From positions 13,411,837 to 13,475,836 of the forward strand of contig NC_087073.1 of assembly GCF_026151205.1 (NCBI RefSeq): DNA of 64,000 bases, read 5' to 3'. Below are positions 1-64,000 of this stretch, piece after piece. Origin of the DNA: Bolinopsis microptera (taxonomy: Eukaryota; Ctenophora; Tentaculata; Lobata; Bolinopsidae). The position numbers and the translations under genes were made by a program. A model generated the notes under the pieces. The model made no database searches and was not told the DNA's origin. It worked only from the letters and a program-made list of their open reading frames with translations. Numbering within the stretch: position 1 is the stretch's first letter; each line of letters opens with the position of its first letter.

Positions 1-837
1 TTAAAGATAATTATAAAAACATAGAGGGATAAATTAACGTACAGTTAAGTCAAATTTATGACATCATCACACATCTCTGCAAAGTAACATCACACTATAA
101 TATGAAAAAAACATATAAATATTTCCCCATCAACATTAATAATTTATCAACTACAATTTTATTAAATATAATCAAATACATTGATATAGTGATATGAACT
201 TGAGATGTTAACTGTCATTATTTTAGTGCTACGGATTATACCCACATGATTGATTCTAACAAAAGAAATAACCCTCGCCCTGCAGAACGGGACAATGCGC
301 CACCAGAAAATTAAAAATAAGGTGCTAAAATCACGGCGGTATAACACTCGCCCCCATGAACTGACTGGCCCCTTTATCATACGGTACAGAAATACACTAG
401 ACAGTATGCCCTGTTTTACACGTCAGTTAATGGTTCTTTGGTAGGTGCTAATAAATCAGAACTCTCTATATAATGCCTCGCCACAGTGCACACAGACTGA
501 TGAATATACTGGTACTGGGAACTGGTAATAGTGTTTAGTTTCGTGGGTGGTACGATGATGAAGACATACATGATATTACTTTTAATGAACATTTGGCTGT
601 ATCATATTATTATGCAGTAGTTTAGTAATACCAAGACAATGTTAAACTTGATACGCTGTAACAGTATTATATGGTGTGTGTGGTATGTTGGTCATTACTA
701 CACGCTATCGTTACTACAGCTGTTTCCTGCTGTTTTAAAACAAAAGAAATTACATAACACTTCCGTTTGACAGAATCTAAAATCCGGTCGATCCTAATCA
801 GTTCAAGCTAAGGTCAGTTACTAGTTTACTTTTTAGC
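1..837. other. Non-coding AT-rich flank
   Basis: No convincing exon or RNA gene was seen. The two short ORFs near 162-444 overlap on opposite strands, lack splice context and resemble no family I recognise. The stretch ends where the left arm of the large inverted-repeat unit begins. Confidence 0.5.
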
Positions 838-842
838 ATAAT

Positions 843-1232
843 CACCCTACGCGCGTGGGGTGGACTCCTGGGGTGGACTTTTATTCAGCGCGTATTTTGT
901 AGCCTGTTCAACTTGACGTTTTGATTCGTTACTATCTCAATGTCACAGATACACAGAATGTGAGGTGATCATCTTAAAGAGAAACGTCTCAGCTTTCACC
1001 TGGTGTAAAGTTTATCTTTGTACTCAAAATATAGCTCGCTCAGTGTGCAATAGAAATTGACAATACAATAACCACGTCTGCGACCGGTCGTCAGATACCG
1101 GAGTGTTGCACAAAATTGGGTCCCTAAATTAAAATTCTATGACACAGTTACCATGCAGAAATGTCTGGAGTAACATTTGGTGAAAATTTGAAGGGTCTAC
1201 TGTAAATATTGCAAAAGTTATTGAAAACAAAC
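843..1232 (+). repeat. Left inverted-repeat arm
   Basis: This arm matches the reverse complement of 5357-5749. The outer ~350 bp is nearly identical, and the inner ~45 bp is more diverged (compare the CTACTGTAAATATTGC region with its partner). Confidence 0.85.
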
Positions 1233-2222
1233 TAGCTTAATCAGAAGTTTTTGGGGAAAATTTCAAATTTTGTACGTAGTGGGGTCTACAGGGGTGGACT
1301 CTTGCGGCGCGCATCTGACGGAGTGGCTTTTTCAACAGCCGTCAGTACGGCCAATATCAGAGCACAAATTATTGTGAGTAAGACCTTAATGATCAGCTAT
1401 GAACCCCTCACTAGAGTAGTAACCGTATCTAAAAACAAGGAAATGTTATTCTGTCAAAGCTCAAATTTTTTACTCTTCTCAGTGCAGTTAGTGTTACTAT
1501 GAATGTACTAGCTAAGTATCGTTGATCGTAGCTGCATTACACAGTAGAAAGTAACCAAGGAAGACTGCTGATTAACGAAGCAATTTCAACGTGAACAGTT
1601 CCAAAATACATAATCATGGCGACGATAGTTCAACTTGAACCTTTATAGTTTTTACAGTCTAAAATCACAATAAAATCACGTGAACTGCTAATCACAAAAT
1701 CAAATCACTCAAATCTGATAGTCCCGTTACAGTACGCTTTCGTGACAACCTCAACGCTTAAAAAATAAATATTATCCAGTCTTGTGACCACCGATGGCCC
1801 TAACTCTCCCTTGTCCGCGAGGAGCATCGTTGCGACCATGGGGTTTCAGTTCTTTGTTCTTCCCACTCGGCTTCGATAGATCGAATTGGCTGGAAGTCAA
1901 TCTATCAGAAAGACCTTTGTCGATCTCAGGGGCGTGGTAAATTGTGGATGTCGGAGTATAAAGCTTCCTGAAAAGATTGAGACATTCACTCGGTCTGTTG
2001 TAAATATCAAATAGTCCTTGTAGGCAGAGATTTAACTTATGTTGGGTTTGATAACTAGAGAAGGCGATTTGATATTCATTGATAGTATAAGCATATAAGC
2101 ATAAGTGATAAGTTTATATACCCTTTTTATGGTACCTCGAGGCTCGATATCTGTATTCAGTAATCATCACTCAAAATCTACTTATTAAATTTATTAACTA
2201 AACAAGTTAATGTATTACCGTC

Positions 2223-2848
2223 CTAGAGAGGTTTCCTGAGAATTTGAAGTCTCTGTAGGTTGCTGGCATGTCTACTAAGCTCTTCGATTGAGGAGTTTTG
2301 GACCCCTCGGCGGTCCAAATGATTTATAATGCTGTGGGCATTTTCAACATCTATCGAGGTAAACGCCCTCGCAGCATAACCTGTAGAGAATGAACATGTC
2401 ATCAATGTGAAGTTCAATGATAAAAATCAGAGTGGCCGATTTCAACGGGCAGAATTCTAATATCATGGCCATGGGGAATGGACTATTTTTTGTCGATTTT
2501 GCAAACCAAACTGGCAAACGATTGTTGATTTTCGTCACTAGTCTAAAATGAATGCAAACGTTCGGCCGAACATTTACATGATTAGAAACTTACCGGTTTC
2601 TTTCGTTATTATGTACAGACATGGCCGGGCTTGGGTTCCGCATACGATATCTTCTATCAGATTAAAGTTGAACCCACACTTTGTGTGGGAGGAGGAAAGG
2701 GAGGAGGAAAGCAAACGGAGACCTTTTCCATGAGCATCTCGTGTAGTACCATCATCATGTCGATTCTGATATCAGCTGCAAAATTCGTCTATTACTAAAT
2801 GCTAGCTTTTCGAACTTCGTATCTTGGAAATAACAACTTCTATGAAAG

Positions 2849-2893
<45 letters not shown>

Positions 2894-4481
2894 ACAAACA
2901 CATACACATACAGACATAGACACACACACACACAGAGACACAGACATACAGGCATACAGGCATAAACACAGACACAGACGGACACACAGACAGACACACA
3001 GACACATACAGACATAGACACACACACACACAGAGACACAGACATACAGGCATACAGGCATAAACACAGACACAGACGGACACACAGACAGACACACAGA
3101 CAGACACAGGAACACACAGACAAGGACACACAGACACACACCCACAAACACATACAGACATAGACACACAGACACAGGCATAAACACAGACACACACAGA
3201 CACAGACGGACACACAGACAGACACAGTACACACAGACACACACAGACACACACACATAAACACACATAGTTCACTTCAGTGCACTACATTACAATTACA
3301 GACACACGCAGTACAATCAGAGACACACACACGATACAAAGACAGACACAGACACAAACACACAGAGTACACTTCAGTACAATCACAGACGCAGGTACAA
3401 AGACATATACAAGAAGAGCAGATTGAAGTACCTTCATTTGCAGATGTTGACGCATTGATCTGTGGGATATGTTCTTCAGTCTGTAACTGATCATCTGCTA
3501 GAACTGTCTCATCTGGATCAACCGGAGGAGTATCTTCCGGCAGGAGTCTGAGTGGGTCTATCGGGACAGCCATGGATCGCTCTCCCTACCTTGTTGAATT
3601 AAAGACAAAGGTCAACGACGGATGTCGCATGTTAGTCCTGTAACTAAATGTAATCCAAAATAGTGAATAAATAATTTTTACATCTGAACGATTGTATGTC
3701 TGAATGGTGATTTTTAATCAATGAACAAAAGTTCAGGATTTTACCTTCTGTTAAGCTGTTAGCAATGACTCTAGCACCCTCTCCCTACAAAACGACCATA
3801 TCTCGGTCTGAAGCTTTAAACCGTCTTGCCTCAGCAGCCATCTAGCACAGTCGACCTGTCCTGTTAATTGTGTGATCATCAAGTTACCAAATTTAATCCT
3901 TCAATATTCAAATAATTGATTATTAGACAAAACAGAGTTTAGAGCTCGACGTATGCTTCAGGGTTTCACACTGTGCTGTAATCAAACGCATGACTAAAAC
4001 CTCTTGCTACTATTACCAATAAACCCATATTGTTAAGGCGGTCGAATGATTTACCTGAGTTGATCGCGTCCATGAAAGGGTTAAACTGCGTTCTGTCCAG
4101 CTTGTTAATGTCCGTTCCAGCAGCCAGCAGTGCCTCCGCCTCCGTCACTCTCCCTGCTTTGCATGGCCAGTGAAGCGTAGAGCTCCCCTCTAAGCTCTTT
4201 GACGATCCGACGAAGGATCCAGATTCCCTTCTTTTCTTTTGAGATTGCTTCAATTCTTCCTGGAGTATGCGGATTACCATTTATATACTTCCATACAGGG
4301 CGCGTGAACAATCAGCAATGAATTATCAATTAATCAATCTAGTTTTTGAGTAGAAAGTCCACAGATTGTGATACATTGGATTTGATATTGGAAAAGACAT
4401 AGCTTACCAAATACCTTTTCATGGGCTTTTTGGAGGACAGGGATGACTTATTCCTGCGTGCCATTACACCATAACTATCTG
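2223..4481 (-). CDS. Exon cluster, ankyrin-like protein (partial model)
   Basis: I see four minus-strand segments with plausible splice sites. Segment a is 4408-4481 (acceptor gttacag, donor GTAAGC). Segment b is 4055-4259 (acceptor ctccag, donor GTAAAT). Segment c is 3432-3573, starting at an ATG, with donor GTACTT. Segment d is 2223-2380 (acceptor ctacag, ending at TAG). Phases let a, b and d join in frame; c can also join d as an alternative first exon. Segment b encodes one ankyrin-like repeat ([11 protein letters not shown] followed by LLAAGTDIN). Segment c is acidic and proline-rich. Segment d (51 codons) matches nothing I know. All lie inside the inverted-repeat unit, so they may be a gene carried by a transposon, a gene interrupted by repeats, or a pseudogene. 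No transcript evidence is available. Confidence 0.4.
2852..3270. repeat. CA-rich microsatellite/minisatellite
   Basis: A pure (CA)n run of about 40 bp at 2851-2890 grades into a compound array of ACACAG, ACAGAC and CATACAGG units. A ~115-bp block (about 2900-3010) is repeated almost exactly at about 3010-3095. Long ORFs in every frame here (Cys/Val-rich on minus, Thr/His-rich on plus) are repeat artefacts. Confidence 0.95.
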
Positions 4482-5184
4482 CTGTAACAGCAAAAATTAG
4501 AATTATGTCGGACATAATTCTAAAAAATTGGAACATCGTAGTTAATCAGTGTGGTGCTAACAACAGAGAGCGATTTGAACGGTAGGCAATTTCATAAATT
4601 CCATTAACGCGATATAAGGATGATTGGAACAGGCTAAAATCTACTATGTAGCATTGATAACTGGCTATATCGCTGCATTGAACGATAAAAGTATTGCTAA
4701 CTATGGATATTCTAAGTGATCTAGGCAGAGGGGAACCGGCACAGCCAGATTGCGTTGTCTTCAGTGACTAAGTTTCACGATAGTAAAATTGACCTTATTT
4801 ATTTTTAAAAAGGATGCACAGTTCAAGCAATAAATCGATCAGCTGCTCATATGATATTTGCATTTAAAGGAGGGCCCAGTGCAGTGACAAGTAAGTCTGT
4901 TAAGGCAACATTTAGTTCTGAGATTAGCTGAGTCTTGACAAAGATAAGTTGAGTTTCGAGAAAGTGCACACGGATAAAGTTATCAAGTGAAAATGATAAG
5001 ACTAAGTTAGGGTCCAGTCAACAGAATGGCAGCTGTAACAGAAACAGTTCATTGGATAGGGGAGTAGGGGATTATGACGGAGTGAAGTTTATATAGCAGG
5101 GCAAACAAAAAACAACTGACAGCACTGAGCAAGTGAACTGGAAAATTGAGGAAGGGAAATAACTGTGGTTGTCAGCCCTTTCCG

Positions 5185-5243
5185 TAGCAATCAGGATTTC
5201 CCACGAGATCGATCAGGCAATCAGGATTTCCCACGAGACTGCT
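5185..5243. repeat. Short tandem duplication
   Basis: A segment containing CAATCAGGATTTCCCACGAG occurs twice in tandem about 28 bp apart. Confidence 0.8.
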
Positions 5244-5356
5244 CCATCCGATGCGCGCACTTTTGTCACGTGACGGCCACGTGACGCTCAAATCGTTGTC
5301 ACGTGGTACAGAAGGGAGGTTCCTAGAGCGTTGATCTCGACAAGAGGGAGTTTCTC

Positions 5357-5749
5357 ACGGTTTATCTTCAATAACTATCGCTATTTTTATAGTAGAGAGT
5401 TGAAACTTTCACCAAATGTTTCCCTAGACATTTCTGCATGGTAACTGTGTCATAGAATTTTAATTTAGGGACCCAATTTTGTGCAACACTCCGGTATCTG
5501 ACGACCGGTCGCAGACGTGGTTATTGTATTGTCAACTTCTATTGCACACTGAGCGAGCTATATTTTGAGTACAAAGATAAACTTTACACCAGGTGAAAGC
5601 TGAGACGTTTCTCTTTAAGATGATCACCTCACATTCTGTGTATCTGTGACATTGAGATAGTAACGAATCAAAACGTCAAGTTGAACAGGCTACAAAATAC
5701 GCGCTGAATAAAAGTCCACCCCAGGAGTCCACCCCACGCGCGTAGGGTG
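5357..5749 (-). repeat. Right inverted-repeat arm
   Basis: Partner of 843-1232, ending in CGCGTAGGGTG. The sequence just inside it (about 5260-5310) carries several CACGTGAC boxes that are absent from the left side. Confidence 0.85.
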
Positions 5750-5754
5750 ATAAT

Positions 5755-6760
5755 ATAGTATGTAATAATATCACGTAATACCACGATGTTTACAAGGATA
5801 ATGTTTGTCTTATCACACAGGTAGACTATATTACTTGCGGAATGTTGTCTATCAGGAAGTGTTATAGAATATACACAATGATATGTGTGATATGTGTGAT
5901 ATGTAACTGTTGCACCATTCCGTGCCTTCCTGCGAGATTTGCAGCAAGTAATGTTGTTAGACTTACGTGTTACGACATTACACTATGTTAACAATGTGTG
6001 TCCGCACAATATGTCACACATTGGAGTAACAAGTGACATAATAAAATGTCACAGAAACCATATTACGTCCATGTTGAAGGTAACAAAACAACTGCTCACC
6101 GGCTAATATCTGTTATGCAGTATTTGCTGTTAGTAGCGTACCTAACCATTACACCTTGCCAAACTGTTGCATATTACGTCAACTCTACATTCTTTTTATT
6201 GAATACTTTGGTAAGCTTAACGAGCCAGGGGACTAGAGAGTATGGGCTACATATTGGACACAACTCTCGGTGGACGGGATATTGGAATGTGACGTTTAAA
6301 ACGTTGTAGTGCGTTGATAATGGTCAATCTTAACCTGGAATACATAATTGTAGGTAATACGTCAGTTGATTTTCTAAAAGTTAAAAGTTCAGCGCTCAGG
6401 TCTTAACCGTTTGTCGATTTTCCCATTTCTTTTGGCAAATTGAAAATTACAAAACGTGCAATAACTTAAATTATCGAATTAATGTCGGCTGTCGGGCAAT
6501 GTAACTACTTGCTAAAAGCGCCGGGCAATGTAATGACTAGTGTTTATTAAAGCTTTTAGCGTTTATATTCAAAATGTGACTCAAATGTTCTTTACGCATT
6601 ACACATGGCGTATATTGTTTACATTCTCTACATAACATACGATTCCTTTATCAGGGTTTAAATTAGGGTTACATAATATAATGGATATTATTAAAATCTA
6701 GATGTTATGTCAAGACAAATAGATGACAAATTCAATATACTAAAATAAAACAGTAACTAA
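5755..6760. other. Intronic or intergenic stretch, no gene seen
   Basis: A plus-strand ORF at 6046-6309 has a hydrophobic stretch but no family resemblance or splice context. I looked on the minus strand for the next zinc-transporter exon (the transmembrane segment with the TDAAH motif) and did not find it. Confidence 0.4.
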
Positions 6761-6761
6761 C

Positions 6762-6954
6762 CGACGATCTCTCCGACCATGAAGAGAAGACACACAATAG
6801 AGGCGATCATGAGCTGGTTCCGAGCCTTGTTCCTGTTATCCTTATCTTCCTCGATCTCATGACAGTGATCCTGCAGCATTTCTAGAGTCACTACATCTGA
6901 CATCGTCACGTGACTGGGCCTCATGCAGTTAGACATGACCAGACTGGTTGCCAT
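6762..6954 (-). CDS. Zinc transporter ZnT (SLC30 family), N-terminal coding exon
   Basis: The exon encodes about 64 residues from an ATG in good context (ACCATGG). They form a polar cytosolic N-terminus with a His-Cys-His motif (DHCHE), then a basic stretch (KARNQL) leading into the first transmembrane helix (SIVCLLFMVGEIVG). Vesicular SLC30 transporters such as ZnT2/3/8 share this arrangement: a cytosolic HCH motif, then a helix ending near GEVVGG. SLC30 proteins exchange protons for Zn2+ to load vesicles or export zinc. A donor (G|GTTAGT) follows at 6761 in phase 1. The remaining exons, with the zinc-binding HD/HD sites, were not found downstream; the intron may be long. An in-frame TAG lies just upstream, so either this ATG is the start or an acceptor at about 6967 adds codons. 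Confidence 0.72.
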
Positions 6955-7724
6955 GGTAACTATTAACTAGTTATAGTCTACTAGGACACTACTAGAACTG
7001 CAACGTTCAGGGCGGCGAGTTCACCAGAGGAAAATACACCAAAACTTTGGAGAAACAAATGTCATTCAATTTATAAGGTCGGGTATGTGACCGTGGCCTA
7101 ATCATATCGAGTTCCACTTCATTAAATCCGTGGTGTTCATCACTCTGTAATTAAAATTAACCAGTTCGTGACGCGGTTGTGAGGTATTTGCTGTGCCGAT
7201 AACGGGGGAATTTGAAACTTTCATTTTAGTAAGGTTTCTGAATAAATATGGGTAATTGTTGCATTTCTCTGCTGAACTCTACAATATGGAGCGAGAGACG
7301 GTCATTAGTTCGTCATGCATGATTATTCGAATAGTCACGTGACCTATTTTGTTATCTGAGAGTCTGGGAGTTTTAGAGACCTTGCACAGTAAAAGTTGTT
7401 AGTTTCAATTGTGTCTGGTTTGCCGACCGATTCCCACGATTCCCAAGTTCTTAATTCGGTTGCACCCAATATTTGCCTTATTTCTTGATGCCATGGTTCG
7501 TTGATTTTAATTCATTTATCAGTTATCGAGTAAAGACAAGGACTGAAATGACATTTTTCAACTTGGAATTTTTTGTTTTTGTCAGCAAAATATTTTCACA
7601 CTTTTCACAATTTTTACTCATTTTCCTCTCGAAACAAACCACAATATTTTGTTACCCTAACTACCCTACTACCACAGTAAGACATCATTCACATTTCTCA
7701 GAATAATGAGTAATCATGAAAAGA

Positions 7725-7838
7725 ATGGCAACTCCTTATATTAGTGCTAGCTTGCTAGTAAATACTAAATAGGAATACCAGAAACTCCTTATATTAGTGC
7801 TAGCTTGCTAGTAAATACTAAATAGGAATACCAGAGAC
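7725..7838. repeat. ~52-bp tandem duplication
   Basis: A block running from ACTCCTTATATTAGTGCTAG to AATAGGAATACCAGA occurs twice back to back. It covers the candidate donor of the exon at 7832-8086. Confidence 0.9.
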
Positions 7839-8766
7839 ACGGTTCTGAATCTGGGTTGTAGGATCGGAGTAACGTCAGAAATAAGTGAAATAGGATCTGT
7901 GTCAGTCTCATTGTAGACGTAGTGAGTCAAGTTGTCGCGAGTTAGATCGTGTCTCGAGTTAGAGCCGTCTCGAGACGCGTTGTCGCGTGTTTGTCTTGTG
8001 TTTGTCACGTCAGGGTGTAATGTTTGTTGTGTTGTTCTTGTGTCGTCCCAGTTTAAGAAACATTCCACAGAGTCCCGTCCAAATTCCTGCGAGAAATTTC
8101 ATGACTTTCTTATGGAGAGGGTGGGGATCAGTCTGATTAAAATGATTCATTTGGTGAAATTTAAGTGAAATTATTGAAACTTGAGACACGACTACTGATT
8201 AAATGACTTAAGACTAAGTCATGTATTAAATATATTAGATTTCCTCCAATCAAACAAGAGAAATGATTTCTTGAACAATAGATACTTAATTTATATTTGT
8301 TTTGTTTGCTCCGGTGGATAGCTAAATTTGCGATTACGACCTAGCTTTATAAAGTGATGGGAGTTTCAGAGCTATTAAGAATCTAAAGTCAGGAGCTGTG
8401 TCTTGAATCTGTAGTCTTGAGCATTGTTAAACAGTCTTACTACGTCACCAAGCCAGACAGACTTACAATGTGAAATAGGATTATCACTTAAACAAAGTTA
8501 CTTACATCTGAGGATTCTGAACCGGATTCGCCGTGGCTGTTCTGAAAATAAACGTTCATTAATTATCAGACCTTCGTATTATTTTTAGACGAAGCATTTA
8601 AATTCAGATATAGATCAGCTGCACTTGCACTGATGACACCAGAAATTATCCAGAATTTATACTTCAGTACGGTAACAGTGAGGCAATCATGTAACAGTCA
8701 CGCAACCACCCTTTTTCATGTGACATAAACAATACTTACACGACGGAATTCAATACAGCCGGACAT
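7832..8766 (-). CDS. Three candidate 5' exons of an unidentified gene
   Basis: Minus strand: exon 1 at 8740-8766 (ATG, nine codons, strong donor GTAAGTATT); exon 2 at 8506-8541 (acceptor ttattttcag, 12 Ser/Glu-rich codons, donor GTAAGTAAC); exon 3 at about 7832-8086 (acceptor tctcgcag, up to 85 codons rich in Asp, Thr and Asn, weak donor GTATTCC). All join in phase 0, giving an acidic, hydrophilic N-terminus. The next feature on this strand is the zinc-transporter exon at 6762-6954, so these could be an alternative long N-terminus of that gene. Exon 3's end lies inside a tandem duplication, which makes its boundary doubtful. I do not recognise the protein. Confidence 0.4.
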
Positions 8767-11755
8767 GGTTACAAACAACAGGCAGGTATCAAAAGTACTG
8801 AGTACAACGAAACTTGGTGCGTGTTTTAACGTTTACATTATTGGACGAGTCTCAAGTAACAACAGACGTCTTATCGTACATTTTGATCACATCAGTTGAA
8901 CTTGTGATTTAATATATAATTGAAGACAGTTCAAGAAAATGTTATATTTGTAACTTAAGAACTAGGACGTAATGCTCATTGTAAATACTGCCAAGAATAG
9001 ATTGTTAACATTATGTGTAACATTAGTGACAGTGTAACAGCTTACACGGACTCAACATTGGTAACATTTTGAAGTCACATTTCAAAAGATCGAACTTTTA
9101 ATTTTGTATGATTCTACTTTTTAGACATCTCCAATTTGTTAATAATAATTGTGATTTGAAGAAGGGCTATGGATTTTAACATAAAGCCACGTCAACATAT
9201 TATGTACGCACACTCTATGCAGAACATTTTTAACGATCATTTTGCAAAGAAACGTCATCTGAGTGATGAACTTGCCAGAACCACTGTAACTAACATCCTG
9301 GAACTCAGTCTGTTATCGTGCAGATAATTAGGTGCTGAATTAATCAGCAGAACCTCCGCAGAACTACCGGATAATTATGTAATTATGTAATCATGTAATG
9401 AAGGTGGGGCGGCCCCTACTTTTCTGTTTAATCCCAGAACGTCAGCTGATTTGAGGGGGATCTTATCTCCAGTTCCTGTCTCCGTGTCCGTCATTCCGTA
9501 CGAGGTATGTGTGCACGTATGTGTGTTTATCGGGGTTGTGGAGGTCGGCTGGTCCTGGGATGTGTGTTTTGCAGCAGTGGCTTTCTCTAATCGCTATCAC
9601 TCTTATCTTCAAATGCAAAAAATCTAGCGCTTTTTCTCTCGACAGAGAAATAATAATCAAGGAAATCAATCGTAGTTCAATTTTAACCGTCTTTACTAGG
9701 GGGAAACGTACAAGTGAGAGTGCGATCTTGAGAGGCATGTTGATTGTTACTATCAGGGCAGAGAAGTAGGACCAAAATAGAAGGATGAAGGACTCTCTAA
9801 ACCCACAAGATACAGGTCAGGTGTTGCAGGGACAATTAGAAGTACCGAACAATCTACATCAGCTCTCAGGTGCTTTCTGGTGCTGTCTGGTCGCGAGTTT
9901 CAAATACCTAGATCGCGAGTTTCAAATATCTAGATCCAGACATGATTGGAGGAGAGAATTATGTGATCCGATGTAACGAGTTTGCAAATCATGAGAACAG
10001 ACTAAAACGGCTATAAAATGCAATTAAATTGAAATGAATAACGTTTAAACTTTTAGATAAAACTGAAGAACTGAGTTGCTATTTATATATTATATATCAA
10101 AATATGAAGCGAGCAAATCAGCTCGAAAACAAATCAACAAGCTCCATAATTAATCCTGCAAACGCAAACATTTCTTAATTTAATATGGAATCTAAGAGGT
10201 CGCTGATCAGTCGTGCAAAGCACGCAAAAATTTGATATCTAATCAAAAATTTCGACTTTAGATATGATTACTTCTCGAAGAACATCATCGATTTTCTTTT
10301 TAGCATTTTCAAACAGAAACCGACTCGTCGATAAGAACAGTATAATATATATCGAGGTAATGAACTGGACAGATATAACTGCTGTCTATCTAACTAGAGA
10401 TTTCTTTAATTACAAAGATCGCCCAGGAAAAGGCTGCATGCCTCCTTTCCGTGAGTTAGTAGCGTTTAAACTGTCACGTGGCCAGCCTGCTCAATAATCG
10501 TAATTAAAGGATAATTACGGGCTAAATTTACTGGGAATACAGTAGATTGTCGTGGTTAGTCAGCACCATGGGTTGCTTGATGACGTGGCACGATCTAATT
10601 GGTTCGTGGATCTACGAGACGGCTTTCCTCAGACCATCCCTATAAATTTGTCAGGAAGTTGGAATAAGCCACGTCGCATAATAGTAAGTTAGAATGCCTA
10701 TTTAAAGAAAATATGTAGTATAAGTATGAGAACTTAATTAAAGAAAATGACACTGAGAAGTGCAAGAAAAGAACAGGCTCAAGCAAGATTTAAAATCAAA
10801 GCAGTGCAATAAGATAAGCACTGAATTTACTGTTTTATCCTTATCTAATCTAACAATTACTATTTCGTATCAAGACAAAGTATGAAGCAGGACAAAAATA
10901 GAACACTGAAGGATTAGAGATTTCGAAAGTGTATGGAAGCAAAAAGATACACACAGATGAACACACAGTGCCTTATCCTATCGGGTCATCGGGTGGAAAT
11001 TGAATAGTGCTTATACGCCTAAAATTACCCCTGGTAAATGAAAATATCCTAGACAAGTAGAATGATGTAAGATAATAGCAATTTGGATAAGGCTCTTTAC
11101 CATTCGCAACAGTATTTGTAGCAATCGCTTCTTTGGTATAGACGCATTTAGTAACAAGTAAAAGCTAATAAATTCTAATATTCATTCTATCCGAACTACG
11201 TGAATATAATAAAACGTTTCCAATAACGCTATCTGAAATTGCTGCTTAAATACAGACAAGCCTATTATATATCTATTATTAGGTTTACAGATGTTTGCCG
11301 ACAAATTCTCGCGAGATTCTAAGAGACATTGGGTCCTGATCGGCTTAGAAATAGCCGAAGCTGGTCTTCTCTTAATTTCTCTTTTTATTTACAATCACAT
11401 AATTTGAATATAGAGGGAGCCTTCGAGCACGAGTCCCTCAAAGCTTGGTAGGTTCATTGTTCTTGTCAAGGTTACAAAAAGACAAAAGCAGACTTGCCAC
11501 AGCACAATGGAAATTATATACAGATGGCGGCAATTTTTCAACCTCCCTCTGAAATCAATTAATAGACAGCGTTTTCAACTATACAACAACAGATATCCCG
11601 GGCTATTTGCTCACTGCAGACAGCTGACTCTCTCGCAGTATGAAATTAAATAGATGCCATGCAGTTAAGGAAATGGAAATTTAAATATATGGCAAAGTTA
11701 AGGAAATGAACTAGATGTCACAGTTCAGGAATCTGGATGTGATGGCTAGTCGAGT
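8767..11755. other. Intergenic stretch with minor repeats
   Basis: No convincing exon was found. A 23-bp tandem duplication (TCGCGAGTTTCAAATACCTAGA) lies at about 9893-9938. The overlapping ORFs at 9463-9769 are on opposite strands and look like chance. Confidence 0.4.
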
Positions 11756-11757
11756 TA

Positions 11758-11903
11758 TACAAGGTGGGCCAGAATAAACTTAATGTTGAAATGTGAGTAA
11801 GGTCCACATTTCGACCAGATTAGGCGAAAACAGAGCTTTTGAGCTGGATCGTGCTCAATTCATACGCCTCGCTAATTTGAAGCTAATTATGGCCCACCCT
11901 GTT
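11758..11903. mobile_element. Small mariner-like MITE
   Basis: The ends are near-inverted repeats: CAAGGTGGGCCAGAATAA on the left and, as reverse complement, ACAGGGTGGGCCATAATT on the right, about 145 bp apart. Each is bordered by TA within TATA. Ends of this type with TA duplications fit Tc1/mariner-derived MITEs. There is no coding capacity beyond a chance ORF. Related half-sites occur at 22027-22046 and 22108-22136. Confidence 0.6.
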
Positions 11904-11907
11904 ATAC

Positions 11908-13050
11908 TATGCAATTTAGCACACGTCGGAGACGTCTCACATCAAAACCTTCGAATGAGGAAGAAACACAAGATAATTCGTCACGACAGAAGATAGTTTC
12001 TAGGATTCATTACAGGCTACAGATCTACAACTGTGATTTGATCTTGACAAATTAATAAGGACTTTATATAAGGACTTTATATATAAGGACTTTATATATT
12101 AGTTATTTATGGTGAGCGTAGAATTTTATGCAATATTAGAAAACAATCTGATCATATTTTTATGATTTGATTGACTCTAGGCTAGCTGACCTCTGCCTCG
12201 CCACCAACAACGCCGAAACAACTATCAACAAACTACATGATTGAAAATCATAAATAAGAGTCACAACATAAAAAAAATGCAACAAAGTATGTATCTAGTT
12301 TCACGGTAACCTCCACAGAACCGAACCCTGTACGATAACCTCCACAAAACCGAACCCTGCGACTTGGAAGACAAATCACCCGGGATCAATCCCGGTGTCT
12401 AGGTTGGCAAATGACTGGAAGACTGCTGAAAGCCACCGTGATAAGGGGTAAATAGCCAATACATTGCTTCAGGGATGCGATTACTACAACTAAACTATCG
12501 CTCTAAGTTACGATTTACCGTTCGTACTACAGACTTGAACATGTTTAAATTTAGTCGCTAATTAAGAACGGGATTCTGCCGAATTTACCTTGTAAAGTAA
12601 AACCCCGATTTACCGCGCCCCGATTTATCGCGGGTATTTCCTTTCCCCGGAATTTTTCAAAATGCACTAAAAATTTTTCCCGAAAATGTGTTTTTTCGAC
12701 AATTTTAATCCTTTTTTTAAGCATTTTGGTCACAATTTTTCGATAATTTGAGTTTTTTGTACCAGGGTCGCCCTAAAGACATGTCTGCGAAGTGTTCGAC
12801 AACTCTTCAGCATTTGAATCACTTCTAACTTAGACGTTCACGTTTACGGTTTATAGTGGAGTGATTATCCCTAAGATGTAGTAAACTTTATTGATCCCCT
12901 ATAGTATCAGTACTGAGGATACAACCCCTAACACAAGCTCATTAGCTTGGCTCTACGTGTGCTTGTTAGCTCAGGTGCTCGTTACTGCTTCTCGAATCAC
13001 CTATTTATAATCATAGTATGTTCTCATATTACCCCTTAAATCCTCTTTTG
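11908..13050. other. Intergenic stretch, no gene seen
   Basis: It holds a short tandem repeat (about 12055-12102, three copies of AAGGACTTTATAT) and no recognisable exon. Confidence 0.4.
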
Positions 13051-13057
13051 CTTGACA

Positions 13058-13905
13058 ATACTGACGTATTGTTATCCTGCTATACTGACGTATTGTTATC
13101 CTGCTATACTGACGTATTGTTATCATGCTATACTGACGTATTGTTATCCTGCTATACTGACGTATTGTTATCCTGCTATACTGACGTATTGTTATCCTGC
13201 TATACTGACGTATTGTTATCCTGTTATACTGACGTATTGTTATCATGCTATACTGACGTATTGTTATCCTGCTATACTGACGTATTGTTATCCTGCTATA
13301 CTGACGTATTGTTATCCTGCTATACTGACGTATTGTTATCCTGCTATACTGACGTATTGTTATCCTGCTATACTGACGTATTGTTATCATGCTATACTGA
13401 CGTATTGTTATCCTGCTATACTGACGTATTGTTATCCTGCTATACTGACGTATTGTTATCCTGCTATACTGACGTATTGTTATCCTGCTATACTGACGTA
13501 TTGTTATCATGCTATACTGACGTATTGTTATCCTGCTATACTGACGTATTGTTATCATGCTATACTGACGTATTGTTATCCTGCTATACTGACGTATTGT
13601 TATCCTGCTATACTGACGTATTGTTATCCTGCTATACTGACGTATTGTTATCCTGCTATACTGACGTATTGTTATCATGCTATACTGACGTATTGTTATC
13701 CTGCTATACTGACGTATTGTTATCATGCTATACTGACGTATTATTATCCTGCTATACTGACGTATTGTTATCCTGCTATACTGACGTATTGTTATCCTGC
13801 TATCCTGACGTATTGTTATCCTGCTATACTGACGTATTATTATCCTGCTATACTGAAGTATTCTTATCCTGCTATCCTGACGTATTGCTACCCTGTATAT
13901 AGTAA
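13058..13905. repeat. 24-bp minisatellite, about 35 copies
   Basis: The unit is TACTGACGTATTG followed by TTATCCTGCTA (24 bp). Because 24 is divisible by three, long ORFs of an 8-residue repeat are open on both strands; these are artefacts. Most copies are identical apart from a C/A change (ATCCTGC versus ATCATGC), and the last four or five copies are degenerate. Each unit contains TGACGTA, close to an ATF/CREB half-site. Confidence 0.97.
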
Positions 13906-13909
13906 GATT

Positions 13910-14922
13910 ATGACTCATCAGTATGGCTCAATTCATCAGGTATATATTATATAATATAGAGATATATATAGAGATATTCCAGAGACGTGTGTAAAAAAGT
14001 TTTACTTTAGTACTATACATTTTACAGGTTTATTTTGTGAACTTAAGTGATATGATTTTCTGAGAATCAGTTATCAGTATTTGATATGAGATAAGATAAG
14101 AGTATATTTTTTCACAGCTTTTAGTTCCTTTTTAAAATTTCCGTTCATCAGATTTTCCCACTTCTTTTAGTTTCTATATTATATATTCTCAATTGTATAT
14201 GATTCGTATTTTTTATAGTTGCTTTAATGATATAATTTCTCAGAATTGATGTTAATAAATGATGCAAAGAATTACGAGGATCTAGTCAAAACCGCTTTTT
14301 TTATTGTGTAGAAGTTCGGCAATGAAATATATATATATATATTATATATATATAATACATATAGAGCAAGATATGTGTTCTTAAAAAATCGATCCGACAT
14401 GAAGACTGCAGCAGAAAACGATTACTACGAAGAGAAATTAGCAATGTCTCAATTTACATTTCACACCCGATCCTCCTCAGTCCTCAAGATACAAATAATG
14501 ATTTAATACTCGTTGAAACACCTTGAAACGACCAATATAATATTATCTAAAGTTTCAAAGTTCTAAACGATTAAATAATGAACTCTACCGCTAGATAAAG
14601 AGAAAGAAATACCTTTTCAGAATACACCATGTCCTTCACTTGGGACAGCAGCGACGATACGTCCTAATCGTTTAACTGGACTGGTAAGTGGTAAGCCATG
14701 AGAGATGGAAATTTAATATTGTATAATATTATCCTCTGTAATTACTTATCAGGCTGTCTAGCGAGGTTATAAGATGAGCTCCTTCGCATGAAATATCAAA
14801 CATGGGTATTGGGTAAGAATTCCTGTGCTTTTTTAGAACTCCTGTGCTGTTATGATCAATCATAATATATAATATTATATATTATTATTATATATATTAT
14901 TATATTATTATATATACCGACA
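13910..14922. other. AT-rich stretch with (TA)n tracts
   Basis: (TA)n microsatellites lie at about 14327-14358 and 14868-14918. No exon was seen. The second tract abuts the truncated 5' end of the Penelope-like element. Confidence 0.6.
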
Positions 14923-16251
14923 GGAGGCAGTATCTGTGTACAACTTGCAAACATAGCAGTATACCATGTCATGCGTGAGCAAGTCTATACAGACACGGAA
15001 CTAATGGAACCTGTAAAATCGGTCAAGAGATACATAGACGACGGCTGTGGAGTATTCCATGGTACGAAAAGACAGTTTTCAAAATTCATCGCGACTGTCA
15101 ACTCAAGGCTAGCAGAACTTGGCCTCCACATTGATGAGAACATCATAGAAGATAACAATGTTTATGTGTCGTTCTTAGACATCAAATTTTGTTTCGACAC
15201 CGCAGGTGATCTTCAGACAGACCTCCATGTTAAAGAGACTGATGCCCGCTCCTACCTGTACTTCGGTTCCCACCACCCGAACCATACATTCAGCAGCATA
15301 GTCTATAGTGCATGTCTGAGACTCCGGCGAATCATCAATGATAACGACAGACTCCGAAAACAAATTGATGAATTAAAAACCTTTTTCTTCCAATCCAACT
15401 ACCCTAAAACTATGGTAGATAACATCAGTGAAAAGGTCAAAGGCTTCGAAAGATGTCTCAAACCACTGGACAACTCAAACAGCAATGTCCTGGTACCAAA
15501 GTCTCCAGAACCAGCAGTCCGCGTTATTTCAACATTTGGCAGTGATCAAGAGTTAGTAGAATCGGTGCAAAGATTGGAACCAGAACTCAGTAGAACCAGG
15601 AGCTTCTCAGGATTATCTGGTTCCCATACAAGTGGAAACACCCCAGGCTCCCCAATATCATCTAGAGCCGGTACATCACGCCCTATCTTCAAATTCGTCA
15701 GACGTACTGGAACATCATTTAGAAGGAAGTTAGTCAAAGCAAAACAGTTTGCGGATGACTTAACCCAACCTCACACAAGACCATGTGGGGGCAGACACTG
15801 CGGTACCTGTAACATCATATCTCCACATCCATCAATAACAGTCAATGGACAGCGAGCCAAAGCAGTGACTGGTACATGTGTCAGCTACAATGTTGTATAC
15901 CTCTTCAGTTGCCAACTTTGTAACATGTGTTATGTAGGAAGAACGGTGCAGCCCCTCAGGGCACGAGTAAACGAACATCGCGCCCATTACTACAAACTCA
16001 TTTCGGACAATACGTTTGTCCCTGAAGAAAACGACGACGGATTCAGCTTGGGTAAACACCTTGTAGAAGTTCATAACATGAAACAACGTGACAATTTTAA
16101 CCAGGCTTATAAAGTGTCAATTCTCAGTAATAGTAGCCCAAGAACTCTAGAAGTGGATGAACACCGTTATATTCAGAAACTTAGAACTATACGTCCATTG
16201 GGGCTCAATGCCATGGACCCGTTTGGGATTCCATTATTGGATTTATCTTAA
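14923..16251 (+). mobile_element. Penelope-like element, 5'-truncated: RT C-terminal part + GIY-YIG endonuclease
   Basis: The open frame enters from the (TA)n tract with a PTGGS...QLAN segment (RT motif B region). The first ATG is at 14971. About 20 codons later comes the catalytic RYIDDG box (about 15027-15044), then thumb sequence, a Ser-rich linker and a C-terminal GIY-YIG nuclease. That nuclease has a CGGRHCGTC cysteine cluster (about 15784-15812), NVVYLF followed by CYVGRT (about 15888-15942), and NEHR. This order (RT, then C-terminal GIY-YIG) is the canonical EN+ Penelope-like layout. The RT fingers and motif A are missing, so the copy is dead on arrival, yet 426 codons remain open, suggesting a young insertion. 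The clade (Neptune, Poseidon or Hydra type) cannot be decided from the sequence alone. The 3' flank runs to about 16566, where the long-TIR element begins. Confidence 0.93.
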
Positions 16252-16575
16252 ATGTTTTCTATTGCATTGGGGCACAAGAGTTATGTTTTAAAAAAATATT
16301 CATATCGTTTTTAGTTGTGTCATTTCATTTCCAATGTTACACTTTGTAGGAACTGATATTAACCGAGTTTCTGATTCAGGATGTTACTGAAGATAGTAAT
16401 GAAAATGTTTTAACGCCTCAGTACTGTGTTTTACTACAGCTCAACCTGCTCAGTCTGACTATTTGGGAATTTAAACTCTTGATATAATAAATTATAAAGC
16501 AAGATCAAGATGCAAGAGTTCGCAAAGGATTAACCAGACAACACAAGAAGACAGGAACCAATAAGAAGATCTCAG

Positions 16576-17191
16576 TAGGGCCTGTCATGATATCATGGAT
16601 CGCTTAGGTTCCACCAGGATCTGGTAGTCCTCATAATTCTGCGGCCTCTATGTATCGTCATCTCGAACAACTCCGTAAGACCCTTGTGAGTTTGGCATGT
16701 GAAAATTTGCAGCCTTCCAGACATTGATTGGGTTAACGAGGTGTCGTACGTCACCTCAAGATCGGGTGACAGGGGGCTGACCAGGCCAGAACCCAATTGA
16801 TTAGGTCTGTGGTAACGTTATTATGAGCCTGAGGTCACGTGACTGTGACGTCACCAGAGCTTGTTCTCCGTTTCCCGCTCATTGGACCAGGTGAGCTTGC
16901 ATGCTTGTGAATGTGGGTGTAAGTACAGCTGTACTGTAGTTTATATCTAATTACCCACTATTATAGAAACCGTAAATTTATTTTCTGACAGAAAGCTAGA
17001 AATTTACCAAAATATCGACATTGTTATAAACTTATTTTGATGAACATTCCTGAAGCTGACCTAAAATTGCACGAGAAATCGATTAAACTTGGTTTCAGAG
17101 CTCAACAATGCTTCCTTATGCCTTAAAATCCATTTTTATCGATACAATCAACATTATGATCCTGTTTATCAATTAGTAACAGGTAACAAAT
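16576..17191 (+). repeat. Left TIR of long-TIR element
   Basis: Reverse complement of 20142-20751. A 67-codon ORF appears on the minus strand here and again on plus in the other arm. It is simply the duplicated arm and shows no family resemblance. Confidence 0.92.
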
Positions 17192-17215
17192 ACGCAGAAA
17201 CAACCATCACACCTA

Positions 17216-18098
17216 CCTTATCGGACCTTATTTGGACGGACATTAATTGAACGCTGGAGGCCCTTACGTTCATCTTAATGTCCGTTCAAATAAAGTCCGT
17301 TCATTTAAGGTCCGTCCAAGTAAAAGTCCGTTGAATTTTTTTCAAACATTTTTCCACTTTGAACTTTTTGTCCAGAATATGACAACTATGAGAACTTTAT
17401 TGTGCCTTAAGTTAACGAAGGAAAGGTTCTCCTTGGTCTGCCAGAAGCACAGAAAACTCTACTAGTATATGAGGTTTTCAAGGGTCACTTGGCGGAAAAA
17501 GTCAACGGAATTATGGCACTCAACAACATAGTTCATGAGTTAGTCCCCGCCAACATGACAAACTTTTTCCAGCCTCTAGATATTACGGTAAATCGTGTTG
17601 CCAAGGACATTGCTCGACGTTGTTATAGTTCATATTACTCAGGGGAGGTAATGAAACAGTGCTAGGAAAACTCCAAGTGATTAAGGTTAACCTTAAGTTG
17701 TCTAAGATAAAACCACTTCACGCCGAATGGCTTGTAAAAGTTAACACTGAAATGCAGGACCGGGGTAGTTTGATAAAAAAGGTTTCCATAAAGCTAGAAA
17801 TCACTGATGCTTTAAGCATGGACTATTTCATGCACGAAAACCCATTTGATGAAGATGATATGTGATATTAGAAACTGATCATGTACACATACTTTGACAT
17901 TTTTACTGCTTAACGACTGCTATTCTTACTTACTGTATAAAAAATGGATTTAAAAATAATTTGCTGAAATAAAAAACGTCAAAAAATGAAAAAAATTCGG
18001 ATTTTTGATGGTTTTGAATACCTTCTAGCGTTCATATTAATGTCCGTTCATAATTATGTCCGATCATTTAATGTTCGTCCAAATAAGGTATGATAAGG
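17216..18098 (+). mobile_element. Nested pogo-like transposon remnant
   Basis: The left end CCTTATCGGACCTTATTTGG and the right end (CCAAATAAGGTATGATAAGG) are inverted copies flanked by TA on both sides, as expected for Tc1/mariner/pogo elements. Inside each end are repeated GTCCGTTCA subterminal motifs, four or more on the left. The interior encodes a decayed DDE transposase fragment. A second copy of the right end lies at about 18935-19099, again followed by TA. Either a second truncated copy or a tandem rearrangement is therefore present inside the long-TIR element. Confidence 0.8.
17420..17868 (+). pseudogene. Pogo-like DDE transposase, C-terminal fragment, frameshifted
   Basis: The first frame (about 17437-17664) reads LLVYEVFKGH, then LVPANMTNFFQPLD and AKDIARR. 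In DDE_1 (pogo/Tigger-type) transposases the VF(K/R)G and VPxNMTxxFQPLDxxVN blocks flank the second catalytic region. It ends at a TAG, and the homology continues in another frame at 17659-17865 with LKLSKIKPLHAEWLV, another conserved C-terminal block, ending in an acidic tail (DEDD). The N-terminal HTH and first catalytic Asp region are missing. The transposase would cut and paste the element at TA, but this copy cannot. Confidence 0.85.
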
Positions 18099-18360
18099 TA
18101 TGTGAATACTCTATTTTAATAACCTTTCAAAAGTGGGATGCTCGGTTCACGCAGGTAATTTTCACTAGGAGTACCGGGAAGAAACAGTATTATATAGGAC
18201 TCACACAATTTAGTACACTGATATTTGCAGATAAGAATTGGGCAATTTGCGTTTATTATGTAATCAAAATTTTCGTTTTTTAAACCAATTTTCGTTTAGT
18301 AAGTGTTTTGCGATTACTAATCTTGATTACTTAATATAGGAGGGGGGTTGGGTCTTGATT

Positions 18361-18361
18361 A

Positions 18362-18394
<33 letters not shown>

Positions 18395-18478
18395 CAAACC
18401 TTGATTACGTAATATAGGGGAGGGGGGGGGGGTTCGGTCTTGATTACGGTTGATTACGGAGGGGGGGGGGGGGGGGGT
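18361..18478 (+). repeat. Long poly-G runs
   Basis: Three G-runs sit between related TTGATTACG(TAATATA) segments: about 31 uninterrupted G at 18363-18393, about 11 at 18422-18432, and about 18 at 18460-18477. They would favour G-quadruplex structure and may vary in length between individuals or assemblies. Confidence 0.9.
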
Positions 18479-18699
18479 AAAAATTGCCAAAATATTGATT
18501 ACGTAATATGTGAACGACCCCTTCATAGTACAACTTTATTGAAATGACAACATAATAGAAGAGTATTAAAATATTTTTCTAACATCAAAATGTCAATAAG
18601 TTCCGCGCCGTCTATTGTCCTTTGAACCCGCTACTGCTAGTATATAGTTGCAACAAATGATAAAACTAAGTAAGTAAATTTGATAATACATTTTTGAAC

Positions 18700-18960
18700 T
18701 TAAAAAGGTTCTATACTGCGGTCGGCTGCTGTAATGTAATATATTGAGTGTTGAGTATTAAGATTCTTATATCATATGCTATTGTTTTAGTAACAATAAA
18801 TAGTACGTTTTCGTAACAAAAAAATTTAAAAATAAAAATTGTACGTTGAACTTAAAACTGTTCTGTATTGCGGTCGGCTGCTGCAATGTAATATAGAGTA
18901 TTGAGTATTGAGACGCTTATATTATATGCTATTGTATAAAAAATGGATTTAAAGGTCATT
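18700..18960. repeat. ~145-bp imperfect tandem duplication
   Basis: Two copies contain GCGGTCGGCTGCTG(T/C)AATGTAATAT and a following TATGCTATTGT, at about 18700-18795 and 18845-18935. The second copy runs directly into the extra pogo-like right end. Confidence 0.8.
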
Positions 18961-19204
18961 AGCTGGTATACAAAAACTTCAAAGAAATGAAAAAAATTCA
19001 GATTTTTGATGGTTTTGAATGCATTCTAGCGTTCATATTAATGTCCGTTCATAATAATGTCCGTTCATTTAATGTCCGTCCAAATAAGGTCCGATAAGGT
19101 ACATTGCATTCTTAATAACGGGTCGATTTCGAGTGACCAATAATCGTCGTGATGATACGTCATGTGTTCCTGATCATCATAAGCAATCAAGAGACAGGAG
19201 CGGC

Positions 19205-20005
19205 AAGGTCAAAAGGAAATCGCGGCACTTGCAGAATTGCGATTTTCCTCATTCCCTGCGACAAATCGCGATTTTTGACGTTTGCCGAGACAAAAAGATC
19301 TTCGCGACAAATTGCGATTATTCCAGGTCTCTGAGGACCAAATTTGCGCATTCTCCTTTAAATCCGAGGGCCAAATATCACGTTCTTTATAATTATATGG
19401 AACTAATCACATCCACAGCCTTCCGAATGTAGGTACGGACCGAAAAAGTATTTTCGGCTCATAATGCTCAGGGAAGCATGAAACATGAACAAAAGTAGTT
19501 TCCAGAAAAACTTTGAAAATAATTTGGATTTAGAAAATTTCGGTCTGAGTCATTCTCGATAGGTACAATTAGGATAAGCAAAGTGCCTCAATATGTAAGT
19601 TACTCTCCTTATTTCTATATAAACATAACTTTTATAATAATTCTTACGCAATAATTATAATAATTTTCTATTATCACTAGAAGCCGCACAGACCTACTAT
19701 CTACACACAAACCAACTAGTAATTTTCATTACCCTAATCCTATGAACCAGTGCATCCCTAATTCATAATTCGTGTAACAACATCATGAAGAAGAGTCTGT
19801 TTAGATTCGATCTTAACACTTAAGATTATTAATATAGATGCTATTGTTTTGCCTGACGAGCCTGTCGCTCCCTAATCTATCTATACTAACAAGCTAGTTA
19901 ACGAATTTATGACTTAGCTCCGCAAATTCGCCGCGATTTTGCCTAGTTTGACTTGTCGCGGCGCCGCGATTTTTGGCCCAAATAATCGCGATTTTCTTTT
20001 GTCCT
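19205..20005 (+). repeat. Cluster of GCGATTTT motifs
   Basis: Copies of (A/C)(A/T)(T/C)(C/G)GCGATTTTT occur near 19240, 19266, 19312, 19932, 19968 and 19988, in the same orientation in two groups about 600 bp apart. Repeated short motifs like this often mark transposase-binding subterminal regions. The matching element is not identified. Confidence 0.4.
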
Positions 20006-20141
20006 TGAGAAGAGGCGGTTGCTTTAAATCAATGGTTTACGTTATTTTTGTGAATTCGACCCCTGTTGAAACGGTTATCACACTTTGTAACTGCATATGT
20101 ATTGAGGATAGCTTCACAAATAAGAAGATCAGTAAATAAAA

Positions 20142-20751
20142 TTGTTACTTGTTAATAATTAATCAACAGGATCATAATGTTGATTGTATCGATAAAAAAT
20201 GGATTTTAAGGTATAACTATAATGAAGCATTGCTGAGCTCTGAAACCAAGTTTAATCGATTTCTCGTGCAATTTTAGGTCAGCTTCAGGAATGTTCATCA
20301 AAATAAGTTTATAACAATGTCGATATTTTGGTAAATTTCTAGCTTTCTGTCAGAAAATAAATTTACGGTTTCTATAATAGGGGGTAATTAGATATAAACT
20401 ACAGTACAGCTGTACTTACACCCACATTCACAAGCAAAAACGGAGAACAAGCTCTGGTGACGTCACAGTCACGTGACCTCACAGTCATGTGACCTCAGGC
20501 TCATAATAACGTTACCACAGACTCAATCAATTGGGTTCTGGCCTGGTCAGCCCCCTGTCACCCGATCTTGAGGTGACGTACGACACCTCGTTAACCCAAT
20601 CAATGTCTGGAAGGCTGCAAATTTTCACATGCCAAACTCACAAGGGTCTTACGGAGTTGTGCGAGATGACGATATATAGAGGCCGCAGAATTATGAGGAC
20701 TACCAGTTCCTGGTGGAACCTAAGCGATCCATGATATCATGACAGGCCCTA
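20142..20751 (-). repeat. Right TIR of long-TIR element
   Basis: Partner of 16576-17191. It contains an extra copy of a GTCACGTGACCTCACAG-like segment near 20460-20495. Confidence 0.92.
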
Positions 20752-21626
20752 AGATCTCAGGTAAAATTAGTAAATTAACAAGAAAATTAGTAAATTAACA
20801 AGATATTGTTCAAGTGCAGATTGTTCAATTGCGGATGTTCGAGGAGTAAATGGTGGGTAGGACCACGTCAAACAATTGTGCGAGGTGGTCACTTAAATGA
20901 ATACGCAGTGCTCTACAATAAAATTACGTCTGGATCTGCAATCTGCATGGAACACGTATAATCATGCTGCTTTCATTTTCAAGTTAATTCTAAATGCCAC
21001 CACCTCTAATCGACTTCAGGAAGACAAATTTCTGAAGTCGATATACATATTATCTTAATATTATATTGTGGAAGAATGGAAAATATTCGAAAATATATCA
21101 TTAAAGTCAACAAAATCTATTATCGAATTGATTTGTGGGTCAAAAGAGCGACCAAACAAGGGTTGGAAATATTTCGGGCAGATGGATGCAATGGCTAATT
21201 CCTAATATTTTTGACAACGATTAAACTAGTGATTATTTTTTTCGTCACGTCATAAAAAGTCAATTCATCCACTGGTCCACTGTCATTTTTGTTGTTGAAA
21301 TCTTGAAAGATTTCGAAACAAAACGTTAAGAAAGTTTTATATCTTGACCTTTAAACCAGCGAACCCACAATAAAGACCAAAACAACAATAACTTCGAGCG
21401 TTTGTTTTTATGAGAACGATCCAATCTTGTTAATGAAAATCTATTTATTTATAAAGAGTCAATTTATTAGGGCGACACAAAACAAATGAAATTTTATCAA
21501 CTATCAACAAAAATCGGAAATTCAGGTTGCAAAGGTAAATTATAGTTTACGTACAGTATTCTGTGTATTGTTGCACGACAACAATAATACTCCTGATTTC
21601 AAGGTGGGGTAGAGAATCACCATGGT

Positions 21627-21672
21627 AACGTGACAACATACGTGACAACCCACGTGACAAGCCACGTGACAC
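21627..21672. repeat. 12-bp tandem array with ACGTGAC boxes
   Basis: Four consecutive 12-bp units share ACGTGACA; two carry full CACGTG. On both strands the array gives an incidental Thr/Val-rich ORF. The repeat core matches the palindromic E-box used by bHLH-ZIP factors. Confidence 0.7.
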
Positions 21673-22026
21673 TTTGGAGTTGTGGAACTGACACTGTTTC
21701 AGTTGCTGATTCATGTACATTCCCTTTATTCGTAACACTATGTCCCGTTATCTCAGCAAATACACAAATTACCGTATTCTCCTGTACGGAAGGTAAGGTA
21801 AATAGAGCCGTCACATCACTTCCCAAAATGTAGCGAGGAACAGAAAGGCCAGAGTCTCAATAATGAACAGTCAGGAGATGAGGTCAGATGAAGAGCACTA
21901 TCCTCGAGATGTCCACCATCCTTCAGGAGATCAGAAAGTATACACAAGATCAAAGCAACCGACAAACTGAACAGGATGGTCCGATATTAATATCTCACGC
22001 ACAGAGACTAGTGTAATATTAACAGG

Positions 22027-22136
22027 TAAGGTGGGCCAAAATGAACGTAACGTCAAAAGGAATTGCAAACAGCTTCTCCGTCTGATCTCTTAATAAAGTC
22101 CACCTTTAAAAGGTGGGCCACAATAAACTTTTACAT
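22027..22136. repeat. MITE half-sites (AGGTGGGCCA family)
   Basis: AGGTGGGCCAAAATGAAC at 22027 and AAAGGTGGGCCACAATAAAC at 22106 match the ends of the MITE at 11758-11903, but in the same orientation. They are probably fragments rather than an intact element. Confidence 0.5.
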
Positions 22137-25015
22137 AATTGGTCAAGAATATTATTCTGAAGAAATGGAGATGAGATTGGCAATGTACTACGTGGACCAT
22201 TAAAACATAGGCGTAGCTAAAAAGAAGTGGTTCACAGAAGAAGAATAAGTATGATAAGCTGAGGACTGATGTTCTGCTATTTATACAATATTTACTATAC
22301 GAGGGATACTAAAGCATTGACCACGTATTTTCTCATTCAGGAACCGCTGAGATCAAGAAAATAAGGTAGATGAAACATACAGTAAAATGTAAAAATTTGC
22401 ATCAAGCAACCAATAACACATTAAACAATCGTTAAATGTTTAGACGGTATGATCCATTGGAAATGACAATGATAAGTAAGAAGTTGGTTTTAGTACTGAA
22501 CATTAGTACTTTAGTGAACTAATATTGATTAAAAAATATCATTATGTTGTTAATCAGTTAAAACTACAATTGAACAGCGTACACCGTACAAATTTCATCA
22601 GGAGTACGTATTGTTACACTCATGACAGGAGTACGTATTGTAACACTCATGACAGGATTATTTTGTAAAGTCCACATTACGAATATTTCATTCCTTCGAC
22701 AAACAGCAGAAAAATACTGATATTGTAGTATTCAGACACAAATCAGTCAGACTTTACATCATTTCAAATATTACATGGTATCATTGCAAAGCAAGGATTA
22801 CAATCTAACCAAGCTGAAAACTTGTACCAACAAGATCCAGTATGTTCAATCGGCAATTATTATGGGGATTCATCGAGGGGCAACATATAAGTGCGGTGGG
22901 TGCGGAATTGCACTATTGACCTATCACTGCATCTTTTTGCACCATCGGCCGTTATTCGTTCTATCATATTTCAGCCTTTAGGCACGCTCAGGTTGGATTA
23001 ATCAACAGCGTAGTTTATAATATAACGTAAAACGTTGCCTCTGAGTTTTCTGACAATTCAATATATATAAATCTAGAATTACTCTCAAAGAAATTATTGC
23101 GATTGGATGGGCGGGATGACTGCACTGTATCTATATTATATATTATATCTATAGTAGTAAAACCTCTCTTTAAGTGAAAAACAATAATCTTATATTTCAA
23201 ACAAAAGAAATGCCATCTTATGACGAGAGGAGGATTAGGACCCCTCTTAATACATTAAATCAATTCTCATTGTAACGTCCTCAATAAGTGTAATAGATTT
23301 GTAATGTTGCAATTAGTTTAATTTAATGCTGTCGAATAATCGAACCTGAGAGTAACTCAAGTAATTGCAAATTTAGCGAATTGTCCACCTTATTAATCGT
23401 CTTTTTTCCTCCACATTTGCCACACATAAAACAATTTTAAGCAGGTGCACTTTTACCGCACCTTTTAGTTTTGGCTCCGATTCAGTAACTCTAAAAATGG
23501 GAACTATTGTGTCACGTCTGATCCAGTGATTACGGGCGCTTGCACGCGAAGCTAGTAAGTGAATCGGAACTATTGTAATCGGGAACTACTTTGCTTTGAT
23601 ATTCAGACGTGCATGACAAGACGGGAACTACTGTGTCTCGCAGCTCAGCTGTCTGGTTAAGTTTGATATGCAAATTGCATGTCACTTTACTCTACTCTTG
23701 TTACTTCACCATCAAATCGTAATATTGATTCTTTCAAAAGCTTTGATGAAGCAACAATTTCAAATGACTGACCAATAAATATTTGAAGCTCAAGCTCAAA
23801 CAGCCTTTAAGTAAAGTAGATTGCTTTTAAAGCCATTATTAGCGGATCAACACAAGTTATTTCCTCCTCAGACCTTTACATAAGTGAAAACTCAACTGAT
23901 AATCTTAGACATAATTCTTTTCCGATGAAAGTTCCGATTACAAGATTGTAAGAATATCTCTGTATTTCACCTAACTCACCAGTCCAAAACCTCTTCTAAA
24001 TAAAAATCTCTCAACAAGACTAAAAACCTCCTCTACTGAACTAACTAGTTCTCTTTCGAAAAGTGTCATTCCAAATGAGTTATCCTAAATGTCCAGGAAA
24101 GACGGGTATTAATGAACGAATATAAACAGATATTATTGAAGGCTCCGATTGGAACAATGTATTTAAACCGCCTCATGAGTTAATGTCCGCATTTCCTAGA
24201 TTAAAGAGCTGAAATTTGGACTTCTTGATAATCCAGTCAAATTAATTAACGGTTTATCAGACGCAGAACATGCATTATTTCAGTGAGGGTTACAGAGGAA
24301 CAAAACTCTGCAACCTGCTGCAATATGTGATTTGGAGCTGAACATAATATTAAACCCACCCTAGACTATAAATAATCAGGGTATGTTTGTTGGGTAATGG
24401 TCTAAACTGCTCGTTGCAGTGGGCACCTTTGCTGTGTTATTTCATCTAATAAGTGTTTTAACGACTTTTACTCAGATTTTCACCATTTTTTATTGAAACC
24501 AAAAATATCGAATCGTGATAATATTGTGATTCGGGTCAGGGGTTTCGGATGTGAGTCCCGATTCCTGAGTTATATCTATGATCGGCAAAATGGAAAATAT
24601 ATTGATATCCGGCTGTTTAGTCGGTTCCTAACTCGAACCGACAGAAATTTATTTGTAGGACATTGACATTTAGGGAACAGGTTACTGAAAATAACACTAA
24701 AATCTGGTATCGACTATAAAGAAGACAATTAAAACAAGACCTCCAGTACAAATATCACAAAGAGCTCTTAATATTTTCGCAACCATGCGGTTTAGCAAAT
24801 ATTTAGTTAACATAAAGTCTGCATATACATCCTTCTGAAGAGATAGTAGTTTGTATGTGCATTCGGACATGTATTGTTCCTGCTATACTGGGGACAAATT
24901 TCTGAAAACAAACAAACAGACAAACATGGAGTGAGACAAACATACAGCTCTAAACAAACAAAGATATCTTTAGTTACTTGGAACCACAACTAGAAGGAAT
25001 GTGTTACAAAGTTAC

Positions 25016-25170
25016 CGGAGAATAGCTGGAATAAGGCAGGAGAGTTGAGTGCTCTGTTGTCACAGGGAGTGTCGTCACAGAAACTGGATCACGGAGCTCT
25101 GTAAAGTCTGTAAACTCTGCATCATCTATAATCGGTTCCAAATCGTCGTTTCTTCGTGGCATTGACTTGC
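25016..25170 (-). CDS. Orphan exon, unidentified gene
   Basis: Minus-strand acceptor (tctcattag at 25171) and donor (CCG|GTAACT) bound a 155-nt segment open in one frame. It is rich in Asp/Glu then Thr/Ser/Pro (DDLEPIIDDAEF, later TTLPVTTEHSTLLP). It reads like a cytoplasmic tail of a real protein. If the donor is not used, the frame stops four codons later, making this a possible last exon. I found no neighbouring exon and do not recognise the family. Confidence 0.35.
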
Positions 25171-25637
25171 CTAATGAGAAATAATGGTTAGATAACTGAT
25201 TAATTGATTTTATATAGACTTTATCAGACCATTTGAAGAAAGGATTACCGGATCAAATAACTAAAAACTAGTTGAGATTCTGTTAAAAGATTAATTGTTG
25301 GTTGTTATGAATCTTCAAGGGGTCGGGTACTATCAATAATCCATCTAGCTAGTGTTAAATTCAAGGGTTAGATTCAAGATAAGACCTGCAACTATTATTC
25401 GGTTGTGATGGCTTGACAAATTGTAATCACCTGAACTTATAATAGTAATAAAACCACTCAAAATTCAACTGCAAAAACTCGTATTTTTTTTTAAATTTGA
25501 AAATTTAATTAATTATTATATATATAATATAAATCAAGTGTTACATTTCAGCCATTTGTCAAAAAATTATATAAAATAATGTATTTCTAGAACTAAGTAC
25601 CCACAATTTTGCTGGTACAGCCAAACTTTTATATACC

Positions 25638-25800
25638 ATGCCTCAATGGCCAAGCGCCTAGTGGCCAGACCTTCTGACTACTGTACAGAAGTTCCAGGGT
25701 ACGAATCTCAGTGTCATTTAGTCTAGGGAGTAGCTAAGGATCCATTGGGTCTGTGTGAGATTTCACATCTGCACATGGAATGTCTCCTCTGTCGACTTGA
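25638..25800 (+). repeat. Possible tRNA-derived SINE
   Basis: TAGTGGCCAGACC resembles a Pol III A box, and GGGTACGAATCTC about 35 bp later resembles a B box (GGTTCGAATCC). A non-tRNA body follows. It does not fold as an intact tRNA by eye, so this is at most a SINE or tRNA relic. Confidence 0.3.
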
Positions 25801-26460
25801 GGGATTAAGGAGGGGGCCAGCCAAATTCAACTACAAAACTCCTATAAACACACTATCATTATTCAACAGGTCTATTATAATTGATGTAACCATGTGCTAC
25901 ATAACATAACATAACATTATAAATAATGCCTCTCTGGGCATCTCAAAAAGAAATTCATAGAAAATGAACACTTTATGTTTGAAACCATATAATTACAAAC
26001 TTTTAAAAAATTCAACTAAATACCTTTGATATTAACCTTCTTCCTCTTAGCTACCAATGGATTCTCTTTCATATAACTTACATAACTATTCCTATTAGAC
26101 ACAGACACATCTATTCTATCAAAGATGTCATATGACAGTTCCCAGTAGTGGCCAAGCTTATTTGCCTGATATCCATGAAGCCGAAAGGCATCTAATCCCC
26201 TCTTGAAACCAGTAACCGACTCACTAGCTTTCACAAGTGGTGGTAGACTGTTCCAATAGTGTAAGACCCTTTGGGCAAAGAAATCAGTCTCATTTGTGGT
26301 GAATCTATGAGTCTTTGATCTAGCAGCAATGGTCCTACCAGAACGACCAAATAAATCGGAACCATAACCCACAAAGCCTTCCTGGATCTTGAACATCTCA
26401 ATGAGATCTCCACGAACCCTTCGTTCAAGCAGGGTTGTGAGGTTCAGCTTATCCAGTCTC

Positions 26461-26626
26461 TCTCTGTAAGTCATGCTATTAGAGGGGATGTACGGATAAA
26501 GGGGATGTACGGATAAAGTACCAAACCTTATTGTGTATATTTGGTTGCAATTCCGGTAAATGATGAAACATGTCTCTTCTGAGAGTGATACCGTGAGTTG
26601 CTTCCTTTTTTTTCTCTGTAAGTCAT
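26461..26626. repeat. Small insertion flanked by 15-bp direct repeats
   Basis: TCTCTGTAAGTCATG occurs at 26461-26475 and 26612-26626, bracketing about 137 bp that ends in a T8 run and contains a short internal duplication (GGGGATGTACGGATAAA twice). The LINE reading frame is continuous only without the insert. The direct repeat therefore looks like a target-site duplication of a short retroposed sequence, with the A-run on the minus strand. Confidence 0.7.
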
Positions 26627-26849
26627 GTGTCCCAATCCATCAATCATACAGGTGAACGATCTTTGAACACCTTCCAATTCAAGAATCAGTGACCAGTTTC
26701 CATGCCTAGCCCATGCCTGTGAACAATACTCTATATGAGGCTTTACTAAAGACTTATACAAGCACAGCATAACGCTTGTTTCCCTCAATATAATATTTCT
26801 TGTAAGCCAGGCAATGGTACCATTAGCTTTAGCAATGCACTTTCTCACT

Positions 26850-27225
26850 CTAGGTAAACTATAGGTAAAAATATAATATTAATCATAAGCTAAAATGTAC
26901 TAATCTTTGTATTCTAAATGGGGAAAAAGAAGAAACATTGTCAGTCAGTCGAGAAAATTGTCAGTCAGGCTATATGGCAGCTTTGTAGATGAATTGTGAC
27001 TATGCTAGTAGTGGTCCCAGGCTTGCGACTGGAATTGCGGTGTTAAATCGATTTAATGGTATACCAACGATCCACCTCCCACTTGTTGTTTGGTACTTAG
27101 CATTAATAGTGTTAGCTGTAGCCATTTATAGCAAGAATCTTAAAACTAAAGGGGATGACAAGGAAAAGAGGAAGGAAAAATAATAACGGAACAAACAATT
27201 AATTAAAGTATTTATAGGAGCATTT
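26850..27225 (+). repeat. ~375-bp dispersed repeat, copy A, with a small membrane-protein-like ORF
   Basis: It is nearly identical to the reverse complement of 63252-63622. It starts CTAGGTAAACTATAGGTAAA and ends near TTTATAGGAGCATT. Between an ATG at 26918 and TAA at 27181-27183 lies a reading frame of about 87 codons: a Lys-rich start (MGKKKKHC), a middle section, a hydrophobic segment (VVWYLALIVLAVAIY) and a Lys/Glu-rich end. Copy A has a 2-nt insertion near 26987 relative to copy B, which splits the frame. This copy is inserted inside the CR1-like LINE. I do not recognise the protein. Confidence 0.85.
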
Positions 27226-27372
27226 ATAGGAGCAACACATGATCCTCAAAGTTGAAACTGGTGTTAAAGACCACTCCAAGGTCCTTCTCGCTTTCAACAC
27301 ATCTCAAAGGCACACCACCAAACAAGTACTGATTCTTAGGATTACAAGAACCAATTTGCATGACCATAGCAT

Positions 27373-28318
27373 ACAATTAAACAAATAATCAATTAAACAA
27401 AGCAACAAAAAAAAAGCAAAGCTGTTAGATTAATAAAAGGATTAACAATCATTTTAACATCATCAGCAAAAAGTTTGATGATAGCTTTGATCCCTTCTGC
27501 TTGAGGTTCTCACTTTGCAACTTCTGCAAAATTACTTCTTTTCCCACTAACTTAAAATCAATTAACCTGCAATTTGTGCAATAAATGTGAATTCTCACAG
27601 CTCATATCGCATTTAGTGTTGATTTTAATATATGCCATATGGCGTAACAAAAGTTTTGGAAAAACTTAACTATAGTACATGCAAAACTGTGCATTTTAGA
27701 GATTTTTCAAGCGTTTTTTTTTCTCTAAAATCATCTAATTTGTTCAATTTTAGGGAAAGGCACCAAAAGGGGAGCTGAGGGGGCGCCAACAGGGGGTGCT
27801 TTTTCAGCTTTTTTGCAGTAGCGTAACGTTGCCTGTTACGCCACTGCAATAAGTGCATACAAGGCTTTATGATTAACTGAACATTTTGATATTACTGGTT
27901 CATTACGCCACTGCAACTGGCTCAAAGACATGCTAGTGTCTATCCATAAATTTTAAAGCAAAAAAGGAGGCTACCAGAATACAAAAAGATATTTAAAGCT
28001 AGAGACACTGGTAATTCTTCAGTTCAAATCCTGTCTCAAGTTAAATTTTGCAGGGTTTGCAGGATTTACCAAATGTGAAGTCAGACTCATGTAGCTCTTA
28101 AAAAGAACACACTGTATGCTGTAGCATTCAGTCGCTTAACTTCAAACCATTGTTGTAAATCTGACGCAATGACCAAAAGCTACAAGTGAATCGTGAGATT
28201 TTCAAGGGCGTGCGCAGGAGTTCTGAAAGGGATAGGCAAGAAGAAAGTTGCGAAGGAAGCAAGTTGCAGCAAATATCTGGGACTTACTGGGCGGCGCTCA
28301 TCCTGCCATCCCGCCGAA
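27373..28318. other. Repeat-like intergenic stretch
   Basis: No supported exon. A minus-strand ORF at 27670-27858 overlaps a hairpin and repeated GCGTAAC/GTTACGC segments (about 27640-27910), so it is probably repeat-derived. Confidence 0.4.
27813..27849. repeat. Near-perfect hairpin
   Basis: TTGCAGTAGCGTAAC and GTTACGCCACTGCAA form a 15-bp stem with one mismatch around a 7-nt loop. Additional copies of GTTACGCCACTGCAA-like sequence lie at about 27902-27918. This resembles the ends of small foldback or MITE elements. Confidence 0.75.
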
Positions 28319-29055
28319 TCTTTGTAGGTTTACAACCTACCAGGACGCGCGCCGAGAACTCAATATATGGAACAGATATTTTACGAGTATCACCTGTTAA
28401 CCGAATCTCTATTCGGCGAATCTCTAAGATTATAAACATAAATATAATAGCCTGGGGTCGCCGGGTAAATTTGGGACCATAGCCTTTGAAGATTTTAAAA
28501 TTGAATTACGCAATTAACCAATAAAATGTCATATATCAATACAATTTAAGATCAATTGACGATATTAATCATTTACATAACAGCTAAGCAGGATCCAGTG
28601 GTGCCTCCTTCATCCTTGTCACTTGTAAATTCAATTATGCATAATGGCAGGCAAAATGCAGCAATTTCATTGAACGAAAGTAACTGTTGGCGACGTTTGA
28701 CTACAAATTGTAGCGTTTGATCGAAAACCTGGTTTTAGCTCCCCCTGTGCGTGAAGTAACTACATCCTGCTTATTTAGTGAAGTGGTTGCGAGGAACATT
28801 ATTTGATGATTAATTTAGACGCGCGGCGTGGAGTAACGATGCATCGCGCCAATGCATAATGCATAAGTTTTAATTTTAAAAAGATTGAACAAATTTTAAC
28901 GGGTGATACTCGTAAAATATTTGTTTCAAATATTAGGACCGTCTTGATACATGTTTCGTATCCGGCTTCGCGCGCGAAAATGGCATGCAACGTATGTCAA
29001 GGACCGTCGACGATTCCAACTCGGCGCGCGGCCTGGTAGGTTATAAACCTACAAA
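28319..29055. mobile_element. Candidate ~735-bp inverted-repeat element
   Basis: The left outer segment TTTGTAGGTTTACAACCTAC at 28319 plus GGACGCGCGCCGAG has its reverse complement at about 29018-29055. An inner segment (ATTTTACGAGTATCACC at 28378) pairs with 28902-28927. The right arm carries about 80 bp absent from the left. The local GC content and CpG density are higher than in neighbouring DNA. No coding region is assigned. Confidence 0.6.
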
Positions 29056-29259
29056 ACAAATTAAGATAGCATGAATTTTAAATATTTCTTACTTAGTTTG
29101 TTTTTGTCATACGTTGTATGACCCGCCGCGCACTCGAGTGCGCGGCTCCCCTGTATCGTAGAAACTTTGTAGTGAAACGACCGAGAAGGTCACGACGTGA
29201 TACAAGTTTATTTAACTATTTTTCTTGTAGCGCGATGCACTACTGGGTCGCGCGCGCAT

Positions 29260-29312
29260 CAAATAATGCGCGCATCAAATAATGCGCGCATCAAATAATG
29301 CGCATCAAATAA
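29260..29312 (+). repeat. GCGCGCATCAAATAAT tandem repeat
   Basis: Four tandem copies of a 14-16 bp unit (GCGCGCATCAAATAAT, the last copy shortened) in a CpG-rich segment. Confidence 0.9.
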
Positions 29313-29549
29313 TGCGTCTCGGTAGATCGGCGAGATGCACCACTGTGCCTCACCGAGCTGCGAAGGATTGACATCGTGAATCAACTATTTTTCCTTTTTA
29401 AATTTTGAAGAAACTTTAAAAGCTGAAAAAAATCATGATTACGATGTTGACGGATGTTACTCGTCTAAATTTCTTCGAAGTAGCGCGTTCCGCTTTTTTC
29501 TTGATGGTAAGTGCTACGAAGTAGCGCGCGCCGGGCCTGATCATTAACA

Positions 29550-29897
29550 ATGGTCAAATACGATGTTGTTACATTAAAACGTAAAACATTTTTTTGTCCA
29601 TTGCCATGTCGCAGCAAACGGAATTATTACAAATTTTCCCCAAAAACATTGAACATGTTGATTGACGATGTCAACCCTTCCAGATTGTTGCTCTGCAACC
29701 ATTTCGTCATCTTCGATGCGAAGCAAGAATGCCAGTTTGCGCGGCGCGTCGAAGTGGCGAAGTCCTCCAACCAGGAACACTATACAAATTTGATTCTAAT
29801 TCTAATTCTAATTCTATACAATCGAATGAAAGTAAAAAATACGCCAGGAGCTCGAGTCAACACCACTGGCAAAGTTGATGTTCCAACTAGCTGCTGA
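29550..29897 (+). CDS. Unrecognised ORF upstream of LINE-like nuclease domain
   Basis: This 115-codon open frame from ATG has two Cys pairs near its start (FFCPLPCRSK), a middle section without recognised motifs, then a run of ILILIL encoded by an ATTCTA microsatellite at about 29790-29818. It ends inside the start of the next ORF in another frame. It may be part of the CpG-rich repeat region (28.3-29.8 kb) or a chance ORF. Function is unknown. Confidence 0.3.
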   Translation: MVKYDVVTLKRKTFFCPLPCRSKRNYYKFSPKTLNMLIDDVNPSRLLLCNHFVIFDAKQECQFARRVEVAKSSNQEHYTNLILILILILYNRMKVKNTPGARVNTTGKVDVPTSC

Positions 29898-30666
29898 GAA
29901 AGGGGCAAGTGCTTGGTTAACAGCACTACCTTTAAAAGAGTATGGATATCTGATGAACAAACAACAGTTCTCAGACGCATTAGCTCTCAGGTACAACCTG
30001 AACTTAAAGGACAGCCCTAAGACATGTACGTGTGGCCAAAAGTACTCAGCAAACCATGCGCTCATCTGCAAACTCGGTGGATATGTGTCACTGCGGCACA
30101 ACTCGCTGAGAGACACCTTTGCTGAACTAATGAGAACTGTGAAATGCAAGGATGTGCAGACTGAGCCAGTTCTTCTTCCAGTTGATGGTCTGAAGTTGCC
30201 TAAGGGAACAGTACTTGGAGACCAAGCTAGGCTGGACATTTCTGCAAGATCGATTTGGAATGCTTCAGAGAGGGCATATTTTGATGTAAGGGTATTTCAT
30301 GCCCCAGCCCCCTCCAATGCAAGCAAATCGATCCCAGCAATGTACCAGTCCCATGAAAATGAGAAAAAGCGATGTTACAACGCAAGGGTTCTTGAAGTGG
30401 AGAAAGGAAGCTTCACACCTTTAGTGTTCTCGACTTCTGGTGGAATGGGTAGTGAGGCTGAAAGACTGGTAAAAAAGCTGGCCAGTAAGATGGAGTACCA
30501 CACTGGCCAGAGGTACTCGGATGCTGTAGGTTACATCAGAAAGCGCCTTCGCTTTGAAATCCTAAGAACAACAGTGATTTCTCTCCGTGGAGACAGAGGT
30601 GTGAGAAAAAACATTGTTAATATAAACAGTCTAGATCTTAACTTGGAGCCACAAGGCCAAGGGTAA
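29878..30666 (+). mobile_element. Retroelement C-terminal domain: Zn-knuckle plus PD-(D/E)XK-like nuclease
   Basis: About 263 open codons begin KGASAWLTALPL, followed by ALALRYNL, a CxC...H...C knuckle (CTCGQKY, NHALICKLGG) and RHNSLRD. Next come a conserved Glu-Pro (TEPVLLP), ARLDIS and FDVRVFH, HENEKK, and a C-terminal block ending RKRLRFEILR. I recall the same order (ASAWLT, then CxC/H/C knuckle, RHN, ARLD, F(F)D(I/V)RV) at the C-terminus of RT-bearing elements in many marine invertebrates. The spacing fits a restriction-like (PD-(D/E)XK) endonuclease; that enzymatic reading is inference. The RT part is missing. The ORF is intact with an ATG, so this copy is young or a domain fragment kept open. 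Two decayed relatives follow within 2 kb. Confidence 0.75.
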
Positions 30667-30904
30667 TTTTTGAGTGTTTAGGGAATTTTTTATATTCTTA
30701 AAGGTTTGTTTTTATATAGGGTAATTGCTATATTATGTGTATATTGTTTGAATAATTTTATTTTAAAAAAATATAGCACGCGGTTCGGTCCAGTAGATAG
30801 TGCATCACATTATAAATATTAATTTAAAATGAACTGTTTTATCTTTTCTTTAGTTTTCAGATAAATTATTTGCAATGAGATTATGGTCCATTAACCATTT
30901 CATT

Positions 30905-31178
30905 CAATATTGTTGAACATGGAACATTTACACCAATAGTTTTATCAACAACAAGTGGAATGGGAAGAAAAGCAAATACTTTCTTCAAAAAGTTAGCTGA
31001 TAAAATGTATAGAAAATTAGGTCAAAGATACAGTTAGGCGATGACATTTATCAGGAAAAGAACTAGATTTGACTTATTGAAAACAACAATAATTGCTTTT
31101 AAAAGAGAAAGAGGGATGAAAAGTGGTAGTGCAGTTAAAATAGCAGATTAAGATATAAGTTTAGAGCCAGTACATTGA
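30905..31178 (+). pseudogene. Decayed second copy of the same C-terminal domain
   Basis: It reads TPIVLSTTSGMGRKA, KKLADKMY, GQRYS then a stop, and FIRKRTRFDLLKTT, matching the last third of the ORF at 29878-30666. At least two in-frame stops are present (GQRYS-stop and IAD-stop). It lies downstream in the same orientation, as if from a tandem or nested older insertion. Confidence 0.8.
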
Positions 31179-31504
31179 ATTGGCTACTTTTACTACTTAG
31201 AGGGTTTTTATAAAAGATACTCAGATTTTTATTGAATTTTTATCGCGAGCGTGCTAAATCACTTTACAGTCGATCTTCGAGATTGTTCTAAAAGGGCCCC
31301 CGATAGTTCTAGTTGTAACCAACTTATCATTTATCACTGATTTGTTCAATACTTTTATTCAACTGCTTCAAATAACCTAATCATCCAAATAGAAAATGTC
31401 AAACAGTATATATTTACAATAAATTAAATCAAGTGATGCAATTGGCAGAGCACAATCGTAAATCCTGAGCAATAGATATCATCTATCCCTCGTAGCTCTT
31501 CTCC

Positions 31505-32016
31505 TCAGGTATCAGGTTGAAGGAGACATTTTGTCTTTCTTACTAGCACACTCCTCATTATATCCATGCTCAGGCGTTTCCTGATGTTACACATCACCTG
31601 GCTGTAGTCCTCCTTGGTGTTGGTGGCTATCAACACAGCAAGTCTCCTTATGAAACGCTTGGTCTCAGGTGCCACTCCTCCTGTAGTTGTAAATACAAGT
31701 GGGACGAATGACCCTTTCTCCAATTGTAGCACTCGGTTCATGTACTGGTTCTTTTTCTCATTCTCGTGCAGAGCGTAGAGCCTAGCCGTGACAACTCTTC
31801 TACATCCTTCACCCATTTCTCTACTTTCTTTTTTACATACGTCTCTCTAGCCTCCTCTCCACCTATCATTGCTCCCAGATGACGCTCCCCATCACATGTG
31901 ATCTCTATACCAGTATCTCCAAATACTATCAGTAATGTACAATCATACAAATTTGCCATTTTAAGGATCAATGGCTGATGCTGCTGTAAATTTGCAATTC
32001 TTTGAGCATGGAACAT
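31505..32016 (-). pseudogene. Internally deleted LINE-like copy (RT thumb joined to C-terminal domain)
   Basis: On the minus strand a segment with GERHLGAMIG and YVKKKVEKWVKDV (RT thumb region of the same invertebrate element family) is followed at about 31790-31805. After a frame change it becomes LHENEKKNQYMNRVLQ, FVPLVFTTTGG and IRKRLSMDIMRS, which correspond to the end of the nuclease-domain ORF at 29878-30666. The intervening ~200 or more codons (Zn knuckle, ARLD and FDVRV core) are missing. This is an internal deletion derivative in inverted orientation to its neighbours. Confidence 0.75.
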
Positions 32017-32164
32017 TTTCCATCTTGTTTAGCCCATACCCTAAGGGGAAGCCAATAAATAAATTGGTTATCAATCCTTTAATATATTGCTAAAAATATA
32101 GAAATATTGATAGAAATATTAAAACCTTGTAAAATAATTTTTTATCAGACTGGAAATCCTTAAT

Positions 32165-32620
32165 TTGACAACGCTGGCAGAGCGGCGAATACGTGGGGAC
32201 CTTATTGAAGCTTTTAAGGTTATTAATGGTTTGACTGATTATGGTTCAGACTTGTTCAGACCAAGCAGATCAGGTCTTAATCTGTTTTCATCCAATAGAT
32301 AGAGTGTGACAAAAGTCAAGAATCTTCAGTGTTCTTTTCTTCCAGAGCGGGTTGTTCCTTATTGGAACAAACTCCCTTCGGAGGTAAAGAACTGCTTGAC
32401 AGTTTTGAGTTTTAAATTTTGATTGGAAAGTTTTAAAAAGGATATGATTAAATAAGTTAATGACTTTAATTTTTGGAATGTTTCGAAAGAAGTTTTAACA
32501 AGAATTGAAGGTACCAATTATGTCAGTAATAAGGAAAAACACAATGATTATCTTTGGTTTCATCCTTATGTAGCAAAGAAACGTTTTATAAATCTTTACT
32601 CCACTGGGAAGTATGAATAA
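32165..32620 (+). pseudogene. CR1/Jockey-like LINE 3' tail with stops
   Basis: It encodes LTTLAERRIRGDLIEAFK, VPYWNKLPSEV and an ending VAKKRFINLYSTG, parallel to the LINE at 26016-26474 (RRVRGDLIEMFK, HYWNSLP, LVAKRKKVN). At least three in-frame stops (near 32300, 32420 and 32450) mark an old copy. Confidence 0.85.
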
Positions 32621-33074
32621 ATTACAAATTTTTTAATGATGTTGTTATTTATGATTAATATTTGATAAATTATTACTTTTAAATTTGATGGAGAAATAGT
32701 TACTGTATATTTTTCCATGTAGTGCGATGACACTTTGTAGACATTAGTGATGATATGATTATGATGTTATATCATAATTTTTACTTTACTATACTTAACT
32801 TTATCAGAGCATGGTATCAGCTATTGGAATAATAATAATCTTAAACAATAATCTCAGAATGTGTGTGTGTGTGTGTGTTTGTCTGTGCGTGTGTAATTTC
32901 CGGTCGGTTATATTTAAAAACAGTAAGAGTTACGGGACTGGTTTTTTCGGTATAGTGCCGACAAAAAAAAACAAACTCGGCCGCTGATAAGTGGTTTAAT
33001 TGCTGGTTTTGTACCACAAATGTTACATAAAATGGCTTGAGCAGAATAATCAAGAAAACGGTAAGAGTTACGGG

Positions 33075-33139
<65 letters not shown>

Positions 33140-33980
33140 TGCATAATATTATGTAGCGTTGGTATATATTACACTGTCATGTTATACTATAAACTTATTA
33201 GGGGAGGGAGAGCTCATAGCGGTCTGTTTGGACTGTAGAGAGAGTTCATACTTTCATACGACAATGTAATGCATGTTCACAAATATGATAGGCGGGTGTG
33301 GTGTTAAGGGTTAATTTCTATTGATAATTGTTTAAGATACTATTGTTTAAGATACCATTGGATACGTGAGGGCACTCCGAATAGAATTGCTCACCTAATG
33401 CAGGTTTTGACTCAACAGGTAAATACTCCTACCCTTTTTAACTGCGGCAGTGAAATCCCAGTTACATAATTGAAACAATTATGGCCCCTTATTGTGGGCA
33501 GAGTATGTGTCTTTGTTAAAGAGTCCTGATGTAAACTTATCTGAGTGACTGCATTAAAATAATTTAAGGAGAGTTCTCTTAAAACTTTAAGACAATAGGA
33601 ATAAATACTAGGACCTAATAAAATCAAAACAAAATGCAGCCACCTAATTTGTTGTTAAGCTTTCTCTTCCCCTACGATTGGCAAGTATTAGGGACTTAGA
33701 CCATTAAAAGTACCGTGCTGTAAACTACAACTTTTGCAAGGCATGTGGACTAAGTAGGTCAAGAGTACTCGACTTGAAAGTGGGTGTTGAGAATCCTCAA
33801 CTAAACTAAAGATAATGACGTCCAGAAGATGAGGCAGTAAAGTGAGTAGTAGAGGCTGAAGGAGAAAAAATGTCACAAAGAGATGGTGGAGAGAGCACTG
33901 TAATAACCATCTTTATGATAGTTCACCAATGGCAATTTGTGCTTTTGGAATAAATTGCCATCTTTTGTTAGAAATTCAGT
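32621..33980. other. Intergenic stretch with microsatellites
   Basis: A GT-rich microsatellite lies at about 32861-32891 and a long (CT)n at about 33077-33134, the latter bounded on the left by GTAAGAGTTACGGG, which also occurs at 32926. No exon was seen. Confidence 0.5.
33077..33134. repeat. (CT)n microsatellite
   Basis: About 28 uninterrupted CT dinucleotides. Confidence 0.97.
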
Positions 33981-34006
33981 GTCTGTTATTGACTTAAAAT
34001 TAATCT

Positions 34007-34181
34007 AGAGGAATTTAAAAAGACTAATAATATAGTAGACACAGGCAACTTTTGGGAAGTGTCAAATACAGTTTTAGAGAAGATCGAGGGTTTAAATTAT
34101 ATCGAGAAGAAGAAGCAACAAGTGCAATATTTACATAAAAATCTGTGTGTTGCTAAGAGAAAGGGAATAAATATCTCTTGA
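34007..34181 (+). pseudogene. LINE 3' tail remnant
   Basis: The frame reads EEFKKTNN, NFWEVSNTVLEKIEGLNYI and CVAKRKGINIS followed by a stop, the same end as the LINE at 26016 (HYWELSYDIFDRI, PLVAKRKKVNI). Only the extreme 3' end survives. Confidence 0.7.
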
Positions 34182-34566
34182 ATTTTTAAAATGAACAGTT
34201 TTTTAACTTGTTTACTCATTAATTTCATTTCTACTATACTGTAAATAAGTTATGACAGTTATGTTAGATTTTGTTTGTTTTTTTGATGTCGAAGGCTGTG
34301 AAATGTTCACAGTTCTGATAATGAAGAAATCAGAAAGAATGTTTAAAACTAGTGATGATGTTTTTGTCATTATTCTTAATATAATCTAATCTTTAATCCT
34401 TTTGTAGTTGTGGCAGGTGGCCTATGATGTTAATATGTAAAATTTATGTTCTCATACACTACAATGCAAATGATATATGATGCTCAAAGCCCTTATTAAA
34501 TCACCAGACCATCTATAATATGTACTCTAATATTTAAAGCTAGCATCAATCAAGAACAAGACGTTA

Positions 34567-37500
34567 ATGGTGAAAAAGCTAAGTCTTGCCACATCAACTC
34601 AAGAGCTAGAAGAGAAGGCAGAAAATGTGCGGATTGACGAGAAGTCTGATGAGGCAACGTAAGTTCTAATTGTGTTGTTTGTTATTACTTTCAAGTGCTT
34701 TAGTTGTACTTTATCTCTTTATATTATATCATACTAGAAAACCCGTGGTCACAGGGAGGAAGCTAATAGTATTTTTTGTCAGTAAGTTTAAATCGCGTCA
34801 AAAAACATCCTACACAACCGAAGATACACCTGATATAGCCAATTAAAATGGTGCTCGCACTGCACTAAACACAACGTAATATCAACAAAAACGATAAAAA
34901 ATGCCGTTTTAACAATCTTTGCACGTGCACGTGCGTGTAACAACCCTCGTTACCATGGTTACTACGCAAGTTCATATTTTTCGTTTGTTTTGCACGTGGG
35001 CGGTCGTACAGACAGACAGCAGAAAGAATTTTCTGAATTATAGTAGAGATATTATGTACTAGAAACCCGCTAGTCGAAAGTTTTGTTCGAAGAAATTAAG
35101 AAAATCATTTATGTTTAAATTTCTTTAATCTCTTCACCATCTAGAGATCTAGCTCTAAGCTCTGCACTGTAGAAAATATGGATTTTATTTGACGATGACA
35201 ACAACGTTATAAAGTTATAAACATTTGGATTCCCTAATCGATACCTTTAAGCGCATCAAAAATATCAATCACAACCATTGAAGTTATGAATAGTTATAGC
35301 GTGAGCGTTAATGTGAGCTAGTCATGACGTAGCATAAAGCATAACTAAGTGCGTTGCTAATCTGTTCTTGCTTGCGCACGCGCAATCTCTTGCTGTTGCT
35401 ACGCAACAATGCAGTTAACCTTAAAATAACGCCATTATTCTAACGTTTATTTTACCTCACTTCTCAATTATCTCGAAATTGATTTTATTGTTGTTTCTGA
35501 TAGAGGGGAGTGATATCTATCAGCTGCTTTTAATCCTATGGAAAAATATTGTTCCTAGCCGAAATTATCGCTGGTTAAAGGTCAGCGCTTGTGTGTAATT
35601 GTATTGATAATTTTTATGAAGACCCCCGGCCCCTTTAAGTTTACACACAATTCTTTGTTCTTGTAAGTGTAACCTCGGTTTGATAATTATACTTAAAGAC
35701 TCCTTCTAATTGCAGGTTACTTCGTTACATAAAATCAGCAAACGCGGTTTACACAAATGCTGAATCTGTCTACAAGAAGGGAGATGAGGAGCAAGCATAC
35801 ATCTACTTTGTCAAATTCTTCCATGTGTACTCACAACTTCGCAGCACTATTGCCTATATCAATAAAAACAAGGCAGTTTTGGTTAGTAATTTGTACGCAA
35901 CCAGTTTCCCCAAAATTATCAACTCTGGATGTCACCATAATTATTGTTTTAATACCTAGCTGCCTGCATCATACTGCCTTACGTTTAAGGCAAATCTTAG
36001 GTTGAGTTTTGATTGCATGTAAAAGTATTGTAATTACATATGTACATTGTATATTGTATGTACATATCATTGTCATATTGAACAGTGTTAATGCATTGCA
36101 GAAAGAAGCAAGTAGGCTGCTCCCTATAACCAAGTGTAAGACTGCATTGGATAGAGCTGAAAAGCTGAAGAAATCTCTCACAAAGAGATATGATGAGCGA
36201 GATGCAATAAAGCTAAGAGGTTTGAACGATAAAGAATATTGTTAGATTCCAAATTTGGAGGCCCACGTATCTCAAACAATATAAATATGTATAGATACAA
36301 GACAGAATTGATTGAAGTTGGTAAACATTTTAGAATCTAATCTAAAATCAAATCAAATCAAGAAATTAAAAATGTATGTCACAATTCTCAGAGAAGTTGG
36401 ATAAGGAAGAAATGAAGAAGTTAGAGGAGCAGAGAGACAGGGAGTTGGCAGAGTTGGAGAGGTTAAAGCTGGAGGCAGCACAGCCTGCTGTCGACGCAGC
36501 TACCCTTTTTAACAGCGTTAGTGTTATCATAACACTGTTATGATTTACACTTCATAGCATTGAAATTATCAATTTATTTTTTTACATTCATCTGAATCCA
36601 GAGAAAATAAGATGTTGCAGTGGAGCACGGCTCCATTTTAGTGCTGTACTAATTGCACTGAGTTCTTAGCTGCTACAATAGGAACATGTGGTCCAAAGTC
36701 GAAAAAATATTTTTTGCCAGTGGTTTTTCTCTGCACCACCCCTTGCCCACCAGAGCGCCTAGTGACTAGTCTATCGTAAAATTGAGGTTAACATATTTTA
36801 TCAATAATCAGTCTTTTGAACTGAAACTACCTTCTCCTAGAGCTTTTATACGTTCCATCTCAAATTTGCAACATAATGTTTTGCTTCTAACTCTTTTTAT
36901 GAGGTTAACTGTTGAAAATTCCGTGACGCGCACTCATATCTTTGCTTTGGAGCAAAAAAAATCAAAAGTCGCTACATATTGCTATTAGACATGACCTTGA
37001 AAAACACTGCCAAGTTACAAGGTCTCATGTCGTAAACTGTAAAAGAAGATAGATTTCGTTTTAAGTTTTTGATGCACAATATATCCAGATCAGAAATTTT
37101 CATTTTGGTGAGGACAAAAGCATTTAAAGCATTAAAAAATTAACCCCCCCCCCCCCCTTAATTGTGGCCTTAACAATGAGACTGATGAGTTTGGCACATG
37201 TAAGAGCATTCACATTTTACTCCATAATGTACATGATACGTATGAGTTGTTTTCTTTGTTTGCATACATAACATGTATGTATTATCACGGTTTATATAAT
37301 ATGACGTGTAATGTACTTATCACATATTATGTACTGTGATTAAACTGTTAGTGTAACATGTAGAAAACTCGATCTTACTTCTATTATCATAGAAGACACC
37401 TGTATACTGTTATATTCTTGTAATTTTGTATGAAAAGTTTTCAAAACAAATACAAACTCACTTTATAATTATAAACAATGCTAAAATTAACTTGTTCCAT

Positions 37501-40500
37501 TGAGTGTCCATAATAAAATTAACACTAGGTATTATTTCAGACTGCCTTCTCAACGCCGTTAGTTCCCCTTGGTCAATCCGCTAAAGGTTAAGTTATTGTG
37601 TTTTTTAATCATGTTAAATGATCGTAAAGTTCAAAATTTGCTAAAATATTTGAAATATGAAGATTAGGACTAACATATTTTAGGAAACTTACTTTGATGT
37701 TTTACAGATATCATCCCTAAAGAACCATACATCAGTGCCATAGAATTAATGCACATCATTGAGGCGAAAATGAAGGTTAGTTAGTTGTGACTAAATGAGT
37801 TTTAACTTCTTCAATTTCTACCGTATTTTCCCCATGGTTTCAGGGAAGAAGATGTTTCTTAAACATTTGTAATCGAGACAATATGGAGATATCTATTTAT
37901 CACTTGCTAAATTGCTCCTTGATCTACCGTAAACAAACATCTCCAACATTATCAAACTACTTTTACAGGTTTTACTGATAGACATACGTACACTGGAGGA
38001 GTTCAAGAACAGCCACATTATCCATGAAACTGTTATTTTCCTTTCCAAGGATTACCTCGACATCAACACAAAGTAAGTGTGTTGGAAACATTGAGCCCTC
38101 ATCAGAGTAAACTCCAAGTTAGCAAAGATATTTATTTCACTAGATTAGTCAGATACATAAAATAGATTAAAATATGACGTGCTGTTTCAGACTGACCAGC
38201 AGTGAAATAAGGGAGCTGATTTTGATGAAGGAGCACAAGTTACTGTGGGACAAGAGAAGTTCACATGACGTCATAGTTATATTCGACTCAGACAGTCAAT
38301 ATAACTCAGTAGCTGAATTGTCCAATGCTCCTATAAACATTGTCCGAGAGTGTTGTACTGACTGTCTAGACCCTAACTTTATCAACTCTGATCTACCTAA
38401 GGTAATTAATTTAAGGTTAACGTGCTCAACTTAATGTGTAACAGTGTGTGACAGTGTGTAATAGTGTGTAACAGTGTGTGACGGTATGTAACAGTGAGGA
38501 TACTTTTGAGTGTAAACTCATTAATATTGAATTTCAGGTTCTGGATGGAGGATACGCATCTTGGGTATATCATTTCCCAAAACACTGCACCAACCCAGAT
38601 AGAGCTAGGAAAGTAAAGCCAGCTAAAGCGAAGGTGCGACATTCAGCACCAGCATCCTTGCTACCTCTTACTACTGTCAAAGCGGCTGCTATCTACCCTG
38701 AATTGAACAAAGACACAGAACCTAAACCTTTACCTCCTGTCCTCGCAGTGGAGGATCTAACACCTACTATTGATACAAATGCAACAGCGGCAGCCTTGGC
38801 AGCGGCAGCAGCAGCCTCAGCAGCTAGTCAACAGTCAGTGGTAACATGTGGCAATGTTCAGATCAGTATGCCTCAGTCGCCCCAAACTATCCAAATCAAT
38901 CAGTGGAACCAGGAAAAACACGTGATGCCAACCAGTAGTATGGTACCTGGACACCAGGAGCTCAGACACAATATACCTCCTACCTCCCAGTCAGCACTAT
39001 CTTCATATCAGACTCCCAGTCCCCCTCCGGTAGAGTTGAGAACCCATGTTAAACCTAGTAGAAGTGATGGCAGTCTCAAGATAACAGATATTTACGAAGG
39101 TACTCCACCTCCTCCTGTGCCCCAGTTTGTATCTCCTACTCCTCCTTTGTCTGCTGCTGTAGAGGTTCCCGGCGGTGTGTCACAGAGCACATCTCAGCCT
39201 AATATGGTTTGTTATATTTCTCATGATCACTTGATCAGCTAATTTTAGCCTTATCTTAAATCACATTTCAATATTATGATATTTAATAAAACCTAAGATT
39301 TGCAAGTTTGAGCTCCCGTCAAGATTGTAATTCAATACCTGCTGTAATTATATTAACCCCAAACTTGGCAGATTCGTGAGGAAACTGTTACGACGTTTCC
39401 AGCGAAAGTTCCTCAAACCAAACCTCCTGATCCGATATACGCTCAAGTTGAGGTCAGGAGAAAGGTCCCGAGCAACATTGTCGCTCCTACCAACACTAGT
39501 AAACCTTCTGTTGAATACGCTGATATCAGGTCAATTCAGCCTGCTGCAGATAAACCTGCTGTAGATAGATCCAACAAACCAAAAGAGTAAGTTGTTGTCA
39601 GTTACCTTTTCAGCTGATCTACAGTAGTACTGAAATGCTTTAATGGCCAACGTTGAATTTTAAGTGAATAAGTTAAATCTAGAATATTTTCTGCGTATTT
39701 GCCTAATAAATCAATTACATCTTTTTCAGAGCTCTTATCCAGTCAGTTCAGCCTGCAGCTAGACCTAACAGAGCACCAGTGGACCTTACAAAACCTCCAG
39801 CTTACATAACTCAACCTCAAACCAATACTAACCAACCCCAACCAGTACATCTCTCACAACCACAGAATCCATCTCAGCAACCACAACAACCACAACAACC
39901 ACAACCACCGCTTTTTACACCCAAACATCAAGCTCAGCAACCAAGACCTTCACCACAACCTCAACCACCACAACCACGCCCTTCACAACCTCAACCACAA
40001 CAACCAAGACCTTCACAACCCCAGCAACCACGCCCTTCACAACCACAACAACCACGCCCACAATCCACTCAATCCCCACGACCAGCACCACAATCACCAC
40101 CAGCTCGCCCTCAAAACAGTCAGCCATCTGCTCCAGTAAAGAATCCCACTGTGAACAGAGTGGTAAAACCGCTATCAGCCAGAGCTCTTGAAGAGAAGAA
40201 CATGAGAATGATGCCCGCCTTTGGCTCTGTTCAAATGGGAACATGTGGTTTAAAGAATATTGGTAACACGTGTTTTATGAACGCAGTCCTACAATGTTTA
40301 TCTTCCATTGCTCCTCTTACGCAGTACTTTGTATCTGGAAGATACAAGCACGAAATCAATCCAGACAATCCGCTGGGAACAAAGGGGCTGGTAGCTGAGG
40401 AGTATGCGTTTCTGGTTAAAGCCATGTGGTCGGATAGGTTCAGACATCTTGCACCAAAGGACTGGAAGGAGGCTATTGGACGGTTCAGACCGCAGTTTCT

Positions 40501-41470
40501 AGATTATAGCCAGAAGGATAGTCAGGAGTTTACTAGTTTTATGTTGGATGCTTTACACGAGGATCTCAACAGGGTTAGTTATTTATGTAATTAGTTAATT
40601 AATTATTCAGCTGATTAACTAATCATTTTGAGATGCATCGCCTTAGCACGAGAAGGATTTCAACATTTATCTAAAATCAGCATTTATTCGATAATTATTA
40701 TATGCACGGGAAAAAAAACAGTTCTTATCATATATCCTGAATCTTGATGTGTCTTCAGGTCTTGCCAGCGGAACGAAAGAGGCAGCCAGAGATAGACTTC
40801 TCAAAGATGACTTACAAAGAGGGTGGAAATGCAGCATGGGAATGCTACACAGCACGGAATAACAGCGTCATTGTGGACCTGTTTCAGGGACAATTCAGGA
40901 ACATTACACGGTGTCTGCGGTGTGGCTACGAGTCTGTTACATTTGATACCTTCATGTACCTCACAGTGCCAGTAGGTAAATCTCGCACCAATCTGGCGAG
41001 CTGTATTGAGAACTTTTGTCAGACAGAGAAGATAGAATGGCGGTGTGACAAATGTCACGTGATGGGAGACGCAACTAAGGACATCACTATCTGGAGGCTA
41101 CCTACCATTCTGGTGGTCATTCTTAAGAGATTCAGCTACACGGGCATGTGGCGGGACAAGATCACCACTTTTGTGGACTTCCCAATAACCAACTTTAGAG
41201 CAGTGGTAGGGGAAGTTAACTGGGTCTCTAACAAGGAGGAAGGTAGGATCTACAGACTGTTTGGAGTGACAAATCACACAGGAACTCTGGAAGGGTGGCC
41301 ACTATATCGGGTGTGCTCGGAATCCACTGTCAGGTGATTGGTTTACATATGATGATCACGTCATAAGACCAATGAAAGCAGATCAGACGAGGAAGAAGGA
41401 AGCTTATCTTCTATTTTACACGAGTGTCAATGAAAGAGATGATATCAGGCAACTCAACTTTAAAGGATAA
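34567..41470 (+). CDS. USP8: USP8 (UBPY) ubiquitin-specific protease, 12 coding exons, one frameshift
   Basis: Endosomal deubiquitinase that trims ubiquitin from receptors at ESCRT-0. Exons: 34567-34658, 35716-35881, 36102-36219, 36392-36516, 37541-37586, 37708-37775, 37969-38072, 38191-38401, 38538-39206, 39372-39586, 39730-40573, 40759-41470. All phases agree and give about 1122 residues (human is 1118). Exons 1-4: N-terminal helical USP8 dimerisation/MIT-like region and coiled coil. Exons 6-9: rhodanese-like domain ([11 protein letters not shown] to [10 protein letters not shown]). Then a Pro/Gln-rich linker with two matches to the STAM-SH3 motif PX(V/I)(D/N)RXXKP (PAVDRSNKP near residue 595, PTVNRVVKP near 744). 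Exons 11-12: USP catalytic domain with GNTCFMN (Cys about 786) and Zn ribbon CLRC/CDKC. A GGG at 41293-41295 has one G too many: the frame breaks just before GGHY, and correct sequence through YDDH to TAA at 41468 resumes one base later. Assembly error or a broken allele. Confidence 0.95.
34733..35065 (+). repeat. Candidate short element in USP8 intron 1
   Basis: TACTAGAAAACCCGTGG near 34733 recurs as TACTAGAAACCCGCTAG near 35058. Between them are GACAGACAG and CACGTGCACGTGCGTG segments. The repeated border suggests a short interspersed element, or two in tandem, sitting in the intron. Confidence 0.35.
41278..41310 (+). other. USP8: USP8 frameshift at the catalytic histidine
   Basis: The reading frame before this point is GGA ACT CTG GAA, followed by GGG TGG C; removal of one G restores GGT GGC CAC TAT (GGHY). 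As written, the ORF runs on only to a stop at 41335. A G-run is a common place for sequencing or assembly indels. Confidence 0.9.
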
Positions 41471-42351
41471 TCAGCTAAAAGCTCAGCTCTTGTGAGAACA
41501 AACTATTTGATTTGCTTTGTTACCTCTAGCGGGAAAAATAATTTGATATGCCATGCCGGTTGCCGAATCTAGTGAACAGTGACCTGCGTGAAGATGATGG
41601 TATCACTTCGCCCAAATGTACACTCTGCTACTAGAGTAGCTAGTCTCGGAAATAATTGCGCTGCTGAAATTACCATCAGATATTCAGCTTTAAATGAACT
41701 TATGATTCTTGCGAATTCATGATAAACTTATACGGGTGGACTTGTTTCTATTTGATGTGGCTTCAATGAGAGTTTGATTCATATATTTCAATTTTCTTTC
41801 GTGACTGTTTACTTTTATACGGTTTTCCCCCCGATTTTTTGTGTAGGAGTAGGTTAGGTTATATAAACATTAAACATTTTATTGCTCGTTACTAACAGCA
41901 CAGAGTTTATTTAAAAAAGAATTTAATAATTAATGTTCAATCTTGGTCGGGACACATTCTGATTGTGAACCCACTTTTGAGTATACTAAAGTGTACCTGA
42001 CCAACTTTGTTATGTATCACAAGCAACGATTTATCATCATTTAGATTTTTGCACCAATAAAATAAATACAGTGTGTTTTTCAATGTGAATACTTTGTTTT
42101 TTGATTTCTGTAAATTGTATATTTGATCTGATTTGACTAAAAAAGTGTACTTTTAATTCTACCCGTACCTCTCAGATAACGTTTGTAATAATATTAAAGT
42201 TGTTTTATTACACTTTTGTTACCGTACAAAAAAACACGGTATTTTAATTTTCAGGTCTCCCTCTTTGAGTGGTACACCAAATAACTAATTAATGATATTT
42301 TCACCATTTTAAAAGTTTAACCACTCTCACTAAAACTTCAACATTGCTAGG
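41471..42351. other. USP8 3' flank and TMED2 upstream region
   Basis: A polyadenylation signal AATAAAATAAATA starts at 42056, about 590 bp after the restored USP8 stop, and is the likely USP8 3' end. The TMED2 start codon follows about 290 bp later, so its promoter must be compact. No TATA box was evident. Confidence 0.5.
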
Positions 42352-43673
42352 ATGTTTATAGTGTGGGTAACTTGTCTGTTAGTGCAGCTCCTGCCTGCAT
42401 ACTCTTACTTCATCAGTATTGAACCTAAGAAAGAGATATGTTTCTATGATACAGCCGTTAGTGGCACTAAAATGAGCCTCACTTTTGAAGTGGCTGAGGG
42501 TGGCTTCCTCGACATCGACGTAAGGGTATGTCGCTTACATTTTACGCTAATTTGCATGACAATTACGTATTTGCATGAGCATTAAATCTGCTTACACTGA
42601 CACAGGTATTGGCAAGGGACCAATTGAATTACCAGTTGTACAACTGAAGAGTAACACGTGTTTGTCATTACCACTCCTCTTCACGGTTATTGCTCTGAAT
42701 ATTTATATAAATATTTGTATAAACTCTATTACAGATATCTGGTCCTGAAGGTAAAACTGTTTACAAAGGCTCACGGGAGAGCAGTGGCAAGTACGCTTTC
42801 AGCGCCTACATGGACGGAGATTATAAGTACTGTTTTGGTAATGCTATGAGTAAGATGACTAGTAAAGTTGTAAAGTTTAGTATGGATATTGGGGAAAAGC
42901 CGAAACACGATAATGGCGACACAGTCGATCAAGGTTTGATTATCTTAGAATATGCAATACTCAACTTCCGGTTAATTCCTTAGCCAAGATTAAAGATTTT
43001 TATCTCCACGCTGTGCAAATTTTACTTTTTACAGGAAATGGTTACTTTATTGTGGAACACAGTAAAATGTTCCAGTGAATATAACTGTAAACAGTGAAGT
43101 GTTATTCTAGTTTTGTACGTGTCATATTTCAGACCATGATAAATTAGCAGAACAACTTGAACAGCTGAGTGGACAACTAGTGGCTGTTAAACATGACCAA
43201 GAATACATGGAAGTCAGGGATAGAACCCATTCTATGAGTATGTATTTCACTATTTGTGTCAACAATCGACACGTGTTTGATTGATTTAATTATTTAGGTC
43301 ACCTTATCAATTATGGCACGCAGTAACTGTCACAAATTGTTTGTTAGTTAGCGTACGCCGCGATGCAAAAAAGAAAGACTAAAGTGTTTTCTAAGCATAG
43401 CTGAACGTACTCCCGCCGCGCGCCTACAACAAATATAAACAGAAACTGGACACGTCTCTCACAGAAATGTACTAAAAATGCTCTAGCTGGTGAATTTTCT
43501 TCGTTTTACTTAAACCTTTGTCCGCTGATCTCACACACAATCTTTCAGTAAACGGATCTACTAATCAGAGGGTGGTATGGTGGGCTTTCTTCGAAGCTTT
43601 AGTACTACTGGCAATGTCTCTAGGACAAGTTTACTATTTGAAACGATTCTTCGAAGTGCGGCGAGTTGTCTAA
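42352..43673 (+). CDS. TMED2: TMED2 / p24 family cargo receptor, 4 exons
   Basis: Type I membrane protein of the p24 family. It cycles between ER and Golgi in COPII and COPI vesicles and helps sort cargo such as GPI-anchored proteins. Exons: 42352-42525, 42735-42933, 43133-43237, 43549-43673, in phase, 200 residues (human TMED2 is 201). Residues 1-19 form a signal peptide. The lumenal GOLD domain follows, with its two Cys (EICFYD, YKYCFG) and the TMED2-like [20 protein letters not shown]. Then come a coiled coil ([26 protein letters not shown]), one transmembrane helix ([18 protein letters not shown]) and the tail [10 protein letters not shown]. That tail carries the FF COPII/COPI signal and ends exactly as in TMED2. 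Introns are 199-311 bp. It lies between USP8 and convergent LIS1. All expected parts are present. Confidence 0.97.
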
Positions 43674-44749
43674 GACAATTATGTCGTAGGTTGCACTTAA
43701 TAATGATTAAATGCCATTTGTAACTAAGTTTATTTTCAGTAGCATGTATATTGGGCCGTTTTAATTATGTCAATGGGTTTATAGTTGTTTTCCTTTATTA
43801 GATTGTGTTTTGGTGAGGGGGAAGGTTTACTTTTTTTATATAGAATACAGCCGAATCTGGTTAGTGATTTCAAATCTTTAGCTTAGCATTTTATTAGAAA
43901 ATGTTACCTTTTAGTAAATTACGGAATAAATTGTTATCATTCACTCGATTATGTTTATTCTGCATGCCTTTCTGAAGTGCATGGTTTATAGCAAGCATGG
44001 TTTCGGATTATTAATTTTTGATTAACGGCTCAATGGTACTGATTGCATTTATATTTATAGAGGTAATTCATAATCCCGATTTCAACTTTTAGAACTCTTA
44101 AGAGAGGAAGCACATTGAAATATATTTATTTAAACCATTTAATCTTAACCTTGTTTTTATACCGGAAATAAAACCATGTTTCAATTTGATGGAAATGTCA
44201 AGAATCTCTACAATTAACAATAGCATACCAAACCAGACCGCATTCTTTCTTTGAGCAACCTAATTGAACCAAATTTCGCAACCACATCGACTGTGCATCC
44301 TAATAATTTCACACTTAATCATATGACGAATAAAAATCGACGTTAAATTAGAGTACATACTAAAAGTAAAACAGCTGGATCAGTAGATAAGAGTTACAGG
44401 GTATTATGCGAAAGTCTGTAACTACAAACACGACTGAACTTACTTTAACTAACATCCTCCAAACTTACTTTCAAGTTATAGAAATTAATAACTGCCCAAA
44501 CAAGTTATAAAACCCATTAAAACATTTTCACGTTCTGATCACAAAAAGAAAGAGTTGGGATGTACGATAGTATTAGAGAAAAATGTCCCAAGCAAACCAC
44601 TACAACACCTTTCCGTCGCCGCGAGTCATAGAAAAATCCTACAAAAGTCTGGAGGCGTGACCTTGGTAAAACCCCGTGCAGATCTCGTGTTCGAAATAGC
44701 GGTTCTCATGGCTACAATCGCCGTGGAAACGTATTGGTAATATTCAAAA
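43674..44749. other. Convergent 3' flanks of TMED2 and LIS1
   Basis: TMED2 signals AATAAA at 43925 and 44167 (plus) are candidates. The nearest minus-strand AATAAA after the LIS1 stop is at 44125-44130. The two 3' UTRs may therefore overlap around 44.12-44.17 kb. No exon was seen. Confidence 0.4.
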
Positions 44750-47700
44750 TCAACGACATTCCCAAACTTTACAGAGTTGATCGACACTTCCGGTGATGAC
44801 GTACGGAGCCGACTTGTGGAAATCTGAAACAGAGAGTCGTTAAAATAGTTCCCAGTTTACAATGTACAAATGCAATGTGTAGATAAACTATGATTAAATT
44901 AAGTGAAAATTAGCAAGGGGACAATGCTATCTAAGTTAACTATACCCAAGCATGTGACGAAGTGTTCGTGAGCGTGGATAGTCTTCGTGCTCCTCCTGTT
45001 CTTGAAGTCCCACACTCTGATGGTCTTGTCATCGGCACAGCTCACTATCATCTTGCCATTCGGGTGGAAGATCGCTTGTCTCACCCAATTATCGTGACCG
45101 ATCTGAAGCAAGATGGGTTACAATGAAAAAAGAATTGGTAATTATATGTTGATAATAAGATACTGACGGGAAAATCAGAGCACTTCTGATTCTCTAGTCA
45201 TCTGCTTTTAATAAACAATATAGAGGAGGGAATCAGTAGATTTCAGTAAGAGGAGCACTTACTAGAGATATAATGCAGCTGCCAGTGCTAACATCGTATA
45301 CTTTTATCGTCTTGTCACGTGACCCAGAAACTAGGAACGGCCCGTCCGATTTGGCGGCTCGAGGATTCTGGGATGAAATTCTGTTAATTTAAAATTTCTG
45401 GTATAAGATTTATTTAGCAGCTCATCTGACTTTCACTTTGTATTCTCCGATTGAAATTTCAAACTTCAACCTAGACAACTCGTTTCAGTTCAGCGATTAT
45501 CGACTTTATTGAGTTGACATGAGCTTACTTCGGATTGTATTGCTTCGTTGATGTGAGCTGTGCAGTTATCAGGGGCCCAATCTACACACTCGACTACGTG
45601 ATCATGGTCTCGCAACTCGGCTTTACATTCTTTCGTTGCAATCTCCCAGATTCTTATAGTCTGCAAAGAATTGTGATGATGAGATCAAGTGCACTTCATT
45701 AGACGGTTAAAAGGCTTTAAACAAATGCTTACAACGACGGATTTGTGTCCAGCGTTATACGACATAATACTTGGTTCAGTCGTCTGATTCGGCTGTGAAC
45801 TTTTTAAAGGCTCCTGAAATGACACTTCAGGTGAACAATTTCAACGATTTTACACGATTAACACGATCAATTTAAATGTCTGATCACTGATCAGACTCGA
45901 GTAAGGCCAATCTTGCACGATCCAGAGTGACGAGATACTTTTAGTATAAAAATGCTGAAAAGATGGAATACTTTCAACATTACTTATACTATATTAACAT
46001 ACGTTTAGAATGTGCAGTGCTAATAGGGATATGACGTTATATTTTGGAACAGAGAATTTCAGTTCAGGAAAGATCGTTCTTACTCCAATCTGACCAAGAA
46101 ATCAAAGAACTAACGTGATCATTAGAACCAGATGCGATGAGTTTGCCATCAGGAGACACCACAGCAACCCGGGCCCACTCCCTGTGACCCAGGAGAGTTT
46201 TAGTACAGTACCCAGTGGATACCTCCCAAACCTTGATACTCTTGTCACGGCTAGCACTCACCAGGAAGTCTCCGGTGGGGACAAACCGCACGGAGGACAC
46301 TGTGTGGTCATGTCCTGGAGGAAGGAGAGTTTAGTACACTTCTCTACTTTCATACCATATGGAGTATGGAAAATGGCAGAATTTAAAATGAAATGCTTTA
46401 AAAATGTCATCGGATATTTCCACTTACCGTGCATGGTTTTAATACACTCGAACCCCACAAAGTCCCAAAGTCGGATAGTGAGATCTGAGGAACACGATGC
46501 CAGTATCTTGCCAGAACTCTCAAATGAGATGTCGTTCACAGCATCAGTGTGGCCCTTGAGGGTACGCTCAAAATCACCGCTCTCGTAATCCCACACCTAC
46601 AAACACGCGTGTTAATCAACGTGTCAGATCAATACGCCATGTACGTTACATTCTTGTATAGGATCCAGGTTTTTATAAATGGTATAATCACGGCATATCG
46701 TAGAATATGTCGAACTTAATGTCTATGGAAACACAGGACGGTGATGGAGTGTGCGGCTGCATACAGAGACCTTAACAGTCGGCACACACCAGTCTTTAAA
46801 ATATGTGAGTTAATATGCGGTATGTAGGTCTGAAGAAGGCGTGACGTTGCTGCCAATCGCGCGTCGCGTCTAGCTAGCTTATCAACACCATTATGAGTAG
46901 CTGTAAGAAACAATTTACGGACAGTTCAATAACTAAAGTATACCTTAATTGATCCGTCCTCAGATGCGGAGACCATCACGTTGTAAACTGGATGGAAAAT
47001 AACTCTTGATATTGGCATTCTGTGACCAGTAAGACAGTATCTCTCGGGAGGTCGAGGTATCCAGTTATCAGCCGATCTTTCTCTCTTTGTGGGCCCTCCT
47101 TCGTACTCCTTAACAGTTTCTGTCACTTTGGACTCGAGGTCCATGACCTTTTTCTGTAGCCGTAACACGGAAGTCCATTTCTTTTCGAGGAGACCATTAA
47201 ATTTCTTGTCGTTAGCTTTATCTGACGGCTGGAAAGGAGATTTATGTTAGTATACTGAGTAGCCACTTAAAGTAGAGCAGTGCAGTAGTGTACGTGGTGT
47301 TAAAGGAATGTATTATGTCATGTGGGAGTTGCACACAGGATATAGTGCTATGAAACATGAACCAGAGTCCGCTCATGGAATTCGGATGTCGATGCAAAAA
47401 TTTGATATTTGCGCGCGTATAATGCGCGTTTAATTTGCGCGGACGTGATACAAAATGAACGTCCAATTTTAAACGGGTATTCGCTTTTTGGAGATTTGTG
47501 ACTGAGGGGCACTATGGAGCCAGAAATAGCCTTACTCGAATATCCGTAAATTATAATCAAAGCTGTCAAACAATTAATAATAACCCAAATAGTTATACTA
47601 ACCAAGTCAGCTTCTTGGACAAAATGATTGTAAGCTTCAATGTAACCAGAGGATTTCAGATAATCTGCGATAGCACAATTCCTGAAAATAATTTGTTAGT

Positions 47701-48425
47701 ACCGAATCTAATAAACACGGAGTTAAGATAATCAAAGGAAGGCATGAGTTCTGTATAAGGCTGGACCAGCTGGTGTACAATATCTTAGTATGGGCAATTC
47801 ATTATAACAATACCCATTGTTTGGGAAGCATAGTACAATATGTGAATTGTATTACATATTATGCAGTCGAATACATTAGCATGTACATATGAATTATGTT
47901 TCGGCATATTTTAGCGTTTTATTTCATCACAAAATTGTAACGCCAGTTAAAAATTACAAATCACATGTGTGTGTGAATGAAAACAGCGATTTGGTGGCCT
48001 TCTTTTTGATGTATCACAAGCACACGTTGGCAATTAGTTTTAGGTCAATTAAAATTAACACGATGGGTCATGTCATGACGACTGACGAGCTTTGCGTGTT
48101 TCTGGTAATGTAGATCATATCTTTGATGTGACTGATGACACGTACTTGGTAATTACTAGCTGTAAATAATTATCTGATATCGTGTCCATTTCGGAAACTG
48201 TTTACAGTAAACCGAGGTGTGGTGGTATATAATTACACAAGGTATGAGAAAAGTGTGCTGCAATGTAATTTACACGGATAGTAATCAGTTACATTAGTTA
48301 CACGGATAATATTTTGTTATATTAGTTACATGTATGATAATCAGTTACGTGATAATGATAAGTTACACTCACACAAATTCAGGAGGAGGAAAGTCTATAC
48401 CATCATTGCTACCTCCCGCTATCAT
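44750..48425 (-). CDS. PAFAH1B1: LIS1 / PAFAH1B1, dynein regulator (LisH + WD40)
   Basis: LIS1 binds the dynein motor domain and NudE/NDEL1, and is the regulatory subunit of PAF acetylhydrolase IB. Exons, minus strand: 48373-48425, 47603-47681, 46944-47228, 46428-46596, 46115-46314, an optional 45733-45813, 45529-45660, 45263-45367, 44946-45102, 44750-44823. Without the optional exon the sum is 1254 nt, 417 residues (human 410), with all phases matched. Domains: LisH ([14 protein letters not shown]), coiled coil ([21 protein letters not shown]), then WD repeats: [99 protein letters not shown], and a final VWECR. Exon 1 (MIAGGSNDG) differs from the vertebrate start MVLSQRQRDEL. I chose it for its ATG, strong donor GTGAGT and matching phase 2; it is the least certain part. 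Confidence 0.95.
45733..45813 (-). CDS. PAFAH1B1: In-frame 81-nt cassette exon in LIS1
   Basis: The acceptor tcatttcag and the donor GTAAGC flank exactly 27 codons ([14 protein letters not shown] and on to HKSVV) without a stop. Both neighbouring introns are phase 0. The flanking exons join into the normal WD sequence [16 protein letters not shown] without it, so inclusion adds 27 hydrophilic residues in a loop between propeller strands. It could be alternatively spliced or lineage-specific. It could also be a chance ORF with splice-like ends, though both sites and the frame fit well. Confidence 0.6.
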
Positions 48426-48700
48426 ACTGTTTACTATATTCTCCAATTATAAAATAAGATTGCGATCTTATAAACTATAAAGGTACTGTTAAAAGATAGG
48501 CGAGAATTTATCAAACTTATCTGCTAACTGGAGTGTCGTATTTAAGAAATCTGGTGTACAAAATGTTTTCAGAACACCACTAATCTAGTCGGTTGCCATA
48601 AAGGGGCCAAGTCTAAATAACAAGCAAAGATAATTTTTGTTTATTGTGATGTTATCGCTCTTAAAGCTTCTGGAGAGGACTCAAAACATCATATTTTGTA
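48426..48700 (-). promoter_or_regulatory. LIS1 5' flank
   Basis: AT-rich sequence between the proposed LIS1 start codon and the E-box array. No TATA or initiator can be asserted. The transcription start is not visible from sequence. Confidence 0.3.
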
Positions 48701-48704
48701 ACAT

Positions 48705-48812
48705 CACGTGAACGTCAAATATCACGTGTAATACCACGTGGAATATCACGTGTAATATCACGTGTAATACCACGTGCAATATCAAGTGCAATACCACGTG
48801 CAATATCACGTG
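48705..48812. promoter_or_regulatory. Array of CACGTG E-boxes, 12-bp period
   Basis: CACGTG occurs at 48705, 48723, 48735, 48747, 48759, 48771, 48795 and 48807, with a one-base variant CAAGTG at 48783. From 48723 on, the spacing is exactly 12 bp, and the spacer is mostly TAATAT or CAATAC. Palindromic CACGTG is the core site of bHLH-ZIP factors (Myc/Max, USF, MITF/TFE). The array lies about 280-390 bp upstream of the proposed LIS1 ATG on the antisense side, so it may act on that promoter. It may equally be a tandem repeat with no function. Confidence 0.65.
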
Positions 48813-48819
48813 CATACTG

Positions 48820-51800
48820 CTGCCCTCTCTGGAACCGGTTAAAATCACCGGCTATAAAGATTTCCATTATGTATGTCTGAATACCGGTAGCAAGCTGACA
48901 GGTGAACCATATTAGTTTTGACACATAACAATTATTTTGAGTTTTGATTGGCCAATCACCTAAAAACTAGTTGCATTGGGGTATGTTCAGTTTCCCTTTA
49001 ACGAAGACAAGAGTGGAACCATGAACGTGTGAAGGTTACACGAATGAGAACTTCCTAACAAGAAACAGTATCCCAATAGCACTTTACTGAGAAATGGCTT
49101 CTGAGAAAAGTACAGAATTCTATTTTCGAGTTTATCACTACACCAAGTTTACTTTGCAACTAGGCCAAACTAAGAGAAAGACTGGTCGTGTTTTATCAAA
49201 CATATCACAAGCATCGCGATAAATCGAGTAGCAAGATAAACAGAACGACAGTAGTCATATGAAATGATTCTAAGTTACTCTGTTTTTATCGTCAATTTAA
49301 AACATCTAAATAGCATGAATTCCACGTTGTATCATCTGACAAGCATAATTACCACAATATGTTTCTAAGAAACAAAGATAACTTTGCGGAGGGTAAATAC
49401 ACACATACTCCAGCTCCCTCTTTCTGAACTTCTAAACAACTAGGTAAATCACCCAGTGTGTTTTGGTTTGCAGCTAGTATCCCATGTGGTTTGTACGAAT
49501 ATCCCGAGTAGGGAATACAATAAACCTACTGTGAAATAGTTTCTTACTCCTCACTTGGTCTTAGTAAATGTGTAGGGAATACCAAGGTTTTATATATTAC
49601 ATTTCAACTCCAATTCAATCATCCAATACTTCAACATTGGAGATCATAACATTGCTGTTTTTAACTCATCTCGAAGGCAGTTACTGTGAAACTGTGTCAC
49701 ACCAAGGTCACATCACAAGATATGTTCGATGTAGCATTATTATGTAACATAACAACATAAAAAGTATTGCAAGATACACAGAGATCTATAAAAAGATGGA
49801 GCACGAGTATAAAATCAGCTACACAATTCAACTACCTCTCTTAGAGTGACAGGGTATCTTACACACGGTCCCCCTACAAAGTACCACTCTCATGTTAACC
49901 AGTCTTTATATACACTAATACACTGTATCTTATCCATTATACATGATGGAGTTATATTGTACACATTGTACAGCACTCTCACATTCTTCTCAAGTGCATG
50001 TTCATTCCTTACTATTAATTATTATACACTTAAACACGAAACAGCATATAGGGGGGGGGGGGCACGTATTTTTAGAATAAGCCTTACATCTTGCCCCCCC
50101 CCTGGTTTTGCCGGGTGCGAGAGAGTGAAACAGTAGATCATCTGCTGTTTCCTGCCAAATATAGTCTAGCACTTGCCACTGTATCATATTACACAGAGAG
50201 TAGCATATTACACAGTGCAGTGCTCCTACAACACTAAACCACTATACAGGATTGTGTATACTACATATTGTAGTACATGGTGATAACACTTTGTCAAACT
50301 ATGTTGAGTTTTAACCGGTTTCAATGTGATAAGTAACACAGCGTCTTTCTGTATATACATGCTGCACAGTTTGAAATATTATGGTGCATATTTTATCTTA
50401 TGTTTAACGTAACAGAATTGAATGTCAAACAAATTAACTAAAGCTGTCAAAACATTCCTAGACTGCTGTTATACGTGTTTTGAAATGTTAATTGGTCGCG
50501 AAAATCTATTTTGGTATTTTGTCACCGGAAAGTTGTAGGCATTATGATTTAACGATGATAATAATATGAACATAAAATGAATGGATCAAAAGTTAACGAA
50601 ATGACCTAACAGATTGAAACTAATTAAATTCGAAAAAAATTCGAAAATTGGAACAAAATTAAAAGCAAAACTGAAAACCACAGGAACAGGTCCAATGTGA
50701 CATTTCAAAATTAGCAACAATGAAACACGGCGAGTTACGTGTTACTGAGTTACGTGTTACCAGGTGTATAGAGAATGCTGAGCGAAGCACAAACTTGGTT
50801 ATCCAATAATGAAGAGTTTGTTAAGGCTCAACATGTTGGTGCACTAATTCGACCAATCAAGGTGGGTGATTTGGGGCACGTGGTAGGAGAAGCCAGTGAA
50901 TTAAAGTACAGATGTAATTGATAATTAATATTAATTAGGAGGAGACTCCAATTTTCCTGGGTGTTTTGAATAAAAAGTGGCTTGTGGTTGCAAAACTGGG
51001 TGTCATGCTAACATGAATGGCACATTTAATTGAAACTCTGTACACACTGGACAGCCAATGTAACAGAATCTCATGTGAAACAGCTCCATATTGTGGGACT
51101 ATGCCCTATAATTATATAACAATCCACATCTCCTTATATGGGCACCACGTGGTGATAGGAGATTATGTAATATAACGATTTGATAGCTAAAATATTTGAC
51201 GTTACTTAATTGTTATAACAATTAAGTAATAATAACACGTTTACACGATTTGAAAACTGGCATAAAGGTACAACAACTCATGATTGAGATTTAGTCTTAA
51301 TAATACTGAATCAGTTTTAAACATCGTCCGATGGAAACTTCACTAGTCCACTATTGCCAACAAAAATCTCAGTTTTCGTTATCATAATCTGGGACGATCT
51401 ACTCATTAATCTAACTCCGGTGGTGAGGGGTAGCACTGATAAATCAAATAATATTTTCTACATTACGAAATTTTACTGCTCTTAAATATCCAACTTGGTA
51501 CACTAAAATAATGAAGGAATAAACTCCGGGGCTGAAATTTACTAGGTGAATTAAGTATTTCACAGAAATATCGTAACATTATTACACTCTAAGTGTCCAG
51601 GGCCTTTGTGCACATTTATAAGAGTGATAAATAATTACAACTAGAAAATTAATAAAGAAAAATGTGTCGACTGCTCTAAGCAGGAAGTTTAACTGATACT
51701 TAACTTTATACTGAAAAGCTATTGCAGAACGAGAAGTGATAGCCTTCGAAACAAGTCTCACTAAATCTGAAGAGTAGCACAACGACAGGAGACACATTTA

Positions 51801-52890
51801 CAGACACAGTACCACAGTACCACTGCTACATCAGCCTCACAGAGAATAAGCGAGAAATATAACAGCCATACTCAGAGAGAAGTATAAATTAAGCAGCTAA
51901 CGAAATTAGTGCAGGTCTTAATGAAGGAGAAGAATCAAGAAGGGAGAAAACCGCAATAAGCCGCATAGACTAGCAAGTTATAACCAAATCACATAGAATA
52001 GCTGATGTTGTAAGTGTCTGAAGTAAAAAGTTCCACTTATAAAAGAACTCTTTTTAATTATTATTATTATTCGAACAGAGCTGTTGCTTAAATGCACGAC
52101 AATTTTTAGTAAAATTCTGAGCATAACATTTGGTTAGCTAGTCGTTATACTTTTGCTCAGTACCAGACATCGAACACATTAAGAAATAAGACATGACTTT
52201 AAATAAACACCTCCAAGAAACCGTAACTCTACTATAAACTCAGTAAATGAAATATTGCCAAACAAAAATCGATCGTTGCGAAATGAGATCACGCTCCGTG
52301 AACTATAAATATACAATCGATATGATCAAAACTACCTTCATAAAGTTTTCAAAGAGACTTATATAGCATGGTATTAATATAGCATTTACACTATTATATA
52401 AGTATATGGGAATTTGGTAATCTAGCTAGGCACACTTGGGACACACTTGGGACAAAAAGTTACTTGGGGCACAGTTGAGGCCTAAAGAAGCAAATCGACA
52501 AAGGTAAACAATAAATATACTATAAGTATATAAATATACTTATATAGTGTAAGTGTTTTAAAGTACAACGCACCAAGTTGCCTGAATAAGGGACAACACA
52601 ATGGGAACGAAACAAATAAAGCTGAAAACAGAAATTCCCTGCATAGTTACTATAGACCACATGCACAATATTCCGCTCAAATTCCGCCAGACAGTGTTTC
52701 TTGGCAGTTTACTACGGTATTCAAAGTTTGAAGTGGCAAGCTCATTAAGCTTGGTTTTTGTTAGCAAACAAAATCCTTGAATGCATTTCCTTATATCTTC
52801 GTTAAGAAGATCCAATCCAATCAATCATCTCTCTTCAGAGAGAGCAAACAACAAAACCACTTAGCGCAGAAAGCAATCAAGTAAGATGGC
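48820..52890. other. Intergenic stretch, no supported gene
   Basis: A G12 run at about 50051 and a C9 run at about 50094, 30 bp apart, could pair as a hairpin. A minus-strand ORF at 52558-52824 with a hydrophobic C-terminal half is unrecognised and lacks splice context. Otherwise AT-rich with nothing I can name. Confidence 0.35.
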
Positions 52891-52893
52891 GAA

Positions 52894-53840
52894 AGGAGCA
52901 ATACTACTAGGTCAGGCGGAATACTACTAGGTCAGTAGCAATAATACTAGGTCAGGAGCAATACTACTAGGTCAGTAGCAATACTACTAGTTCAGGAGCA
53001 ATACTACTAGAGTACTAGGTCAGGAGCAATACTACTAGATCAGGAGCAATACCACTTGGTCAGGAGCAATATTACTACGTCAGTAGCAATACTACTAGGT
53101 CAGGAGCAATACTACTAGGTCAGGAGCAATACTACTAGGTCAGTAGCAATATTACTAAGTCAGGAGCAATACTACTACGTCAGTAGCAATACTACTAGGT
53201 CAGTAGCAATATTACTACGTCAGTAGCAATACTACTAGGTCAGGAGCAATACTACTAGGTCAGTAGCAATATTACTAGGTCAGGAGCGATACTACTAGAT
53301 CAGTAGCAATACTACTAGGTCAGGAGCAATACTACTAGGTCAGTAGCAATATTACTAAGTCAGGAGCAATACTACTAAGTCAGGAGCAATACTACTAAGT
53401 CAGGAGCAATACTACTAGATCAGTAGCAATACTACTAGGTCAGGAGCAATACTACTAGGTCAGTAGCAATATTACTAAGTCAGGAGCAATACTACTACGT
53501 CAGTAGCAATACTACTAGGTCAGGAGCGATACTACTAGGTCAGTAGCAATAATACTACGTCAGTAGCAATACTACTAGGTCAGGAGCAATACTACTAGGT
53601 CAGGAGCAATACTACTAGGTCAGTAGCAATATTACTAAGTCAGGAGCAATACTACTAGGTCAGTAGCAATACTACTAGGTCAGTAGCAATATTACTACGT
53701 CAGTAGCAATACTACTAGGTCAGGAGCAATACTACTAGGTCAGTAGCAATATTACTAGGTCAGGAGCGATACTACTAAGTCAGGAGCGATACTACTACGT
53801 CAGTAGCAATACTACTACGTCAGTAGCAATACTTCTAGGT
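52894..53840. repeat. 20-bp minisatellite, about 47 copies
   Basis: The unit is AATACTACTAGGTCAG(T/G)AGC. The main variants are CAGTAGC versus CAGGAGC, AATACT versus AATATT, and AGGT/ACGT/AAGT/AGAT at the join. The combination of variants recurs in blocks (for example 53161-53280 and 53641-53780 look alike), implying higher-order duplication. Stop codons in CTAG keep most frames closed. Confidence 0.97.
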
Positions 53841-56030
53841 CCCCTCCGGCTTCATTCCGCCACTTATTTTATCAAAAAAACGGTGCTGAGTGCAACATTA
53901 TCTGTATGAATGTTCTGAAACGATAAAAGAGGAATATTACCAAAACTCTGCAAATGGATCAATTCATTCACAATATATACTGTTATGCCTATGGCTAACT
54001 TAGGGCCAGGGGGTTTGGTTAAACTTACAAATACAATAGAATTATTTCCACACAATAGCTATGAGTTAAGTGGTTTAGAGGGTGTCTAAATCGACAAAAG
54101 CTGGCTTAAGTAATATATGAAGGATCCCAAAGATGATAGAACTGATTGACTATCCGCCTACCCAACATGAACATATCAAGTTCTCTATACTAACATAATA
54201 TCACTCTTTATAAAAGTAATTAGGTATACTAACTACTGGGTACAGCCCGTACAAGAATTATAAGTATCCAATCTCACTATTTCCATTTCACCGGAGGAAA
54301 CTCAGATTTTGAAACTTGAAGTTTAATCCCCTCACATATTGTTAACAAAATAAGATCTCTAGATAATGCTCAGAAGTTAGAACGAAAGTAACCGAAGTAA
54401 CTGTGATGTGAAGATATAAGCATTGCGAGAATAACAATATTGTAAACAAAGATACAACCTCCACTTAGTCTCTGAAAGTCTTATTATTGTAAGTTTAGGA
54501 CGTTCTCGTCAAGTTAAGGATCACAGCTACTGATATCGTAAGGCAAACATCAGCTATACAGTAGTAAGAAAACGTGGTAATACTGCGATAGTACAAAGAG
54601 AAACGACTGGTACATAACGTACGGAATCTCGGTTTGATGTGGCTCAAAGGTCTGTTAATTAATACAATACGATACACTATATATTATATAATACACAATA
54701 TAATACACAATACAATACACTCTAATATAATAGTACACAATGTTATTGCTGTAACTTTTATTTCAAGTCTACGAGTAATGGTAATAGGGGAGGTTACACA
54801 AACTGTTAACCTATATTACAGGGTATATTATAAGGGTTGTAATGCATGAAACATGTTATGGATGAAACATGAAATATAAATGTAGCGGGATATCTACAGA
54901 TAAGCAGGCTAGTAAGTCAGTAACAGTAGACAGATAAATGAAACGAAAGTCAACTAATTACAAAACATATAGTATCCAGCTAGTGTAACAAATTGTATGA
55001 TAACAGTGTCGTTATTGTCTTGAGCACCTCAAGGATTCATCACCATCTTACACGTGTAAAACACTGTGATATTTAATATGTACGAGGTATTGTACGCAGT
55101 ATATTGTACACAGATATATTGTTATCATGGTTCAAGTACATGGTTAACCTATACAGGGTATATTAAAGTCACTATTGTGACGGTACATTAGAACTAGATA
55201 AGGGTTGCTATGCTGTGTAACTATGCCAAAACGAATAACAATTCATCTGTTAAAGTCGTGAACCTAAGTCGTAAATGAAATATGAAAGTTGTGTTTGAAG
55301 ATCACATTATCACATTTATAGCGATATATGTACTATGAAACTATAAATGCTATGAAACTATACACATTTTTTAACGATAAAAATTGCGATGCATTTATTT
55401 AATTTCCTATAATAGCATATTTTACTGAACACAATATGTGGTAATTTAACTAATGTTTTTGACTTGATTGTGTATTTAATATCAACCTTTAATCTACACG
55501 AATTTTTAATCAACACAGCAGTCCTCAATAACTCCTCATATGACAAATAATGTGAAGAAATAATGTTAAAAAATTGACACTTCACACTTAATCACTATAC
55601 TGAACACATAGTACAGAGTACTCGTTAATACGAATTTACAGTGATCAAGTGATCAGAATGAGATAGAAATAGAAGTTAAACATAAAATAATTGAATGAAT
55701 TAATGTACTTACAGTTCATCCTTATGTTTTGCGCTTAACACCATATTCAAGTTTTTTTGTATTTGAGGCTAATCTCGTCTTAATAGCCGCTGCTCTTTCA
55801 CCATTCTGGGCTATAATATAAGATTAAATGTCAGTTAGAATAAAGTTTAGTTCGTCATTAAAGATTTAAATGAAGATTCGTGACATTAAAAAATGAGCTA
55901 TAAACTAGTATTACAGTCATCAACATGATATCAAGAAAACAACAAATTTTTCAAGAAAACAACAAATTTTTATTTAAATCAATTATAGCAACAATTTGAA
56001 AAACTTTAAAGCTCTTCTCTCTCTCTCTCT
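53841..56030. other. Intergenic stretch with one possible exon
   Basis: AT-rich. It contains (TA)/ATACAC-rich microsatellite-like sequence at 54660-54722 and a 20-bp duplication (CAAGAAAACAACAAATTTTT) at about 55931-55970. One exon-like segment is listed separately. Confidence 0.4.
55713..55810 (-). other. Orphan exon-like segment
   Basis: A 98-nt minus-strand segment sits between an acceptor (tatattatag) and a strong donor (GTAAGTA). One frame encodes NGERAAAIKTRLASN and then KKLEYGVKRKT before a TAA inside the segment. It could be a last coding exon read through an unused donor, or a 5' untranslated exon. LIS1, on the same strand, begins 7 kb downstream. Identity is unknown. Confidence 0.3.
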
Positions 56031-56363
56031 GTTCTGGTCAACGGTTTCTGGCCTCTTACGTTAAGATGGAGGCCTTCTCACCGTGCCCACAGAATGCAAC
56101 TCCTGCTAGCTGCACGCCAGGACTCCCAAAGTATATACGAAATCATAAAATAATAAATATCAATGCAACAGACCCCTGGAGTCTTGAAGCTGTCACTACC
56201 TGTCTCAGAGCAAACCCACTTCCGTTGTAGTACTTCTGCGGGTAGACAAGGGACTTCCGAGCAAGGTCAAAGCCTGGGAGATATGTCTCTATGCGGAGAT
56301 GGGCCTAGGTTGAGTTCCTAGTATGGGATTTAGCGAAAGTTCCTGGTGAAGAATCCAAGGAGG

Positions 56364-56975
56364 TTACCCAAAAGGGTTTTCCCTATCCAGTCTTGTCGAC
56401 TGTTCCACAAATTTGAAGATATGATGTAGTTTACTGTTGTTAAGGTAGAGTTTACCAATTATCCTCATTCTGAACGTCATGATCTGGATGCACTTGTAGA
56501 GGAGGTGCTGGGATGTTGCTGCTTCTCCTGAAAAGTGTTCGCAATCTTGCGTCTTGAAGTTGACGTTGTTTGCCACGTTCTGAAAATAAACTAGTGGGCT
56601 GTGACCTATTCTGAAAGCGACCATGTTAGCCATCTGATGTGAGTTCCAGAAAAATAAAAGTTTCTGTATTTAATTTGTGGAGGAACATCATAAGTGGAAT
56701 GTTCCTTTGTCACTGAGTGTGGCCTATTTGGGAGTAAGGGTTCTGGTCCTATGGGGATGTTGTTGGATTGGTCGTCCCTTGCGAATTCTTCCGCTAGTTC
56801 TTTACCGTATACTCCTTAATGTCCTGGAACGAAGTCCTACTCGATGTGAATACCTAGTGAGTTGGTCTGAGATGTTCAGAACGAACCTGGAGTTAAAACT
56901 GGTGCTGTTAAGCGCTATAAATGCAGCCTGGGAATCTGAGAGGAATTTATGATTGATGGAGATCCTAAGTTATCA
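56364..56975 (-). pseudogene. LINE RNase H domain and Zn-knuckle remnant
   Basis: Read on minus, about 56965-56900 encodes FLSDSQAAFIALNS, the RNase H motif around a catalytic Asp. After frame changes comes VPGH, stop, GVYGKELAEEFARD, the conserved VPGHxGxxGNExADxxA block. The segment at 56633-56364 then has a Cys/His motif (CEHFSGEAATSQHLLYKC) as found at the end of RNase H-bearing LINEs (Jockey/I/Loa types). Several stops and frameshifts show it is dead. The RT part was not found. Confidence 0.75.
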
Positions 56976-57454
56976 TAAGTCCAGATACTTGCCATGTATA
57001 ACGCAAATAGCGGGTATGATTTCCTCAATTAACCTGAAGGAGGAATGTCAGTCCTGAAATGTTACCATGTAACGTCGAGCTAAAAAAATGAATCAAAAGA
57101 TTGAGTAATGCATTCGATAAACATTGTATGTTCTATTTGCATCCCCTAAGCATTGCATTGATGTTTATTCCTGATCCGGTTAGCTTTGCGTCTCAGAACT
57201 AAAGAGGTCCACTATGCTTTAGTGAGCTATGCTCGCCACCAGGGTACTGTAGATCTAAGGGTTCCCCGTGTAATGGGGCAGGCTGTGAAAAAGCAGCTCT
57301 GCAGGATGTCCGAGATGAACTGTTTTCGAGTGTTGAGATCTTCTGCTGTAGAAACTGAATAGAACCAGTAAGGGTGTCAGTCAAACTCTGCTGCTACTAG
57401 ATGATTGTAGAGCGTCCAGTCACACTTCAATGAAGAGTGTGGCCAAGCTAACCC

Positions 57455-57870
57455 GGTCCCCTGAAAAGTGGTTACTGGAGGAAGAAGTGCCAGGAATTCT
57501 CGCTATCAGTGTGTCCTCGTAGTCAGAGTTTAAATCCCTAATTCTGTCTTATCACGAGCCTGTGTCTAGCGTGTGTCAGCCCTTACGCATTAGCTGTCTT
57601 AACTGAAAAGACCTGAAAAGTGGTTACTGGAGGGAGAAGTGCCAGGACTACTCATTATCAGTGTGTCCTTGTAGTCAGGATGAGCGAATTGGAATCCCTA
57701 GCTCTGTGGTGGGTGACTTCGATGGGACCTGAAAGCTGAAAGAGAATTTCCTGGTGATTTAGTAGCTCTTAGAGCTAGGTATCTGTGTCTAATGTATCGT
57801 CATTTGTGTGTGTACTATCTTGTAACCTGATATCTGAAAGAGAAATTTCCTGGTGCTTGGTAGCTGTTAG
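57455..57870. repeat. Degenerate ~150-bp tandem repeats
   Basis: CCTGAAAAGTGGTTACTGGA to AGTGTGTCCT(C/T)GTAGTCAG occurs at about 57460-57530 and 57610-57675. A second pair (CTGAAAGAGAA(A)TTTCCTGGTG) lies at about 57736 and 57832. Confidence 0.85.
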
Positions 57871-59424
57871 TGTTGACTTCCTGATTCCTATGGGAACTTT
57901 GAGTTGGCAAGGCCCAACCTTTGTGCTCAACAAGAGAGCACACCACCCGTTAGTGCCAACCAGGCCACACCACGTGGAGGTTCGGAGAGGATTTCGTGAC
58001 CCTTAAAGCTCTTCTATTACCATGGAATATACTACGGGTATGGTGACTTGGGCTATTGAGTTGTTAAGTAGATTAAGATTAGTAAACCTGCACTTGCATT
58101 GTATATTTTATAAAAACTAGAAATTAGGCTTCACGGTAAAATGGAGAAGCAGGCTGATCTTGGAGAGAGCAGACCGTAAAGTTTACGCACCCACCAGGGC
58201 TACCTACCTACCCCAGTTGTTCTTTTTGGTTTATCAGCTTGTATTGTTATATTTATGGACCCCAAGTCACCACACTAAGAAGGAGTATGTAATAAAAAAA
58301 TTTTAAAAAATAATAAATTAAGTTAATATCATCATATCTGTTTAAAACAGTAAAAGTCAAGTTGAGGATTGACTTTCCTAGTTAATTTAAAGGTTCAAAC
58401 GTTTGGTAATATAATAATGTTGGTATTTGTATCTGCTGCAGCAATAATATCGAAATATCATTTGTCTAGAAAATTTTCGCCACTTCAATAGATATTGGGT
58501 CGGCAGTTTGGTGAGTGAGTGATGAAATGGTTTGGTCTGTGATTGAGTGAGGGGCGATGTGAAAGTTGTGGTAAGTCCAGGTGTTATTATTGTTGATGGA
58601 TTGAGATCCCAGGATGATACTTTTACAGCGTAATTTAACCAAAGATACAGAAGTAGTGAGGATTTCCCCATTCTCATTTAGAATCCGTTTATGTATGCTA
58701 TTCCACAGTTTGGAGGCTATATAAAGAAAAGTGTTGGTCTATCTGATCATGGATAGAAATTAGTTTGATGTAATTCAATATCAGTGAATATTGAATTTAT
58801 ATGAATTTTTCCCTTGAGCTTGGACAGTGTGTTGATAGAAATAGGATCTTCTTGCAATTTTTGTCGAGGAAACACAAACTATGAGCTTGGTTTCTCAATC
58901 ACAAACTCTAACAGGATATGAGAAATTTTATAGAATATGAGAAATTTTCAAGTGAAAAGTCAGGTTAAAGTTTATTACACTTTGTTTCATATAAATGAGA
59001 CTTGTTGCTTTGCAGATGACAAACTGTACCTACTCATTCAAGGATTCATCAATAGAGGCCACACCCAATCAACATTGAATTGTTTATAAACATGTTTGTG
59101 AACATGCTAGGAACTCCGTTTTAACATACTATTGGAATATATAACATACTAAATTTGCAATATTCATTAAATGAGGAATATGACCTGAAAAGATTATGCC
59201 AAACGGAATAAAAATTGACGAAGTTAAATAAATAAATAAATAAATTCTAACATTTATTACACGCTTCGACATTAAAATATACCCAACAAAGATGTACATT
59301 TAAGTCATTCAAGCGAGACTTAGTGTTGAAATACCAAGATTATGGACTTTTATCAGTTCAGATTTTATGAACAAATATTTGCATGAAGTTCCCAAAATTA
59401 TGCACCTTCATATCAGTTCAGACT
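57871..59424. other. Repeat-derived stretch without supported gene
   Basis: On the minus strand around 58680-58740 a short frame (IASKLWNSIHKRIL) resembles LINE C-termini, and an open frame follows at 58387-58677, but both are too short to classify. A (TAAA)n tract lies at about 59227-59244. Confidence 0.35.
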
Positions 59425-60276
59425 TTATGGACAAATATTAGAAATATTATCAAAAGCTAGGTGGAAATAAAACGTCTTTAGAGCATTTTTAAAACATTCT
59501 ACAGATGATAATGATCTCACTGAGTAGGGTAGTTCATTCCAAATTTTTGGTCCGCAAAACATAAATGCAGCATCCGTTCGTCTGAAATGAGGAGCAGGAG
59601 GAACTTTTAACAAATAAAAGTCATCATCTAGTCTGGAACTTTGTCTTCGTACTTCCCTTAGATTGATGTGTCCTTGTAAGTACTGAGGGGCTATGTTATT
59701 AAGACACTTGAAGACCAGAAGTGATATTTTGAACTTGATTCTGAACCGAACAGGTAAAAAGTGGAGCTTTTTGAGGTAAGGCATGATAGGTTCACGTATA
59801 TTTTTTCCGTAAAGACCAAAAATAAATCTAGCAGCATTGTTCTGTATCTTTTGTAGCTTATGGAGATTCTTTTCTGTTATACCATAATAGACTGAGTTGC
59901 AGTAGTCTATGAAACAGAGAATATTGGAGTGAACTAACTGAACTTTTAGTTCATGGGAAAGCTTTGAACCGATTCTTGATAAGTCCCTTTGATTCAAATA
60001 ACATACTTTGGACACAGCATTTATTTGAGAGTCCAGATTCATTTGGTGATCGAAAAGGAATCCCAGGTTCTTGGCCTTGCTAACAGGACAGATTGAGAGG
60101 TCTCCTAAATCCATTGTCTGGATTGGGCTGACATATGGTCCTATATCAATGAACTCTGTTTTTTCATCATTCAGTTTTAGGAAGTTAACTGTCATCCATT
60201 GCTTTATCTCCAGAAAGCAATTTTTCACAGCTGTTAAATCAGGATTAGAACTGTGAACATCGAAAGCAAAGTACAC
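59425..60276 (-). mobile_element. L2/CR1-like LINE, RT C-terminal half, open frame
   Basis: About 283 open codons on minus start just after where the catalytic YADD box would be (YFAFDVHSSNPDL) and continue with WMTVNFLKLNDEKTEFI, AKNLGFLFD, IDYCNSVYYGI, LQKIQNNAARFI, LHFLPVRFRIKFKISLLVFK and APQYLQ. They end with FRRTDAAFMFCGPKIWNELP. These are the standard post-catalytic blocks of L2/CR1-type LINE RTs. The 5' truncation falls at about 60275, exactly where the Penelope-like element begins in the opposite orientation. The frame is uninterrupted, so insertion was probably recent. Confidence 0.92.
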
Positions 60277-60277
60277 C

Positions 60278-63057
60278 TGTGTGTTAAACGTAATGGTAAA
60301 TTTTTCTCAAAATCCTTGAATAAATGGGTAACCCCTAGTAATGTCTTTTCTAGCACTTTTAGATGTTGCAATGGTAGAGGTTGTCTCACTTGCAACAGTT
60401 TTAATCCTGTTAATACATTTAGGAGCAGTACTTTTAATAATGATTTTATCTTTGGACATACAAATTTTATATTTAATTGTAAAACTAATAATGTTATTTA
60501 TGTTATTACCTGTTCTACCTGTAAAAAACAATATGTTGGAGAAACAACTCAACCACTTCATAAAAGAGTCAATAGCCACAGAAATTGTGTCAAAGCCAAA
60601 TCATCCACATTTTTATATGAACATTTTAATATTCCTGGTCACGTCTTCTCAGATGCTTCCATACAGATTGTAGATTATGTTGATTCTGACATGTCCACCG
60701 ATGTCAAAAATGATTTACTTCTCCTGGAGGATTACTGGATAGAGAAGCTTGGGACAGCATTCCCTCTTGGTCTTAATGACAAGAAGAAAGGAACGGGCAA
60801 CATCTCCCAAGATCGGGTTATGAATTATTTTAGTGGACAGATTGCTCGATACAAACGTGGCAGAGGGAATGGAAAGAAGAAAGTTCAGCCTAAGAAGTCT
60901 CTGGATACCATAGAGTCTGATATTAACAGGCTGAAAGATAACATCTTTTCAGAACATTCCATATACAAAACATTAAAATGTTATAGCTTATCAGATTTAG
61001 ACACTCTCTACTCTTTGAGTCAAAATAATTCAGGATTGATTTACAACGTATGTTCCTCTTTCTGTTCAACATTTTCCCCCAAATACCATCAGAACAAATC
61101 TGAATCCAGTAATAGAGAATTTATAATTGTTCCATTTAATTGCAAATTCATTGATAATCTTAACCTAAAATCTATTTTCTCTGACACTTCAGTCATTGAT
61201 TTGCTTCCCATTTTGATTCAGTCTTTTACACCATTACAGATTTATTATGAGTATAATGATCCTATAAGTCTTTCTATTTGTAACTATGCTTCATTCTTAA
61301 AGAAACTTTCTATTTCTGATATTAAATCTATTTTAGGTAGTCCATGCGATTGTCACTCCTCCCCTTTCAATTATCCTCCTCATGGACATGTAGTTACTGG
61401 TAATTTAGATATTGTTGATAATGTTGAACTTAGGGAAGTACTTTCCTACGGTTGTAAATACAGAATTCCCACATTTAAATCTCCAGATGAGATATATATG
61501 TCAGTTACCGAAGCTGTCGATAAATTTATAAAATCAAAAAGTAGAAAATACTGTCAAAAAGAAGTAAAGTTCAGCGATTGGAAGGAAAAAGTGTTATCAA
61601 TAGTTTCCAATCGTATTGAATATTACAAGAAAAACTTTCCTGAAACATTTAAAATAAATGAAAACACACTGGAAAAAGATGATGTTAAAAGAAGTCTTAA
61701 ATTGCTGAAAAGTAAATACATTATTTGTAGTATCGACAAAGCTTCTGGTAATTTTTCATTTATTTGTAAAAAGTTTTATGTAAAAACTCTTGTCAATGAA
61801 ATGGGTTTTGATCCTAATACTCTAGAATGTATAGGTAATGATACATATAAACCCTGTAGCGAAGACGAGACTCATTATGTCAATAAAATATCTGAGAGTC
61901 TAAAGGAGAGATTTAATGTACAAGTTGAAGATAAAAACTTGCGACTAGCACGCATCTTCTGGAACCCTAAGCTTCATAAGAACCCTTACAAGGCGAGGTT
62001 CATTGCAGGTGCCCGTTTTTGCGTTACGAAACAACTTAACGTCCAAGTTAACTGTTGTCTGAAACTTTTGAGGAAATACTTCAAGAAATACTGCGAGGCA
62101 ATCTACAACAACAGCGGTATAAACATGTTTTGGAGCATAGATTCCTCAAGTGAATTCCTTGAAGCTATCAAAAATAGCGATGTTTATAATATACAAGTAT
62201 ATGATTTTACTACTCTTTATACCAGATTAGACTTGATTGAAGTAGAGAATATGATTAATGAAGTTGTTGATTTAATATTTTCAGACCGTAATAGATATAT
62301 TTGTATTTCTAAAAGAGACAGTAATACATGTTTCTTTTCCAATAAAACCTATGATTGTCATGCCTGCTTTAGTCAAGATGACCTAAAAGAGGCTGTTAAA
62401 TTTATTATTTATAACACTTATGTCGTCTTCGGTGGGATTGTATTCATACAAACCAAGGGTATTCCTATGGGTGGAAATTCAAGTTCCCCTATAGCTGATC
62501 TCACTGTTGGCAAAAAGGAATTTAATTATATGAAACGTTTACTTCAGGAAAAGAAAATGGGATTAGCAAAGATATTATCCAATAACAAACGATATGTTGA
62601 CGATTTATCTATTATTAACTACCTTTACTTTCATAAATTGATTAAAGATATTTATCCTAATTCATTGGAGATGGAGCGAGCTGGTTCCAATAATAAAATC
62701 ATTAACTACCTTGATTTAAATATTAATATTTCCACAGAAGGACTAGAAATATCAGTGTATAACAAAACTGATGATTTTAATTTTCATGTTGTATCCCTTA
62801 CATTTCCTCACAGTAACATCCCAACCGAGGTTGGCTACAACGTTTTTTCTTGTCAAGTTCTTAGATATGGTAATGTTTGCACTAGATTGGATATCTTTAC
62901 CTCCCATCTTCACAAAATATTCAAAATTCTAATTGATAGAGGATATAGCCGTGATAGACTGATTAAAGGCATTAAACGTTGTCTGAGGAAATATGATAAC
63001 GTTTTCAGGAAGTTCGGTATTCTAGATGACCGTAACATTATTAAAGAACTCCCCTGA
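60278..63057 (+). mobile_element. Naiad-type Penelope-like element: N-terminal GIY-YIG endonuclease + reverse transcriptase
   Basis: One frame, open from 60253 (a GTG inside LINE-derived sequence; no ATG precedes the nuclease) to TGA at 63055-63057, about 926 element codons. Counted from 60253: Cys cluster (FRCCNGRGCLTC, 37-47), GIY-YIG nuclease (NNVIYVITC 79-87, KQYVGET 92-98, NSHRN, LEDYWIEKLG with the metal-binding Glu near 159), a basic linker, and a CxC motif (SPCDCHS, about residue 365). The RT has motif A DFTTLYT (about 651), motif B KGIPMGGNSSSPIADL (about 737) and catalytic RYVDD (about 780), then thumb. N-terminal GIY-YIG joined through a CxC segment to the RT is the permuted Naiad/Chlamys layout; Naiad is the animal group. 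There are no internal stops, so selenocysteine recoding need not be invoked. The missing start codon and junction with the LINE suggest slight 5' truncation. Confidence 0.93.
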
Positions 63058-63251
63058 TACCTTTTGATTTATTGAAACACGGGTACTAACTCTGCTAAAC
63101 TGAACAAATTCTGAAACTTAGGTGAATAAGTGTACAACGTGCTAAACCGAAGTTCAGACTGACCAGTGAAAATGGGCGAGCGTACCAAGTGTCATTTTAA
63201 TTAGAAGTTTTAGTCAGTGATTTATTATTGAAGCTTGTAATTACAATATCT
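63058..63251 (+). other. Probable 3' UTR of the Naiad-type element
   Basis: Non-coding sequence between the RT stop codon and the next repeat. No matching direct repeat (pseudo-LTR) was seen upstream of the element within the LINE. Confidence 0.35.
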
Positions 63252-63622
63252 AATGCTCCTATGAATACTTTAATTAATTGTTTGTCCCGTTATTCTTTTT
63301 CCTTCCTCTTTTCCTTGTCATCCCCTTTAGTTTTAAGATTCTTGCTATAAATGGCTACAGCTAACACTACTAATGCTAAGTACCAAACAACAAGTGGGAG
63401 GTGGATCGTTGGTACCATTAAATCGATTTAACACCGCAATTCCAGTCGCAAGCCTGGGACCACTACTAGCATAGTCACAACATCTACAAAGCTGCCATAT
63501 AGCCTGACTGACAATTTTCTCGGCTGACTGACAATGTTTCTTCTTTTTCCCCATTTAGAATACAAAGATTAGTACATTTTAGCTTATGATTAATATTATA
63601 TTTTTACCTATAGTTTACCTAG
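63252..63622 (-). repeat. ~375-bp dispersed repeat, copy B, with small ORF
   Basis: Reverse complement of 26850-27225 with few differences; both copies share the border CTAGGTAAACTATAGGTAAA. On the minus strand the ORF starts at an ATG at 63554 and keeps frame across the place where copy A is shifted. It then loses 2 nt near 63413 (GGTACC versus GGTATACC), shifting the part that encodes the hydrophobic segment. The two copies are thus broken at different sites. Confidence 0.85.
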
Positions 63623-63789
63623 ACTGCATACAAATGTATCGAGAAACCATATTTTGTGACAATTTCCTCAAGATCTCTGGTATACAATATGAGTTATCAA
63701 GCAATTAAAGTTTATCTTGTTAGCAAAATTGATTAGGTAATTAAGTTATACCGTAATTGGGCTTAAGCTTACTCTGTACAAAATTTGTT

Positions 63790-64000
63790 ATGGACACTGA
63801 CTGTGCCGATGATATGGCAGTGATGGATAATACTGAAAACAGGTTGCAAGAATCCACTGACCTCGTCGCTCACTACAGCTCTTATGCTGGGTTGAAGATC
63901 AACATCAACAAAAGTAAAACTTCTTGTCTGAATGAACTATTAGAACCTCAAGAAGCTGATCCGCATGTCTCTGCTACTAAAATGTTTAATGAGCCCAATC
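63790..64000 (+). mobile_element. Non-LTR RT fragment, cut by window end
   Basis: The frame reads DTDCADDMAVMDNTENRLQ, then YAGLKININKSKT. It corresponds to the (Y/F)ADD catalytic box (here CADD) and the following GL(K/R)(I/L)NxxKTK block of non-LTR reverse transcriptases. The frame is open to the window edge, so its extent is unknown. It differs from the L2/CR1-like copy at 59425-60276. Confidence 0.85.

What the first reader, a model, noticed from the sequence alone, without database searches (positions are those of the whole stretch)
60253..63057. Nearly intact permuted Penelope-like element (Naiad type)
A single frame of more than 900 codons has GIY-YIG at the N-terminus, a CxC segment and then a telomerase-related RT with YVDD. 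This order is the reverse of canonical Penelope elements. The frame has no in-frame stop, which points to recent activity in this lineage. The only missing piece is an ATG before the nuclease.
Basis: partly seen in the sequence, partly recalled or inferred. Interest (0 to 1): 0.8.

Follow-up and report, generated by a model that had tools for sequence, protein, structure and literature searches.

The report
Reversed-order jumping gene with self-cutting RNA
This is a recently active animal jumping gene of a known unusual type (cutting domain before copying domain), and its RNA ends carry a twister-like self-cutting motif where classical relatives are reported to carry a hammerhead, a pairing I did not find described.

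Summary
Window 60238-63057 is one open frame: N-terminal GIY-YIG nuclease, CxC segment, RT with YVDD. Against a canonical C-terminal-nuclease PLE of the same genome, BLASTP matches the two domains in swapped order. Corrections: the element starts at 60284, is 5'-truncated and ends at 63623. Of 60 protein rows listed, 15 others have a 924-codon open frame and one 927. Complete copies are 3829-nt units with pseudo-LTRs; they too lack an in-frame ATG (TGA precedes the first codon).

Unexpected: a twister-P5-like ribozyme in the pseudo-LTR (63400-63457). A second permuted family, 26% identical in protein, carries its own variant in both pseudo-LTRs of L013, as do ~155-nt short elements. All scores lie below Rfam's cut-off, but whole-genome E-values are 0.002 for the best hit and 0.05 for the typical family A hit. 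5' ends of copies cluster near the predicted cut, though most not exactly on it. PLEs are reported to carry hammerheads; none was matched here.

Verdict: Naiad-type permuted PLE, probably with twister processing; RT phylogeny and ribozyme activity untested.

The parts
60284..63623 (+). permuted PLE copy (family A), 5'-truncated; equals unit positions 714-4053 of the copy in L012
   Evidence: blastn 99.4%, no gaps; 11 of 11 other loci match from here
60286..63057 (+). coding frame lying wholly in the element (nuclease-CxC-RT)
60490..60630 (+). GIY-YIG nuclease, Pfam-matched part (VIY..YVG; CCHH-like set C77, C80, H99, H114)
   Evidence: Pfam E=4e-6; conserved with family B
61345..61353 (+). CxC motif (CDC)
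   Evidence: read in the translation; conserved as CNC in family B
62203..62724 (+). RT motifs A to D (DFTTLYT, KGIPMG, YVDD, YLDLNI); motif names recalled
   Evidence: weak BLASTP to the canonical PLE RT, E=0.001
62203..62460 (+). stretch between motif A and motif B' with 24 extra residues (insertion-in-fingers-like)
   Evidence: 85 residues against 61 in the canonical PLE frame
63400..63623 (+). 3' pseudo-LTR, repeated 3829 nt upstream in complete copies
63400..63457 (+). twister-P5-like ribozyme; predicted cleavage 63429|63430 (U|A)
   Evidence: Rfam RF02684 28.8 bits, E=0.0032, below the gathering score 37.6; the MFE fold shows P1, P2 and P4
26849..27224 (-). second, short family A fragment with pseudo-LTR and twister core
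   Evidence: blastn 98.1% to unit 3682-4053
59425..60283 (-). 5' flank: non-LTR RT-like fragment, not part of the element
   Evidence: no Pfam hit; BLASTP E=3e-9 to an RT-like frame in L016

Best explanation
A 5'-truncated copy of a young, multi-copy Penelope-like retrotransposon with permuted domains (Naiad type): an N-terminal GIY-YIG nuclease nicks the target and the fused telomerase-like RT copies the element RNA from the nick. Complete copies are 3829-nt units with pseudo-LTRs, partly in tandem. Each pseudo-LTR carries a twister-P5-like ribozyme that probably cuts tandem or read-through transcripts at U|AA near the unit start and so sets the 5' end of much of the template; RT starts about 220 nt downstream of the start of the next twister, giving the shared 3' end TTTAC(T/C)TAGA. 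Shown: domain order, copies, unit spacing, shared 3' end (12 of 12 loci), twister motif in both permuted families that I found, excess of 5' ends near the cut. Inferred: nicking, priming, ribozyme cleavage and its role. How translation starts is unresolved.
For: Frame and domains. Swapped domain order against a canonical PLE of the same genome. 41 DNA matches and 60 protein rows at high identity. Twister-to-twister spacing 3829 nt in L003, L005, L010, L011, L012. Twister-P5: window E=0.0032; family B in both pseudo-LTRs of L013 and in L014; whole-genome E of 0.002 (best) and 0.05 (typical family A hit). The family A core occurs 304 times and the family B core 116 times with up to 3 mismatches, reversed-pattern control 0 for both. 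P2 fully paired in 11 of 12 family B-type haplotypes, with changes on both sides between haplotypes. P2, P4 and a two-pair T1 possible in 7 of 7 variants that I picked and dissected by hand. 5' ends: 12 independent breaks from 2 nt downstream to 31 nt upstream of the cut against 8 in the next 106 nt, 5 of them within 2 nt of U|AA (binomial 0.001 and 0.0005).
Against: All twister scores (21 to 34.3 bits) lie below the gathering score of 37.6, and a gathering-level scan of the window finds nothing. At E up to 1 the same family also rings in 8 of the 14 control genomes (none over the cut-off), so the weakest listed hits mean little. RNA folding is no strong support: family A z -1.29 with 20 of 200 shuffles as good, and L013, L018, L022 no better than shuffles; the MFE of L013, L018 and L020 is not the twister outline, while L014 and L022 do form P2 and P4. 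One family B subfamily (7 distinct sites) has a U-U mismatch in P2. 7 of the 12 near breaks lie 8-31 nt upstream of the cut, not on it. Insertions keep an uncut 3' twister, so part of the RNA escapes cutting. RT not recognised by Pfam; hhalign sees only the nuclease; the AlphaFold model failed (pLDDT 31); no solved structure matched.
Confidence: 0.8

Rival explanations
1. Permuted PLE as above, but the twister-like motif is a fossil or a structural or protein-binding RNA motif without cleavage; 5' ends pile up there because RT stalls at a hairpin or because transcription starts nearby.
For: Scores below the gathering cut-off; 7 of 12 near breaks lie 8-31 nt upstream of the cut; insertions keep the 3' motif uncut. 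In a Poseidon PLE, hammerhead mutants did not affect insertion in vitro (PMC11167929, main text read).
Against: The conserved twister core recurs in two families only 26% identical in protein, on the sense strand and in the pseudo-LTR each time. P2 changes keep full pairing in 11 of 12 haplotypes. 5 of 20 breaks lie within 2 nt of the predicted scissile bond.
Confidence: 0.25
2. Two adjacent unrelated pieces: a GIY-YIG gene next to a PLE RT, read as one frame by chance.
For: Pfam recognises only the GIY-YIG part.
Against: 15 other copies keep the same fused 924-codon frame and one 927, at 99% identity; family B has the same order in frames of 936 and 938 codons.
Confidence: 0.01
3. The N-terminal in-frame TGA (ATG ATG TTA CCT TCT TGA CTT) is read through or as selenocysteine, and this is how family A is translated.
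For: A tRNA-Sec scores over its cut-off in the genome; the ATG pair lies five and six codons upstream in frame; selenocysteine-coding Naiads in clams and spiders are recalled from the abstract of Craig et al. 2021, which is not held.
Against: No SECIS match at E up to 10 in window 60200-64000 or at E up to 1 in L003. A 5' intron with weak splice sites, a +1 shift from an upstream frame or non-AUG initiation fit as well.
Confidence: 0.15

Closest known systems
Naiad clade of permuted PLEs (Craig et al. 2021, Mol Biol Evol; content recalled, paper not held)
   Same: N-terminal GIY-YIG with CCHH, CxC linker, RT with an extra stretch between motifs A and B', pseudo-LTRs, tandem copies, no hammerhead match
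   Different: carries a twister-P5-like motif in the pseudo-LTR; family A lacks an in-frame ATG and has about 490 extra nt between the pseudo-LTR-like part and the ORF
Canonical Penelope/Poseidon PLEs (PMC11167929)
   Same: GIY-YIG plus telomerase-like RT, tandem pseudo-LTR units, a small ribozyme near the unit start, defined 3' tail ends
   Different: nuclease is C-terminal; the ribozyme there is a hammerhead
Twister variants in RTE/Perere non-LTR retrotransposons (Schistosoma; as cited in PMC9695139 and PMC7761336, originals not held)
   Same: twister in a retroelement RNA, in the RTE case at its 5' end
   Different: unrelated RT class; tandem pseudo-LTR units not mentioned in the passages seen
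Animal hammerhead retrozymes (PMC7761336, passages)
   Same: small non-autonomous ribozyme elements beside autonomous PLEs; compare the ~155-nt twister elements here
   Different: hammerhead not twister; the short twister elements seen here stand alone

Membership tests
Naiad-type permuted PLE | GIY-YIG nuclease N-terminal to RT in one frame | tested here: met
Naiad-type permuted PLE | CxC segment between nuclease and RT | tested here: met
   CDC in A and CNC in B, aligned
Naiad-type permuted PLE | CCHH in the nuclease (recalled to be absent in Chlamys) | tested here: met
   C77, C80, H99, H114 invariant between A and B; the canonical nuclease shows Cys and His at matching places; the exact CCHH definition is recalled
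Naiad-type permuted PLE | insertion-in-fingers domain | tested here: inconclusive
   24 extra residues between motifs A and B'; no usable structure model
Naiad-type permuted PLE | pseudo-LTRs and tandem copies | tested here: met
   two twister sites 3829 nt apart in L003, L005, L010-L012; two in L013
Naiad-type permuted PLE | no hammerhead | tested here: met
   no hammerhead match at E up to 1 in L003, L013, L014; none in the canonical loci L015-L017 either, so this does not discriminate here
Naiad-type permuted PLE | RT groups with Naiad in a tree | not testable with these tools
   no Naiad or Chlamys reference held; viral contigs gave one locus with a 254-aa GIY-YIG protein among phage-like genes, genome contigs nothing
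Twister ribozyme (type P5) | Rfam gathering score 37.6 | tested here: not met
   21 to 34.3 bits
Twister ribozyme (type P5) | conserved core with P2, P4 and T1 pairing | tested here: met
   7 of 7 hand-picked variants pair; 11 of 12 family B-type haplotypes keep P2 in full, one subfamily does not
Twister ribozyme (type P5) | self-cleavage at U|A | not testable with these tools
   only indirect: 5' ends of genomic copies

The most novel reading that the evidence does not exclude
Permuted PLEs of this animal use twister ribozymes where canonical PLEs are known to use hammerheads: a ribozyme swap at the same place in the life cycle, kept across two families 26% identical, and parasitised by ~155-nt twister-bearing elements as hammerhead retrozymes are thought to parasitise canonical PLEs.
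Probability: 0.65. Interest if true: 0.75.

Novelty: new variant of a known kind. Interest (0 to 1): 0.62.

Why it matters
What the pseudo-LTR ribozyme of PLEs does is an open question: in one PLE hammerhead mutants still insert in vitro (PMC11167929). An unrelated ribozyme at the same place in permuted PLEs would argue that self-cleavage there is selected, and it gives a natural comparison. A genome with many near-identical open copies is also a good source of a permuted PLE for biochemistry.

Tried and rejected
AlphaFold2 on alignment A1 (families A and B, 2 rows): pLDDT 31, not used. Solved-structure sequence searches: nothing at E up to 1. Reference PLEs in viral contigs and genome contigs: no PLE. 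Selenocysteine: no SECIS. Splice scan of the 5' region: only weak donors, e.g. ATG at unit 469 (0-based) with donor score 6.0 and several acceptors; not decisive. Short twister tandems L038 and L044 looked like retrozymes but are partial, 5'-truncated tandem copies. Hammerhead regular expression in L003, L013, L015-L017: five hits, not pursued; the one in L013 is antisense.

Rows dropped before the 5'-end count: L103 (mutated copy), L024, L048, L057, L060 (internal deletions or insertions), L062, L071, L111 (same junction as L061), L069 (ambiguous, near the edge). Sites examined: 102 in loci held, including second sites of tandem loci and two window sites; the genome has 272 exact hits of that core, of which the first 100 were listed. 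Listed sites not fetched are mostly 3' pseudo-LTRs of copies already aligned through that stretch; five (C3:3369287, C3:10496402, C3:10983519, C3:11305380, C5:11988350) were left unfetched without that check. L100-L103 were picked because they lacked the upstream TTAA of the first core. The near span was counted as 36 nt. In one search, 32 rows are 30 distinct sites (L122 repeats a site of L013, L121 one of L097); that expression misses L127, L128 and L135.

Full report
Observation. The frame 60238-63057 is open for 939 codons. Pfam sees a GIY-YIG domain at frame residues 85-131 (E=4e-6) and nothing else up to E=1. The window copy matches other copies only from 60284; before that lies a minus-strand frame similar to an RT-like frame of L016. 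The copy runs to 63623, without gaps against the copy in L012 (99.4%), so it is a 5'-truncated insertion with a 3' pseudo-LTR.

Copies and age. A DNA search with 60253-63600 listed 41 matches, 40 of 494 candidates scored, 99-100% identical except one 98% piece; counts are lower bounds. A protein search listed 60 rows, 58 of 601 candidates scored; besides the window, 15 rows have a 924-codon open frame without a stop and one has 927. The family is young. 12 of 12 loci share the 3' end TTTAC(T/C)TAGA.

Permutation. Against the canonical PLE frame of L015, BLASTP pairs residues 23-115 with 626-727 (E=1e-9) and 687-854 with 311-479 (E=0.001), that is, the same two domains in opposite order. hhalign of the two alignments reports only the nuclease part (97%), so the RT relation rests on the weak BLASTP hit and on motifs whose names I recall. 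A second permuted family (B: L013, L014) has 26% identity to A and shares CxC, the nuclease Cys/His set and the RT motifs. Motif A to B' is 85 residues in A and B and 61 in the canonical frame. No tree was made, and relation to telomerase was not tested.

Start codon. In 11 of 11 other family A loci the first codon (CTT) follows TGA directly, so the absent ATG is a family trait. Selenocysteine, read-through, intron, +1 shift and non-AUG start remain possible; no SECIS was found.

Twister. cmscan found RF02684 at 63400-63457 (28.8 bits, E=0.0032). In 12 loci scanned together it was the only ribozyme family matched at E up to 1, present in L003, in L014 and in both pseudo-LTRs of L013, on the sense strand each time, and absent from the canonical loci L015-L017. 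The genome-wide search scored 80 of 5890 candidates and listed 42 matches up to E=1, the best at 34.3 bits (E=0.002) and the typical family A hit at 28.8 (E=0.05), none over the cut-off of 37.6; at that loose threshold 8 of 14 control genomes ring too, none over the cut-off. The hits that I opened (L013, L018-L022, L024, L025, L119, L120) lie in family A or B-type pseudo-LTRs or short elements. Among 12 family B-type haplotypes (30 distinct sites) P2 is fully paired in 11, through C-G, U-A and G-U alternatives; one subfamily of 7 distinct sites has U-U at the outer pair. The variant in L127/L128, missed by that expression, scores 21 bits. Family A folds into the twister outline as its minimum free energy structure (z -1.29, 20 of 200 shuffles as good); L013, L018 and L022 fold no better than shuffles. 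L014 and L022 form P2 and P4 in their MFE, L013, L018 and L020 do not. A review states that twister cleaves at a U-A step, that loop L4 pairs with L1 and L2, and that stem P1 is dispensable for cleavage (PMC6154101, passages).

5' ends. Among 102 sites with the exact core in held loci, 12 independent breaks lie from 2 nt downstream to 31 nt upstream of the predicted cut (counted as a 36-nt span) and 8 in the next 106 nt upstream; 5 lie within 2 nt of the cut. Binomial probabilities under even spread are 0.001 and 0.0005; the sample is the first listed sites, not random, and the break calls were cleaned by hand (rows dropped are listed under Tried and rejected). The scatter upstream shows that cleavage is not the only source of 5' ends.

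Short elements. Family B-type twisters also sit in elements of about 155 nt (counted by hand on L132) that share a 5' start near AAACTAATTACAACACTAC and the family B tail; 7 of the 20 sites fetched are of this type (L123-L126, L129, L132, L140), and L019 and L020 as well. Their twister types match different family B subfamilies, as if their 3' halves were taken from autonomous copies repeatedly (inference). One (L132) sits in a CTTAATACA repeat.

Contrast in the same genome. Hammerhead_1 listed 74 matches (74 of 35411 candidates scored), 67 over its cut-off, several arrays spaced about 277 nt in tandem, like animal retrozymes. Comparing lists by eye, three of them lie within 1 kb of a GIY-YIG match (C4, C6, C12). 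But no hammerhead was matched in the three canonical PLE loci that I held, which may not hold whole pseudo-LTRs; that canonical PLEs use hammerheads is thus taken from the literature (PMC11167929, PMC7761336), not shown in this genome. Twister-P1 gave two matches, none over the cut-off.

Literature. PLE with twister was sought with 'twister ribozyme' + Penelope (8 papers), twister + ribozyme + retrotransposon + self-cleaving (9 papers), twister ribozymes + transposable elements from 2019 (2 papers) and a Naiad / Penelope-like / ribozyme search from 2021 (21 papers); titles and abstract starts show none. I saw passages of PMC7761336, PMC10085705, PMC6154101, PMC9695139, PMC8969392, PMC10941475, PMC12910113 and PMC12477816, and the main text section of PMC11167929. 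Craig et al. 2021, Cervera and de la Pena 2014 and Liu et al. 2021 are not held; what I say of their content is recalled or cited by others.

Noticed in passing
G000 C1:2501259-2502413, C6:1742030-1743465, C12:3490124-3491831 and others: Hammerhead_1 matches over the cut-off in tandem arrays spaced about 277 nt, like animal retrozymes.
   Followed up: no
L019, L020, L123-L126, L129, L132, L140: About 155-nt non-autonomous elements with a twister-P5-like motif, a shared 5' start and the family B tail.
   Followed up: partly
G000 C5:18491015-18491098: Twister-P1 match, 44.4 bits (E=1.5e-6), below the cut-off of 67.2; its surroundings were not looked at.
   Followed up: no
window 26849-27224: Second family A fragment (3' pseudo-LTR with twister core) on the minus strand.
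   Followed up: yes
window 63757-63999: Open frame on the + strand that reads like a non-LTR RT piece (ADD motif, recalled), in the 3' flank of the insertion.
   Followed up: no
L003 5' part, unit positions about 225-712: Family A has about 490 nt, partly GC-rich, between the pseudo-LTR-like part and the ORF, with a short overlapping frame that ends at the ORF start; origin unknown.
   Followed up: partly
L015:3077-4489 minus strand: A second canonical C-terminal-nuclease PLE family (42% identical to the first) on the opposite strand of the same locus.
   Followed up: no
G000 C1:9529667-9532927: Two partial family A matches reported with a 1242-codon frame; not looked at.
   Followed up: no
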